Part shown: piece by piece, positions 1-52,101 of the stretch
How positions within the stretch are numbered: position 1 is the first letter of the stretch
How the letters are laid out: each line of letters opens with the position of its first letter
Assembly (NCBI GenBank): GCA_003223455.1
Contig: QHVE01000099.1
Coordinates: forward strand, 30,426-82,526
Source: Gemmatimonadota bacterium
Lineage (GTDB): Bacteria > Gemmatimonadota > Gemmatimonadetes > Gemmatimonadales > Gemmatimonadaceae
Reading direction: 5' to 3'
Length of the DNA stretch: 52,101 nucleotides
Notes under the pieces: model-generated
Database searches by the model: none
Told to the model about the DNA's origin: nothing
The model's input: the letters and a program-made list of their open reading frames with translations, nothing else
Translations under genes and position numbers: made by a program

Positions 1-1
1 A

Positions 2-811
2 GGCGGCTCACCCTCGCTGCGCGCGCTGCTCCGCGACGTCGCGCGCGGCGTGCCCGATCCCAGTGGGCGAGGCAGCGTCTTCGACGAGTGGCAGCACGCG
101 GCGGCGATCGTCGACACGACGTCGCCAGCGATGACGGACCCGGGTGGCGGATCGGATTTCGCCGGGTTCTACAACCATCTCGGGATCCCGATCGCGGATT
201 GGGGATTCAGCGGCGAGTCGGGGATGTACCATTCGCAGTACGATGACTTCGCGTGGATGTCGCGGTTCGGTGATCCCAGCTTCGCGTATCACGCCACGGC
301 GGCGGGTATCGGCGCGGCGATGGTTCTGCGTCTGGCCAACGCCGACGTCGTCCCCTACGACTACCTCGAGTTCGCGCGCACGATGCAGCGCTACGTTCCG
401 GGGGTCGACCGGCAGATCGCGGGCCGTGGCTGGACGACATCCACCGCCGCCCTGCGCACGGCGATCACACGTATGGAACGCGAAGCGGCGAACTTCGTGG
501 CGGCCCGCGATTCCGCCCTCGCGCACACGCTCTCCGCACCCCGGCGTCACGCCGTCAACGCGGCGCTGCGTCAGGTCGAACGCGCGCTCACACGACCGAC
601 GGGGTTGCGTACGCGGCCCTGGTACCGCAACCTCATCTACGTCGCCGACGAGAATAATGGTTACGCGAACATGCCGTTCCCGTCCGTGAACGAGGCGATC
701 CGCGATGACGACGAAGCACTCGCGGAGCGCGAGCTGTCCGAGCTCGCGCAACGATTCGACGCTGCAACACGTGCGCTGACGCAGGCGCGCACGTCACTCA
801 CTGCACCCTGA
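2..811 (+). CDS. M28 family metallopeptidase, C-terminal part (glutamate carboxypeptidase II-like)
   Basis: This is the 3' end of a gene that begins before the window; the frame is open from base 2. The visible 269 residues carry the end of the zinc peptidase domain. A GGGSDFAGF stretch, then a GFSGESGMYHSQYDDF block with the His ligand and a FGDPSFAYH segment, match the end of the catalytic domain of glutamate carboxypeptidase II and its bacterial relatives. The remaining ~170 residues are a helical region like the transferrin-receptor dimerisation domain. Such enzymes are exported and remove C-terminal Glu or other residues from peptides. No signal peptide can be judged because the N-terminus is missing. 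The stop is followed by about 130 nt before the next gene on the same strand. Family assignment is secure; substrate is unknown. Confidence 0.9.
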   Translation, partial: GGSPSLRALLRDVARGVPDPSGRGSVFDEWQHAAAIVDTTSPAMTDPGGGSDFAGFYNHLGIPIADWGFSGESGMYHSQYDDFAWMSRFGDPSFAYHATAAGIGAAMVLRLANADVVPYDYLEFARTMQRYVPGVDRQIAGRGWTTSTAALRTAITRMEREAANFVAARDSALAHTLSAPRRHAVNAALRQVERALTRPTGLRTRPWYRNLIYVADENNGYANMPFPSVNEAIRDDDEALAERELSELAQRFDAATRALTQARTSLTAP

Positions 812-940
812 TCGCGTGCACGACGAACCCGCTGGCTCCGCATGCAGGACCGGCCAAACGCGCCAGCGGTTGAGCTCGCGCCACTCCTCCGGCCTGTCAA
901 TTGCGTCGCGGCGCAAGCCTGAACGGAAGGGGAGGCTAGG

Positions 941-1684
941 GTGGTGACCCGAGACGAGAGTACAGGCCTGGCCGTCGCACGCCTGTCCGAGACCGAGCGA
1001 CTCGCATTGCAGGGCTACGCCGCACGAGCGGCGTGGCCCGCTGGTTTTCAGATCTACGAGCGCGGCGCGAACGCGGATGGGGTATTCATCGTCGTGCGCG
1101 GACGGGTCGTGCTGCGAAGCCGCGTGCGTGCGGGACGCGGCTTCGTTCCATGGGTCGCGACACCCGGTGAAACGTTTGGCGCGGAAGGGCTGTCGCCGAA
1201 TGGGCAGTACGCAACCGATGCGCGCGCCGACGAAGTCACGGAGACGCTCTTTCTCAGCTCCGCGAATCTCCGCGCGTTCGTGCGCGAGCAGCCCAATCGC
1301 GCGCTCGCATTGATCGGCCAGATCATGGCGGAACGGACCGCACTCCTCGAGAAGCTGCGGGAGCTCACCACACTCTCCGTCGAGCAGCGACTGGTCGCCG
1401 CGCTTCGCAGGCTCGCCTCGCACGAGAGCTTCCTCACGGAAGATGGCCGCATCGAGTTGTGCAGCTCGCGATATCGGCTCCTCTGCGAGCTGGTAGGAGC
1501 CACCCGCGAGTCGGTGTCGCTCGTGCTGGGTCGACTCACCGGCGAGGGGCTCGTCGAGCGTTCGGGAAGCACCTTGTTCGTGACGCCGTCCCAGCGACTG
1601 TTCGAGCGGTTGGATCGCACCGGCGACGATCTGCTGCTCGTGCCAGCGCTCGCTGAAGTCACGCAGACCGCCCCACTGCAATAG
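941..1684 (+). CDS. Crp/Fnr family transcriptional regulator
   Basis: A 247-residue regulator starting at GTG, with GGAGG about 7 nt upstream deciding the start. Residues ~15-130 form a cyclic-nucleotide-type beta-barrel (a GVFIVVRGRV strand, a PGETFGAEGL turn). A long dimerisation helix follows, then a C-terminal winged helix (~150-225) with a Crp-type recognition segment ATRESVSLVLGRL. No cysteine cluster for an Fe-S centre is present, so it is not an Fnr-type oxygen sensor. The ligand pocket lacks an obvious cAMP-binding signature, so the effector is unknown. The MoeB-like gene follows 82 nt later on the same strand, so a regulatory link is possible but unproven. Confidence 0.9.
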   Translation: MVTRDESTGLAVARLSETERLALQGYAARAAWPAGFQIYERGANADGVFIVVRGRVVLRSRVRAGRGFVPWVATPGETFGAEGLSPNGQYATDARADEVTETLFLSSANLRAFVREQPNRALALIGQIMAERTALLEKLRELTTLSVEQRLVAALRRLASHESFLTEDGRIELCSSRYRLLCELVGATRESVSLVLGRLTGEGLVERSGSTLFVTPSQRLFERLDRTGDDLLLVPALAEVTQTAPLQ

Positions 1685-1766
1685 CGCCTCGCCGATAGCG
1701 CCTCGCTGCCCGGAGAACCCGGCACCGTCTCGCGGGCTTATATTCTCGTCACGCCCGCGAGGCCGC

Positions 1767-2945
1767 ATGTCGCATCCCCCGCTTTCGCACGCGCCGCTCG
1801 ACGCTGACGAGCTGCAGCGCTATCACCGACATCTGATCCTGCCCGAGATCGGCGACGACGGCCAGCGCCGGCTCAAGGCGGCGCGCGTCCTCCTGATCGG
1901 CGCCGGCGGGCTCGGATCGCCGGCTGCACTCTATCTCGCCGCGGCGGGGGTGGGGCGGCTCGGCGTGGTCGATGCGGACGACGTGGAGCTCAGCAACCTG
2001 CAACGACAGGTGCTGCACGATACGGCCTCCGTGGGGATGCCGAAGGTCGATTCCGCCGCCGTACGACTGCGCGCGATCAACCCGCACGTCGACGTGGCCG
2101 TGCATCACACGCGGCTCACCAGCGCAAATGCAATGGAGCTGCTCGCCGAGTACGATCTCGTGGTCGATGGCAGCGACAACTTCCCGACGCGCTACCTCGT
2201 CAACGACGCGTGTGTGCTGCTCGGCAAGCCGAACGTGTACGGCAGTGTGCTGCGCTTCGAAGGGCAGGCATCGGTGTTCTCCGTCGGGGACGGACCCTGC
2301 TACCGGTGCCTGTTTCGCGAACCGCCGCCAGCGGGGCTGGTGCAGAACTGCGCCGACAGCGGCGTCCTCGGTGTGCTCCCGGGGCTGATCGGCGTTCTGC
2401 AGGCCGTAGAGACGATCAAGCTGATCACCGGGGCAGGCGAGACGCTCGCCGGCCGGCTGCTGCTCGTCGACGGGCTCCGCATGCGGTTCCGCACGATCCA
2501 CGTGGCGCGCGATCCAGAATGTCGTGCCTGTGGCACGCGCGAGATCACGACGCTGATCGACTACGACGCATTCTGCGGCGTGACATCCGAAACCTCGGCG
2601 CACGCGCGGGCGACTGACATGGGCCACGCGGACGAGATCACGCCGCGCGCCCTCGCCGAACGCATCGAGGCGGGGGCAGCGCCGGCGCTGCTGGACGTTC
2701 GCGAGCGCTACGAGTGGGCGGTGGCGCGACTACCCAACGCGCGGCTGGTGCCACTCGACGCACTGCCCGGTGCGGTTCATACACTGGACCCGAGCGCGGA
2801 GCTCGTCGTGTACTGCCATCACGGGATTCGCAGTGCGGCGGCGGTGGCGTGGCTACGCGAACACGGCTTCTCTCGCGCACGCAACCTCACTGGTGGCATC
2901 GATCGATGGAGCCGCGAGGTGGACCCGTCGATGCGCCGGTACTGA
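1767..2945 (+). CDS. moeB: Molybdopterin-synthase adenylyltransferase MoeB with C-terminal rhodanese domain
   Basis: A 392-residue E1-like enzyme fused to a rhodanese, the architecture of eukaryotic MOCS3 and many bacterial MoeB/ThiF proteins. Residues ~10-250 hold the ATP-binding GAGGLGSPA motif, the NLQRQ arginine segment, the KVDSAA region and two CxxC pairs (CYRC and CRAC) for structural zinc. Residues ~290-390 are a rhodanese domain with the active-site loop CHHGIRS (Cys350). The enzyme would adenylate the C-terminal Gly of a MoaD/ThiS-like carrier and pass on sulfur as a persulfide. No moaD, thiS or cysO is nearby, so molybdopterin versus thiamine or cysteine synthesis cannot be told apart. 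The ATG is 82 nt after the Crp-like gene and the esterase follows after 22 nt. Confidence 0.93.
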   Translation: MSHPPLSHAPLDADELQRYHRHLILPEIGDDGQRRLKAARVLLIGAGGLGSPAALYLAAAGVGRLGVVDADDVELSNLQRQVLHDTASVGMPKVDSAAVRLRAINPHVDVAVHHTRLTSANAMELLAEYDLVVDGSDNFPTRYLVNDACVLLGKPNVYGSVLRFEGQASVFSVGDGPCYRCLFREPPPAGLVQNCADSGVLGVLPGLIGVLQAVETIKLITGAGETLAGRLLLVDGLRMRFRTIHVARDPECRACGTREITTLIDYDAFCGVTSETSAHARATDMGHADEITPRALAERIEAGAAPALLDVRERYEWAVARLPNARLVPLDALPGAVHTLDPSAELVVYCHHGIRSAAAVAWLREHGFSRARNLTGGIDRWSREVDPSMRRY

Positions 2946-2967
2946 CCCACGTGCGCCCCGGCCTCTG

Positions 2968-3840
2968 ATGCTCGCGCCTCTGTGGCTCGCGGTGGGCGTC
3001 GGCGCGGGCGTGTTGCGTATGCGGGCGGCCCGACGGGCCGAGCGTCGGTATGCGGAGCTGCGACCGCCCGGGATCGACGGCATCGTAGCCGGGGCAGAGG
3101 GCTTCACGCTCGAGGCGAGCACGGGGCGAGCGCTCCTCTTGCTCCATGGCTTCGGCGACACGCCACAGACGCTGCGCTACCTCGGCGGCCGTCTGCATGC
3201 CGCGGGCTTCACGGTCCGCGCGCCCCTTCTGCCAGGGCACGGACGCGGTCTACGCGACTTCGCGACGGCGACTGCCGAGGACTACCAGCGATCCGCGCGC
3301 GCCGAGCTCGCGCAACTCCGTGAGCGCGCGCCCTGGGTCGGGGTGATCGGCCTGTCGATGGGGGGCGCCATCGCCGCGCGACTGGCGGCAGATTCCGGCG
3401 CGGTAGACGTCCTCGCGCTGCTCGCTCCGTATCTCACGCCACCGCGCGCCGTGACGCTGGTGGCGCGTACGGCACCTGTCTGGTCGGTCGCCGTGCCTTA
3501 CCTCGGCGGTCGTGGGGGCGATGCCTCCGTGCACGATCCCGTCGCGCGAGCGGCGAGCTTCGCGTACGGCCTGATTCCGCCGCGCGCCGTCCGAGCGCTC
3601 TGTGCAACGGCGGCGGCGGGCCGCGAGGCATTGCCGTCGATCACCGTGCCGACGCTCGTGGTGAACTCACGCGAGGATAATCGCATTCCGTTCACGCTCG
3701 CCGAGACGGCGACGGCGACTCTCGCCGGTCCCACCGAGCGTCAGTGGGTGACGGGGTGCGGTCACGTCATCACGGTCGACTACTGCCGCGATGTGGTGGC
3801 GAACCTGGTGCTCGACTTCCTCGCGCGCCACGCCGACTGA
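2968..3840 (+). CDS. Alpha/beta hydrolase (carboxylesterase/monoacylglycerol-lipase type)
   Basis: The frame is open further upstream into moeB, but the ATG at 2968, 22 nt after the moeB stop, gives a 290-residue protein with a clean start. A short hydrophobic N-terminus (LAPLWLAVGVGAGVL) could be a signal anchor. The hydrolase core has an LLLHGFGD oxyanion-hole motif, the nucleophile elbow GLSMGG, the acid in NSREDNRIP and the catalytic His in GCGHVI. All triad residues are therefore present. The layout fits Est30-like carboxylesterases acting on short or medium acyl esters, but the substrate cannot be read from sequence. It is probably cotranscribed with moeB. Confidence 0.88.
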   Translation: MLAPLWLAVGVGAGVLRMRAARRAERRYAELRPPGIDGIVAGAEGFTLEASTGRALLLLHGFGDTPQTLRYLGGRLHAAGFTVRAPLLPGHGRGLRDFATATAEDYQRSARAELAQLRERAPWVGVIGLSMGGAIAARLAADSGAVDVLALLAPYLTPPRAVTLVARTAPVWSVAVPYLGGRGGDASVHDPVARAASFAYGLIPPRAVRALCATAAAGREALPSITVPTLVVNSREDNRIPFTLAETATATLAGPTERQWVTGCGHVITVDYCRDVVANLVLDFLARHAD

Positions 3841-3872
3841 CGGGCGTCGGCGTGGCGCGCGGCGTGATGCGG

Positions 3873-4295
3873 TCAGCCCGAGACGCGCTCCACGATGTTT
3901 TCGCCCAGCTCCTTCACCGCGTCGACACCGTGTGACACCGCCGTCTGCGCCTGCTCGACCACACCGGTCGCGACACGCTTCACCCGATCGAGGGGCGACG
4001 TCTTGCGACCGCTCGAGCGCTTCGCCGTCGAGCGCTTCGCCGATGACTTCTTGGCGCCGCCCCGCTTGGCGCCTCCACGCTTCGCCGCTCCACGCGACGT
4101 CGCACCGCGCGCCGACGACTTCTTCGCCGCGCTCTTTCTCGCCGCAGCACCCTTCTTCGCGGCGCCCTTCTTGGCTGCGCCCTTACGCGCGCTCTTCTTC
4201 GCCGACGAGCGCTTGGCGCCACGCTTGGCGCCACCGCGGCGCGCCGAGCCCTTGCGCGCGCTTCGCTTGCTGCCGCCCTTCTTCTTCGTTGCCAT
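3873..4295 (-). CDS. Lys/Ala/Arg-rich histone H1-like DNA-binding protein
   Basis: A 140-residue protein starting at the ATG at 4295, preceded by a good GAGGAG ribosome site; the longer open frame upstream lacks family sense. Residues 1-~100 are almost all K, R, A, S and G in KKGAAKK and KRGGAKR repeats, as in bacterial histone-H1-like or AlgP/Hc1-like nucleoid proteins. The last ~40 residues (from SPLDRVKRV) form a more ordinary amphipathic helix with acidic residues. Such proteins bind DNA or RNA without sequence preference and compact the nucleoid. A second, larger protein of this kind lies at 29891-30676. Function is inferred from composition only. Confidence 0.75.
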   Translation of the reverse strand: MATKKKGGSKRSARKGSARRGGAKRGAKRSSAKKSARKGAAKKGAAKKGAAARKSAAKKSSARGATSRGAAKRGGAKRGGAKKSSAKRSTAKRSSGRKTSPLDRVKRVATGVVEQAQTAVSHGVDAVKELGENIVERVSG

Positions 4296-4614
4296 CGCTG
4301 CTCTCCTCTGCCGGTTGGTGGCTCTCGGTGCTGCGCGAGATCGTGGCCGTGTGCGCAAGATTCGGGCGCATGGTCGCGTCCGTCGATCCTGCTGCCACGA
4401 GTGATGCAACTGCGCTCGTCGTGCGACTGCGTGACATCGTTGCGCCAACTGCGTGCACGTCACGGTGTCGAAGCGTGCGTCCGAATGGTGCGTGTCGCCG
4501 ACGATCCAGGACTGCGACGACAGGGAACATGGGGTCTGGCGCTCTAACCGGCCAGCGGTGCGGCGTGCGTCGCCGACGCTTGCCGGCCGAAGCGTGGCCG
4601 CGCACCATTGGGGA
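4296..4614. other. 319-nt non-coding gap between divergent genes
   Basis: The region separates the histone-like gene (minus strand) from the OB/HD nuclease (plus strand) and must hold both promoters. I see no strong hairpin, no tRNA-like fold and no repeat. An ATG at 4453 is in frame with the downstream gene, but the extra 54 residues it would add look unlike the family N-terminus and have non-coding composition. Confidence 0.5.
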
Positions 4615-5607
4615 ATGCCGCCGCTGAATCTCACGCAGCTCGCCATCGGGGAGCGCGTCCAGCACGAGCTGCTGGTCGTCGATCGGGTGGAAAAGACCCA
4701 GGTCAATGGCGATCCGTTCGTACTCCTCACGCTCGGCAACGCCTCGGGGTCGATCGGTGTGGCGCCGATCTGGTCGAATCAGCGGGAGTGGGCCGATGGC
4801 GCCGACCGCGGGCGCGTGGTCCAGGCCATCGGGCAGGTGGGACTCTACCCGAAGACGGGCAGACGGCAGATCCATCTCGCCGGTCCCCTGCGCGTGCTCC
4901 CGATGGAGCAGGTGAATCTCCATGCATTCCTGCCACGCATCGCCGGGGAGACGACGAGGCTCTGGGACTGGATCGACAAGCGTCGCACCGAGATCACGAC
5001 ACCCACCCTCCGCCGGGTCGTGGATCTCTTCTACGCCGACGACAGCTTCCGCCACCAGCTGGAGCAGACCCCCGGCTCGGTGAATGGCCACCACGCGAAG
5101 CTCGGTGGGCTGCTGCTTCATGTCTTCGAGGTCACGTCGATCGCCAGAAACATGGCCAAGACGATGAACGCGAATGCAGATCTCGTCGTGGTCGGCGCGC
5201 TGCTGCACGACGTAGGCAAGGTCGAGGCGTACGAGATCGACGGTGGAGGCTTTGCGCAGACTCCGCGCGGGCTTCTGCTCGGCCACGTGGTCCTCGGGTG
5301 CCTCATGCTCGAGCGCCGGCTCGCCGCGGTGGGGCGGTCGATCTGCAGCGAGGGCCAATTGCTCGACCTGCAGCATATGATCCTGTCGCATCACGGCGCG
5401 CTGGAGTTCGGGAGCCCGGTCCAGCCGATGACCATCGAGGCGGAGATCGTGCACTGGGCCGACGAAGCGAGCGCCAAGGCGAACGACATGATCGAGTCGC
5501 TCGAGGACACGGAGTCGTTCGCGGCGGGCAAGGAGTTCTCGGACAAGCGACCATGGCGCGTGGGCCGCCGCATCTGGCGCCGTCCAGACGGCGTCTGGCA
5601 GGGCTAG
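4615..5607 (+). CDS. OB-fold/HD-domain 3'-5' exoribonuclease, YhaM-like
   Basis: A 330-residue protein with the YhaM arrangement: an N-terminal OB-type nucleic-acid-binding fold (~10-95), a linker helix, then an HD phosphohydrolase domain. Metal-site residues visible are the paired His at ~158-159 (NGHHAKLGG), a further His in LLHVFEV, the HD pair at ~198-199 (LLHDVGK) and SHHG at ~258-261. YhaM enzymes degrade RNA, and sometimes ssDNA, from the 3' end. The chosen ATG gives an N-terminus (MPPLNLTQLAIGERV) close to the family start, though the Shine-Dalgarno is weak. An HD hydrolase with another nucleotide substrate is possible; the OB domain argues for nucleic acid. Confidence 0.82.
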   Translation: MPPLNLTQLAIGERVQHELLVVDRVEKTQVNGDPFVLLTLGNASGSIGVAPIWSNQREWADGADRGRVVQAIGQVGLYPKTGRRQIHLAGPLRVLPMEQVNLHAFLPRIAGETTRLWDWIDKRRTEITTPTLRRVVDLFYADDSFRHQLEQTPGSVNGHHAKLGGLLLHVFEVTSIARNMAKTMNANADLVVVGALLHDVGKVEAYEIDGGGFAQTPRGLLLGHVVLGCLMLERRLAAVGRSICSEGQLLDLQHMILSHHGALEFGSPVQPMTIEAEIVHWADEASAKANDMIESLEDTESFAAGKEFSDKRPWRVGRRIWRRPDGVWQG

Positions 5608-5643
5608 CGGCGCCGGGCGCCGGCCCGGGCGAGCTGGCGCCGC
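5607..5643. terminator. GC-rich hairpin between convergent genes
   Basis: GCGGCGCC at 5607-5614 pairs with GGCGCCGC at 5636-5643 and the interior is also self-complementary (GGGCGCC, CCCGGGC). It overlaps the last base of the stop codon of the OB/HD gene and lies before the stop of the minus-strand gene ending at 5672. There is no T-tract, so intrinsic termination is only likely, not certain. Confidence 0.4.
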
Positions 5644-5671
5644 GCGAAGTCTTGCACCACGACTCGCGTGC

Positions 5672-6412
5672 TCAAGGCCAGGGGGGCTTCTCGGAGTAGG
5701 GCGTCCCGAACACGGCGGCGAGGATCGCCGTCGGGTCGGCGCTGCGTACGACGACGTCCAGGGCCTCCCCCGACCGCATCAGGCGCGTGAAGTCGCGATA
5801 GCGCCGGTAGGAATGGAAGAAGCCGGATGGCCCCGGGCGGGTAATGCGTCCGAGCAGGATGTCGATCACCCCGAGCTGATGAAAGGCGTAGAACGAATTC
5901 AGCGTTTGGAATCTCGGGAGATCACTCTCGATGATGCCACGCGGCAGGAGCCCGTGCTTGCCCCACTGGACGTCGACGGCCGGAGTGCCCCGGCCACGCC
6001 AGTCGGCGTGCAAGATCTTGCCGTGCCAGTACGTCCAGATGTCGGTCGGAGCGCCGCTCGGGTCATGGCCGACCCAGACGATCTCTTCATCGGTGGGGAC
6101 GGTGAAAGGGATCCAGGCCCCATGGACGTCATCGCGCCAGAGCAGGTGATAACCGATGATCGGCCTCGTTGGGTGAACGACGGCGACGGCGCGCTCGAGA
6201 GGGAACCATTCGTCGCGCTGCAGGTATAGAAGTGGCGCAAGTCTGTGCGCGAGCCTGGCCATACTGTCCGTCTCGGAGAGCGCGCCAACGACGGTCAGCG
6301 GCCGTGGCGGAAGATGTGCCCGCGGCCCGCAGGCGCACAGAATCCCGAGGCCGACATTCAAGGCGGCGCGCAAATCAGTTCGCAAGACGATGCCCCACTG
6401 TGCTTTAGGCAC
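5672..6412 (-). CDS. Hypothetical exported protein, probable lipoprotein
   Basis: A 246-residue protein read from GTG at 6412. The N-terminus has an Arg-containing segment, a hydrophobic stretch (ALNVGLGILCA) and a Cys at a plausible lipobox (LCAC), so it is probably exported and lipidated. The mature part contains conserved-looking aromatic and His blocks (LLYLQRDEWFPLE, YHLLWRDDVHGAW, DIWTYWHGK, VQWGKHG). The spread of Trp and His recalls fungal-like Vps62/DUF946 beta-sandwich proteins, but I cannot confirm that. It is convergent with the OB/HD gene. Function unknown. Confidence 0.65.
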   Translation of the reverse strand: MPKAQWGIVLRTDLRAALNVGLGILCACGPRAHLPPRPLTVVGALSETDSMARLAHRLAPLLYLQRDEWFPLERAVAVVHPTRPIIGYHLLWRDDVHGAWIPFTVPTDEEIVWVGHDPSGAPTDIWTYWHGKILHADWRGRGTPAVDVQWGKHGLLPRGIIESDLPRFQTLNSFYAFHQLGVIDILLGRITRPGPSGFFHSYRRYRDFTRLMRSGEALDVVVRSADPTAILAAVFGTPYSEKPPWP

Positions 6413-6486
6413 TTAGAGGGTTACTATTCGTCAGGGCGGCCCGGCGCCTCGATCTCCGGGTGGTTCGAAAACTTTCTGGAGGGCCA

Positions 6487-6696
6487 ATGCGCAAGCCGCG
6501 CCCGGCTACGTATAACCCAGTGCAAGCGCTTCACTTGATCGCGAACGACCGGAATGGTTCCCCGTTGAGCTGTCCGTCGTGCTCTGGGCAAATTGAACGA
6601 ACTCCTGACGATTTCCCGCCACCGCCGCGCTCGCAGGTCACTCTGCAGTGTCGTGAGTGTGGCCGTGTCGCACGGTACATCGCTGGCGCCGCGTAG
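6487..6696 (+). CDS. Small zinc-ribbon protein of unknown function
   Basis: A 69-residue protein starting at the ATG at 6487, with GGAGG five nucleotides upstream. Two CxxC knuckles (CPSC at ~29-32 and CREC at ~54-57), about 25 residues apart, make a typical small zinc ribbon. A proline-rich loop (FPPPPRS) lies between them. No membrane segment or catalytic motif is visible. It could be an RNA- or protein-binding adaptor; nothing in the neighbourhood decides this. A strong intrinsic terminator follows about 40 nt after the stop, so it is a monocistronic unit or the end of one. Confidence 0.75.
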   Translation: MRKPRPATYNPVQALHLIANDRNGSPLSCPSCSGQIERTPDDFPPPPRSQVTLQCRECGRVARYIAGAA

Positions 6697-6737
6697 CAGA
6701 CTCTACTGTCAGGGAAGCAACGAACAGCACCACCTAC

Positions 6738-6776
6738 CGCGAGACGGGGCCGACTTCGGCCCCGTTCTCGCGTTTT
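6738..6776 (+). terminator. Rho-independent terminator after the zinc-ribbon gene
   Basis: CGCGAG plus ACGGGGCCG (6738-6752) pairs with CGGCCCCGT plus CTCGCG (6757-6772), with one bulged T and an ACTT loop, followed by TTTT. This is a textbook intrinsic terminator and isolates the zinc-ribbon gene from the cold-shock gene. Confidence 0.85.
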
Positions 6777-6968
6777 AGATACGTCGTGCGCGCCTGCAAC
6801 CCCCCGTGTGCACAAAACTTGCCCGCTTGAGGGGTACGTCCCGCCCCGAGAGCCGCACCTGGCACGACGGGGCATCACACGGATCACGTGGGACGAGCGG
6901 CGGCCGGCGATCGGCCCATCCCCTCGCACGCGCGATCAGGCTCCATAGCTCGGTACGAGGTACGGTTC

Positions 6969-7178
6969 ATGGCTCGCATCAATGGAACGGTGAAGTGGTT
7001 CAACGACGCGAAGGGTTTCGGTTTCATCTCGCGTGAGGGAGGTCCTGACGTCTTCGTGCACTTCAGCGCCATCCAGGGGAACGGCTTCAAATCGCTCGCC
7101 GAAGGAGACAAGGTCGAATTCGAGATCGTGCAAGGTCAGAAGGGGCCGCAAGCGGCCGATGTAACCAAGACCAGCTGA
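6969..7178 (+). CDS. Cold-shock protein, CspA family
   Basis: A 69-residue single cold-shock domain with both RNA-binding motifs intact: RNP1 KGFGFI and RNP2 VFVHF, plus the N-terminal NGTVKWFN strand. Length is normal for CspA/CspB-type RNA chaperones, which melt mRNA structure. The ATG at 6969 has GAGGT about 7 nt upstream. The 190-nt space between the preceding terminator and the start leaves room for a long 5' leader, common in csp genes, but I do not see a specific cold-shock box. Confidence 0.95.
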
Positions 7179-7222
7179 TCGCTCTCGATCGCTCACGGCG
7201 AGCCGCTCTCACCCGATCTCGT

Positions 7223-7254
7223 CGAACGCCCGGGCGCATGCGCCCGGGCGTTCG
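7223..7254. terminator. Perfect 32-nt palindrome after the cold-shock gene
   Basis: CGAACGCCCGGGCGCA is followed directly by its exact reverse complement, giving a continuous 16-bp dyad 45 nt after the csp stop codon. No T-run follows. As RNA it would fold into a very stable hairpin and probably terminates or protects the 3' end of the csp transcript. Confidence 0.6.
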
Positions 7255-7328
7255 CGTCTCCACCCGCCGCGCCGGCCGCTCGGCGCCGCGAACCGGACGC
7301 TGGCGATCGGCACCCGTCTTGCCGCTCG

Positions 7329-8384
7329 TTGGCGATCGTGTCCGTCACGCGTGCGACGCTCCCGGAACCGATGTACGCCACCCTTGGCCACGCGATCCCG
7401 CGCGGCGGTGGCTGGACGTACGAGCCGAAGTATGACGGCATGCGTGTCGTCGCCGACATTTCGGCCCGCCGCGTGCGCCTGGTGACGCGCAACGGCAAGG
7501 AGAAGCAGCCACAATTTCCCGAGGTCGTCGCCGCGCTCCGGTCGTTGGGCTCGCGCATCGGACACCGTGTCGTGCTCGACGGAGAAATCGTCGCACGTCG
7601 GCGGCGATCGCGGGCAGGCGCTCCAGCGGCGAGCGAGTTCCAGCCGCTGCAGGCGCGCATGCATCTCAAGGATACCCGGGAGATCGCACGTCTCTCGGTG
7701 GAGGCGCCGGCCACGCTCGTCGTATTCGATGCGCTGCGCGACGGGCGCGCGACGCTGACGTCATGGCCCTGGCGCGAGCGACGAGCGCGTCTCGAGTCGC
7801 TGTTCGCCGATGCACCCGACGAGCCGACGCTGCGGATCGGCGAAACCAGCGCGCGCGGGGCGACGATGCTGGCGCGGGCACGGCGTGCCGGTTGGGAGGG
7901 AATCATCGCCAAGCGGACGGAGGCGCTCTACCAACCCGGCGCACGGTCCGACGACTGGCTCAAGCTCAAGCTGCAGTTTCGCGCCGAGTTCGTCGTTGGC
8001 GGGTTCACCGAGCCGCGCAACTCGCGCCCGTACCTCGGCGCACTCCTGCTCGGCGCACACGACGTGTCGGGCCGCCTAGTGTACGTCGGTCACATGGGTG
8101 GCGGCTTCGACCGTGAAGGGCTCCGGACGATGCGCGATCGACTGGACAAGATCGAGCGCAAAGCCTCACCCTTCGCCGTCGCGCCACGCACCAACGAGCC
8201 GGCCCACTGGGTCGCGCCGAAGGTCGTCGTGGAAGTCAAGTTCGCCGAATGGACGTCCGATGGACGGCTGCGACAGCCGATCTACCTCGGCGTGCGCGAC
8301 GACAAGGCGGCCCGCGACGTGACGATCGAGGGTGTGAGCATGCAGCGGTGGGGTACCGGCGAGATCGCGAATGACGCCGCGTAA
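7329..8384 (+). CDS. ligD: ATP-dependent DNA ligase, LigD ligase-domain type
   Basis: This protein of about 351 residues is the ligase module of bacterial non-homologous end joining. The nucleotidyltransferase core has the adenylated lysine in KYDGMR (about residue 34), LDGEIVA (motif III), EGIIAKR (motif IV) and WLKLK (motif V). An OB-fold domain from ~200 contains FVVGGFTEP, YVGHMGGGF and VEVKFAEWT. The polymerase domain that usually shares the LigD chain is encoded by the next gene, which overlaps by 14 nt. No phosphoesterase domain or Ku gene is visible in the window. The start is uncertain: TTG 7329 or GTG 7338; the conserved PMYA block requires a start upstream of 7371. Confidence 0.9.
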   Translation: MAIVSVTRATLPEPMYATLGHAIPRGGGWTYEPKYDGMRVVADISARRVRLVTRNGKEKQPQFPEVVAALRSLGSRIGHRVVLDGEIVARRRRSRAGAPAASEFQPLQARMHLKDTREIARLSVEAPATLVVFDALRDGRATLTSWPWRERRARLESLFADAPDEPTLRIGETSARGATMLARARRAGWEGIIAKRTEALYQPGARSDDWLKLKLQFRAEFVVGGFTEPRNSRPYLGALLLGAHDVSGRLVYVGHMGGGFDREGLRTMRDRLDKIERKASPFAVAPRTNEPAHWVAPKVVVEVKFAEWTSDGRLRQPIYLGVRDDKAARDVTIEGVSMQRWGTGEIANDAA

Positions 8385-9459
8385 GCGCGACGAGGACTTC
8401 GTCGCCGTCGAGTCGCAACTGCGCGCGCTCGAGCGTGGCGACGGCGAGGGTGACTTGCGCTTCGCCAGTGGTGCGACCCTTCACGTGTCGAGCCTCTCGA
8501 AGCCGTTCTTTCCGAAGCCCGGCATCACGAAGGGTGCGCTGATGCGCTACTACACGCGTGTCGCCCGCTATCTCCTGCCGGAGATCGATGGCCGCGCGCT
8601 GGTGTTGAAGCGCTATCCCGATGGCGTGGCGGGACCGATGTTCTTCCAGCAGAACGCCGGGGAGCATGTGCCCGACGCCGTGCGCATCGCCACGCTGGAT
8701 ACGGTGGAACTGGGTGCGAAGCCGCGTATCATCGGCGGCGACCTCGCCACGCTGCTTTACACCGTGCAGCTGGGGGCGATCGAGGTGCATCCGTGGCTCT
8801 CTCGCATCGTCGACATCGATGCGCCCGACCGGTGTCTGATCGATCTGGACCCAGGCGACGACGTGCCGTTCGCCGATGTCGCAGCGCTGGCGCGCGAGGT
8901 CGTGCGCATCGCCGAGGCGTGCGGGCTCACCGTGGCGCTGAAGACCTCGGGCGCGAGTGGGATCCACATCGTCCTGCCGCTTCCGCCGCGCACGAGCTAC
9001 GAGACGTCGGCCGAACTCGCGCTGCGGTTGGCGGAGGCGGTCGTGACCGCCAATCCCGGGACGGCCACGGTGGAGCGCGGCGTGAAGGCCCGCCCGAAAG
9101 GAAGCATCTACGTCGACGCATTGCAGAACGCGCGTGGCAAGAGCATGGCGGCACCGTACAGCGTCCGGGCGCGGCCCGCGGCGTCGGTGTCGGCTCCCCT
9201 GCGCCCACGCGAGCTGACGCATCGACTCCGTATCGATGCGTTCACGGTTGGTACGATCCCGGCGCGACTGACGCGCGCGGGAGACCTGTGGGCCGACGCG
9301 ATCGCCACGCGTCCCACGGCGCGGACGCTCGCGCGAGCGATGGCGGCATTGCAGGACGCGTCCTCGGCGCCCCCGCCGCGGCGCGGCAGCAGTGGACGCA
9401 GGCGAGCAGGAGGGACAGATGCTGGACCAGCAAGAGGGCGCCGAACGCAGCGCACGTGA
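8371..9459 (+). CDS. LigD-type DNA polymerase/primase domain protein (PolDom)
   Basis: A 362-residue stand-alone polymerase domain of LigD, an archaeo-eukaryotic primase-fold enzyme that fills gaps and adds ribonucleotides during end joining. Motifs: FFPKPGITKG near the N-terminus, the catalytic pair in DLDPGD (D158 and D160), the KTSGASGIHI phosphate/His motif and YVDALQNARGKSMAAPYS near the end of the core. The last ~50 residues are an Arg/Pro-rich tail. The ATG sits inside the end of the ligase gene (14-nt overlap), implying translational coupling. The two proteins probably work as a complex that replaces a single LigD chain. Confidence 0.9.
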   Translation: MTPRKRDEDFVAVESQLRALERGDGEGDLRFASGATLHVSSLSKPFFPKPGITKGALMRYYTRVARYLLPEIDGRALVLKRYPDGVAGPMFFQQNAGEHVPDAVRIATLDTVELGAKPRIIGGDLATLLYTVQLGAIEVHPWLSRIVDIDAPDRCLIDLDPGDDVPFADVAALAREVVRIAEACGLTVALKTSGASGIHIVLPLPPRTSYETSAELALRLAEAVVTANPGTATVERGVKARPKGSIYVDALQNARGKSMAAPYSVRARPAASVSAPLRPRELTHRLRIDAFTVGTIPARLTRAGDLWADAIATRPTARTLARAMAALQDASSAPPPRRGSSGRRRAGGTDAGPARGRRTQRT

Positions 9460-9766
9460 CGGTGCGCGAGGCACGCCACTTTATCGTCGGCCGATGCCAG
9501 GCGGCGGGTACGTCGAGGTGGAGCTCGACGCCGCGTCAGCCGACACGGCGCCTGAAAGCACGGGAGCGCCGATCCGCGGGCGGCTCGTGATGGAGCGACG
9601 TGCGGATCCGGGACGTCGGTACGGTCACCGGGCTCCCGTGGTGGCGGAGCTGACCGGCGACGATCGCGACGAGCTGGTGGCGGATCTGTTCCGGCTGGCG
9701 CGCGACAACGCGGCACTGGCTCGCAGTGTGATGCGGATGCAGGCCCTCCGTCCGCAGGTGGACTGA
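9419..9766 (+). CDS. Hypothetical protein
   Basis: A 115-residue protein overlapping the end of the polymerase gene by 41 nt. The ATG at 9419 has GGAGGG about 5 nt upstream, better than the in-frame GTG at 9392. The N-terminal half is polar and rich in Asp, Glu, Gly and Arg. The C-terminal ~40 residues (from VVAELTGDD) look like one amphipathic helix. There are no Cys, His clusters or membrane segments. The overlap places it in the ligase-polymerase operon, so an accessory role in that repair system is possible but is only inference from position. Confidence 0.65.
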   Translation: MLDQQEGAERSARDGARGTPLYRRPMPGGGYVEVELDAASADTAPESTGAPIRGRLVMERRADPGRRYGHRAPVVAELTGDDRDELVADLFRLARDNAALARSVMRMQALRPQVD

Positions 9767-9783
9767 GGGCGGAAACCGCTCAG
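9763..9783. terminator. Short hairpin spanning two convergent stop codons
   Basis: CTGA at 9763-9766 pairs with TCAG at 9780-9783 and GCGG with CCGC around an AAA loop. Both stop codons of the convergent genes lie in the outer stem. The hairpin is small and without a T-tract, so termination is only suggested. Confidence 0.3.
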
Positions 9784-10088
9784 CCGCCCGCAGCGCGCAG
9801 CGGTATCTCGATCTGCGGCTCGTCGTCGGCTCGGTTCGGCGCGCCTGGGGAGCCTGCTTCACCGCGCGCGACGGGGCGGGCGCCGAGCAGGTGGAGCGTT
9901 TGATGGTAGAAGTGGAGGGTCTGGATGGGTGCCCGAAGACTCTCCTGGCCTGCGCGAGCGATGGCATAGCCTTCCTCGCGCACGCGGCGCGGGAGGGCAC
10001 GCGCGAGCGGATGCCGGAGCAGGCGCCGAATCTCGGTGCCGTTCCGGGCCAGGAGGGCCGCGCAGAGGCTATCCAGGTAGTCGAGCAT
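9780..10088 (-). CDS. Hypothetical protein
   Basis: About 102 residues from the ATG at 10088, which has GGAG about 7 nt upstream. An in-frame ATG at 10118 would add 10 residues but lies inside a likely -10 element and has no ribosome site. The protein is mostly helical by composition, with an Arg-rich middle (RRLLRHPLARALPRRVREE) and a polar tail. No known motif is recognised. Upstream lies an ATTAGTAGCAAT element resembling half of the operator of the NUDIX regulator located behind it (10189-10887), so the two genes may be controlled together. Confidence 0.6.
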   Translation of the reverse strand: MLDYLDSLCAALLARNGTEIRRLLRHPLARALPRRVREEGYAIARAGQESLRAPIQTLHFYHQTLHLLGARPVARGEAGSPGAPNRADDEPQIEIPLRAAGG

Positions 10089-10112
10089 CCGCTGCTCCGT
10101 ATTCGACCTAAA

Positions 10113-10143
10113 TAACATATTGCTACTAATGTGCCAGAAGCAA
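10113..10143 (-). promoter_or_regulatory. Putative promoter with NrtR-like half operator
   Basis: On the minus strand TTGCTT (10138-10143) and TATGTT (10114-10119) are separated by 18 nt and resemble a sigma-70 promoter for the hypothetical gene. The spacer contains CATTAGTAGCAATATG, an imperfect dyad (10116-10133). Its ATTAGT half matches the operator at 10897-10919. Confidence 0.4.
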
Positions 10144-10188
10144 GCCCTGGCGCAGCGTACGGGCAGTCACGATCAGGTATCGGGCGGG

Positions 10189-10887
10189 TCAGCCGTCGGT
10201 GAACAGATCGAATCGCACGCCGCGGCGGGCTCCGCGCCGCTTGCGGGGGGCGTAGCGGAACAATTGAGCCGGGCGGCCGCGCCCCTCGCTGCGCCACTCG
10301 TCGGTCGGTTCCACCAGGTAACTGGCCTGGAGCGCGCGCCGGAAGCTCGCCTTGTGGAGCCGTCGCCCGAGGAGGAGCTCGTAGATCCCCTGCAGATCAC
10401 TCAGGGTGAACATCGGGGGCAGGAGGCGAAACGCGAGCGGTGATTGATCGACTCGTTGGCGGACGACCGTGGTCGCGCGATCGACGATGGCTCGGTGCCG
10501 CGGCGGCAGCGGCGGGAGCGCGGCGAGCGAGAACCACTCCGCGCCAGCGACGAGTGCGGATTCCGCGTGCGGCGTGAGGGCCACGATGCCGACCGAGACG
10601 TCGGCATCACCCGGGTGACGGCGTACGTCAGCGAAGGCACCCACCTGCTCGAGGAGGGCCGGCGTCGCGCCAAGCGCGCCTTCGGTGATGCGCGCGGCGG
10701 CGTCCTCCAGCCCTTCGCCGGGGAGTGGCGCGTCCCAGGGCAGTGACCAGCGCTCGCGACCGCCCGGCGCCGTGCGCACGAGCAGCGCCGCGAGTGTGTC
10801 CGCCTGCGGCGAGAGCACCACTACGTCGACCGCCAGCGTCGTCTTCCGCACGGCGGGCTTCATGGAGTGGGGCGGGCGCTCGCGCAT
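10189..10887 (-). CDS. NUDIX-domain transcriptional regulator, NrtR-like
   Basis: A 232-residue protein with a NUDIX fold (~15-145) followed by a winged-helix domain (~155-225), the arrangement of NrtR/YgdQ regulators. The NUDIX part (VDVVVLSPQ start, WSLPWDAPLPGEGLEDAAAR) has a degenerate Nudix box: the REXXEE core is missing, so it should bind rather than hydrolyse its ligand. The C-terminal block FTLSDLQGIYELLLGR...ASFRRAL is characteristic of the family. Known NrtR proteins sense ADP-ribose and repress NAD metabolism genes; no such gene is in this window. A dyad operator overlaps its promoter, suggesting autoregulation. An in-frame ATG at 10863 is an alternative start and fits the promoter better. 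Confidence 0.82.
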   Translation of the reverse strand: MRERPPHSMKPAVRKTTLAVDVVVLSPQADTLAALLVRTAPGGRERWSLPWDAPLPGEGLEDAAARITEGALGATPALLEQVGAFADVRRHPGDADVSVGIVALTPHAESALVAGAEWFSLAALPPLPPRHRAIVDRATTVVRQRVDQSPLAFRLLPPMFTLSDLQGIYELLLGRRLHKASFRRALQASYLVEPTDEWRSEGRGRPAQLFRYAPRKRRGARRGVRFDLFTDG

Positions 10888-10894
10888 GAGGCGC

Positions 10895-10924
10895 GAATTA
10901 GTAACAAGACGTCACTAATGTCAA
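10895..10924 (-). promoter_or_regulatory. Promoter with embedded 23-nt dyad operator
   Basis: Reading the minus strand, TTGACA (10919-10924) and TAATTC (10895-10900) are 18 nt apart and form a plausible -35/-10 pair. Between and overlapping them lies the inverted repeat ATTAGT-N11-ACTAAT (10897-10919), whose 21-bp core begins TTAGT and ends ACTAA as in NrtR operators. A repressor here would block RNA polymerase directly. Confidence 0.65.
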
Positions 10925-11140
10925 GAGCGCGCGATCGGCAGCGTCGGATTTGGTAACAAAGCGACTTGAATTCAGACGCGCCGCGTGAGACGTGATATAC
11001 GTCGTGCCGACAGAACCGTCAACGGACGATGTGGCCGGTGTCGCGTGCGGCACGCATCAACGAGCGACACAGCGGGCGGTCGCAGGTGCTCCGGTGCAAG
11101 AACAGACTGCCGGCGCGACGTTCGGCGCAGGCGGCGCGTG

Positions 11141-13063
11141 CTAGGGAACGGCCGGCGCAGTGGCCGAAGCGTTCGGCGCGCGTGCCTCGCGTCGCAAGCC
11201 AGCGCCGTATGGCGCGACTGACGGGATTGTGATCGGAAGCTGCCCGCTGATCGGCGCGGCACCGAGCAACGCGCGCGCCGCTGCTCGCTGCATGAGCGGC
11301 GAGCCGCCCCACGCGATGAGGTACGCCGGAACGGGCGGCAGGTCCTGCGCGATGTACGGATTGCTGAACGTGGCGAGCACGACGTGTGTGCCGGCCTTCT
11401 GCAAACCGGTGAGGAAATCGGCCATCCCCTCAGGTGCCCCGAGGCGCGAGGTCGACGAACTCGCGCCGAAGTACGAGGAGACGATCACCACATCGGCGCC
11501 CTGCGCGCCGCGCAGCGCGTTTTCCACGAGCGCGGGAAGAAGTCGTGGCTGGGGCGTCGCGACGTACTGGGCATTCTGCCCAGGCGCGGCAGCCGCAGCC
11601 ACGGTGGCGTCGTACACCTGTTCGGTGGTGAGCGAGATGGAGCGAAGCGCGGGAAACATCCGTGCGAGCTCCGCGTTGAACGTCGTCCCCGCGCCGAGAT
11701 CGGTGCGCGGCGCAATCGTCACGCTGACGACGCGTGCCGTGCGAGGCAAGCCACCGAGCGGGACGACACCAAGCGAGTCCTTCACGAGCGTAATGGCGCG
11801 CTCGGCGGCGAGCTGAGCGTCCGCGACGCTCGCGCTGTCGCCGACCACGGTGCGGAGCGCCGTCAGATCGACGAGGCGCTGCCGGGCGAGACCCATCTCC
11901 TGCTTCGCGACGAGCAGCTTGCGCACCGATTCCGTGATGCGGGATTCGGGGAAGAGCCCGCGATGCACGCCGTCCACGACGGCGTCGATCGCACCCGCGA
12001 TGTCGGTGGGCATCAACAGCACATCGGCACCAGCGATGACGGCACGCTGCGTCACCTCGGCCATCGTCATCTTGCCGAGCACGCCGTTCATGTCCAGCGC
12101 ATCGGTGATCACGAGGCCACGGAAGCCCAGTCGTCCGCGCAGCAGATCGGTCATGATGTGCGGGTTCAGGGTTGCTGGCAGCGACGAGGTGTCCAGACCC
12201 GGGAGCTGACCATGGAAGGTCATGATCCCGCGCACTCCGGCCTGAACGGCGGCGCGGAACGGCACGAGCTCGACGCTGTCGAGCCGCGCGGCGGAAGCGT
12301 TGACGCGGGCCAGCTCGAGGTGGGAGTTCTGTTCGGTGTCGCCATGCCCCGGGAAGTGCTTGCCGGTGGCGAGCATGCCGTTCTCCTGGATGCCGCGCAC
12401 GAGGGCGGCGCCCAATCGGGCGACGAGCTGTGGGTTCTCGCCGAACGACCGCAGGCTGATGACGGGATTTTTCGGGTTGTTGTTGACGTCGAGCACCGGT
12501 GCGAACGCCATGTGGATGCCGAGCGCACGCCCCTCGCGCGCCGTGGCGCGCCCCATCTGATACGCGTACGTCGTGTCACGCGTCGCCCCGATCCCCATCT
12601 GGTAGGGGAAGTACGTGGCCCCGCCGAGATCGATCGCGTTCGGAAGGAAGTAACCGCCGCGGGCGCGGAATGCCGCGCCGGTCTCGAGATCCGCCCCGAC
12701 GAGGAGCGGCAGCGGGCTGGCCTGCTGGAGCGCATTGAGCTTGCTGGCGATCTCGGTGGGCGAGCCGACGGAGACGATGATCCCGCCGACATGCTGCTCA
12801 CGAACGAGACGCTCGACGCGCCGATACGTGGGATCGTCGGCCGCGGTGTAGTCGCCGAGCACCCATGGCCACACCAGCTGCGCTGCCTTGTCACGGAGTG
12901 ACATCGTCGCGAGCACGGAGTCGGCCCATGCCCCACGACGAGTCTCGTCCGCGGCGCTCGCCGAGGGCCGGCCCGTGGGGGGCGTGGAGCGGCTCGTCGT
13001 GGCGCAGGCCACCAGCGTGGCCGTGGCGAGAGCGACCAACGTGCGAGCCGCGCGGGCTACCAT
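11141..13063 (-). CDS. Glycoside hydrolase family 3 lipoprotein (beta-N-acetylhexosaminidase-like)
   Basis: The open frame runs further upstream, but the ATG at 13063 gives a 640-residue protein with a clear lipoprotein signal (hydrophobic ATLVAC lipobox). The N-terminal GH3 barrel has the KHFPGHGDT motif typical of NagZ-like enzymes and the nucleophile in TDALDMNGV (about Asp321). The C-terminal ~200 residues match the second GH3 domain (a VIVSSYFGAS segment). The protein would sit in a membrane or the periplasm and cleave beta-linked N-acetylglucosamine or glucose from peptidoglycan fragments or polysaccharide. The start overlaps the end of the YggX-like gene by 7 nt, so translation is probably coupled. 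Confidence 0.9.
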   Translation of the reverse strand: MVARAARTLVALATATLVACATTSRSTPPTGRPSASAADETRRGAWADSVLATMSLRDKAAQLVWPWVLGDYTAADDPTYRRVERLVREQHVGGIIVSVGSPTEIASKLNALQQASPLPLLVGADLETGAAFRARGGYFLPNAIDLGGATYFPYQMGIGATRDTTYAYQMGRATAREGRALGIHMAFAPVLDVNNNPKNPVISLRSFGENPQLVARLGAALVRGIQENGMLATGKHFPGHGDTEQNSHLELARVNASAARLDSVELVPFRAAVQAGVRGIMTFHGQLPGLDTSSLPATLNPHIMTDLLRGRLGFRGLVITDALDMNGVLGKMTMAEVTQRAVIAGADVLLMPTDIAGAIDAVVDGVHRGLFPESRITESVRKLLVAKQEMGLARQRLVDLTALRTVVGDSASVADAQLAAERAITLVKDSLGVVPLGGLPRTARVVSVTIAPRTDLGAGTTFNAELARMFPALRSISLTTEQVYDATVAAAAAPGQNAQYVATPQPRLLPALVENALRGAQGADVVIVSSYFGASSSTSRLGAPEGMADFLTGLQKAGTHVVLATFSNPYIAQDLPPVPAYLIAWGGSPLMQRAAARALLGAAPISGQLPITIPSVAPYGAGLRREARAPNASATAPAVP

Positions 13064-13338
13064 GTGATGGTCCCCTTCTTCGAAGTGTCCACATCCTCCT
13101 CGTGTCCGCTCTTGAAGAGGAACGCCTCCATGTTCTTGGTGAGGAAGCTGCGCGCCTGTGGATCCATCACGTTCAAGCCGTAATGGTTGATCAGCATCGT
13201 CTGCTGCTTCACCCACTGTCCCCAACATTCCTGGCAGAGACTGTCCACGATGCGGGCGCCGATGGGGCCGGGGAAAGGCGGACGCTCGAATCCGGCGCGC
13301 GTCTGGCCGCAGCGTACGCAAGTAACGGTGCTAGGCAT
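13057..13338 (-). CDS. Fe(2+)-trafficking/oxidative damage protection protein, YggX-like
   Basis: A 93-residue protein with the YggX core: PFPGPIGARI, WGQWVKQQTMLINHYGLNVMDP and a helix ending in MEAFLF. Enterobacterial YggX has one key Cys near position 7 and helps protect Fe-S clusters. This version has two CxxC pairs, at 7/10 (CVRC) and 35/38 (CQEC), that could bind zinc or iron. The ATG at 13338 precedes a normal N-terminus (MPSTVTC). It is the first gene of a two-gene unit with the GH3 lipoprotein, overlapping by 7 nt. The family is clear; the metal site is inference. Confidence 0.88.
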   Translation of the reverse strand: MPSTVTCVRCGQTRAGFERPPFPGPIGARIVDSLCQECWGQWVKQQTMLINHYGLNVMDPQARSFLTKNMEAFLFKSGHEEDVDTSKKGTITW

Positions 13339-13429
13339 GAGACCTCATCGATGGGGCGAGCTTCAAATCTACCCGAACGAGCGGTGAATCGGTCAGACGG
13401 TTGGTCAGTTCACGTCAGCCGGCAGTCAG

Positions 13430-13466
13430 AAGCAGAAAAGGCACACCAGCCTAGACTGGTGTGCCC
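13430..13466 (-). terminator. Rho-independent terminator of the desaturase gene
   Basis: GGCACACCAG (13440-13449) and CTGGTGTGCC (13456-13465) form a perfect 10-bp stem with a 6-nt loop. On the minus strand it is followed by TTTTCTGCTT. It lies about 50 nt downstream of the desaturase stop. Confidence 0.85.
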
Positions 13467-13517
13467 TCCGAATACCGGTCACTAATAACCGTGCATGCCG
13501 CCGAAGGCGGCGGGCTG

Positions 13518-14318
13518 TCAGGCCGCTGCGTCCACCGCGTGCTCGTCGTGGCGGAGGGCGGCGGAGCCGTAGTTGCGCGCATACTCGACCTTGGCGAGAC
13601 CGAACGCCTGGAGTGTGCGGATGTATGCCCAGCCGATGTCGAACTCGAACCACTTGGCCTTGAACTTGGCGCTCTTCGGATCGGCGTGGTGGTTGTTGTG
13701 GAGCTCCTCGCCACCGAGCCAGATGGCGATCGGCGAGATGTTCCGGCTCTCGTCCTTCACTTCGAAGTTGCGATAGCCGAGCGCGTGTCCGATGCCATTG
13801 ATGACGCCGGCAGCCCACAGCGGGATCCAGATCATCTGGACGCCCCATACGGCGGGGCCGACGAAGAAGCCGAACAGGTAGATGTCGATGGCGAGCATCA
13901 GGAGGATGCCAGTCCAATTGAGCGGTGTGAGGAGGTGCCGCTCGATCCAGTCGTTCGGCGTGCCCTTGCCGTACTTCTCGAGCATGCCGGGCTGGCGCAC
14001 CGCCTTGCGGTAGTAGAACGCGCCCTTGAGCAGGATCTCACGCAGGCCCTCGACGAGCGGCGAGTGCGGATCACCTTCGCGGTCGGCGAACGCGTGGTGC
14101 TTCCGATGGCAGGCGACCCATTCCTTGGTGACGATCGCCGTCGTGAGCCACAGCCAGATGCGCATCGGCATCGCAGCGATGGCGTGAAGGCGCACGCCGC
14201 GATGGGTCTGCGCGCGATGGAGGAAGAGCGTCACGCACACATTCGTGAGATGCCCCGCGATCACGACGAACAGCACCGGAATCCACCACCGGCTCGCCCA
14301 GGCGCCAAACTCTGGCAT
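13518..14318 (-). CDS. Acyl-CoA/fatty acid desaturase, delta-9 type
   Basis: A 266-residue membrane desaturase. The ATG at 14318 has GGAG about 9 nt upstream; the longer frame has no support. Three histidine boxes that bind the di-iron centre are intact: HRAQTH (34-39), HRKHH (71-75) and HNNHH (207-211). Hydrophobic segments flank them (WWIPVLFVVIAG, IWLWLTTAIV, ILLMLAIDIYLFGFFVGPAVW). The enzyme introduces a cis double bond in acyl chains and would adjust membrane fluidity. It is slightly short for the family and has no cytochrome b5 fusion, so it needs an external electron donor, which is not in the window. Confidence 0.92.
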   Translation of the reverse strand: MPEFGAWASRWWIPVLFVVIAGHLTNVCVTLFLHRAQTHRGVRLHAIAAMPMRIWLWLTTAIVTKEWVACHRKHHAFADREGDPHSPLVEGLREILLKGAFYYRKAVRQPGMLEKYGKGTPNDWIERHLLTPLNWTGILLMLAIDIYLFGFFVGPAVWGVQMIWIPLWAAGVINGIGHALGYRNFEVKDESRNISPIAIWLGGEELHNNHHADPKSAKFKAKWFEFDIGWAYIRTLQAFGLAKVEYARNYGSAALRHDEHAVDAAA

Positions 14319-14388
14319 TGCTGACTCCACTGACTGTAAGCACCAACTCCAGGACGACGCCGCACGCATCGCCTGGACGGGGACAAAT

Positions 14389-14419
14389 GGCTCCGGATGC
14401 CTCACGGACATCCGGAGCC
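14389..14419 (-). terminator. Perfect hairpin between M1 peptidase and desaturase
   Basis: GGCTCCGGATG (14389-14399) and CATCCGGAGCC (14409-14419) form a perfect 11-bp stem with a 9-nt loop, then ATTTGT on the minus strand. It lies 130-160 nt after the M1 peptidase stop and 70-100 nt before the desaturase start. Termination of the M1 transcript is likely; a 5'-leader structure is the alternative. Confidence 0.5.
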
Positions 14420-14551
14420 AGCACGAACATCACACCAACAGTCGCTGAATCTAACGGCCGACGACTCGGACAGCCATCGGGCAACTCCTGACGGCGGGAG
14501 GAACGGGCTCAGCCGCCGACATAATTGCATGCATCGCGCACCGCGTCGACG

Positions 14552-16567
14552 TCAGGGCAGCGGTCGCCCGCCGATCTCTCCGCTCAAGCCCCCCGACGTC
14601 GCCGCCGCGGTTGCCGCGGCGGGAACGGGCGTCCCCCACGCGTCGTCCGTCGGCTTCCAATCGGCAGCCAGCACGGCCTCGATGCGTTCGCCTTGCGACC
14701 ACACTTCGACCGGCATCACGACGTCCTGGGTGGTGTTGTCCCTGAACAGGAGCCGCAGTCGAACCGGGAAAGGCACCGACGAATTCCGTCGCAGTGCGAT
14801 CACCGCGTTGTTCTGTCCCTGCTGCTGACGCATGGTCACGTTGTCGATGCCGATGTCGAGGACGTCGGTCGAATACCAGAACGAGCGCCAGTACCAGCCG
14901 AGATCCATCCCGGACACGTTCTCGATGGTGCGAAAGAAGTCGCCCGGCGACGGATGCTTGAATGCCCAGCGCTGCGTGTACTCGCGGAACGCGCGATCGA
15001 ACGTCGCGCGGCCGACGACGTTGTCGCGCAGCGCGAGGAGCACGACGGCGGGCTTGCGGTAGCCGAGGGCGCCGAGGGCGCGTGCGTCGATGCGGTCGGG
15101 GGGCGTCATGAGTGGAGCATCGATGCGATTCTCCACCGTTTGGCGCCAATTGCTCACGTACCCGGTGTAGGGAGACGTGCCCGGCGTCCGGCGCTCGAGC
15201 GCGAACGCATTGATGTACGTGTTGAAGCCCTCGTCCTGCCAGGCGTACCGTCGTTCGTTGGAGCCAACGATCATGGGGAACCATTCGTGCCCATGCTCGT
15301 GATTGATCGTGCCGAAGATCGACCTGGGATCATCCAGCGGGTTGCCGTAGTGGACCATCACGAACATCGGGTACTCCATACCGCCGACCGGCCCCGCGAC
15401 GGACGTGGCCTGCGGGTACGGATACTTGTAGACGAGCTCCGAATAGTTCTTGATCGTCCACGCGGTCTGCTCGGCGGCCTGTTCCCAGGCCTTGCCCGAC
15501 TTGGCAACCTGATAGTAGGCCTGGGCGAGCACCCCATTCGCGTTGACGGCGTCCCAGCGGAAGTCGGGTGCACCGGCCCAGGCGACGTCGCGCACGTTCT
15601 GCGCGCGAAAGCGCCAGATGCGCGAGCCGGGCGTCGGCGTCGCGTGCGCCTCGTCGTTCGTGATGATGGCGACCGTGGAGTCCGAGCGTGCCGCGCGCGC
15701 GAGTCGCTCCCGCTGCGCGGCCGTGAGCACGTCGGCGGGGTTCTGCAGGACGCCGCTGCCCGCGATGGTGTAGCCGGCGGGGGCGGTGACGCTGTAGTCG
15801 ATGTCGCCGTACTCGAGGTAGAACTCACCCTGGCCGAAGTATGGATCGGTGTTCCAGCCGCGGATGTCGTCGTAGACGGCCATGCGCGGAAACCACTGCG
15901 CGATCTCGTACAGGGTGCCATCGCGGCCCATCCGATCGGAACCGTGCTCGGGGACGCGGAACGCGTAGTTCATCGTGATGGTGAGCCGCCCCCCTTTCGG
16001 GGCGAGCGGCTGCTCGAGGTCGATGCGCCCCATCGTGTCGTCGACGTGGATCGGGGCGGGCCGACCGTTCACCAGCAGCGCGTCGATGTCGTAGCCGCCC
16101 TGGAAGCCCCGCACGCCCCACCGTGAGTCGGCGGGAAAGAGCATCGAGCCTTTGCTGCCCGGGCGATAGAGATTCTGATCGAGCTGCAGCCAGACGAAGC
16201 GCAGCGTATCGGGAGAGTTGTTCGTGTAACGGATCGTGACCGAGCCGGCGACGCGCTGCTGCGTGGTGTCGAGCGTGACGGCCACGGAATAGTCGGCACG
16301 CTGCTGCCAGTATTCCGGCCCGGGCGCGCCAGACGCGGAGCGCATCGCGCTGGGTGCCGGCCATTCCATCCTGTCGACGCGCGCGAGCGGGTCGCCGTCG
16401 ACCGTACGCGGGCGTCCGGAGCCACCCGTACTCGACGCAGGGCTGAGAGGTGACGACGCACCGACCGTCGCACGCGTGGTGTCGACACGGATCGGCGTCA
16501 ACACCTGGGGTCGCTGTGTCGCGCAGGCAGCGAGGAAGGCCAGCGAGATCGAGATGGAGCGTTTCAC
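14552..16567 (-). CDS. M1 family metallopeptidase (aminopeptidase) lipoprotein
   Basis: A 671-residue peptidase. GTG at 16567 gives an ideal lipoprotein signal (KRSISISLAFLAAC). The zinc site is HEHGH (423-427) with the third ligand Glu446 (QDEGF), the HExxH-18-E pattern of M1 enzymes. The substrate-binding GGMEYP replaces the usual GAMEN. An N-terminal beta-saddle domain (~60-280) precedes it. The short Pro/Ala-rich tail is probably disordered. It would remove N-terminal residues from peptides in the periplasm or on the outer membrane. It is divergent from the aldo/keto reductase across a 164-nt gap that must hold both promoters. Confidence 0.92.
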   Translation of the reverse strand: MKRSISISLAFLAACATQRPQVLTPIRVDTTRATVGASSPLSPASSTGGSGRPRTVDGDPLARVDRMEWPAPSAMRSASGAPGPEYWQQRADYSVAVTLDTTQQRVAGSVTIRYTNNSPDTLRFVWLQLDQNLYRPGSKGSMLFPADSRWGVRGFQGGYDIDALLVNGRPAPIHVDDTMGRIDLEQPLAPKGGRLTITMNYAFRVPEHGSDRMGRDGTLYEIAQWFPRMAVYDDIRGWNTDPYFGQGEFYLEYGDIDYSVTAPAGYTIAGSGVLQNPADVLTAAQRERLARAARSDSTVAIITNDEAHATPTPGSRIWRFRAQNVRDVAWAGAPDFRWDAVNANGVLAQAYYQVAKSGKAWEQAAEQTAWTIKNYSELVYKYPYPQATSVAGPVGGMEYPMFVMVHYGNPLDDPRSIFGTINHEHGHEWFPMIVGSNERRYAWQDEGFNTYINAFALERRTPGTSPYTGYVSNWRQTVENRIDAPLMTPPDRIDARALGALGYRKPAVVLLALRDNVVGRATFDRAFREYTQRWAFKHPSPGDFFRTIENVSGMDLGWYWRSFWYSTDVLDIGIDNVTMRQQQGQNNAVIALRRNSSVPFPVRLRLLFRDNTTQDVVMPVEVWSQGERIEAVLAADWKPTDDAWGTPVPAAATAAATSGGLSGEIGGRPLP

Positions 16568-16731
16568 GACATGCGGTGGTGGAAGGTCTGGCGGCCGACA
16601 GCGCCGCGCGTACCGACACGTCGCGCGCGACGTGCCCTTCGAGCCTGATCCGGCGGGAGCACCGCAACGCAAATGCCGCGTACGGAGGCTGCCCTTGCCC
16701 AACGCGAGGGGGATGCCTAGCGTCACCGGAC

Positions 16732-17892
16732 ATGAAAGACCGCACGACGGGCCCGCCGACGCAACACGCGACCACCGAACTCCAGCCGGTCCGTCCGGCT
16801 CGGAGCGCGGCACGCGAGGCGTTGCGCGCCACCGCCGCGGGCACCCGTCGGCTCGCCGATCGGGACGATGCCGACCGACTGGAGTTCCGCCGCGCCTTTC
16901 CCCGCCGACTCACCGTCAGTGCGCTCGGTGCGGGCACCTACCTCGGTGACTGCACCGAGGCGGACGACAGTGGATATGCAGAGACGCTGCGCGCCGCGAT
17001 CGCGGCCGGAGTGAATGTGATCGACACGGCGAGCAACTACCGATGTCAGCGCTCGGAGCGCGTCGTCGGTCGCACGCTCGAGTCGTTGATCGCGGCCGGC
17101 GAGACGCGGCGGGACGAGCTGGTAGTCTGCACCAAAGGCGGTTACGTCGCTCTGGACGGCGAGCCACCCGCATCGCGCGAGCAGTACGAGGCGTGGCTCG
17201 AGACGACGCTGGTCGCACCCGGTATCGTCCGGCGAGACGATCTGGTGCGCGCCGGACACTCCATCGCTCCATCGTTTCTCGCGCACCAGCTCGCGCAGAG
17301 CCGCGCGAACCTCCGCCTCCAGTCGATCGATCTGTATTACCTGCACAATCCCGAGGAGCAGTTGCTCGGCGTCGACCGCGCGACGTTCCGCACGAGATTG
17401 CGCGCCGCGTTCACGCTCCTGGAGGAACGTGCCGAGCGCGGCGAGATCGGCGGCTACGGATGCGCGACCTGGATCGGGCTGCGCGTCGGACCGGAGCACC
17501 GCCAGCATCTGACGCTCGCGGAGCTCGTCACGGTCGCGCGTGAGATCGCGGGGGCCACACATCACTTCCGCGCCGTGCAGCTCCCAGTGAGCCTCGCCAT
17601 GCCGGAGGCCGCACGCCTGCCGACGCAACCGCTCGGTCGCAAGCTCGTGCCGCTGCTGGAGGCCGCCGATGCGCTGGCCGTCGCGGTGGTGGCGAGCGCG
17701 CCGCTGATGCAGGGCCGACTCGCGTCCGGTCTTCCCGACGAGGTGCGCACGCTGTTCCCCGAGTGCACGACGGACGCGCAACGCGCGCTGCGGTTCGCGT
17801 CGTCGCTGCCGGGAGTCTCCGCGGTGCTCGCGGGGATGCGCCGGCCATCCCACCTGGCCGAGAATCTCGCGGCGTGGCGCGCGCCGGCCTGA
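16732..17892 (+). CDS. Aldo/keto reductase family protein
   Basis: A 386-residue protein whose start is set at ATG 16732; the frame is open further up but enters the divergent promoter region. Residues ~60-380 form the NADPH-dependent TIM barrel. The catalytic tetrad can be traced: Asp and Tyr in DTASNYR, Lys in VVCTKGGY and His in LYYLHNPEEQ. The C-terminal LPGVSAVLAGMRRPSHLAEN matches the cofactor-binding end. The first ~55 residues are an unusual polar extension. The substrate is unknown. It is convergent with the thioredoxin-NHL gene; only one base separates the two stop codons. Confidence 0.88.
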   Translation: MKDRTTGPPTQHATTELQPVRPARSAAREALRATAAGTRRLADRDDADRLEFRRAFPRRLTVSALGAGTYLGDCTEADDSGYAETLRAAIAAGVNVIDTASNYRCQRSERVVGRTLESLIAAGETRRDELVVCTKGGYVALDGEPPASREQYEAWLETTLVAPGIVRRDDLVRAGHSIAPSFLAHQLAQSRANLRLQSIDLYYLHNPEEQLLGVDRATFRTRLRAAFTLLEERAERGEIGGYGCATWIGLRVGPEHRQHLTLAELVTVAREIAGATHHFRAVQLPVSLAMPEAARLPTQPLGRKLVPLLEAADALAVAVVASAPLMQGRLASGLPDEVRTLFPECTTDAQRALRFASSLPGVSAVLAGMRRPSHLAENLAAWRAPA

Positions 17893-17893
17893 G

Positions 17894-19342
17894 TCACGAC
17901 GTCACGATCTCCACCGGGTGCAGCTCGGCCGTCGACCAGTCGGCCACGACGAGACGATGGGCGTTGGTGTCGGCGACGTACGCCCCACGCGCGCCGATCG
18001 CGACACCGCCCGGCTCGTGGAGCCCGCGCACCCAGGTCGTGACGCGCCGCTCCGCGCGATCGAGCCAGCGTAGCGCGTCATTGTAGGAATCGCACACGAG
18101 CACGCGTCCGTCGGGCGCAACGGCGATTCCCTGCGGATGCTGCAGCCGCACCGCGTCGCCCACACCATCCACGTTGCCGAAGTCGAACAGCCCGGTCCCG
18201 ACGATGGTGCGCACACCGCCGGTCTCGGCGAGGTCCACTTCGCGCACCGCGCTGGACTCGGCATCGGCGGCGAGCAATGTGTCGCCGTCGATCGCGACGC
18301 CCATGGTCTGCGCGAGCGCCGACTCGGTGTGCGAGCCATCGTACAGCTCCTCGGCGCCGGATCCCGTGCGGCGCGATGCTACGCCGTGGCGCAGGTCGAT
18401 CGTCCACAGCTGATGGATGCCAGCCATCGCGACGTGCAGCGTGTCACCCGAGAGCGCGAGATCCCAGGGAGAGCTGAGCGCACCCGCCGCACGATCGCGC
18501 GCCGTGCGGAGCTGGGCGCCTGTGCCAGCGATCGTGCGCGTGGCGCCGGAGCCGAGAGCGATGGCGCGGACGGCGTGGTTGCCCGTGTCCGCGATGTACA
18601 GATCATCGCCACCGAAGACGAGACCCTGCGGGTAGCGAAACGCCGCGGCGCGGCCGTCGACGAACCCCTCGTTCCCCGATCCGACGACGCGCTCGACACG
18701 CATCCGGAGACCTTGCGACTCGAGCCAGCCGATGAGGATGCGATGATGGCCAGAGTCGGCGACGGCGATGCGGTCGCCTCGAACGGCAACCTTGCCGGGG
18801 AACGCCAGCGCTCCCGTCGGGGCCGACGGCGGCTCGACAGGGAAGTGCAGCGGACCTTCGCGGAGGGAGCCATCGGCCCGCGCCGCGGCGACGACGCGCT
18901 CGACGAACGGCGTGACCGCATCGACAGTGAACTCGCCCGCGCTCATCCCGACGACCGAACCGCGCGGATCGATGGCGACGAGCGTCGGCCAGGCGCGCAC
19001 GGCGTACGCGCGCCAAACGCGGAACTGACGATCGTTCAGGACGGGATGCGTCGCGCCGAGCCTGATCGAGGCGTCACGAATGCGCTCCGTATCGCGTTCG
19101 GCGATGTACTTGCCGCTGTGCACACCGACGACGGCGACCGACTCGGGGAACCGCTGCTCGAGCTCCCGCAACTGCGGAAGCACATGGATGCAGTTGATTC
19201 AGCCGTAGGTCCAGAAATCGAGGAGCAACAGCTTGCCGCGGAAGTCGCCGAGCGTGAGGCGGCGCCCGCCGGTGTGCAGCCAATCGAGCGAATCGGGAAA
19301 GTCGGGGGCGCGGACGGCGGGAGAGGCGATCCCGTCTGACAT
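17894..19342 (-). CDS. Thioredoxin-like/NHL-repeat protein (NHLRC2-like), candidate selenoprotein with in-frame UGA
   Basis: Reading from the ATG at 19342 through an in-frame TGA (19199-19201) gives 482 residues. Before the UGA is a thioredoxin/AlkyI-TlpA-type fold start ([16 protein letters not shown]). Directly after it the same frame continues [15 protein letters not shown], exactly as in NHLRC2-type proteins, where this site is a CxxC. The UGA therefore replaces the first redox Cys (U48, Cys51). Residues ~150-480 contain six-bladed NHL-propeller repeats ([36 protein letters not shown]). The SECIS-like hairpin is annotated separately. The alternative is two fragments, with the second restarting at GTG 19183 and lacking half its thioredoxin fold. 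Decoding as Sec is inference; no sel genes are in the window. Confidence 0.78.
19162..19181 (-). promoter_or_regulatory. Candidate bacterial SECIS element
   Basis: On the mRNA, GCUUCCGC pairs with GCGGGAGC (8 bp, one G-U) around the loop AGUU. The loop starts 26 nt after the UGA and has G in its second position. As I recall the bacterial SECIS consensus, the loop lies about 16-37 nt from the UGA with a G in the first two loop positions, so this fits. The stem sits in the coding region, as it must in bacteria. Confidence 0.65.
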
Positions 19343-19368
19343 GGCGGTCCTGGTGCGAGACGTCGAGC

Positions 19369-20535
19369 GTGCCGCGGCGGCGAGGAAGCGCCGACCTCGC
19401 ACAACACACACCACCACATTGGCCGAGTCCGCCAGGTGTCGTCACGCAAATTGCGCTAGCTCCAGGCGTGGCCGCCACGCTCAATCCCCGGTACACGTTT
19501 CCGCAATTCATCGTCGGCCGGAGCAACGAGGCAGCGTACGCCGCCGCCTCCGCTGCGGCCGTCGCACCGGGTGCGCTCTACAACCCGATCCTCCTCGCTG
19601 GAGGCACGGGGCTCGGCAAGACGCATCTGGCGCACGCGGTGACGGCGGAGGCCGCGCTGCGCGATCCGATGCGAACGGCGGAGCTCCTGACGGCGGACGA
19701 GTTTCTCCGCCGGCTCTCCACTGCGGTGAGCGCGGGGACGCCCGAGCTGCTGCTCGACGAGCTGTCGCGTGCGGCGCTGATCGTGGTCGACGACGTGCAC
19801 GTGCTCGATCGACACGCCACGGCGCAGGAGGCGCTGCTCTCACTCGCGTCGCGCGCACTGGCGGGCGCGAAGCAGCTCGTGCTGACGAGCGACGATGCGG
19901 CCGGCGCGAGCGCGCTGGCGCGCCGGATCGTGCACCGATTCCGCACGGGGCACAGCGCGACGCTCGGCGTCCCGGACTGGGCGCATCGCGTCGCGATCCT
20001 GCACGCGAAGGCGGCGACGCTGGGCATCGAGCTTCCGCCGAGCGTGGCGCACCACCTCGCGTCGCAATGCGAGGGGAGCGTGCGCGAGCTCGAGGGCGGC
20101 CTCACGCGTTTGCTGGCGGTCGCGTCGCTCGACGGCTCGACGCTCACGCTCGCGCTGGCGCGACGCGCCGTAGCGCCGCGCGCGGAGCGCGCCAATGGCG
20201 AGAGTGCGCCACATGCGCTACGCGGTGCGCAACTGGTGCAGGATGCAGTCGCGGCCGAGTGGGGAGTATCGCCGGACGAGCTGGTCGGCGCAGGGCGCTC
20301 GCGACGGCTCGTGGAGCCGCGACGGATCGGGATGCTGCTCTGCCACGAGCTGCTCGATCTCTCGCTGCGCGAGATCGGCGCCGCATTCGGCGACCGGGAT
20401 TCGTCGACGGTGCTGTCGGCGCTGGCGCGTGCGCGCGAGGACCTGGAGGAGAGCACGGCGGTGGCGGAGCGCGTGGCTCGCCTGCGTCAGATGCTACCCG
20501 CGTCGGGCGGGGCGGAGGCGGCGCCCACGCACTGA
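19369..20535 (+). CDS. DnaA-like ATPase (AAA+ domain plus DnaA C-terminal HTH), short paralogue
   Basis: About 388 residues from GTG 19369, or 355 from the alternative GTG 19468. Domain III of DnaA is present: the [16 protein letters not shown] start, Walker [10 protein letters not shown], Walker B VVDDVH and a sensor-2 region. Domain IV follows, with [25 protein letters not shown] and GDRDSSTV, a variant of the DnaA signature GGRDHSTV. The N-terminal domains I and II of full DnaA are absent. Compared with typical DnaA this is a truncated paralogue, perhaps a regulator of initiation. It starts 26 nt from the divergent selenoprotein candidate. The downstream neighbour on the opposite strand is convergent, with a 4-nt gap. 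Confidence 0.82.
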
Positions 20536-20539
20536 GGTG

Positions 20540-21595
20540 CTACGGCACCCAGTCGGCGATGAAGAGGTTCGTCTCGGTCGGGATCGCGCCGTGCCGATTC
20601 GATGCCCAGACGAGCGATCGTCCGTCGGGGCTGAACATCGGAAAGCCGTCGAATGCGGTGTGCGTCGTGATCTGCTCGAGCCCCGTGCCGTCGAGCGCGA
20701 TGAGGTAGAGATCAAAGTTTCCGCTTCGCGGCTGGGTGTAGTTCGAGGAGAAGATCAGGTGCGTGCCGTCGGGGGTCCACGACGGACCGAAGTTGGCGCC
20801 ACCGAGATGGGTGATCTGCCGCTGATTGCTGCCGTCGGCGTTCATCACCCAGAGCTCCATGCGATTCGGCCGCACGAGCCGCTCGGCGAGGAGAGTGCGA
20901 TAGGTGACGAGCGCGCTGTCGGTGGGATGCCAGGCGCGGTAGACGATCTGCGTTCCGTCGGGCGACCACCACGGGCCGCCATCATAGCCGGGCGTCGTGG
21001 TGAGTCGGCGCACATCGGTCCCGTCGACGTTCATCGTGTAGATGTCGAGGTCCCCATCCTTGAGCGACGTGAAGACGATGCGTCGGCCATCGGGGGAGAC
21101 GACCGCTTCCGCCGTGTACACGCCGTAGCTCGTGACCCGCCGAAGATCACTGCCGTCGGGCTTCGCCGTATAGATGTCGAACGGGTCGAGCCCCCAGACG
21201 TAGCCCTTGGAGGGATCGGGCTTGGGCGGACACGCCTGCTGCTGCGCGTGCGACGAGCCGAAGAGGATGCGCCGGTCGTCGGCGTAGAAGAAGCCGCAGG
21301 TGGTCTTGCCCGTGCCCGTGGAAACGCGATGCGCGCCGGTGCCGTCGACGTTCATCACGTACTCCTGATCGCAGGCGCGTCCGTCGCGGGTGCTCTGGAA
21401 GATCAGGCGGCGCCCGTCGCGGCTGAAATACGCCTCGGCGTTCTCGCCTCCGTTGGTGAGTCGACGAAGGTTCCGGAGGTGCCGCTCGCTCGATTCGGCA
21501 GCGAAGGTGGCGACGCGCGCAGGCTGCGGCGGGTGCGCGCAGGACAGCGCGGCGACGAACACGGGAAGCACGCCGCGGGGGAGGGAAGAACGCAT
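20540..21595 (-). CDS. TolB-like beta-propeller lipoprotein
   Basis: A 351-residue protein with an N-terminal signal and probable lipobox (VAALSC). The body is a series of PD40/WD40-like repeats: YFSRDGRRLIFQS, VVSPDGRRIVFTS, WWSPDGTQIVYR, SWTPDGTHLIFSS and MFSPDGRSLVWAS, alternating with NVDGT or NADGS turns. This is the TolB-type propeller found in many exported proteins. It lacks the TolB N-terminal domain, so it is not the Tol-Pal component but probably a surface or periplasmic binding protein. The terminator at 21605-21635 separates it from the peptidase upstream. Confidence 0.85.
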   Translation of the reverse strand: MRSSLPRGVLPVFVAALSCAHPPQPARVATFAAESSERHLRNLRRLTNGGENAEAYFSRDGRRLIFQSTRDGRACDQEYVMNVDGTGAHRVSTGTGKTTCGFFYADDRRILFGSSHAQQQACPPKPDPSKGYVWGLDPFDIYTAKPDGSDLRRVTSYGVYTAEAVVSPDGRRIVFTSLKDGDLDIYTMNVDGTDVRRLTTTPGYDGGPWWSPDGTQIVYRAWHPTDSALVTYRTLLAERLVRPNRMELWVMNADGSNQRQITHLGGANFGPSWTPDGTHLIFSSNYTQPRSGNFDLYLIALDGTGLEQITTHTAFDGFPMFSPDGRSLVWASNRHGAIPTETNLFIADWVP

Positions 21596-21604
21596 GCGAC
21601 AATG

Positions 21605-21635
21605 TAAAAGGGGCGCCCCACTCGAGGCGCCCCTT
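21605..21635 (-). terminator. Rho-independent terminator of the S41 peptidase gene
   Basis: AAGGGGCGCC pairs with GGCGCCCCTT over an 8-nt loop. On the minus strand it is followed by TTTTACATT. It sits about 20 nt after the stop of the S41 gene and just before the TolB-like gene. Confidence 0.8.
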
Positions 21636-21654
21636 CTCCACCCGCAACAACACG

Positions 21655-23209
21655 TCAGGGCGCGGTCGCTGCTGCTGTCGGCCGCTCGACGACGTGGGTC
21701 GCGGCGGCGATGGTGAAGAGGTCGCGCTGCGACTGTCCCTTCTCCATCACCTCGATCGCCTTGCGGAGCGGCGCGTCGAAGGGGAGATCGCGACGCTTGG
21801 CGGTCGAGTCGCCCGCGACGAGTCGCGCGACGCGCTGCTCGAGCAGGCGGTCGACGTAGCGGCCGGCGGCATCGTACTGCGCGCGGTCGACCGCGACGCC
21901 CTTGCCCGTGAGGCGACGATAGAACTCATCGCGCCACTGCGGCTGCACCTTGAAGTCCTTCGAGGCATTGCGCGAGAGCTCGAGCGAGTAGGCGTAGAGC
22001 GTGACGTAGACGTCCTGGCTCTTGGGCGCGAACGCCTTGGAGAGCGTCTGCTCGGCGGCCGTGAGCGTGTCGTCGTGCACGAGGATGTCGGGGGTGATGC
22101 CGCCACCGCCGTACACGACGCGCCCCGCGTCGGAGCGGTAGGCCGGACGCGACTTCTTCTTCGCTTCGGTCTCGAGCGAGTCGGGCTGCGTCTCGACGAA
22201 CTTGCCGTTCTCGAACTTGCGCTCGCGCTGGATGCTGCGGCCACTCGGCGTGTACCACTTGGCGGTCGTGATCTTGAGCGCGTAGCCCACCGACGACGAG
22301 CGCGCGGTCGTGGTCCTGCAGCGCGCCGGCGACGATCTCGCTCGCCGAGGCCGTGCCGTCATCGGTGAGCACGGTGAGCGGCACCGTGGGGAACACGGCG
22401 CTGCCCGACGTGGTGAATCGCTGCGGCTCCGTCGTGCGCGCACGGACGCTCACGATCTCCTGTCCGTCCTTCAGGAACAGGTTGGACATCGCGATGCTCT
22501 GATCGAGGATGCCGCCCGGGTTGCCCCGCATGTCGAGGATGACGCCCTTCACACCTTGCTTGGTGAGGCGCGCCACGGCGCTCTGCACCTCTTCGGTCGC
22601 CGTCTCGTTGAAGCGCTGCACCGGGACGTAGCCGATCTTGTCGTCGAGCACGATGGCGTACGGCACGGCGGGAATGTGGATCACCTGGCGCGTGAACGTG
22701 CTCGTGATCATGTCGGTCACGCCCGGGCGCTGGAACTTGATCGTGACCTTGGTGCCGGGCACGCCGATCAGGTAGTCGGAGACTTGCTGGGTCTTCCAGC
22801 CGTGCGTGGACAACGTGTCGACGTAGACGATGCGATCGCCCTCGCGCACTCCCGCGGCCTCGGCCGGCGTGTGCGGGAAGACGCGGCTGATCGTGATCGC
22901 CCCCTGCTGCTCCTCGATCTGCATACCGATGCCGGCGTACTTGCCGTTCGTCTGCTGGGAGAAGCTGGCGAGCTCCTTCGGGGTGAACAGCTCGCTGTAC
23001 GGATCGTTGAGCTCCTTCACGAGCCCGCGGGCGGCCTTTTCGTACAACGAGCCCGAGCTGACCGTGTCGACGAAGCGCTGTGACACGAGCTGCAGCACCT
23101 GATCGAGCACACGCGCACCGTCGGCGGTCGCCCGATTCTGATAGAGGAAGCCACCCGCGACGATCGGAAGGAGCGCGGCAGCGACGAGAGCTGAGCGACG
23201 ACGAAGCAT
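21655..23209 (-). pseudogene. Carboxy-terminal processing peptidase (S41/CtpA), frame broken at about 22285-22295
   Basis: The first ~307 codons (from ATG 23209) give a signal anchor, a PDZ domain (SRVFPHTPAEAAGVREGDRI) and the first part of the S41 catalytic domain with the Ser motif DDGTASASE. After DHDRALVVG the frame changes. The correct continuation GYALKITTAKWYTPSGRSI lies in the other minus-strand frame and runs to the stop at 21655. In the family, about 15 residues containing the catalytic Lys (a TSFGKG-like segment) come between these blocks, and they are missing. A deletion of roughly 50 nt therefore explains both the shift and the gap. If real, the protease is dead; if an assembly error, the gene is a normal ~560-residue CtpA. 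Confidence 0.85.
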
Positions 23210-23308
23210 GAACGACCCTGCTTGAATGAGGAAACCCTGGAACTGAATACGCCGCGCCAGCCTGGAGTGTTCCGTCGCGACATCGCTCGAACCGATGCCG
23301 GCGCTGGC

Positions 23309-24157
23309 TCAGGCGGGGCGCGACCCGAGCATGTAATCGACGAACCAGTCGCGCTGATGTTGCCGGACGGCAGCGTTCCGAAGCACACCCTGCGCCACGA
23401 GCATGTCGTGGGCCGGCTGGAGCACGCGCTGGAGGTGCGACGGGTAGCGTTGAGCGAGCGGAAGCTGCTCGGCGAGCTGGTCCAGCCCGACGCGCCAGGT
23501 GAGCCGTCCGTCGGCGCGGGCGACCTCGACCAGACGATAGAGGCGCCTCGCGACCGGCGAGCCGAGCGCCCAGTACCGAGGAGCGGAGATACTGATGGTG
23601 TGGTTGGCGGCGAGATTCTCGCGAATGACGGGGGCGAGCACGACACGCGCAACCCCGGGTTCGCCCGTCGTGATCGTGGAGAAGAGCTGGAGCTGATCGC
23701 GGTCGAGGCTGCGGCGGCGCTCGACCGCGACTGACGTCAGCAGCGTGAAGCGGATGTCCTGCCGTTCTCCCGATGCCGACTCGTAGATGCCGGTGGACTC
23801 GAGGGTGGTTCGCTCGAGTCGTCCGAGTGCGCCGCGCAACTGCTCGTAGGTGCGTCCATCGACGCGGCGGCCCATGGCACGCAGGAAGGCGTGGAGCGTG
23901 AAGGTGATCGCGCCATCCGCCGGCTCGCCGGCCTCCTGAAAGCGCCGCAGCAACTCGACGTACACGTCCTGATCGAAGGTGCCCGGAAGCCGGTCGCCCG
24001 GGCTGGGGATGACGCGCCAGCGTCCGCCCGAAGCGTCGGCGTACGTGATCACGCCGTCGTCGGCGGAGTCGCTGAGGCGGAAGAGCGGGAGCGCCTCGAG
24101 CGACCGGTCGAGCCGAACTGCCCGGGATACCGCCCGGCGGCGCGCCGCGACTGTCAT
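23309..24157 (-). CDS. Replication initiator protein A (plasmid RepA/RPA family)-like
   Basis: A 282-residue protein from the ATG at 24157. An N-terminal ALPLFRLSDSADDGVITY block, an ITFTLHAFLRAMGRRVDGRTYEQLRGALGRLERTTLES winged-helix-like segment and the C-terminal YWALGSPVARRLYRLVEVAR block match the replication initiator A family known from plasmids of proteobacteria. These proteins bind iterons and start plasmid replication. Here there is no visible iteron array, partition gene or mobility gene, and the neighbours are housekeeping-type genes. It may be a domesticated paralogue or the trace of an integrated replicon. The ribosome site is weak. Confidence 0.75.
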   Translation of the reverse strand: MTVAARRRAVSRAVRLDRSLEALPLFRLSDSADDGVITYADASGGRWRVIPSPGDRLPGTFDQDVYVELLRRFQEAGEPADGAITFTLHAFLRAMGRRVDGRTYEQLRGALGRLERTTLESTGIYESASGERQDIRFTLLTSVAVERRRSLDRDQLQLFSTITTGEPGVARVVLAPVIRENLAANHTISISAPRYWALGSPVARRLYRLVEVARADGRLTWRVGLDQLAEQLPLAQRYPSHLQRVLQPAHDMLVAQGVLRNAAVRQHQRDWFVDYMLGSRPA

Positions 24158-24209
24158 ATGGGCAAGCTGGAGCGCCGATTTGTGGGCGGCAAGGCGCCTG
24201 GCACCCGGA

Positions 24210-24920
24210 TCACCGCACGCGGACGACCTGCCCGGTGACGGCGCGCGCGGCGTCGGAGCACAGCCAGAGCACCACGTCGGCCACCGCCTCGCGCGTGACG
24301 TAGGCCGTATCCGGGCCCATCTCGGCGAGGTTGGCGGCCGTGCGGATCGCGGCGGGAGCGAGCGCATTGGCACGCACACCGTTGTCTCGCTCTTCCTGCG
24401 CGAGGGCCTGTACGAGCGTGAGTACCGCGCCCTTGGCCGCCGCATACGCGGCGATTCCCGACACGCGCGCTCCCGGCAGGGCCGCCTCCGAACCGAAGAA
24501 GACCATCGCGCCCTTCGTGGCGCGCACGAGCGGCAGGAAGGCGCGCGCGGTCAGATACGCCGTCGTGAGATTGATCGTGAATTGGCGGGTCCACGCAGCG
24601 GGATCGCTGTCGGCCACCGGACCACTCGCCGCGAACCCGCCGGCGAGATGCACGAGCGCGTGGACGCGGCCACTCGTGGCATCACGCACGCGAGCGGCGA
24701 GCGCGTCGACAGCGGCAGGGTCACTCAGATCGGCCGAGAGGGCGGCGGAGCGCAGTCCAGCCGCGTTGAGCGCGTCGCTCCGCGCGCGGGCCTCGTCCCC
24801 CGTGCGATCGACCAGATAGACCCGAGCGCCGCGCTCGGCGAAGGCGCGCGCCACGGCCTCGCCGACCTGACCTTCGCGTCCGACTCCCGTCAGGACCACG
24901 CTTCGCCCCGAGAGCTCCAT
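24210..24920 (-). CDS. Short-chain dehydrogenase/reductase (SDR) family oxidoreductase
   Basis: A 236-residue SDR starting at ATG 24920 behind a strong GGAGGG. The cofactor motif is TGVGREGQVG, NAG-like HLAGG follows strand 4, and the catalytic Ser lies in FFGSEA with Tyr/Lys in YAAAKG. The end AVTGQVVRVR matches the classical SDR C-terminus. An NAD(P)-dependent reduction or oxidation of a hydroxy/keto group is expected; the substrate is not evident. It precedes the RepA-like gene on the same strand with 52 nt between them and is divergent from the phospholipase D gene. Confidence 0.9.
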   Translation of the reverse strand: MELSGRSVVLTGVGREGQVGEAVARAFAERGARVYLVDRTGDEARARSDALNAAGLRSAALSADLSDPAAVDALAARVRDATSGRVHALVHLAGGFAASGPVADSDPAAWTRQFTINLTTAYLTARAFLPLVRATKGAMVFFGSEAALPGARVSGIAAYAAAKGAVLTLVQALAQEERDNGVRANALAPAAIRTAANLAEMGPDTAYVTREAVADVVLWLCSDAARAVTGQVVRVR

Positions 24921-25009
24921 ACGACCCTCCCTGTCCGATGCGCCGCGGCGCGAGTCGCGAACTACCGGACTCGGCTCTTGGCATGAAGTATGTGGAAGGG
25001 AATGGCCAA

Positions 25010-26320
25010 ATGCGAAAAATGATGCGGGTCAAGCGAGTCGCCCTCGTGCTGGGCATCCTGCTGGTCAGTGTGCTGTCGCTGATCGGCATCCTCTCCATCA
25101 CGCGCGGCACGCCGGTGAAGGCCGTCGTGGCGATCGGCGATCATGACGGTCCGCCGGTGATCACCGACTCGTTGTTCGCCCAGTCGATGGAACTGTATAC
25201 GGGTCTGCATCTGACGCGCGGGAACGCCGCGCAGCAGATGCTGAACGGCGTCGGGACGTACCCACAACTCTGGAAGGACCTGCGCGCGGCCCGGCGGACG
25301 ATCACCGTGCAGATGTACTACTCGCAGCCGGGCGCCGTCGCGGACACGATGGCCGCCGTGCTCAAGGAGCGTGCGCGCGCGGGCGTGCGGGTGCTGTTCG
25401 TGCTCGACGCGTTCGGCTCGCAGAACCTCAAGCGTGACTGGGCCGACAGCCTTCGCGCGGGGGGAGTGGAGCTGGCATTGCTTCGTCAGCTCCACTGGTA
25501 TTCGCTGCACAACGCAAGCGATCGCTCGCACGTGCGCGTGGTCGTCGTCGACGGCGAGGTCGGGTACACCGGTGGCTTCGGGCTCGCCGACTACTGGCTG
25601 GGCGACGGGCGCGCGAAGGATCAGTGGCGTGAGACGAACGTGCGATTCGAGGGACCAGCGGTGATGGGACTGCAAGCGGCGTTCGCCGCGGCGTGGGCCG
25701 AGTGCACGGGGGAGCTGATCTCGGGCGACATCTTCTTTCCGAAGAAGGCGTTCACCGACGTGGACGGCGGCGTGCGCGCCGGCCTGTTCTTCTCGTCGCC
25801 GACGACGGGAAGCACGCCGGCGGAGCGGTTCATCGCGCTGTCGATCGCGAGTGCGCGGAAGACGCTCTACGTCGCCAACTCGTACTTCGTTCCGGACGAC
25901 GACTTCCGAAAGCTGCTCAAGCAGGCGCGCGCGCGCGGCGTGGATGTGCGCGTCCTCACGGTGAGCAAGGAGACGGACGTCAAGACGACGTGGTGGGCGG
26001 GGCGCTCACGCTACGAGGAACTGCTCGCTGCCGGCATCCGCATCTACGAGTATCAACCGACGATGATGCATGCCAAGACATTCATCGTCGACGGGCTGTG
26101 GGGCTCGATCGGCTCGATGAACTTCGACAATCGGTCACTCGCGTTCAACAACGAGTCGAACCTCGCGTTCCTCAATGCGACCCTCGGCGCACAGATGGAC
26201 TCGACGTTCCTGGACGATCTGACGCGCTCGAAGGAGATCACGCTGGCGGAATTCAAGCGCCGGCCGTGGTACAATCGCGTGATCGAGTACGGCGCGGCGG
26301 TGTTTTCGAGACTGCTTTAG
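25010..26320 (+). CDS. Phospholipase D family protein, cardiolipin synthase-like
   Basis: A 436-residue membrane-anchored enzyme. The ATG at 25010 is chosen for GGAAGGG 9 nt upstream and is followed by KMMRVKR and a transmembrane helix (VALVLGILLVSVLSLIGIL). Two PLD motifs are present. The second, MHAKTFIVDG, is complete; the first reads HVRVVVVDG, with Arg in place of the usual Lys of HxK. The SIGSMNFDNRSL block follows motif two, as in Cls enzymes. Cardiolipin synthases join two phosphatidylglycerols at the inner membrane. The Arg may lower activity or mark a different transphosphatidylation. It is convergent with the MerR-like gene across an inverted repeat. Confidence 0.85.
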   Translation: MRKMMRVKRVALVLGILLVSVLSLIGILSITRGTPVKAVVAIGDHDGPPVITDSLFAQSMELYTGLHLTRGNAAQQMLNGVGTYPQLWKDLRAARRTITVQMYYSQPGAVADTMAAVLKERARAGVRVLFVLDAFGSQNLKRDWADSLRAGGVELALLRQLHWYSLHNASDRSHVRVVVVDGEVGYTGGFGLADYWLGDGRAKDQWRETNVRFEGPAVMGLQAAFAAAWAECTGELISGDIFFPKKAFTDVDGGVRAGLFFSSPTTGSTPAERFIALSIASARKTLYVANSYFVPDDDFRKLLKQARARGVDVRVLTVSKETDVKTTWWAGRSRYEELLAAGIRIYEYQPTMMHAKTFIVDGLWGSIGSMNFDNRSLAFNNESNLAFLNATLGAQMDSTFLDDLTRSKEITLAEFKRRPWYNRVIEYGAAVFSRLL

Positions 26321-26325
26321 AACGT

Positions 26326-26504
26326 GGTGAGTTGGTGCGTTGGATCGCTGGTTGGTTGGGTCGGTTGATTGGTGAGTTGAACGGCCCTGGCCACGAACCA
26401 GCGTGGAGACCCTTCAGTGGGGCTTCCATGCCGGTTGTCGCCAGGGCCGTTCGGTTCACTAGCTCACCGACCAACTATCCAACGATCCAGCTCACCAACT
26501 CACC
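26326..26504. repeat. Large imperfect inverted repeat, probable bidirectional terminator
   Basis: The left arm (about 26326-26391) is T/G-rich with many GGTTG/GTGAG units; the right arm (26440-26504) is its near reverse complement. Both outer ends read GGTGAGTTGGTG and both inner ends AACGGCCCTGGC on their own strands, with roughly 80% identity between arms of about 65 bp. The 48-nt loop contains a further small stem. The element fills the gap between two convergent genes and its right arm includes the stop codon of the MerR-like gene. Confidence 0.7.
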
Positions 26505-27057
26505 GAATATCCGCTCGTCCGAGTGCCGCTCGCACTGCTTCACGCATGGCGACGAGGGCTTCGTCGCGCGCGGCGGGGGCGTCGTCGCGGACGTGGATCT
26601 CGATGCCGTCCGCGACGGGGACGCGGCGCCAGCTGGCCGAGCGTTCCTCGTCGGTGTCGCGAACGGCTTGATCGGCGCCCGCGCCGAGCGCGGGCGCGAG
26701 CGAGGCCGCCACGCGGCGCTCGAGCGCGTCGCCGGTGACCTCCTTCATCTCCCGCTTGATCCCCTCGAGCGTCGCTCCCTCGCGCTGGCGGATCTTGATG
26801 GAGAGGAGCTGCAGCAGATGCCGATAGTTGTACGTCGCCGCCGTGCCCGCGCCCTCGGGCCGGTCCAGCAGTCCGCTCGCGACATAGAACCGCACCGAGC
26901 GTGCACTCGGCGCGACGCGCGCCGACGCGTTCGTGGGCCGAATGCCCGCCGCGTCGACGAGCGCAGTGACGTGGGCGGCGAGTCCACGCGCGTTCCAGGG
27001 GGCGTGACGCGAATGGGCGCGCAGCAGCGCAACAGGAGTCATCGAAGAATCCGCCAT
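26500..27057 (-). CDS. MerR-like helix-turn-helix regulator
   Basis: A 185-residue protein (ATG 27057; ATG 27042 is the alternative). Residues ~45-110 resemble the MerR winged HTH: ARSVRFYVASGLLDRPEG, then a TYNYRHLLQLLSIKIRQREGATLEGIKREM helix pair, where MerR proteins usually have a Tyr-Tyr core. The N-terminal part is helical (TPVALLRAHSRHA). The C-terminal ~60 residues, with DGIEIHVRDDAP, may be an effector or dimerisation part. No cysteine metal site is visible. The stop codon lies in the inverted repeat shared with the convergent cls-like gene. Target genes are unknown. Confidence 0.75.
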   Translation of the reverse strand: MADSSMTPVALLRAHSRHAPWNARGLAAHVTALVDAAGIRPTNASARVAPSARSVRFYVASGLLDRPEGAGTAATYNYRHLLQLLSIKIRQREGATLEGIKREMKEVTGDALERRVAASLAPALGAGADQAVRDTDEERSASWRRVPVADGIEIHVRDDAPAARDEALVAMREAVRAALGRADIR

Positions 27058-27124
27058 AGGCGGCGCAAGATAACGAACGCCGTCGGCCGATGTGAGCCGG
27101 TGTCGCGATCCGGTCGTGGAACCG

Positions 27125-28105
27125 TCAGGCCATCGCGAGGTGTGATCCACCGGAGCCCGACCAGCGTCGAGCCCGCTCGAGGAACGAGCGGAGCGCCGCA
27201 TTGAACTCGTCGGGTCGCTCGTCGTGCGGAAGATCGCCGGCGTCCTTCACGAGCGACCACTCGAGATCGTGCTTGATGACGCGGAATGCGTGCGCGTGCT
27301 CGACCGAATTCTGTCGCGCGAGCTCGCCCCACAACAGCAGCGTGGGCTGGCGGACGCGACGCAACGCCGTGCGCACGTCGACGTTGAGCTTCCCACTCAA
27401 CAGCGCGGCGACCGCGTGTTTGCCCCCCAGCTGGCGCGCCACGCGTACGTAGTGCTGCACGAGCGCCGGGGTGACCATGTGGTCGTCGACGTAGATGCTC
27501 TCGAGGTGTCGGCGCAGCCTGGTCGGTGACGTGAGGCGGTTGTAGATGGTGTTGCCGACGATCGGCGCGCCGAGCAGAAGCCGCGTCGTTCCACTCGCCG
27601 ACGGCGCGGGATCGCGCATGTAGGCCACACCAGTCGGCGCGACGAGGGCCATGGAGGTGATGTGGCGCGGATCACGCCCGGCGAGCGCAACGAGCTGCGC
27701 GGCGGTGAGGCCGCTTGCCACGACGGCGCACGGCTCGCGGACGACGCGCGCCACGAGATCACCGAGCAGCGCCTGATACAGTCCCGGCGTGTAGCGCGCG
27801 GCGGGGCGATCGGAGCGGCCGAAGCCGAGCAGGTCGACGGCGACGACGCTATGTCGCTCGCTCAACGCAGGGACGACGTGACGCCACTCGAGCGAGGAGG
27901 CGCCGGGATACATGCCGTGCAGGAGCAGCACGGGCCTGCCTTCGCCATGCCGCGTCAGGGCGATGCGATGGCCTCGCCAGCGGATCTCGTCCGACTCGCC
28001 GCCAAGGACGTCGTCGTCCACCAACTCGCGCGCCGAAGCCGTGCCGTACAACGCTGCCGCACCGATCGCCGCACCACCGACCACTGCCGTGTTACGCCAC
28101 CGCAT
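27125..28105 (-). CDS. Alpha/beta hydrolase fold protein with degenerate catalytic triad
   Basis: A 326-residue protein with a hydrophobic N-terminus (VVGGAAIGAAALYG). The fold is clear: VLLLHGMYPGASSLEW, VVAVDLLGFGRSDRP, a lid region and TLLLWGELARQ. The catalytic residues look lost. The nucleophile elbow reads VVASGLTAAQ, with Gly where GxSxG proteins have Ser. The acid position in WGELARQ is not Asp. The usual GHLPH becomes GDLPHDERP, with Asp for the catalytic His. It is therefore probably not a serine hydrolase and may serve as a binding protein. The lid and HDERPDEFN helix are well kept, arguing against simple decay. Confidence 0.8.
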   Translation of the reverse strand: MRWRNTAVVGGAAIGAAALYGTASARELVDDDVLGGESDEIRWRGHRIALTRHGEGRPVLLLHGMYPGASSLEWRHVVPALSERHSVVAVDLLGFGRSDRPAARYTPGLYQALLGDLVARVVREPCAVVASGLTAAQLVALAGRDPRHITSMALVAPTGVAYMRDPAPSASGTTRLLLGAPIVGNTIYNRLTSPTRLRRHLESIYVDDHMVTPALVQHYVRVARQLGGKHAVAALLSGKLNVDVRTALRRVRQPTLLLWGELARQNSVEHAHAFRVIKHDLEWSLVKDAGDLPHDERPDEFNAALRSFLERARRWSGSGGSHLAMA

Positions 28106-28203
28106 CGCCGTCGCCTCGCTGCTCCGTTGCCATGCGCCATGCTCCGTCCGCCATCGACGGGCGCTCCTTCACGTACGACCAGCCGTGCGGAAGGTGTCTC
28201 CGT

Positions 28204-28232
28204 CACGTGCTGTTCGGACACGTGCCGTTCGG
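28204..28232. repeat. Two 14-bp direct repeats, each with CACGTG
   Basis: CACGTGCTGTTCGG (28204-28217) and CACGTGCCGTTCGG (28219-28232) differ at one base and sit 15 nt apart, about 100 nt upstream of the minus-strand hydrolase gene. The palindromic CACGTG cores suggest a paired protein-binding site. The rest of the 252-nt gap (28106-28357) shows nothing else. Confidence 0.4.
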
Positions 28233-28357
28233 TGCATTGACGCACGAAGGGCCCGCGCGCAATCACGGCGTGGCGAAACGGCCGGCGGTCGCCGGCCAGC
28301 GCGCGCGCCGGGACGGCGTGTGGAGCGCAAGTGATTGGCTAGTAGTGACTTGCTGAA

Positions 28358-29788
28358 TTACGCGCTCGCGAGGGGGAGGAGCACGGTGGCAGTGGTGCCA
28401 TGCTCGGGGGCACTCTCGAGCGCGATGGTGCCGCCGTGCTCCTCGACGATGCGCTGGCAGAGCGCGAGGCCGATCCCGGTGCCGCCCGGTTTGGTGGAAA
28501 AGAAGATCTCGAACACGCGCGGCAGCACGTGCGGGGGAATGGCCGCGCCGCCGTTGTGCAGGCGGCAGCGCCACATGCCGGTGGGCAGTACGCTCGACGT
28601 GAGCGTCAGATCGCTCCCTTCGGGCGCGGCGTCGGTGGCGTTGGCGAGCAGGTTGACGAACACCTGGGCGAGCTGCTGCGAGTCGATCGCGCAGGCCGAG
28701 CGTGTGGCGCGCGTGCGCTCGAGCAGAACGGCGCGACTCTCCAGCAGCCCGCGCTGCTTCTCGAGCACCTCATCCCACACGTCGTCGGGATCGCCCGTCT
28801 CGAGGCGGATCGGGCTGGGACGTCCATACTCGAGCAGCGAGCTGACCACGCTGTTCAGCCGCTCCACCTCGCGCAGGATGCGTCCGACATTCTTCTCGAC
28901 GACGGGATCGTCCTTGACGCGGAAGCGGAGGAGCTGCGCCGCAGAGGAGATGCCGAACAGCGGATTGCGCAGCTCGTGCGCGACGCCGGCAGACACCTCA
29001 GCGATCGCCTCGAGACGACGCTTGTGCCCGACGCGCTGAACGAGCCGCGCCCGTTCCACTGCGGCTGCCGTCTCCGCGGCGAGCGTGACGAGCACGCGGC
29101 GCGACTCCTCGATGCGGTGCGGCGCGAGCGGTTCGGACGTGAGCGTGATGGCGCCGAGCACTCCGGCGTCGCTCGTGATCGGTGCCGTGATCTCGATGCT
29201 CTCGGCCGAGGCGCGCGTCACCACCTGGCCGGTCTGCACCGCGTCGGGGTGAACGAGACGCAGCGTCGCCGTCTCGGCGTCGGCCAGCGCGATGGCGACC
29301 GCATCGCACGCCAGGCCGCGGTGAAGCTGCTGCGCCACCTCGTGGAGCGCGCGGTCGATGGTGATGGTGCGCGCGAGTGCCATCCCCGTGTCGACGAGCA
29401 CCTCGCGCCACCGATGGCTCGACGTGATGTCGACCGTGGAGAAGGCGAAGCCCGTCACGGCGCGGCCCTCGCCGATCGCGCTCACCTGCATGAGGAAGGT
29501 GCGCTCCTCCGCCGGAGCGCTGCAGGCGAACTCCCAGGCGATCGACGCCGCACGTCCTTCGCGCAGCGTCGCCATGGCCTGCTCGATCTGGTCGCGTGAC
29601 GCGATGTCGGCGATCGCCTCCCAGATGGAGGTGCCGATCACCGTTTCTTCGTCGCCAAGCTGTGGGGCGCCGTTGGACTGGGCGAACCGCGCCCACGAGC
29701 GATTCATGAACGTGATGCGCCCGTCCAGATCCACCGTGTAGATGGTCATCGGCAAGGCGTCGAGCACCTGGCGCTCGAGAGACGTCAT
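28358..29788 (-). CDS. PAS-GAF sensor histidine kinase
   Basis: A 476-residue soluble kinase from the ATG at 29788. An N-terminal PAS domain (~5-120, LDALPMTIYTVDLDGRITFMN) is followed by a GAF-like domain (~130-265). Next come a dimerisation helix with the H-box VAHELRNPLFG and an ATPase domain with the N-box NLLANATDA, EIFFSTK and the G-box GGTGIGLALC. All catalytic boxes are intact. There is no transmembrane segment, so it senses a cytoplasmic signal, perhaps redox or a small ligand. No response regulator gene is adjacent, making it an orphan kinase that resembles NtrB/AtoS-type enzymes. Confidence 0.9.
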   Translation of the reverse strand: MTSLERQVLDALPMTIYTVDLDGRITFMNRSWARFAQSNGAPQLGDEETVIGTSIWEAIADIASRDQIEQAMATLREGRAASIAWEFACSAPAEERTFLMQVSAIGEGRAVTGFAFSTVDITSSHRWREVLVDTGMALARTITIDRALHEVAQQLHRGLACDAVAIALADAETATLRLVHPDAVQTGQVVTRASAESIEITAPITSDAGVLGAITLTSEPLAPHRIEESRRVLVTLAAETAAAVERARLVQRVGHKRRLEAIAEVSAGVAHELRNPLFGISSAAQLLRFRVKDDPVVEKNVGRILREVERLNSVVSSLLEYGRPSPIRLETGDPDDVWDEVLEKQRGLLESRAVLLERTRATRSACAIDSQQLAQVFVNLLANATDAAPEGSDLTLTSSVLPTGMWRCRLHNGGAAIPPHVLPRVFEIFFSTKPGGTGIGLALCQRIVEEHGGTIALESAPEHGTTATVLLPLASA

Positions 29789-29890
29789 ACGCGGAATGTT
29801 ACGGGACGGCGACGAAGGACGGAAGCAAAACGCCGAGGGGCGCGGCTGGTTCGCCACGCCCCTTGGAAAGAGATGCGGACGGCGCTACGG

Positions 29891-30676
29891 TCAGCGCCGT
29901 CTGCCTGCGGCCTTCTTGGCCGACTTCTTCGCGCCACTCTTCTTGGCGACGCTCTTCTTCGCCGAGCTCTTCTTGGCCGAGGTCTTCTTCGCCGCCTTCT
30001 TCGCTCCTCCACTCGACTTCTTGGCAGAGGACTTCTTGGCGGAGGACTTCTTGGCCCCGGCCTTCTTCGCGGCTCCCTTCTTCGCCGCGCTCTTCACACC
30101 GCCCGTCTTTGCGGCCCCCGTCTTTGCCGCGCTCTTTGCGGGAGCCTTCTTGGCCGGAGTCGTAGCCGCCTTTTTGGCGCCGCCGCCGGACTTTGCCGCC
30201 GTCCTGGAGGCGCCGCCGCCCGCCCGGCCCGCCGATGCTCCCGCTGTCTCTTCGAAGACGTTTCCGCGCACGACGGCGCTCTTGCCGCCCGGAGGCTCGG
30301 CAGTGGCGGGGTGCTTGGAGGCCGTTACCGGCGCCTTCGCGCCCGCGTTTCCGGCGGCACCTTTACCGCCAGCGGCACCGCCGCCAGCCGGACGCCCCGC
30401 CGAGCGTGGAGCGCGCGCCACCACGAGCGGACTCTCCTCTTCGTCGTCATCGCCCTCGACGACCGGCGTGCCGAGCCCTTCTTCCTCGTCGTCGTCCGCG
30501 TCGTCCGTGCTGTCCCAGAGATCGTCGCTGTCGTCCTTGTGGGTCGTCCAGCCGCCGTCCTCTTCGTCGTCGTCGTCGTAGGACGACCCACCGCCGCCGC
30601 CATAGCCAAGATCATCGACGTCGTCGTCGCGATCGGAGAATCGGAGCTCGTCGTTCACTTCGTCACCGCGCGGCAT
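29891..30676 (-). CDS. Acidic-basic bipartite, Lys/Ala-repeat histone-like protein
   Basis: A 261-residue protein (ATG 30676, AGGAGG upstream) with two opposite halves. Residues ~1-80 are strongly acidic (DRDDDVDD, SYDDDDEEDGG, DDADDDEEEG). Residues ~150-261 are basic and built from AKK, AAKK and SAKK repeats like the C-terminus of histone H1. The middle is Gly/Ala/Pro-rich and disordered. The basic half should bind DNA or RNA. The acidic half could tune this binding or recruit partners, as in nucleolin-like proteins. It shares the H1-like character of the protein at 3873-4295 but not its size. No enzyme domain is present. Confidence 0.75.
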   Translation of the reverse strand: MPRGDEVNDELRFSDRDDDVDDLGYGGGGGSSYDDDDEEDGGWTTHKDDSDDLWDSTDDADDDEEEGLGTPVVEGDDDEEESPLVVARAPRSAGRPAGGGAAGGKGAAGNAGAKAPVTASKHPATAEPPGGKSAVVRGNVFEETAGASAGRAGGGASRTAAKSGGGAKKAATTPAKKAPAKSAAKTGAAKTGGVKSAAKKGAAKKAGAKKSSAKKSSAKKSSGGAKKAAKKTSAKKSSAKKSVAKKSGAKKSAKKAAGRRR

Positions 30677-30866
30677 CACCGCCTCCTGTGGAGATAGGAA
30701 AGTCGGACCAGCGAATCGTCCCGGCAGTGGGCGTGCAGGACGCGCGACCCGCGCGGCGCGCGCTGCACACCGTATGCCTCGCGCCGGACGATCACCGGCA
30801 TCACCGCACGTCACCCATGTTCGGGTGCCGCGCAGACGACTTCGTACATGACCTCCTTGTAAGGCC

Positions 30867-30899
30867 GCGCGCGGAATCCGTCAAGCGGATTCCGCGCGC
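30867..30899 (-). terminator. Stable hairpin after the RND gene
   Basis: A perfect 14-bp stem: GCGCGCGGAATCCG-type left arm at 30867-30880, right arm at 30886-30899, loop TCAAG. It lies about 35-70 nt past the stop of the RND efflux gene. No real T-tract follows, so it may act as terminator or 3' protection. Confidence 0.55.
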
Positions 30900-30934
30900 T
30901 GGTGTGGCACGAGGACGTGACGTGCTTCGCGCGC

Positions 30935-33900
30935 TCAGTCGCCCGCAGTCGGGGCGGGGGCGGGCGCCGGGCTGCGACCGGGGGCCGGCGCCGGGGTGGG
31001 GATGGCCGCGTCGTGATCGCTCGCGCTGGTGAGCCGAGCGCTCACCCAGCTGCCGAGATCGTCGAGGAACGTGTACATCACCGGCACGACGAAGAGCGTG
31101 AGCAAGGTGGAGGTAATGAGCCCTCCGATGACGGCGCGCGCCATGGGCGCGCGCTGCTCGGCGCCGGCGCCGATGGCGAGCGCCAGCGGGATCATGCCGA
31201 AGATCATGGCCACCGTGGTCATGATGATCGGGCGGAGGCGAATCCGTCCTGCGGAGAGCAGCGCGTCGACGCGACTCTGCCCGTCGGCGCGGAGCTGGTT
31301 GGTGAAGTCGACGAGCAGGATGCCGTTCTTGGTCACGAGCCCCATGAGCATGATGATGCCGATCATCGTCATCACGTTCAGGTTGCCACGCGTGAACAGC
31401 AGCGCGAGCGCCACGCCGATGAAGCTGAGCGGCAGCGCCAGCATGATCGCCAGCGGCTGGAGGAAGGAGCCGAAGAGGGAGGCAAGGATCAGATAGATGA
31501 AGACGACGGCGAGCATGAGCGCCTCGAGCACGTAGCCCTTCGTCTCCTCGAGACTCTGCACGTCGCCGCCGAACTCGGTGTGATAGCCGGGCGGCAGGCC
31601 GAGCGCGTCGATCGCCTGCTGGACGTTGCGAGCGACGTCTCCGAGTGCGAAGCCCGGCAGCACGCCGGCGGACAGTGTCACCTGCTGCTCGAGCTGACGC
31701 CGCTCGATCTGCTGCGGTCCGACCCCCGCACGAACATCGGCGACCTGGGCGAGCGGCACCATCGACGGAATCCCGCTCGCACCGTTGAAGGTGGAGGCGA
31801 CGGGCAGCCCCGAGACGTCGGCCGCCGAGGTGCGCAGCGAGTCGGGGAAGACGACGACGACGTCGTGCGAGAAGCCCTGCGGATCCTCCCACGTCGTGAC
31901 GCGGGAGCCGCTGAACAGGGGCTGGAGCGTGGACGCCACGGCGCCCACGCCGAGGCCGGCGCGCCAGGCCTCCTGCCGGTCGACGCGAACGTCGAGCTGC
32001 GGGATATCGCCCTCCTCACTCGAGTTGGGCTCGGCCACGCCAGTCACGTTGCGGACGGCTTGCAGGGTACGGTCGGCGACCAACTTCAATCGCGTCGGCT
32101 CGGGCCCCTGCACACTCACCTGGATCGGCGGACGGAAGCCGCCGAAGATCGAACGCTGGCCCTGGATCTGAGGCCGGACGCCCGGGATCTGGCGCAGCTT
32201 GCCGCGCAGATCGTTCTGGATGACGGCCAGCGTGCGGTCGCGGTCGTGCTTGAGCGAGACGAACACCTGCCCCTGGTTCGGGGACCCTCGGAAGCCGCCG
32301 CCGACCGAGAGATAGGTGAAGTCGGTCTCCGGCTGCTTGAGGAGGAAGTTCGCGATCTCGCGTCCGCGATCCACCGTGTACTCGAGCCGCGAGCCCGGCG
32401 GCGTGCGGAAGCTCACGGTGAACTCGTCGGCGTTCACGTCGGGGAGCCAGGTGAAGCCGAGCCGCGGGAGGATCAGGAAGCTGGCGATGATCGTCGAGGC
32501 GGCGACCGCGAGCACGGTCAGCCGGTGGGACAGCGCCCAGCCCAGCCCGCGCGGATAGCGGTCGGCCGTGCGCTCGAACCAGTCGTTGAACGCGAACGCG
32601 ACGCGACGGATGGGGTTCGCCTTCTTTCGCTGCGCGGCCTGGTGCTCCCCGCCGTCGTTGGCGCTGTGCTCGATCTCGGGATCGGCCCACACGCTCGACA
32701 GCATCGGATCGAGCGTGAAGCTCACGAACAGCGACACAAGCACGGCGAAGGTGACCGTGACGCCGAACTGGAAGAAGATCTTGCCGATCACGCCGCCCAT
32801 GAACGCGACCGGGATGAACACGGCCACGACGGCGAAGGTCGTCGCCATCACGGCGAGCCCGATCTCGTCGGTGCCCTCCTTGGCGGCGAGGTCGTGCGCT
32901 TTCCCCATCTCGAGGTGGCGCACGATGTTCTCACGCACGACGATCGCGTCGTCGATCAGCAGCCCGATCGCGAGCGAGAGCGCGAGCAGGGTCATGGTGT
33001 TCACGGTGAAGTCGAACACCCACATGATGAAGAACGCGCTGATGATCGAGACCGGCAGGGTGAGGCCGGTGATGACGGTCGACCGCCAGGAGTTCAGGAA
33101 CAGGTAGATGATCATCACCGTGAGGATCGCGCCGAGCACGATCGAGAGCTGCACGTCGGCGAGCGACTCGCGGATGCGGCGCGAGTCGTCGCGGATGACG
33201 GTCATCTTGATGTCGGCCGGCAGCTGGCGCTCCAGGCTGCCCACCGCTTCGCGCACCGCGTCGGCGACGTTGACCGTGTTCGCGCCCGAGATCTTGAGCA
33301 CCTCGAGCGAGACGGCCGGGGCGAAGCCGGCCGGATCGCTGATCTCGGCCGCGGTGCGTCGCTCAGCGGCGCCGTCGACCACGGTGGCCACGTCGCCGAT
33401 GCGAATCGGGGTGCCGTTGCGCACGGCGACGGGGATGTCGGAGAACGCGGCTGGATCGATGATGCGGCCCGTGACGCGCACGAGCCGCTCGGTGGCGCCG
33501 CGCTCGATGCGGCCGGCGGGCACTTCCTGGTTTTCGCGCTGAAGCGCGGTCGAGAGCTGCGACGGCGACAGCCCATAGGCGTTGAGGGCGACCGGGTCGA
33601 CCTGGACGCGGATCTGGCGCGCGTTGCCGCCGACCACGTTCACGCCGCCCACTCCCTCGATCGCCTCGATGCGCGTCTGCACGACCTCGATGGCCAGGTC
33701 GGTGATCTCGCGGATGGGCCGCTCACTCGACCGGAGCGCGATCGACATGATCGGCTGCTCGTTGGGGTCGAAGTGCTGAATGATCGGCTCCTCGATGTCC
33801 TGCGGCAGCGCGCGCCGGATGCGCGCCACCTTGGCCTGCACGTCCTGCTGCGCGACGGAGACGTCGACGCCGAGATTGAACTGGAGGCGGACGATCGAGA

Positions 33901-34162
33901 CGCCTTCGAGCGAGGTGGAGGTGATCTCCTTGATCCCCTGCACGGTGTTCAGCGCTTCCTCGATCGGCTTGGAGATCTCGCGCATCATCACTTCCGGCGA
34001 GGCGCCGGGGTACGTCGTCTGCGCGACGACGACCGGGTAGGTGATGTCGGGGTACTCATCGATCGCCAGGCGCTTGTAGCTGACGACGCCGAGCACGACG
34101 AGCGCCACCATCATCATGGTGGCGAAGACGGGCCGCTTGATCGAGACGTCTGAGAGGATCAT
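30935..34162 (-). CDS. RND family efflux transporter permease (HAE1/AcrB type)
   Basis: A 1075-residue inner-membrane pump of normal size for the family. The N-terminus (MILSDVSIKRPVFATMM) is typical. TM helices around 340-360 and the LLALSLAIGLLIDDAIVVRENI block carry the conserved Asp residues of the proton path. Two periplasmic porter regions are present, with VPLAQVADVR late in the second. The C-terminal ~30 residues are Pro/Ala-rich and outside the usual fold. It is the last gene of a TolC-adaptor-pump operon. The pump would form a tripartite exporter; drugs, dyes or lipophilic compounds are typical substrates, but the actual one is not predictable. Confidence 0.95.
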   Translation of the reverse strand: MILSDVSIKRPVFATMMMVALVVLGVVSYKRLAIDEYPDITYPVVVAQTTYPGASPEVMMREISKPIEEALNTVQGIKEITSTSLEGVSIVRLQFNLGVDVSVAQQDVQAKVARIRRALPQDIEEPIIQHFDPNEQPIMSIALRSSERPIREITDLAIEVVQTRIEAIEGVGGVNVVGGNARQIRVQVDPVALNAYGLSPSQLSTALQRENQEVPAGRIERGATERLVRVTGRIIDPAAFSDIPVAVRNGTPIRIGDVATVVDGAAERRTAAEISDPAGFAPAVSLEVLKISGANTVNVADAVREAVGSLERQLPADIKMTVIRDDSRRIRESLADVQLSIVLGAILTVMIIYLFLNSWRSTVITGLTLPVSIISAFFIMWVFDFTVNTMTLLALSLAIGLLIDDAIVVRENIVRHLEMGKAHDLAAKEGTDEIGLAVMATTFAVVAVFIPVAFMGGVIGKIFFQFGVTVTFAVLVSLFVSFTLDPMLSSVWADPEIEHSANDGGEHQAAQRKKANPIRRVAFAFNDWFERTADRYPRGLGWALSHRLTVLAVAASTIIASFLILPRLGFTWLPDVNADEFTVSFRTPPGSRLEYTVDRGREIANFLLKQPETDFTYLSVGGGFRGSPNQGQVFVSLKHDRDRTLAVIQNDLRGKLRQIPGVRPQIQGQRSIFGGFRPPIQVSVQGPEPTRLKLVADRTLQAVRNVTGVAEPNSSEEGDIPQLDVRVDRQEAWRAGLGVGAVASTLQPLFSGSRVTTWEDPQGFSHDVVVVFPDSLRTSAADVSGLPVASTFNGASGIPSMVPLAQVADVRAGVGPQQIERRQLEQQVTLSAGVLPGFALGDVARNVQQAIDALGLPPGYHTEFGGDVQSLEETKGYVLEALMLAVVFIYLILASLFGSFLQPLAIMLALPLSFIGVALALLFTRGNLNVMTMIGIIMLMGLVTKNGILLVDFTNQLRADGQSRVDALLSAGRIRLRPIIMTTVAMIFGMIPLALAIGAGAEQRAPMARAVIGGLITSTLLTLFVVPVMYTFLDDLGSWVSARLTSASDHDAAIPTPAPAPGRSPAPAPAPTAGD

Positions 34163-34207
34163 CGAAAGACCTGATGCTGAATGGTCGGGCGCGTGGCGCC
34201 CGCGCGC

Positions 34208-35452
34208 CTACGGCCGGCGGACCTGCTGCCGCTCGGCGCCGGCGATCGTGACCTGCATGCCGCGGCCGAGGGTACCGACGTTGCCGACGATGACCTTGTC
34301 GCCGTTCTGAAGCCCCTCGGTGACCTGCGCGACGCCCAACTGCTCGTCGACCGCGCCGAGCTGCACGGGCGCGACGTTGAGCGTCTTGCCGTCGATGCGA
34401 TACACGAACGGCTTGCCGTCCTCCTGGCCCTGCCGCAGGGCGCCGGTGGGGACGGCGAGGACGTTGGCGAGCGTGCGGCTCACCACGCGGCCCGTGGCGA
34501 AGGTGCCGCCGCGCAGCGTGTTGCCGGGATTCGGAACCTGCACGTACACCGTGACCGCGCGCGTGGCCGGATCGATCGTCGGGCTCACGCGCGCGACCGT
34601 GCCGTCGAACCGCCGCGCGTCGGCGACGAAATGCACTACCTGTCCCTCGCGCAGCGCGGTCGCCTGTCGCGCAGGCACCGCGGCGGCCAGCTCAAGGGTA
34701 CCGCTTCGCACGATCGTGAACATCGGCGCGCCGCGCGCGAGGTGGACGCCGCCGTCGACGAGCCGCTTCTCGACGACGCCGCTCGATGGCGCAACGACGC
34801 GCGTGTCGCGCGCCTCGTTGCCGCTGGCGCGCAGCCGTGCCTGCGCGGCGGCGAGCCGCGCACGCGCGGTGGCCACGGCCTGCTGTGAGCTCTTGAGGTC
34901 ACGCTCGGCGATCGCACCCGCCTTGAATAGCGACTCGTTCTGCTCGAGCGTCCACTGCGCGTTCGCCAGCTCGGCGTTCGCCGCCACGCGATCGGCCTCG
35001 GCGCTCGCGCGACTGCTCTCCTGCGCGCTCGCCTCGAACCGCGCGAGCAGCTGGCCGGCGCTCACCTGCTCACCCTCGCGTACGTACACCGCCATGAGGT
35101 CGCCTTCGATCCGGGAGCGGACGTCGATCGTCTCGAGCGGACGCAGGTCGCCGGTGAGCGCGACACCGTCCTCGATCGTCATCGGGGCCACGGTGGCGAC
35201 GTCGCTCTCCGCGAGCGTGATCGAGGGTGATGGGCGTCCACCGGTGCTGCCCCCTCCCCCTCCCCCTCCCCCTGGGCCGCGCGCCGCGCCTGCGCCGCCG
35301 CCCGCGGGACCGCCCTGCTGCGCCGCGGCGGCGCCACGAGTGCTCTCGGCGCTGGCGGCGGAGCCGGCCGCGTCCTTCGAGCAGGCGGCCGCCACCGAGA
35401 GCAGCGCGAGAGTGAGCGGAACGGCGCGGAGCGTGGGAGAATTCGGTCGCAT
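34208..35452 (-). CDS. RND efflux periplasmic adaptor lipoprotein (MFP)
   Basis: A 414-residue membrane-fusion protein with a lipobox (LSVAAAC) at its N-terminus, so probably anchored to the inner membrane. A low-complexity linker rich in Gly/Ala/Ser (~25-75) follows. The barrel-sandwich (GDLRPLETIDVRSRIEGDL), a coiled-coil hairpin (~140-210) and a beta-barrel domain (GTVARVSPTIDPATRAVTV) come next in order. The linker is encoded partly by a CCCCCT microsatellite at 35250-35273. The gene lies 4 nt after the TolC-like gene and 45 nt before the RND pump, so the three subunits are cotranscribed. Confidence 0.93.
   Translation of the reverse strand: MRPNSPTLRAVPLTLALLSVAAACSKDAAGSAASAESTRGAAAAQQGGPAGGGAGAARGPGGGGGGGGSTGGRPSPSITLAESDVATVAPMTIEDGVALTGDLRPLETIDVRSRIEGDLMAVYVREGEQVSAGQLLARFEASAQESSRASAEADRVAANAELANAQWTLEQNESLFKAGAIAERDLKSSQQAVATARARLAAAQARLRASGNEARDTRVVAPSSGVVEKRLVDGGVHLARGAPMFTIVRSGTLELAAAVPARQATALREGQVVHFVADARRFDGTVARVSPTIDPATRAVTVYVQVPNPGNTLRGGTFATGRVVSRTLANVLAVPTGALRQGQEDGKPFVYRIDGKTLNVAPVQLGAVDEQLGVAQVTEGLQNGDKVIVGNVGTLGRGMQVTIAGAERQQVRRP
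35250..35273. repeat. Perfect hexanucleotide microsatellite (CCCCCT)x4 inside the adaptor gene
   Basis: Four tandem CCCCCT units on the plus strand encode eight Gly codons (GGG/GGA) in the linker after the lipobox. Because the unit is two codons long, copy-number change alters linker length without changing the frame. Confidence 0.8.
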
Positions 35453-35456
35453 TCGA

Positions 35457-36905
35457 CTATCTCGGAGCCGACGGCGTCGTCGACATCGGCGGGAGCGGGA
35501 TCGGCCTGCCGAGCGCGCGCGCGAGGTCGGCCGATGCGAGGAAGAGATCGTACGTGGCGCGAGCCTCGGTGCTCTGTGCGATCAGCAGTGCGAGCTGCGC
35601 ATCGGAGACTTCGAGCTGTGTGGTGAGGCCGCGCGTGAAGCGGAGCTGCGCGAGCTGGAACGCCTCCTGCGCCTCGCCCGAGCTCTGGTGGGTCGCCTCA
35701 TACGCAGCGCGCGCCCGGCGCAGCTCGGCGCGCGCACGCGCGACCTCGAGCGCGACCGTCTCGCGCTGCTGCTGCAACTGCAGCTCGGCGACGCGATACT
35801 GCGCCTGCGCGAGTTCTACGTTCGAGCGCACGCGGAAGCCGTCGAAGATCGGAAAGGAAAGGTTGAGCGCGAGCTGCCGGTCGGAGAAGAAGCCCCCGTT
35901 CTGACACAGTCGCCCCGCGGCGGTGCCCGGTGGGCAGTCCTCGACCGTGAGCGCACCGCGAGTGCGCGGGACACCATAGCCGATCGGCGGGAAGGCGGAG
36001 AAGCCCGTCTGGAAGAGGAGCGAGAGCTGCGGATAGTAATCGGCGCGCGCCACGGTGACGCTGAGGCGGCGCGCGGACACGGTCAGCTCGGCCGAGCGGA
36101 TCGCAGCGCGGTCGGGGGTCCCGGTGGTGTCGAGCTGGGAGAGCAGCGATGCGGCGCTGATCGAGTCGATGCGGGTCACGAGCACGAGGGGCTGGTCGAC
36201 CGGCACATTGAGCAACCGCTTGAGGTCGAGCAGCGCGAGCTCGCGATCGTTGCGTGCGGCGATCGCGACGGGCTCCAAGTTGGACCGCTCGACGCGAACG
36301 CGGAGCACGTCGTAGCGCGCGGCCTGGCCGGCTTTGTAGAGTTGCTCGAGCTGCGTCACACGGCTCGAGGCAACCGTGAGGTTGCTGTCCTGCAGCTCGG
36401 CGATTCGCGCGGTGTAGAGCCCCTGGAGGTAGGCGCGCTGGACCCCCAGCGTCACGGTCGCGCGCGTCTCGGTCTCGTCCTCGCGCGCGGACTGTCGCAC
36501 ATCGTTCCCGGCACGAATGCCGGCCAGGATTCGGCCGCCCTGAAAGATCGTCTGCGAGAGCGTCGAGTTGAACGTGTAGGTGTTGGGCTGATTGAACAGC
36601 GAGCCCACTGCCTGTCCGCGTGCGCTCTCGTAGACGTGCGTGTACGTGCTGTTGAAGCGCAGCTGCGGCAACCCGTTGGCGCGGATGTTGGCATACTGCG
36701 CGTCGGCGACTCCGATCTGGGCGTTCGCGAGCCCGATCTCGTCGCTCTGGCGAAGTCCCAGGGTCACCGCCTGATCCAGCGACAGACGAAGCGTGTCCGT
36801 CGATCGTGCGGGATTCTGTGCGGCGAGCCGGTGGGAGGTGATCAAAAGGGCGAGCGCGACGCTACGTCGCACCCACCCTGCGGAAGGGCAGCTAAGTCGA
36901 TGCAT
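35457..36905 (-). CDS. TolC family outer-membrane efflux protein
   Basis: A 482-residue protein from the ATG at 36905 with a signal peptide ending near HRLAAQ. The mature part has the duplicated TolC pattern: DQAVTLGLRQSDEIGLA, then a long coiled coil, a repeat of the helical hairpin around YYPQLSLLFQTGF, and LNLSFPIFDGFRVRSN in the second half. It is the first gene of the efflux operon and supplies the outer-membrane channel for the adaptor and RND pump. The operon is divergent from the WrbA-like gene; the 157-nt gap should carry the promoters of both. Confidence 0.93.
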   Translation of the reverse strand: MHRLSCPSAGWVRRSVALALLITSHRLAAQNPARSTDTLRLSLDQAVTLGLRQSDEIGLANAQIGVADAQYANIRANGLPQLRFNSTYTHVYESARGQAVGSLFNQPNTYTFNSTLSQTIFQGGRILAGIRAGNDVRQSAREDETETRATVTLGVQRAYLQGLYTARIAELQDSNLTVASSRVTQLEQLYKAGQAARYDVLRVRVERSNLEPVAIAARNDRELALLDLKRLLNVPVDQPLVLVTRIDSISAASLLSQLDTTGTPDRAAIRSAELTVSARRLSVTVARADYYPQLSLLFQTGFSAFPPIGYGVPRTRGALTVEDCPPGTAAGRLCQNGGFFSDRQLALNLSFPIFDGFRVRSNVELAQAQYRVAELQLQQQRETVALEVARARAELRRARAAYEATHQSSGEAQEAFQLAQLRFTRGLTTQLEVSDAQLALLIAQSTEARATYDLFLASADLARALGRPIPLPPMSTTPSAPR

Positions 36906-37062
36906 CACGAAAATATACGCCCAGCCTGGGCCCGACGTTGGCCAGATGACGGCGACGGCACCGTGTCGCACAGTGTGGCAGATTGCATCGACCGCGCCCG
37001 CTCGCCAACGCGTCGATCGGCGCCTCTACGTGAAGTCTCGTTCACGCACGATTCCGTCGCCA

Positions 37063-37575
37063 ATGCCCAAGCTCCTCGTTCTGTTCCAATCCGATAGCCC
37101 CGACGTGGTGCGCCTGGCCAACGCCGCGGCGGAGGGTGCGCGCAGCGTACGCTTCGCCGAAGTGGACCTGCGCCGCCTGGCAGACTCCGATGGCGCGCGC
37201 GCTCCCGCAGTCGACGTCGACGGGCGCGTGGACCGTGCGCTGGAACAGGTCGACGACATGGGGACGTACGACGGGCTGATCCTCGCCCCAGCGCGCGAGG
37301 TCGACGGTGGGGATGCACTCGCACGGGCGCTCGGGGCGGTCAGTGGCTCGCTCGTGAACAAAGTGGGCAGCGCGCTGACGCCGGCGACCGGGGGCGACCG
37401 GCGCGCGGTGCTCTGGTCCATCCTGAGCCCGATGGCGGACCGGGGGATGATCCTCGTGCCCGCCCCGTTCAGCGACGAGGGCGCATCCGACGACGAGCCG
37501 GCCCGCCGCCTCGGCAAGCGAGTGGCGGAGGTGATCGGGTGGGTGACGCACGCCCGGTCGCACCACCACCACTGA
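37063..37575 (+). CDS. WrbA-like flavodoxin-fold protein
   Basis: A 170-residue protein from the ATG at 37063. The flavodoxin pattern is visible: a LLVLFQSDSPDVVRLANAAAEGA first strand and phosphate region, YDGLILAPAREV in the middle, and GSLVNKVGSALTPATGGDR with WSILSPMADRGMILVPAPF as in WrbA quinone reductases. The phosphate-binding loop (SDSPDVV) lacks the usual run of Ser/Thr, so FMN binding may be weak. The C-terminus ends in four natural histidines (SHHHH). A role in quinone or redox handling is likely by family. It is convergent with MqnD, a menaquinone gene, but the two do not share an operon. Confidence 0.75.
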   Translation: MPKLLVLFQSDSPDVVRLANAAAEGARSVRFAEVDLRRLADSDGARAPAVDVDGRVDRALEQVDDMGTYDGLILAPAREVDGGDALARALGAVSGSLVNKVGSALTPATGGDRRAVLWSILSPMADRGMILVPAPFSDEGASDDEPARRLGKRVAEVIGWVTHARSHHHH

Positions 37576-37598
37576 GCCACCTGCGCGAGGCTGGTGGG

Positions 37599-38432
37599 TC
37601 AGCCGTCGACGAATTCCACGGTGACGGGCTGGGTAATCAGTCCCGCCTCGACTCCCCGCTCCAGGAAGAGGCGGACCGCTCGTCGTCCACGCTCGCCGTA
37701 GTCGAGCGTCCAGTCGTTCACGTACATGCCGACGAACGTATCGGCCTTGGAGCGGTCGAGGCCGCGGGCGTACTGCATCGCGTGGTCGAGCGCACCGACG
37801 CGGTGTTGCAGGCCATACGCTATGCTGTCACGAAGATGTCGTGAAATCTTCGCTGTGAGGGCTGATCCGAGGTCCTTACGAACGACGTTGCCGCCGAGCG
37901 GAAGCGGGAGACCCGTCTCTTGGAACCACCATTCTCCCATGTCCGCGACGAGGTGCAGCCCCCGCTCGCCGAAGGTGAGCTGTCCCTCATGGATGAGGAG
38001 GCCCATGTCCACCTCGCCGTCCACCACGGCGTCCTCGATCGCGTCGAATGGAGTGAAGACGGGAGTGAAGACGGGCTCGTACAGGCGAAGGGCCAGGTAG
38101 GCGCTCGTGAGCGGGCCGGGGATCGCGATCCGCTTGCCTCGCACATCGGCCCGGGACGCGGGCTCACGCGCGACGAGCCGAGGTCCATACCGATCGCCCA
38201 TCGAGGCGCCGTGCGGGAGCAGGGCGTACTGGTCGCTCAGATAGGCGTAGGCGTGGATCGAGACCGCCGTCACTTCGAGCTCGCCGCGCATCGCGCGCTG
38301 GTTCAGGCTCTCGATGTCCTGCAGCTCGTGGACGTAGGTGAGGCCTTCGGTGTCGATCTTCCCGGCGGCGAGCGCGTAGAACATGAACGCGTCGTCCGAG
38401 TCGGGGCTGTGGGCCACGTGGATGGTCGTCAT
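37599..38432 (-). CDS. mqnD: Menaquinone biosynthesis MqnD-like protein (futalosine pathway)
   Basis: A 277-residue periplasmic-binding-protein fold without a signal peptide. HSPDSDDAFMFYALAAGKIDTEGL at the N-terminus and the LNQRAMRGELEVTAVSIHAYAYL block match MqnD/MqnA family enzymes. MqnD cleaves cyclic dehypoxanthine futalosine to 1,4-dihydroxy-6-naphthoate in the alternative menaquinone route. MqnA, which dehydrates chorismate, has a similar fold, so the exact step is moderately sure. The HEGQLTFGERGL and GLPLPLGGN blocks line the ligand cleft. The zinc-ribbon protein gene lies 16 nt upstream on the same strand, suggesting an operon. Confidence 0.8.
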   Translation of the reverse strand: MTTIHVAHSPDSDDAFMFYALAAGKIDTEGLTYVHELQDIESLNQRAMRGELEVTAVSIHAYAYLSDQYALLPHGASMGDRYGPRLVAREPASRADVRGKRIAIPGPLTSAYLALRLYEPVFTPVFTPFDAIEDAVVDGEVDMGLLIHEGQLTFGERGLHLVADMGEWWFQETGLPLPLGGNVVRKDLGSALTAKISRHLRDSIAYGLQHRVGALDHAMQYARGLDRSKADTFVGMYVNDWTLDYGERGRRAVRLFLERGVEAGLITQPVTVEFVDG

Positions 38433-38448
38433 CGGATAGGGCGAGGGA

Positions 38449-39321
38449 TCACTTCGCAGCGGAACGCGCCGTGGCGAGCGCAGTGTCGATGTCGTTCCGG
38501 TGCAGGAGATACTCTGGAAGCGCCGCCGAGCGTTCCGCCGCTTCGGCGGCGAGAAGGCGCGCGTCGAGTGCGCCGGCGCGTGCGGCGCTCCCCTCCATGC
38601 GCGCGACACGCGCGGCGAGGATGAGCCCGAGCAGGTGTGTCGGTCGCACCTTGAGGATGGTGTCGGCCTGCGCGCGGGCGAGCGCCGTGTCGCCACCGAC
38701 CTCGCCGAGTCGGCCGAGGTCGTAGCGCTGGTCCAGGTTGAGCGGGCCGATCATCTCGTACGCGGCGCGCGCCATGGGGAGGAAGGAGCGCACCGCATCC
38801 TCACGCCCCGCCTCGTGCTCGGTCATGATCCGATCGTACAGACGCTCGGCGCGCTGCTCGGGGCTGAGCTGACTGATGTCGGGGGCGCGAGGCACGGGGC
38901 CAGCGGGAGCACGGCCTGCGTCAGCGGTGGCGGACGGACCGATCGGCGTGGCGCCCTGCATGTTGGCGCCGTCGAGCACCTCGGTCGTCGGCGCGTCGGA
39001 GTTGCCACGCGCGCCGAAGCGCTGCCCGACGACGAGTGCCGTGAGCGACACGAGCGCGATCGCCGCGACCGCCCAGGGGAGCGCGCTGGCGAGCCCGCGC
39101 GACGGCGCGGTCGATGGCGCGCCCGCGGGGGTCCCGCAGCGGTGGCAGAATCGGGCGCCCGGGGTGAGCGAGGCGAAGCACGTGGCGCAGGTCGCGCCGG
39201 CGAGCGCGGTGCCGCAGCTCGAGCAGAAGCGGCCCGAGGCCGGCGCGCCGCAGGAGGGACAGCGCGACGTGCTGGTACCGTCGGGCGTCGGCGCGACCGG
39301 TGAAGCCGGGGGTGTCGTCAT
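38449..39321 (-). CDS. Zinc-ribbon (DZANK-type) membrane protein with C-terminal helical domain
   Basis: A 290-residue protein. The first ~65 residues carry two zinc ribbons with four CxxC knuckles (CPSC, CSSC, CATC, CHRC), as in double zinc ribbon domains. A single transmembrane helix (LPWAVAAIALVSLTALVVG) follows, then a linker and a TPR-like alpha-helical region (~145-290). So a cytoplasmic zinc domain is tethered to an extracytoplasmic helical part. Start: ATG 39321; a GTG at 39348 is possible. Function is unknown; the position just before mqnD suggests only shared transcription. Confidence 0.7.
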   Translation of the reverse strand: MTTPPASPVAPTPDGTSTSRCPSCGAPASGRFCSSCGTALAGATCATCFASLTPGARFCHRCGTPAGAPSTAPSRGLASALPWAVAAIALVSLTALVVGQRFGARGNSDAPTTEVLDGANMQGATPIGPSATADAGRAPAGPVPRAPDISQLSPEQRAERLYDRIMTEHEAGREDAVRSFLPMARAAYEMIGPLNLDQRYDLGRLGEVGGDTALARAQADTILKVRPTHLLGLILAARVARMEGSAARAGALDARLLAAEAAERSAALPEYLLHRNDIDTALATARSAAK

Positions 39322-39375
39322 CGCCTCAAAGCTACATCGCGGCGACACCCCCTGGCAGCGGACGCGCGAGTGTGC

Positions 39376-40779
39376 TCAGGGCACCGGGCGCTGGTACGGA
39401 GCCACTTGCTCGGCCACCGTCGCCTTGTCTCCGACGACGACGAGCGTCATGCGATCGGGCGTGAGGTACGTGGCGGCCATGCGCTGTATCTCAGCCGGGG
39501 GCACCGCGAGAACACGCTTCACGTAGCCACTGAGGTAGTCATCGCCGAAGCCCTGCAGCTCGGACTCGGCCAGCAGATTGATGATGCCGCCGCGCGACGC
39601 GTTCCGCAGCACGAAGATGCCGATCATGTTGTTCTTGATGCCGTCGACCTCGGCCGGCGGTGGTGTCTCCTTCTGCAGGCGTGCGATCTCGCCGAAGATC
39701 TCCTTGAGCGAGGCGCCGGTGAACTTGGTGGTCACGTCGGCCTGCTGCACCCAGTAGGCGGAATGCCGATGGGTGCCGAGGTAGCTATACGGCGAGTAGG
39801 TGTAGCCCTTCTGCTCCCGGATGTTCGTCGTGATGCGCGAGCCGAAGGTGCCGCCGAGCAGGGCGTCGGTGACCTCGAGCGCGGTGTAGTCCTTCGCGGT
39901 CGGGTCGGGCACGGGGAGTCCGAGCATGATCGTGGACTGGGGCGCCGCTGGTCGGTCGAGGAGGCTCAGGCCAGGGTGAGGACGCGGTACGGGCACGTTG
40001 TCGGTGGGCGCCGGGCCCGCGGCCCACCCGTCGAATGCCTCGCGGATCGCGCGCTCCATGGGTGCTGCGTTGAACACGCCCGCCACGTACAGATGCGCGC
40101 GCGTCGCGTTGAAGTTGCGGGCGTGGAAGGCGCGCACCTGCGCGATCGTGTAACCCTGAAGCATCTCGGGTGTGGGGAACAGACGACCATACGGGTGGTC
40201 GCCGTAGACCGTCTTGACGAACTGCTCCTGCGCTATGGACTGCGGCTGACTCTTCGCGATCGCGACTTCACGCGCCTTCGTGCTCGTGATGCGCGCCAGC
40301 TCGCTCTCGGGGAAGCGCGGAGTACGCAGTACCTGCGCGACGAGCCGCACCATGTCGGGACCATGTTCGCTCAGCACCGCGCCACCGATCTGGGTGCGGT
40401 CGTCTCCAACGTTGACGACGAGCTCGCCGCCCATGCCTGCGACCCGCTGCGCGACCTGCGTAGCGGTGAGCTCGGTCGTTCCCTCTCGCATCATCTCGCC
40501 TGTAATGTCGGCGAGCGCGACCTCGTTGGATCCCTCGTCGATGTGTCCCGTACGGACGATGCAATACACCGACGCCTTGGGCACCGTGCCGAACGGCACC
40601 AGCGTGACGCGCATGCCGTTGGCGAGGGTGAACTCGCGCTTGGGCGGCACGGTGAAGGACTTCGGCGTGCCGAGCGGCGGAGGTTGCTCGCGGGCGGGTT
40701 GCTGGGCGTCGGCGCCTCGCGCGGCGACGGAGAGTGCCGCGGCGAGCACCGCTGCGCGGCCAAAAGTGATCATGCGCAC
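39376..40779 (-). CDS. M16 family peptidase-like protein, catalytic site missing
   Basis: A 467-residue exported protein with a signal peptide (RAAVLAAALSVAARGADAQ). GTG 40779 is preferred because GGAGG lies 7 nt upstream; ATG 40773 is the alternative. It has the M16 fold: FTLANGMRVTLVPFG, LLGGTFGSRI, IREQKGYTYSPYSYLG. The HxxEH zinc motif, expected near VALADITGEMMREGT, is absent, so it cannot be an active protease. The neighbour upstream at 40796-42193 has an intact motif. Such active/inactive pairs form heterodimers in which the inactive subunit supplies the conserved Arg-Tyr substrate region seen here. Confidence 0.9.
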   Translation of the reverse strand: MRMITFGRAAVLAAALSVAARGADAQQPAREQPPPLGTPKSFTVPPKREFTLANGMRVTLVPFGTVPKASVYCIVRTGHIDEGSNEVALADITGEMMREGTTELTATQVAQRVAGMGGELVVNVGDDRTQIGGAVLSEHGPDMVRLVAQVLRTPRFPESELARITSTKAREVAIAKSQPQSIAQEQFVKTVYGDHPYGRLFPTPEMLQGYTIAQVRAFHARNFNATRAHLYVAGVFNAAPMERAIREAFDGWAAGPAPTDNVPVPRPHPGLSLLDRPAAPQSTIMLGLPVPDPTAKDYTALEVTDALLGGTFGSRITTNIREQKGYTYSPYSYLGTHRHSAYWVQQADVTTKFTGASLKEIFGEIARLQKETPPPAEVDGIKNNMIGIFVLRNASRGGIINLLAESELQGFGDDYLSGYVKRVLAVPPAEIQRMAATYLTPDRMTLVVVGDKATVAEQVAPYQRPVP

Positions 40780-40795
40780 GGGTGATCCTCCGCGA

Positions 40796-42193
40796 TCAGT
40801 GGGAGCCGGCGGCGGACTTCGCCGCCGGGACGATGAATTCGATCGTGCGATTCGTCGGCCGCAGATACTCCTGCGCCGTGCGCTGGAGCAGTGCGGGAGT
40901 GACCCGCGCGAATCCCTGCTCGAGCTGGTTGATGCGATCGGGCTCGTCGTCGAACAGTGCGAACGAGGCGAGCAGATTGGCACGTCCGAATCCGGCGAAC
41001 TGCTCCATTTCGGTATACAGCGCGGAGCGGACCTTCACGCGCGCGTGGTCGAGCGTGGCCTGATCGACCGGGGTGGTCCGCAACGGCGCGATCGCCGCGT
41101 CGATGGCGGCGACGAGGGAATCCGCCGGCTTGTCGGCGTCGTGGAAGGCCTGCATCTCCCACAGCATCGGCCCCCGGTAGTCGTACATGCTGCCGAGGCC
41201 GAAGTTGATCCCGGCGTCGATACCACCCGTGAGCGCACGGCGCTGCACCAGCTCCTGATACAGACGTGAATCGCGCCCCTGGGCGAGGAGCTGGTCGATG
41301 AGTCCGAAGGCGAACCACTCGGGGGTGAAGCGTTCCGGCACGTGATAGGCGACGCCGATGGCCGGCCGTGTGGCGAGCGAGTCGACGCGCGTGAACCGCT
41401 TCTCGGCGGTCTGCCGTGGCTCGGTGAGATCAGGTTTGGGTGGAACGACAGCCGAAGGAATGCCGGCGAAGTACTCGGTGATCCACGCCCGCGTCGCACC
41501 GACGTCGATGTCCCCGGTGACCACGAGGACCGCATTGCGCGGTGAGTAGTAGGTGCGGAAGAAGTCCGACGCGTCCTTGATGGAGGCCGAGTCGAGGTCC
41601 GACATGTCACCGTAGAAGTTGTGCGCGTTGTACCAGTTCGAGTTCGCGTGCATCGGCAGGTCGATCCATGGAAACCCGCCGTACGGCTGATTGAGCACGT
41701 TCACCCGCACCTCGTTCTTCACGACGTCGCGCTGGTTGTTGACGTTCGCCGTGTCGATCGCGAGGCCGCGCATCCGGTCGGCTTCCGCCCACAGGATGCG
41801 ACGCACCGCGTGGCTGGGCACTACCTGGAAGTAGTTCGTGAAATCGAACCGTGTCGATCCGTTCAGGATGCCGCCGTTCTGTTCGACGAGGCGGATGAAC
41901 TCCAGCTTGCCGAGGTTGCGCGAGCCCTGGAACATCAGGTGCTCGAAGAGGTGCGCGAAGCCCGTGCGGTCGCGCGGCTCGAGCCGGAAGCCGACGTTGT
42001 AATAGACAGCGACGACCGCGGTCGGCACCGTCGACTCGCGCGAGAGAACGACCTTGAGACCGTTCGGCAGCCTGTAGTACTCGATGGGCACGCGGAGCGT
42101 GCCGGACGCGCGCGGCTGCTGTGCGGGGACGGCGGTCGACCCGACCGCCGCGACGAGCGCGATCGCGTACGACCACGTGCGGACGCTGGACAT
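40796..42193 (-). CDS. M16 family zinc metallopeptidase, active subunit
   Basis: A 465-residue exported peptidase with a signal peptide (TWSYAIALVAAVGSTAVPAQQ). The inverted zinc motif HLFEH sits in GFAHLFEHLMFQGS, with the third ligand Glu downstream in VVKNEVRVNVL. ATG 42193 has AGAGG upstream. It would degrade peptides in the periplasm as a heterodimer with the catalytically silent partner at 39376-40779, which starts 16 nt after its stop. The two genes form an operon, active subunit first. Confidence 0.93.
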   Translation of the reverse strand: MSSVRTWSYAIALVAAVGSTAVPAQQPRASGTLRVPIEYYRLPNGLKVVLSRESTVPTAVVAVYYNVGFRLEPRDRTGFAHLFEHLMFQGSRNLGKLEFIRLVEQNGGILNGSTRFDFTNYFQVVPSHAVRRILWAEADRMRGLAIDTANVNNQRDVVKNEVRVNVLNQPYGGFPWIDLPMHANSNWYNAHNFYGDMSDLDSASIKDASDFFRTYYSPRNAVLVVTGDIDVGATRAWITEYFAGIPSAVVPPKPDLTEPRQTAEKRFTRVDSLATRPAIGVAYHVPERFTPEWFAFGLIDQLLAQGRDSRLYQELVQRRALTGGIDAGINFGLGSMYDYRGPMLWEMQAFHDADKPADSLVAAIDAAIAPLRTTPVDQATLDHARVKVRSALYTEMEQFAGFGRANLLASFALFDDEPDRINQLEQGFARVTPALLQRTAQEYLRPTNRTIEFIVPAAKSAAGSH

Positions 42194-42251
42194 CACGACC
42201 TCTATGGGGGTGGTTTCGGAATTGGAGTCCACCCGCACGTGATGTCAAGCA

Positions 42252-42278
42252 GAGCCGGTCCGCGCAGCAGACCGGCTC
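42252..42278 (-). terminator. Hairpin between the CBS gene and the M16 operon
   Basis: GAGCCGGTC (42252-42260) pairs perfectly with GACCGGCTC (42270-42278). It follows the CBS gene stop by about 15 nt and precedes the M16 start by 60 nt on the minus strand. The following TGCTTGAC has few T, so efficiency is uncertain. Confidence 0.5.
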
Positions 42279-42293
42279 CGCGACCGAGCGCGA

Positions 42294-42746
42294 TCAGGTC
42301 TGATGACTGCCGCCAGGCTGCGAGATCTTCTCGACCACCTTTTCCGCCTGCTTGTCCTTACCCTGCATGCGCACGACATCCGCCTGCGCGACGACGCCGA
42401 CCAGCGAGCCGCGCTCGTCGACGATCGGGATGCGCCGCACCTGCTCGCGTCCCATGAGCTCCATCGCCGCTTCGACCGTATCGTTCGGGCTGCAGGTCTT
42501 CACGCCACCCGACATGATCTCGCTCACGGGGGCGTCCGTCGCGCGGCCCTCGGCCACGGCGCGAATCGCGATGTCGCGATCCGTCACGACCCCGACGAGG
42601 CGGCCGCGCGTCTCGGCACCGCCCACGCGCTCGACGACCGGCACCAGACCGACGTCCTCCTCCTTCATCACCTGGGCGGCTTCCGACACCGACGTGTCCG
42701 GGGACACGGAGCGCGGATTCTTCGACATGATCTCGGAGATCTTCAT
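42294..42746 (-). CDS. CBS domain protein
   Basis: A 150-residue protein of two CBS motifs and little else. ATG 42746 has AGAGGAAGG upstream. CBS1 spans ~1-65 (KISEIMSKNPRSV ... GVVTDRDIAIRAV) and CBS2 ~72-130 (VSEIMSGGVKTCSPNDTVEAAMELM ... LVGVVAQADVV). Paired CBS motifs bind adenine nucleotides such as AMP, ATP or NAD and report energy state. It is divergent from glutamine synthetase I with a 95-nt gap. Confidence 0.92.
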   Translation of the reverse strand: MKISEIMSKNPRSVSPDTSVSEAAQVMKEEDVGLVPVVERVGGAETRGRLVGVVTDRDIAIRAVAEGRATDAPVSEIMSGGVKTCSPNDTVEAAMELMGREQVRRIPIVDERGSLVGVVAQADVVRMQGKDKQAEKVVEKISQPGGSHQT

Positions 42747-42841
42747 GGCCTTCCTCTTTGCTGAGGTGCGTGCTGACGTCCCGGCAGTCGGGGCAGGGAA
42801 TCCCCCCGGGCAACTGACGTGCCGAACACGGGGGCAGCGCG

Positions 42842-44239
42842 TTGACAGCACGCGAGTCTCCGGCGAGCATTGTCGGCGTGCCTGAATCCCGTGCGCTGTT
42901 ACCCGACCTGAAGGGCGCCACCGCGAAGGACGTCCTCGAGATCGCTCGGAAGAACAACGTCCGCTTTCTGCGGCTTCAGTTCACCGACATCCTGGGCGTC
43001 AACAAGAACGTCGAGATCCCCGCGTCGCAGTTCGAGAAGGCGCTCACCGGCGACATCATGTTCGACGGCTCGAGCATCGAGGGGTTCGTGCGGATCGAGG
43101 AGAGCGACATGCTGCTCGCGCCCGATCTGTCGACCTTTCGGATCTTCCCGTGGGGGGATCCGGACTCGCGCGTCGGCCGGCTCATCTGCGACATCAACAT
43201 GCCCGACGGCTCGCCCTTCCCAGGCGACCCACGCGGCGCGCTGAAGCGCGTGATCGCCGACGCCGCCGAGCTCGGCTTCACGATGAACGCGGGGATGGAA
43301 GCCGAGTTCTTCATGTTCAAGCGTGGGCCGAACGGGGAGTCGTCGACCGAGACGCACGATGTCGGTTCGTACTTCGATCTGGCGCCGGTGGACCTCGGCG
43401 AGGATGCGCGGCGCGCCATCGTGGACGACCTCGAGCAGATGGGCTTCGAGGTGGAGACGGCGCACCACGAGGTGGCGCACGGCCAGCACGAGATCGACTT
43501 CCGGTACGCCGACGCACTGACGACGGCGGACAACATCGCGACGTTCCGGTTCGTGGTGAAGGCGGTGGCGCAGCGATTCGGGCTCGCGGCGTCGTTCATG
43601 CCCAAGCCGATCTTCGGGCAGAACGGCAGCGGGATGCACACGCATCAGTCGCTGTTCCGCGGCAAGCAGAACGCCTTCTGGGACCCGAAGGCGCAGTGGG
43701 AGCTGAGCGAGACCGCGCTGCACTACATCGGCGGCCTGCTGCGCCACGCGCGCGGGTGCTGCGCGATCACCAACCCGCTCGTAAACTCGTACAAGCGGCT
43801 GGTGCCGGGCTACGAGGCCCCGGTGAACGTCGCGTGGAGCATGCGGAACCGGTCGCCGATGCTGCGCATTCCGGAGCGGCGTGGGCTGGGAACGCGCGTG
43901 GAGCATCGCGTGCCTGATCCGGCGGCCAACCCCTACTTGGCGCTCGCGGTGATGCTGGCGGCCGGGATCGATGGGGTGCGCACCAGTGCCGATTATCGGG
44001 AACCGGTGAACGAAAACATTTGGGAAATGAGCCACCGCGAGAAGCGGCGGCTGCGGATCGACGACCTGCCGCACGACCTGAACGAGGCGTGCAACGAGCT
44101 GGAGAAGAACGACGTCATCACCTCGGCGCTCGGCGACCACATCGCGCAGCACTTCCTGGCGGCGAAGCGGCAGGAATGGCGGGAGTACATCTCCCAGGTG
44201 TCGCAGTGGGAGCTGGACAACTACCTCGGGAAGTACTGA
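42842..44239 (+). CDS. glnA: Glutamine synthetase type I (GSI-alpha-like)
   Basis: A 465-residue enzyme that joins glutamate and ammonia to glutamine using ATP. Motifs: FTDILGVNKNVEIP, FDGSSIEGF, the MEAEFF metal ligands, the NGSGMHTHQS loop, KRLVPGYEAPVNVAWS and NRSPMLRIP. The adenylylation-site Tyr block of enterobacterial GSI is not seen, which fits the Bacillus/alpha type regulated by feedback rather than covalent change. TTG 42842 is chosen for a GGGGG tract 7 nt upstream; GTG 42878 is an in-frame alternative. A second, larger synthetase (GSIII) lies 4.4 kb downstream on the other strand. Confidence 0.95.
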   Translation: MTARESPASIVGVPESRALLPDLKGATAKDVLEIARKNNVRFLRLQFTDILGVNKNVEIPASQFEKALTGDIMFDGSSIEGFVRIEESDMLLAPDLSTFRIFPWGDPDSRVGRLICDINMPDGSPFPGDPRGALKRVIADAAELGFTMNAGMEAEFFMFKRGPNGESSTETHDVGSYFDLAPVDLGEDARRAIVDDLEQMGFEVETAHHEVAHGQHEIDFRYADALTTADNIATFRFVVKAVAQRFGLAASFMPKPIFGQNGSGMHTHQSLFRGKQNAFWDPKAQWELSETALHYIGGLLRHARGCCAITNPLVNSYKRLVPGYEAPVNVAWSMRNRSPMLRIPERRGLGTRVEHRVPDPAANPYLALAVMLAAGIDGVRTSADYREPVNENIWEMSHREKRRLRIDDLPHDLNEACNELEKNDVITSALGDHIAQHFLAAKRQEWREYISQVSQWELDNYLGKY

Positions 44240-44378
44240 GCATCGACGGCTGGGGCCTCTAGCGACTCCGCAGCGCGGCGGTACAATGGATGTCCCCGGG
44301 CTCGATTAGACCTTGGTAGCATAGGATATCCGCAGGTTCGAGTAGACTTTCGCGTCAAACCTCGTTCGGAAAGGTCCC

Positions 44379-44642
44379 ATGGCGCTACGAGAGCTGCGCG
44401 ACGAAAGCGGTGTGCTCTGGACGATCTACGACGTCCATCCGAGCACAGTGCGGCATGGAACGCTGCAGGTTCGGGAGGAGCTCGCGTCGGGGTGGCTCTG
44501 CTTCCAATCGGAGGCGGCGAAGCGACGCTACGTGGGGATCCCGTCTGATTGGGAGCGGTTGGACGACGGATCGCTCATGGCGCTGATGACCGCAGCCGCA
44601 CTCGTCACGGCCGACAACACGCTCAAGCAGCCGCGCAGCTAG
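44379..44642 (+). CDS. Small hypothetical protein
   Basis: An 87-residue protein from ATG 44379 with GGAAAGG six nucleotides upstream. It begins MALRELRDESGVLW and has a middle GWLCFQSEAAKRRYVGIP; the C-terminus is helical. Small proteins with this RELRDE...GWLCF...KRR pattern look common in this phylum, but I cannot name a domain. The 139-nt gap after glnA contains weakly tRNA-like words but no complete fold. Confidence 0.7.
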   Translation: MALRELRDESGVLWTIYDVHPSTVRHGTLQVREELASGWLCFQSEAAKRRYVGIPSDWERLDDGSLMALMTAAALVTADNTLKQPRS

Positions 44643-44703
44643 GCGACGCGCGCGCTGCCGGCTTCGGCCGGAACTTCCCGCATTGGCGCGCGGTACATCA
44701 GGT

Positions 44704-45120
44704 GTGACGCCCACGCGCCGCGCCTTCGCCTTCGTGCCATCGACGATCGCACTGATCGTCACGCTGCTCGCGAGCAGTGCCGGCATCGCCGTGTCGTTCG
44801 CCAGGGCGCAGGCCACGCCCGCCGCGACCCAGGCGCCGACCCACGCACGCGTCGATCGCGCGGATGGCCGAGGGACCGAGCCGAACGAGCCGGCTCGTAC
44901 GCTCTTCCTGCACACGCAAGCCACGGCGACGGGGCGGATTCACGCGCCGTACATGACCGGCGGCGATGGTGCACGGGGCGCCGTCGCGCTCCGTGCCGAG
45001 CGCGCCACGCTGGCACCGGGCGCGCTGCGCGCACCGGGCGCGGCCGTCGACGCACGCCGCGACGGCCTCCCATCGCCGGGCCAGCCCGCTCCCTCCTCGC
45101 GCGCGCCTCCGATCGGCTGA
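44704..45120 (+). CDS. Hypothetical exported protein, low support
   Basis: About 138 residues from GTG 44704 (TTG 44683 is an alternative). A hydrophobic segment (STIALIVTLLASSAGIAVSF) near the start could be a signal peptide or anchor. The rest is Ala/Pro/Arg/Thr-rich with no motif, probably disordered. Codon use is not distinctive in this GC-rich DNA, so the gene may be spurious; the signal-like N-terminus is the main argument for it. Confidence 0.4.
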   Translation: MTPTRRAFAFVPSTIALIVTLLASSAGIAVSFARAQATPAATQAPTHARVDRADGRGTEPNEPARTLFLHTQATATGRIHAPYMTGGDGARGAVALRAERATLAPGALRAPGAAVDARRDGLPSPGQPAPSSRAPPIG

Positions 45121-45287
45121 CGCCGACGCGCGCGTGCCATTCGGGCACGCACAGCGCGTCCTTCGCGCATCACACACGTCTCGCCGCACGCGCCGGTCGC
45201 AACGACCGGCGCAGATCGCGCGAGGCGAGCGTGCGCCGCCGAGCATCTGCCGAGCGCGCGCATGCATCACACGAGAGGAGCCGCACG

Positions 45288-46098
45288 ATGAACAACGTCA
45301 AAGTCTTCGTGCTGATGGCCGCGCTGACCGCGCTGTTCATGGCCATCGGGGATGGTGATGGCGCTGCTGTTCGCCGGCGCGACGAACTTCTTCATGTACT
45401 TCGCGTCCGACAAGCTGGTGCTCCGCATGTACGGCGCGCAGACCGTCACCGCGGCCGAGGCACCGGAGCTCCACGCGATGGTCGATCGGCTGCGCCAGCG
45501 CGCCGGGCTTCCGATGCCGACGCTGGCGGTCGCGCCGCAGGCGCAGCCCAACGCCTTCGCGACAGGGCGCAACCCCGAGCACGCCGTGGTGTGCGTGACG
45601 GAGGGAATCCTCCGCCTCGTGAGCCGCGAGGAGCTCGAGGGGGTCCTGGCGCACGAGCTCGCGCACGTCAAGAACCGCGACATGCTGCTGCAGACCGTCA
45701 CGGCGACGATGGCGGCGGCGATCAGCAACCTGGCCTGGATGGGCATGTTCACCGGCGGCCGCGACGACGACGAGGGAGGCAATCCGATCGCAGGATTGCT
45801 GATGGTGATCCTCGCGCCGATCGGGGCGTCGCTCGTCCAGCTGGCGATCAGCCGGCAGCGCGAGTTCAAGGCGGACGAGGTCGGCGCGCGAATCAGCGGC
45901 CGCCCGCTCGCGCTGGCGAGCGCGCTGCGCAAGCTGGACGCGGGCGCGCACCAGATCCCGATGCACGTATCGCCCGCGGCGGCGCCGCTCGCGCAGGTGG
46001 ACCCGCTCGCGTTCAGCGGCGGCAGTGTGGCGAAGCTCTTCTCGACGCATCCGCCGACGGCGGAGCGCGTCGCACGACTCCAGGCGCTTGCCGCCTGA
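45288..46098 (+). pseudogene. htpX: M48 protease HtpX, frameshifted near 45350
   Basis: Behind a strong AGAGGAG site, ATG 45288 starts the expected first helix (MNNVKVFVLMAALTALFMAIG). At the GGGG at 45348-45351 the frame changes, and the second helix (MVMALLFAGATNFFMYFASDK) is read in the next frame to the stop at 46098. The protease domain is intact there, with HELAH in GVLAHELAHVKNRD and the third ligand further on (QREFKADEVG). In relatives a short Gly-rich loop joins the two helices, so a small deletion, not just one extra G, is likely. HtpX degrades misfolded inner-membrane proteins. Starting at ATG 45352 would lose helix one and the ribosome site. Confidence 0.85.
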
Positions 46099-46152
46099 CA
46101 TGCACGCCCTCATCATCTCCTCACTCACCCGCTCGATGGAGCAAGAGGCGAC

Positions 46153-46431
46153 ATGACCATGCACACGACCTGGAAGCCGCTCCCGGAGCCCTACGACATC
46201 AACGACAACGGGAAGCTCGATCCACGCGAACGGCGCGCGCTTCCGGACAGCGCGTTCGCGTTCCCGAGCCAGCGGGAGCTGCCGCTGGTAGACGCCGAGC
46301 TGACGCGCGCGGCGATCGACGAGCTGCACCAGTTCTATGGTGCGTCGATGGAGGAACGACAGCTGGCGGCGAACAACATCCGCGCTGCGGCTCAGCACTA
46401 CGGCATCACGGTCACCGAGCTGGCCCTGTAG
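46153..46431 (+). CDS. DUF6582-like small protein
   Basis: A 92-residue protein from ATG 46153, with AGAGG upstream. The block KLDPRERRALPDSAFAFPSQRELPLVDAE, followed by a helix EERQLAANNIRAAAQHYGI, matches small proteins usually found in phage-derived or solute-response contexts (DUF6582-like). The N-terminal DINDNGKLD could be a single EF-hand-like loop by chance. It lies 54 nt after htpX and is followed by a strong hairpin. Function unknown. Confidence 0.7.
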   Translation: MTMHTTWKPLPEPYDINDNGKLDPRERRALPDSAFAFPSQRELPLVDAELTRAAIDELHQFYGASMEERQLAANNIRAAAQHYGITVTELAL

Positions 46432-46446
46432 CGGCGAGAGCGCCCA

Positions 46447-46487
46447 AACGAAGGCGGAGCGAGCACGATGCTCGCTCCGCCTTCGTT
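46447..46487. terminator. Bidirectional terminator, 19-bp perfect stem
   Basis: AACGAAGGCGGAGCGAGCA pairs perfectly with its complement around a CGA loop, then CGTTCGG follows. It lies between the DUF6582-like gene (plus) and the flotillin gene (minus), which converge, and can serve both. Confidence 0.8.
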
Positions 46488-46512
46488 CGTTCGGCCATCG
46501 AACCTCAGCGAC

Positions 46513-47837
46513 TCAACGCCGTGACGTGCCACTCGGCGAAGGAGCGGGCGGAGGAGCGACCGGCGAGACGCCGGGCGGCGCGCTCACGCCGTTCGATCCC
46601 AGGTCGCCGAGCACGCCACCCTTCGCCACGAGCTGCGCCGCGAGCACGGTCTGGATGACGCTCGCGATCTGGTTCGTCGCGCCATTCGCTGCACCGCCAT
46701 TCTCGCCCCCGGAGATCGTGATCAAGCGCGCTTCGGCCAGCGCGTCGGCGATCTTGGGCGCGATGATCGGGAGCATCTCGATCTGCCGGTAGCGGAAGTA
46801 GCTCTCGCCGCCGGCGGCGATCGCCTGGTTCACCTTCTCGATCGACTCCGCCTGCGCAGCAGCGACGGTGCGGATGCGGATCGCCTCTGCTTCGGCCGCG
46901 GCCTGCGCTTCGATCGTGACACGCTCGGCGTCGGCGCGCGCCTGCGCGATCTGCGTCGCGTCCAGCTCGGCGACGCGCTGCACGCCCATCGCCTCCTGGC
47001 GCTTCGCTTCCGCCTGCGCGACGAGCGCGGCGTTGGCCGCGCGCGTCTGCTCCAGCTCGCGCTGCTTGTCGGAGATGTTGCGCTCGGCCTCGAGCTGCGC
47101 CTCCTTGGCGCGGCGGGCCTGCTGTGCGGAGACGATGTCGGCCGTGGCCTGTGCCTCGGCGGCGGACATGCGGCGCCGCGCGTCGGCCACCTCGCTCTGC
47201 ACGACCTTGATGTTGAGCGAGTTGAAGATCAGCCCGAGGTCGGTGAGCTCGCGCGAGCACGCCTTACGGATGATCACGGCGAGCGGATCGTCGTCGTCCT
47301 CGAGGGGATCGCCGGTCGGCGTCGTGACGAGGGCGCGCGGCGTGGCCGGCGCGACCGCCGTGCCGGACGACGTGCCCGGCGCGATCGCGGGAAGTGCGCG
47401 CGACGGACCCTTGGCGGAGAAGAGTTGGTGCTCGAGAGCAGATCGGTGATCGTGTTCATCTGATCGACCTCGGGCTTGGCGAAGAAGCGGTTCGCCGCCG
47501 TCTTGATCAGCTGATCGGTGTCACCCACGGAGACGATCGCGCTGGCGAGCACGCGTACCTTGATCGGCTGCGGCGTACCGTTCTCGTCGAGATCCGCCGT
47601 CTGATCGGTGATGTCGAGGTCGACGTTGATCACCTTGCTGGAGATCGTCGTGCCCGTCGTGAGGAGCGGGATCTCCTTGGACTTGCCGGGGCCGCGATAG
47701 ATGACGGTGCCGCCGGCCAGCCAGCTCACGAGGCGGATGGTGCCCGCCTCGACATTGCGAAGAAACGACGCGACGATCATCGGCAGCACGACGAGCACAC
47801 CGAAGACGACCGCGGCGATGAGAATGAGCGAGTTCAT
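46513..47837 (-). pseudogene. SPFH/flotillin family protein (YqiK-like), frameshifted near 47420-47430
   Basis: From ATG 47837 a membrane-inserted N-terminus (LIAAVVFGVLVVLPMIVASFL) and the SPFH domain (GTTISSKVINVDLDITDQTADL ... ANRFFAKPEVDQMNTITDLLSS) are in one frame. Near AGCACCAACTC the sense continuation moves to another frame, where LFSAKGPSRALPAIAPG, an acidic DDDD linker and IIRKACSRELTDLGLIFNSLNIKVVQSEV follow, then the flotillin coiled coil. Restoring one base (or one CCAA unit) rejoins the frames without other loss. Flotillins organise membrane microdomains. It lies 28 nt after the partner YqiJ-like gene. Confidence 0.85.
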
Positions 47838-47865
47838 ACGGGGAAGGGTTTAGGATGACATCCGG

Positions 47866-48555
47866 TCACCGGTCGGGGATCCGAACGGTGCAGCGATGTC
47901 GTGCGGCGTCGATGCTGGAAACGCGGACCAGATCACCCGAGCGAACGCGCGCGCCGCGCGCGCGGTCATCCGCGGAAAGCGTAGCGAGCAACTGCACGAC
48001 CTGCCCGTCGACGTCGAGCGCGACGAGCCCCTGGCCGTTGGCGTCGAAGCCCATGACGGCGCGCGCGTCGTCTTCGATCGCGCTCTCGAGCGTGGCCGCT
48101 GGCGACGACTCGAAGCGGAAGAGCATGCGCCAGAGCGGGCCGACGAGCAGGCCTTCGAAGGCGGCCGCGGCGAGCACCGCGGCACCGGCGCGCCACGGCT
48201 CGCCGAGCGGCGACGCGAGCAGTCCACCCGCACCGAAGCCGACGAGCAGCGCGAACAGCACGCGCGGTGAGAGGAGCGAGAAGAACAGTTGCGCGGGTGC
48301 GGGATGCGCGGGTGCGCTCTGCGCAGCCGCGTGGTGCGCGGCTGCGCCGTGGGCGTGGCCCGCGTGCATCTCGGCGGTATGCGCCTGGCCGGCGTGGCCG
48401 GGGCCACCGTGGCCATTTCCGCTGTGCGCGTGACCGCCATGTCCGGCGTGTCCGCCGTGCCCATGTCCGACGTGTCCGACATGAGAGAGGCCGCCGATCG
48501 CCATCGCGGCGAGGCCAGTACCGCCCAGCGCGAGGCAAAACCCATAGACGTCCAT
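47866..48555 (-). CDS. YqiJ-like OB-fold membrane protein with His-rich loop
   Basis: A 229-residue membrane protein from ATG 48555. A first helix (CLALGGTGLAAMAIGG) is followed by a striking loop (~25-77) with 16 histidines in Gly/Ala context (repeated GHGGH, AGH and AHGAAAHH units). Two more hydrophobic segments (LFALLVGFGAGGLL and AAVLAAAAFEGLLVG) follow, then a C-terminal OB-like domain (~170-229, VRSGDLVRVSSIDAARHRCTV). This matches the NfeD/YqiJ type partners that pair with flotillins, and the flotillin gene is next downstream. The His loop is not part of the family core as I know it and suggests binding of Zn, Ni, Cu or Co. Confidence 0.75.
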   Translation of the reverse strand: MDVYGFCLALGGTGLAAMAIGGLSHVGHVGHGHGGHAGHGGHAHSGNGHGGPGHAGQAHTAEMHAGHAHGAAAHHAAAQSAPAHPAPAQLFFSLLSPRVLFALLVGFGAGGLLASPLGEPWRAGAAVLAAAAFEGLLVGPLWRMLFRFESSPAATLESAIEDDARAVMGFDANGQGLVALDVDGQVVQLLATLSADDRARGARVRSGDLVRVSSIDAARHRCTVRIPDR

Positions 48556-48620
48556 AGCTACAAATACTACGTGCCGAGCGGCCGCTTGGTGACGGGTCAC
48601 CCGGTGGGGTGTGGACGCAC

Positions 48621-48654
48621 GAAGGGCACGCCGGCAGAGGCCGGCGTGCCCTTC
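48621..48654. terminator. Perfect 15-bp hairpin after glutamine synthetase III
   Basis: GAAGGGCACGCCGGC (48621-48635) pairs exactly with GCCGGCGTGCCCTTC (48640-48654), loop AGAG, about 32 nt after the GSIII stop. No T-tract is present on either strand. Confidence 0.55.
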
Positions 48655-48685
48655 AGGTGCTTCACCCGTCAACCGTTCGGGCTGC

Positions 48686-50911
48686 TCACACCGGGAAGAG
48701 GATCTCCCGGTACTTCGGCAGCGGCCAGCATTCGTCGGACACGCTGAGCTCGATCTGGTCGCTCACCTCGCGCACGGCGAGCATCGAATCCGCGCCGGTG
48801 CTGGTGAGGAACTTCGCCTGCTTGGCGAGGTCGTCGTGCAGCCCCTCGGCCTTCTCGATCGCCTCGCCGAGCGCCTTGCGACGCTCGCGCAGCGACTCGA
48901 TAAGCGCACCGAGCTCGTTGGCCGCCGCGACCTGCGGCACGATCTTGATGCCGGCCGTGACCGCGTTCGCCGCCGACGCCGCGAGCGTGGCCCCGTACTC
49001 GAACGCCGCCGGCAGCACGAGCGTGTCGACGATCTCCTTGAGTGTGTGCATCTCGATGAGGATGTCCTTCACGTAGCGCTCCATGCGGACATGGTAGCGC
49101 GACTCGAGCTCCTCCTTCGTGAAGATGCCCAGCTTGGTGAGCAGCGACTTCGCCTGACGCGTGTTGAGCTGCTCGAGCGCCTCCGGGGTGCGACGCAGGT
49201 TCGGCAGGCCGCGCTTCGCGGCATCCTTGACCCACTCCTCGGAGTAGTTGTTCCCCTCGAAGCGGATCGCGGCGGTCTCCTTGAACACCTCGCGCACCAC
49301 GGCGAGCACCGCATCCTCGACCGGCTTGTTCCGCTTGGTGGTTGCCTTCACCTGCTCGATCATCTCACCGAGCACTTCGGCGACGGCCGCGTTGAGCAGC
49401 ACGATCGGGAAGGCGATCGATGCCGACGAGCCGACGGCGCGGAACTCGAACTTGTTCCCCGTGAAGGCGAAGGGCGACGTACGGTTGCGGTCCGTATTGT
49501 CCTTCTCGACTTCGGGGAGCTTGGCGACGCCGAGCTTGATCATCGCCTGCGCCGCGTTCGCCGACGTCTTGCCCGCGGCGATCGACTCGATCATCGCCGT
49601 GAGGCTCTGGCCCATGAACACCGAGATGATGGCCGGCGGCGCCTCGTTCGCGCCGAGGCGATGCTCGTTGCCGCTCGACGCGATGCCCGCGCGCAGGAGG
49701 TTGGCGTGACGATGCACGCCCTTGAGCACTGCGGCGAGGAACACGAGCAAGCGGATGTTCTGGTGCGGGGTCTTGCCGGGCTTGAGCAGGTTGAAGCCGT
49801 CGAGCTCCGTGTTGTCCGCCGAGATCGAAAGCGACCAGTTGCAGTGCTTGCCGGACCCGTTGATACCGGCGAACGGCTTCTCGTTGAGGAGCGCCTGCAG
49901 GCCGTGGCGCAGCGCGACCTTCCGCAGCGTCGCCATGACCATCTGGTTGTGATCGACGGCGATGTCGGTCTCCTCGTACATCGGCGCCATCTCGAACTGC
50001 GACGGGGCGACCTCGTTGTGCCGCGTGACGATCGGCACGCCGAGCTTGTACAGCTCGTGCTCCGCCTCGGCGATGCACGCCTGGATGCGCTCCGGGATGC
50101 CGCCGAAGTAGTGGTCCTCGAGCTGCTGTCCGCGCGCCGGTGGAGCGCCGACGAGCGTGCGGCCCGCCATGACGAGGTCGGGACGCAGCGCGAAGTGGCC
50201 GCGATCGATGAGGAAGTACTCCTGCTCGGGTCCGAGCGTGGTGAAGACACGATGCACGCCCTTGTCGCCCAGAAGCTCGAGAAGCTCGATCGCCTTGGCG
50301 GAGAGTGCGTCCGAGCTGCGGAGCAGCGGCGTCATCTCGTCGAGCGCTTCACCGTGGTAGCCGATGAAGACCGACGGAATGCACAGCGTGCGCGTGCCGC
50401 CCGACTCGACGATGAACACCGGGCTGGCCGGGTTCCACGCCGTGTAGCCGCGCGCCTCCCATGTCGCACGGAGACCGCCCGAGGGGAAGCTCGACGCATC
50501 GGGCTCGCTCTGGATGAGCTGTGCACCGGTGAACGACTCGAGGGGCTGGCGATCGTCGTCGAAGTTGAGGAAGGCGTCGTGCTTCTCGGCGGTGAGGCCG
50601 GTCTGCGGCTGGAACCAGTGCGTGAAGTGCGTCACGCCGCGGCTGATCGCCCATTCCTTGATGACCTGCGCGACCGTGGGCGCGATCTCGAGATCGAGCT
50701 TCTTTCCGTGCCGGATGGCCGCAACGAGCTTGGCGTACACGTCCTTCGGCAGCTTGTCGCGCATCTGGCGCGCGCCGAAGGTGTTGATCCCGAAGTAGGC
50801 CGAGGTCGGGAGCTGACCGGGGCCGTCGCCGTTGTTGCTGGGTGACTTGGGCAGGCGCGAGACCATGTCACGCAACGAGGACTTACGCGAAGGGTGTGCG
50901 GGGGCGGTCAT
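48686..50911 (-). CDS. glnN: Glutamine synthetase type III
   Basis: A 741-residue enzyme, the normal size of GSIII, which is much longer than GSI. The core motifs are present: THWFQPQTGLTAEKHDAF, GPEQEYFLIDRGHF, RHNEVAPSQFEMAP, LNEKPFAGINGSGKHCNWS and DRNRTSPFAFTGNKFEFR. The C-terminal ~100 residues are the helical domain unique to GSIII. The ATG at 50911 gives a family-like N-terminus. The enzyme makes glutamine for nitrogen assimilation alongside GSI. An AT-rich upstream region (50912-51063) holds a plausible promoter and a dyad. Confidence 0.95.
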   Translation of the reverse strand: MTAPAHPSRKSSLRDMVSRLPKSPSNNGDGPGQLPTSAYFGINTFGARQMRDKLPKDVYAKLVAAIRHGKKLDLEIAPTVAQVIKEWAISRGVTHFTHWFQPQTGLTAEKHDAFLNFDDDRQPLESFTGAQLIQSEPDASSFPSGGLRATWEARGYTAWNPASPVFIVESGGTRTLCIPSVFIGYHGEALDEMTPLLRSSDALSAKAIELLELLGDKGVHRVFTTLGPEQEYFLIDRGHFALRPDLVMAGRTLVGAPPARGQQLEDHYFGGIPERIQACIAEAEHELYKLGVPIVTRHNEVAPSQFEMAPMYEETDIAVDHNQMVMATLRKVALRHGLQALLNEKPFAGINGSGKHCNWSLSISADNTELDGFNLLKPGKTPHQNIRLLVFLAAVLKGVHRHANLLRAGIASSGNEHRLGANEAPPAIISVFMGQSLTAMIESIAAGKTSANAAQAMIKLGVAKLPEVEKDNTDRNRTSPFAFTGNKFEFRAVGSSASIAFPIVLLNAAVAEVLGEMIEQVKATTKRNKPVEDAVLAVVREVFKETAAIRFEGNNYSEEWVKDAAKRGLPNLRRTPEALEQLNTRQAKSLLTKLGIFTKEELESRYHVRMERYVKDILIEMHTLKEIVDTLVLPAAFEYGATLAASAANAVTAGIKIVPQVAAANELGALIESLRERRKALGEAIEKAEGLHDDLAKQAKFLTSTGADSMLAVREVSDQIELSVSDECWPLPKYREILFPV

Positions 50912-50941
50912 GGGAGCGGGCTGAGGAATGGACGGCTGGAC

Positions 50942-51055
50942 TGCACAAATTGCACGAAGTGGTGACCAATGTAGCCATAATTGGTCTAACAAAGCAAGGA
51001 TTTACGCTGAAAACTGCAGGATGAGCATCAGTTTCAGTCGAAATTGCACAAAATG
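50942..51055 (-). promoter_or_regulatory. Putative glnN promoter and dyad
   Basis: The region is unusually AT-rich for this DNA. On the minus strand TTGCTT and TACATT are separated by about 18 nt and resemble -35/-10 boxes. An inverted repeat GACCAAT-N9-ATTGGTC (50964-50986) overlaps them. The octamer TGCACAAA occurs near both ends (50943 and 51045). A nitrogen-responsive regulator could bind here; that is inference. Confidence 0.45.
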
Positions 51056-51063
51056 CGGCCCAA

Positions 51064-52101
51064 TCAGCCGATTCGCCCCAGGGTTCGGAGCGGCGGTACC
51101 AGCCGCGCGGTCAACGCGACGACGGCGAGCGCCGCCGAGCCGCCAAGTACCACTGCCGGCACGGCGCCAAACAGCCTCGCCGCGACCCCTGATTCGAAGG
51201 CGCCGAGCTCGTTCGACGAGCCGATGAAGATCGAGTTGACGGCGGAGACGCGGCCGAGCATGTGCGCGGGCGTCAACAGCTGGATGAGGGTCGACCGAAT
51301 GACGACGCTCACGTTATCGGCCATTCCGCTCAGCGCAAGGAGCGCAAGGGAGAGGTAGTAGTGGCGTGAGAGGCCGAAGCCGACGATGGCGAGCGCAAAC
51401 ACGGCGACGGCGAGAAGCATCGTACGGCCGGCGCGCTTGAACGGCGGGCGATGCGCGAGGAAGATTCCCATCGTGACCGCACCCGCCGCGGGGGCGGCAC
51501 GCAGGAGGCCAAGCCCCTGCGGTCCGACCTTGAGAATCTCCGACGCGAACACGGGCAGCAGCGCTTCGGCGCCGCCGAGGAAGACGGAGAAGAGATCGAG
51601 TGAGAGCGCGGCGAGGATGGCGTGCTCGCTCCACACGAAGCGCAGTCCCGAGAGCAGCTCCTCGAACATCGACGCGCGATCGAGGGAACGGGGTGAAGGC
51701 GCGTAGCGCACCATGAGGAATGCGGCGAGCGCGACGAGCATGAGCAGCGTGGCCACGCCGTATGACGCCAGTGCGCCGGCGAAGCCGTAGAGAAGGCCGC
51801 CGAGAGCCGGTCCGATCACCGACGCCGTCTGCCACGTGCTGCTGCGCCACGCGATGGCGTTCTGATACACGCTGCGCGGGATGATCTCCGCGCCAAGCGC
51901 CTGGCGCGCTGGTTGGAGAATGCCACGGGCGATGCCGCTCACGAAAATCACGGCGTAGATGGGACGGACACCGACGCCGGCGAGGAGGCCCGGCGCGACG
52001 CTGAAGGCGAGCAGCGCGGCCGAGCAGCAGGCGAGCGTGAGGAGCGACGCGACGCTGATGGCGCGCCGGTCGCGCCGGTCGGCGAGATAGCCGGCCGGTA
52101 G
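51064..52101 (-). CDS. MFS transporter (3' part of gene)
   Basis: Open to the window edge; about 345 C-terminal residues are visible. Motif A of the major facilitator superfamily is present at the edge (GYLADRRDRR). Hydrophobic helices alternate (ISVASLLTLACCSAALLAF, IYAVIFVSGIARG, TASVIGPALGGLLYGFAG and so on). The layout resembles the EntS-like 12-helix exporters. An in-frame GTG at 51951 is not the start. The substrate is unknown; siderophores or drugs are typical of the group. Confidence 0.88.
   Translation of the reverse strand, partial: LPAGYLADRRDRRAISVASLLTLACCSAALLAFSVAPGLLAGVGVRPIYAVIFVSGIARGILQPARQALGAEIIPRSVYQNAIAWRSSTWQTASVIGPALGGLLYGFAGALASYGVATLLMLVALAAFLMVRYAPSPRSLDRASMFEELLSGLRFVWSEHAILAALSLDLFSVFLGGAEALLPVFASEILKVGPQGLGLLRAAPAAGAVTMGIFLAHRPPFKRAGRTMLLAVAVFALAIVGFGLSRHYYLSLALLALSGMADNVSVVIRSTLIQLLTPAHMLGRVSAVNSIFIGSSNELGAFESGVAARLFGAVPAVVLGGSAALAVVALTARLVPPLRTLGRIG

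What the first reader, a model, noticed from the sequence alone, without database searches (positions are those of the whole stretch)
47866..48555. His-rich loop in a flotillin-partner membrane protein
Sixteen His in about 55 residues, in GHGGH-type repeats, are inserted after the first helix of a YqiJ/NfeD-like protein. This suggests a metal-buffering or metal-sensing function coupled to a flotillin microdomain, which I do not know from the described family.
Basis: partly seen in the sequence, partly recalled or inferred. Interest (0 to 1): 0.55.

Follow-up and report, generated by a model that had tools for sequence, protein, structure and literature searches.

The report
Histidine-rich loop in flotillin-partner proteins
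A bacterial membrane protein made together with a flotillin-like protein, of a family that organises patches of membrane, carries a floppy loop packed with histidine that has been kept in several bacterial phyla, which suggests that these patches may bind metal ions or respond to charge; the function has not been tested.

Summary
The 229-aa ORF (47866-48555, minus) has 16 His in residues 25-79. AlphaFold2 predicts helix 1, a disordered stretch, two more helices and an OB fold. The loop is no local oddity: among 77 distinct family proteins in the fetched loci (the window's included), 75 have at least 4 loop His; loops are 21% His against 0.7% elsewhere. In 76 of 77 a flotillin-like gene follows directly; the last contig ends. 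In 60 related genomes both genes occur in the same 22; one more has only a flotillin fragment at a contig edge. NfeD-domain proteins of relatives (15 of 17 readable) lack the loop. No Pfam, NCBIfam or PHROG model matches the window protein, and no held paper joins NfeD with 'histidine-rich'. It works like an NfeD partner of a flotillin, but meets neither the Pfam YqiJ nor the NfeD model. Most likely the loop is cytoplasmic and binds divalent metal, multiplied by flotillin assembly. Against this: no metal gene is regularly beside it, and two Armatimonadota tandem second copies have Arg/Lys in place of His, favouring a polycation reading. All functional steps are inferred.

The parts
47866..48555 (-). 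CDS, 229 aa: three-helix membrane protein with OB-fold C-terminus (NfeD-like flotillin partner)
   Evidence: ORF and translation; found in 22 of 60 related genomes, its own included; AF2 model mean pLDDT 77.9, pTM 0.52
48475..48549 (-). residues 3-27, first transmembrane helix (predicted)
   Evidence: AF2 helix H3-27; aligned across A2
48286..48486 (-). residues 24-90, His-rich loop (17 His in 67 residues), mostly disordered
   Evidence: pLDDT under 50 over 37-46 and 48-80; at least 4 His kept in 75 of 77 family proteins
48118..48267 (-). residues 97-146, helices 2 and 3 (predicted), starting within the conserved Ser-Pro-Arg
   Evidence: AF2 H97-113 and H121-146; S96 and P97 invariant, R98 nearly invariant in A2
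47881..48069 (-). residues 163-225, OB-fold domain (predicted)
   Evidence: AF2 strands; VIA-align: 3wwv Z 10.1, 3cp0 Z 9.8, YuaF 2k14 Z 8.2, QmcA-YbbJ 8z5g Z 7.2 over 113 residues; IF-1 folds score about as well
46513..47837 (-). flotillin-like gene directly downstream; its reading frame is broken here (pieces 47274-47837 and 46513-47277)
   Evidence: the two pieces match the intact flotillin-like protein of L030 at E 1.8e-76 and 7.1e-133; NCBIfam FloT model, weak (E 0.044 and 7.9e-5)

Best explanation
The gene pair is a divergent flotillin with its NfeD-type partner. SHOWN by computation: the partner has three predicted helices, a disordered His-rich loop between helices 1 and 2, and a predicted OB domain; the loop composition is kept while its length and sequence drift; and the two genes occur together. 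INFERRED: the N-terminus is outside and the His loop is in the cytoplasm, on the same side as the OB domain. The OB domain clasps the flotillin coiled coil, as reported for NfeD and FloA. Many copies assemble with one flotillin oligomer, so their loops form a dense histidine mesh at the inner membrane face that loosely and reversibly binds divalent metal (Zn, Ni, Co or Cu). Metal occupancy then buffers metal at the membrane or tunes assembly of the microdomain, possibly together with the acidic cluster that the partner flotillins carry.
For: Loop His 935 of 4408 residues (21.2%) against 89 of 12376 (0.7%) in the rest of 77 distinct proteins; HxH 210 and HxxH 234 against 151 and 117 in shuffles, while adjacent HH is depleted, 87 against 198. 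75 of 77 have at least 4 loop His. 29 of the 77 are represented by loci from searches with a profile that leaves the loop out. His is kept although codons change: 1084 of 2667 aligned His pairs use different codons. A flotillin-like gene follows in 76 of 77, the other contig ends. The same 22 of 60 genomes hold both genes. Cytoplasmic side: K/R near the loop's end and after helix 3, 0 K/R and 0.70 D/E per protein at the N-terminus, and two tandem paralogs with Arg/Lys-rich loops. NfeD binds the FloA coiled coil through its OB domain (passages of PMC11222466). All 27 aligned partner flotillins (of 35 listed) carry 5-6 acidic residues in the 8 before a conserved motif.
Against: No neighbour family other than the flotillin-like gene occurs in more than 5 of 38 loci (14 largest clusters printed, flanks up to 6 kb); three of the smaller clusters were identified and none is a classical metal transporter. 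No Rfam family at gathering score lies near. Loops have almost no Cys (0.0% after rounding) and few Asp/Glu (3.9%), so high-affinity sites are unlikely. Two tandem second copies (G544, G609) have 1 and 0 His but 10 and 8 Arg/Lys in the same loop, so charge rather than metal may be what matters. Metal binding itself was not tested. The His spacing also fits slippage of GHGGHA-type repeats. The family profile was seeded with His-loop members.
Confidence: 0.45

Rival explanations
1. The loop is a pH-tunable polycation rather than a metal site: protonated His (or Arg/Lys in the paralogs) touches anionic lipid head groups or the acidic EDDDD-type cluster of the flotillin, and so holds the microdomain together.
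For: Two tandem second copies replace His by Arg/Lys; acidic cluster in 27 of 27 aligned partner flotillins; loops are poor in Asp/Glu.
Against: His is preferred over Arg/Lys in the loops overall, 935 against 164; at cytoplasmic pH His is mostly neutral (general knowledge), so Arg/Lys would serve better; spacing is enriched at i+2 and i+3.
Confidence: 0.27
2. The loop is a flexible low-complexity spacer made by repeat slippage in G+C-rich DNA, with no specific role for His.
For: Gly+Ala+His make up 62% of the loops; weak tandem DNA repeats lie in the loop region; background ORFs can be His-rich.
Against: His kept in records titled Gemmatimonadetes, Armatimonadota, Verrucomicrobia and Deinococcus with changed codons; observed His exceeds all shuffles; 15 of 15 readable NfeD-domain proteins of relatives have no such loop.
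Confidence: 0.15
3. The loop drives assembly or condensation of the microdomain through weak His contacts (with aromatic residues, nucleic acid or other His), with metal only incidental.
For: Disordered Gly/His/Ala-rich composition; partner is an assembly-forming scaffold family (passages of PMC11222466).
Against: Few aromatic residues in the loops (Y 0.2%, F 1.1%, W 1.3%); no direct evidence.
Confidence: 0.08

Closest known systems
NfeD-FloA pair of Staphylococcus aureus (passages of PMC11222466)
   Same: two-gene operon with the NfeD-type gene first; N-terminal membrane region; cytosolic OB-like domain; flotillin partner
   Different: the family here does not reach the PF01957 model's cut-off and adds a His-rich loop; 'histidine' occurs 0 times in that paper's main text
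QmcA-YbbJ (PDB 8z5g; described in a passage of PMC13086221)
   Same: helices 2-3 plus OB domain align over 113 residues (Z 7.2, rmsd 6.0); SPFH partner
   Different: low Z; the alignment starts at residue 100, so it does not cover the His loop
YqiJ-YqiK of Escherichia coli (fetched) and three Verrucomicrobiota YqiJ_OB proteins
   Same: operon order, membrane helices then soluble domain, a loop after helix 1; E. coli YqiJ has 10 His in 209 residues
   Different: profile comparison gives about 1% probability; the three Verrucomicrobiota YqiJ loops are acidic, not His-rich
PacL1 of Mycobacterium tuberculosis (passages of PMC9374683)
   Same: membrane scaffold with a cytoplasmic metal-binding His motif that binds zinc
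   Different: no relationship is claimed; its foci do not need flotillin; it works with the P-ATPase CtpC, and no P-ATPase was identified as a recurrent neighbour here
His-rich loops of ZIP and ZnT zinc transporters (search listing only; otherwise recalled)
   Same: His-rich loop in a membrane protein
   Different: those are transporters; this protein has three predicted helices and an OB domain

Membership tests
NfeD family (PF01957 and short NfeD proteins) | C-terminal OB-fold domain | tested here: met
   AF2 OB domain; 3wwv Z 10.1 over 64 residues, 3cp0 Z 9.8 over 63, 2k14 Z 8.2, 2exd Z 7.6; IF-1 and cold-shock OB folds score about 7-9, so the fold alone does not single out NfeD. By sequence, eIF-1a is the commonest weak match, 9 of 35
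NfeD family (PF01957 and short NfeD proteins) | match to the PF01957 model at its cut-off | tested here: not met
   window protein 0 families; 1 of 35 C-terminal sequences at E 0.036; three remote Armatimonadota relatives (A3 hits at E 5.9e-5 to 4.3e-4) match PF01957 at E 4e-4 to 8.6e-3, below the cut-off
NfeD family (PF01957 and short NfeD proteins) | N-terminal hydrophobic stretches before the soluble beta domain | tested here: met
   helices 3-27, 97-113, 121-146; three stretches named in a passage of PMC2636767; predicted only
NfeD family (PF01957 and short NfeD proteins) | operon with an SPFH/flotillin gene | tested here: met
   flotillin-like gene downstream in 76 of 77 distinct members, the remaining contig ends 80 nt after the gene; co-transcription not tested
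NfeD family (PF01957 and short NfeD proteins) | OB domain in the cytosol, binding the flotillin coiled coil | not testable with these tools
   needs topology mapping and interaction assays
YqiJ family (PF07290) | match to the YqiJ_OB model | tested here: not met
   0 of 60 related genomes, while Escherichia coli rings as control; profile comparison with 4 YqiJ proteins about 1% probability
Flotillin / SPFH (downstream gene) | SPFH (Band_7) domain by model | tested here: inconclusive
   1 of 27 aligned partners matches PF01145 (E 1.1e-5); solved flotillin-2 at E 0.038; profile comparison with YqiK 68% over 60 C-terminal columns only
Flotillin / SPFH (downstream gene) | N-terminal membrane segment plus long coiled coil | tested here: met
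   AF2 H2-28 and H199-355, with pLDDT 86-93 over 231-340; the whole model is weak (mean 63); NCBIfam FloT E 1.2e-9 over the coil region
NCBIfam FloT equivalog NF058507 (downstream gene) | score at or above 700 bits | tested here: not met
   37.8 bits for the L030 protein

The most novel reading that the evidence does not exclude
A separate class of bacterial membrane microdomain in which a flotillin ring is lined with several hundred histidines. If it had 26 pairs like QmcA-YbbJ, 17 loop His each would give about 440. Metal bridges between the His loops of the partner and the acidic cluster of the flotillin would control assembly, making the microdomain a metal reservoir or sensor; lineages with Arg/Lys-rich second copies would have a permanently closed version.
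Probability: 0.18. Interest if true: 0.75.

Novelty: new variant of a known kind. Interest (0 to 1): 0.5.

Why it matters
What bacterial flotillin microdomains do is an open question. A 2024 paper began by calling the function of the NfeD partner unknown and then reported that it stabilises flotillin oligomers (passages). A conserved, chemically specific loop in the partner gives a concrete new handle, metal or pH, testable with a short peptide and with loop swaps. Neither gene of the pair is caught reliably by the family models searched, so the system is probably under-annotated in several phyla.

Tried and rejected
Membership in YqiJ (PF07290) was tested and rejected. A chance origin was tested and rejected by shuffles. 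A recurrent third gene was sought in 38 loci (L029-L065 and the window's end, the 14 largest clusters printed). The three largest clusters (37, 32 and 20 loci) have representatives that overlap the flotillin-like gene in other frames. The next, in 5 loci, include the glutamine synthetase III region. Of the clusters in 3-4 loci, three were identified by one representative each: an MHYT-domain hybrid histidine kinase (4 loci), an MFS protein (4 loci) and a DUF4142 protein (3 loci); the others were not identified. No Rfam family at gathering score and no sigma-70-type promoter was found near the operon. NCBIfam scans of the 35 proteins of A2 gave five families in one member each, among them the cobalt/nickel exporter DmeF at E 0.034; I take these as chance or composition. 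The AF2 model of the flotillin was too weak for a fold search (mean pLDDT 63, pTM 0.27), so none was run. Plasmid searches gave many Enterobacteriaceae YqiJ (not followed) and two Deinococcus relatives with His-containing loops and a downstream gene that weakly matches FloT; these two are not in the 77. Three remote Armatimonadota hits (L126-L128) were left out of the 77 by the E-value limit 1e-10; they have 5-13 His in the up to 130 residues before the conserved part, and no flotillin-like gene was seen in their flanks. Of the 44 genomes hit, 30 gave loci there; 5 of the other 14 had been fetched, and 9 were not read by handle. In one search three rows (L031, L015, L061) were mis-parsed and three loop lengths (L064, L102, L014) were wrong; one search replaces it. 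In one search the loop is taken as everything between a fixed 22-residue first helix and the conserved part, so its ends are approximate, and L016 is cut off at a contig start.

Searches for prior reports: 'flotillin + NfeD + histidine-rich' 0 papers; 'NfeD + histidine-rich' 0 papers; 'flotillin + histidine-rich + bacterial + membrane microdomain' 4 papers, of which only PMC9374683 looked related from the listing; 'Gemmatimonadetes + flotillin' 1 unrelated paper. Only the held open-licence library was searched.

Full report
OBSERVATION. The ORF at window 48555..47866 (minus) encodes 229 aa. Residues 25-79 contain 16 His in 55; residues 24-90 contain 17 in 67. Shuffling the loop DNA gives on average 2.4 His (mononucleotide, 0 of 10000 shuffles reach 17) or 5.9 His (dinucleotide, 0 of 5000). 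Other ORFs of these G+C-rich loci, many of them spurious, are sometimes His-rich: of 2565, one has 17 and four have 13-14 His per 55 residues. The count alone is therefore not decisive; conservation is.

CONSERVATION. In 60 related genomes, the window's own included, 22 have the protein. A scan of the 84,980-species genome collection gave 37 loci, mostly titled Gemmatimonadetes; the others are L031 (Chthoniobacterales), L061 (PVC group), L062 and L064 (Verrucomicrobia), L052 (Abditibacteriaceae) and L063 (Armatimonadota). To reduce selection for the loop, I built a profile of the C-terminal part only (A3); its 35 rows are themselves His-loop members. It hit 44 of 298 genomes of the window's phylum, 1 of 113 of the class of G060, the genome of L062, and 21 of 101 of the phylum of G062, the genome of L063. 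Among all fetched loci there are 77 distinct proteins at E 1e-10 or better, the window's included; 29 are represented by loci from the loop-blind searches. Their loops hold 935 His in 4408 residues (21.2%), the rest 89 in 12376 (0.7%); the median is 12 His and 55 residues. 75 of 77 have at least 4 His and 72 at least 6. Loops vary from 23 to 108 residues, the shortest or one of the shortest being cut off by a contig start, and do not align residue by residue. Over 336 protein pairs, aligned His pairs use different codons in 1084 of 2667 cases; that alignment rewards identical residues, so the figure shows codon change, not an unbiased rate. Two Deinococcus plasmid relatives also have His-containing loops.

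EXCEPTIONS. In G544 and G609 (phylum of G062) two copies lie in tandem before the flotillin-like gene. The first copy has 6 and 5 loop His; the second has 1 and 0 His but 10 and 8 Arg/Lys. The lowest His count otherwise is 4 (L090).

SPECIFICITY CONTROL. PF01957 NfeD proteins were found in 17 of 41 related genomes, 15 of them over the model's cut-off. 15 of the 17 loci were read (two lie at contig edges); none has a comparable loop, with 0-5 His in up to 110 residues before the domain.

ANATOMY. AF2 with 35 sequences (mean pLDDT 77.9, pTM 0.52) gives helix 3-27, pLDDT below 50 over 37-46 and 48-80, helices 97-113 and 121-146, and a beta domain 163-225. Foldseek's best hits are IF-1 (E 7.8e-4) with YuaF (2k14) at rank 4 (E 2.6e-3). 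VIA-align ranks NfeD-type domains first: 3wwv Z 10.1 (64 residues, rmsd 2.4) and 3cp0 Z 9.8 (63, 1.9); IF-1 follows at Z 9.2, and rows within 1 of each other are tied. YuaF has Z 8.2 and QmcA-YbbJ (8z5g) Z 7.2 over 113 residues. Topology: the first five residues have 0 K/R and 0.70 D/E per protein, the stretch before helix 2 has 0.84 K/R, the short loop between helices 2 and 3 has 0.70 K/R and 0.48 D/E, and the stretch after helix 3 has 1.22 K/R. With the OB domain inside, as reported for NfeD, three helices put the His loop inside too; the Arg/Lys-rich paralog loops fit this. This is inference.

PARTNER. A flotillin-like ORF follows on the same strand in 76 of 77 distinct members; the remaining contig ends 80 nt later. 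In 60 related genomes the flotillin profile hits 23: the 22 with the His-loop gene plus G029, where only a fragment at a contig edge is seen. Fisher's test gives P 1.6e-15, without correction for shared ancestry. The partner is itself divergent: Band_7 matches 1 of 27, and NCBIfam FloT matches only weakly. The 27 aligned partners (of 35 listed) all have a variable insert of 26-46 residues that ends in 5-6 acidic residues among 8. In the window the flotillin frame is broken near 47,400; intact copies exist in relatives. It could be an assembly error or a real loss; I cannot tell.

NEIGHBOURS. Apart from ORFs that overlap the flotillin-like gene, no family occurs in more than 5 of 38 loci (14 largest clusters printed, unequal flanks of up to 6 kb). 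One cluster in 4 loci is an MHYT-domain hybrid histidine kinase (one representative scanned); that MHYT has been proposed to bind copper is recalled, not checked here.

MECHANISM. Shown: a conserved His-rich disordered loop in a predicted OB-fold membrane protein encoded beside a flotillin-like protein wherever the contig allows a look. Inferred: the loop is cytoplasmic, is multiplied by assembly, and binds divalent metal weakly. HxH and HxxH spacings are enriched over shuffles (210 against 151, 234 against 117), as expected for metal chelation but also for simple repeats. Against: no regular metal-gene neighbour, almost no Cys, and the Arg/Lys copies. The polycation rival is therefore kept at 0.27.

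COMPARISON. It works like an NfeD-flotillin pair (passages of PMC11222466, PMC13086221 and PMC2636767) but does not meet the Pfam models of NfeD and YqiJ. PacL1 (passages of PMC9374683) shows that a cytoplasmic His motif on a membrane scaffold can bind zinc, though independently of flotillin. No held paper contains both NfeD and 'histidine-rich'.

CHANGES AFTER CHECKING.

Noticed in passing
window 46513-47837: The flotillin-like gene is split into two frames near 47,400; intact copies exist in related genomes. The G009 copy also shows one internal stop.
   Followed up: partly
L119/L129 (G544) and L120/L130 (G609): Tandem duplicates of the partner gene: one loop with His and Asp, one Arg/Lys/Gly-rich loop, both before the same flotillin-like gene.
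   Followed up: partly
A5 flotillin-like proteins, for example L030:6432-7847: A variable insert of 26-46 residues ends in an EDDDD-type acidic cluster in 27 of 27 aligned partners; its role is unknown.
   Followed up: partly
L126, L127, L128: Remote Armatimonadota relatives with weak NfeD-domain matches also have His-containing stretches (5-13 His) before the conserved part, without a flotillin-like gene seen in the flanks held.
   Followed up: partly
L047:9444-12341 and three other loci: An MHYT-domain hybrid histidine kinase lies within about 6 kb of the pair in 4 of 38 loci.
   Followed up: partly
window 42842-44239 and 48686-50992: Two glutamine-synthetase-like genes lie within about 9 kb; the type III gene is just upstream of the pair on the same strand, and that region recurs in 5 loci.
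   Followed up: no
L031: A contig titled Chthoniobacterales carries a protein 58% identical to the window's in the alignment, as close as several Gemmatimonadetes members; possible mis-binning.
   Followed up: no
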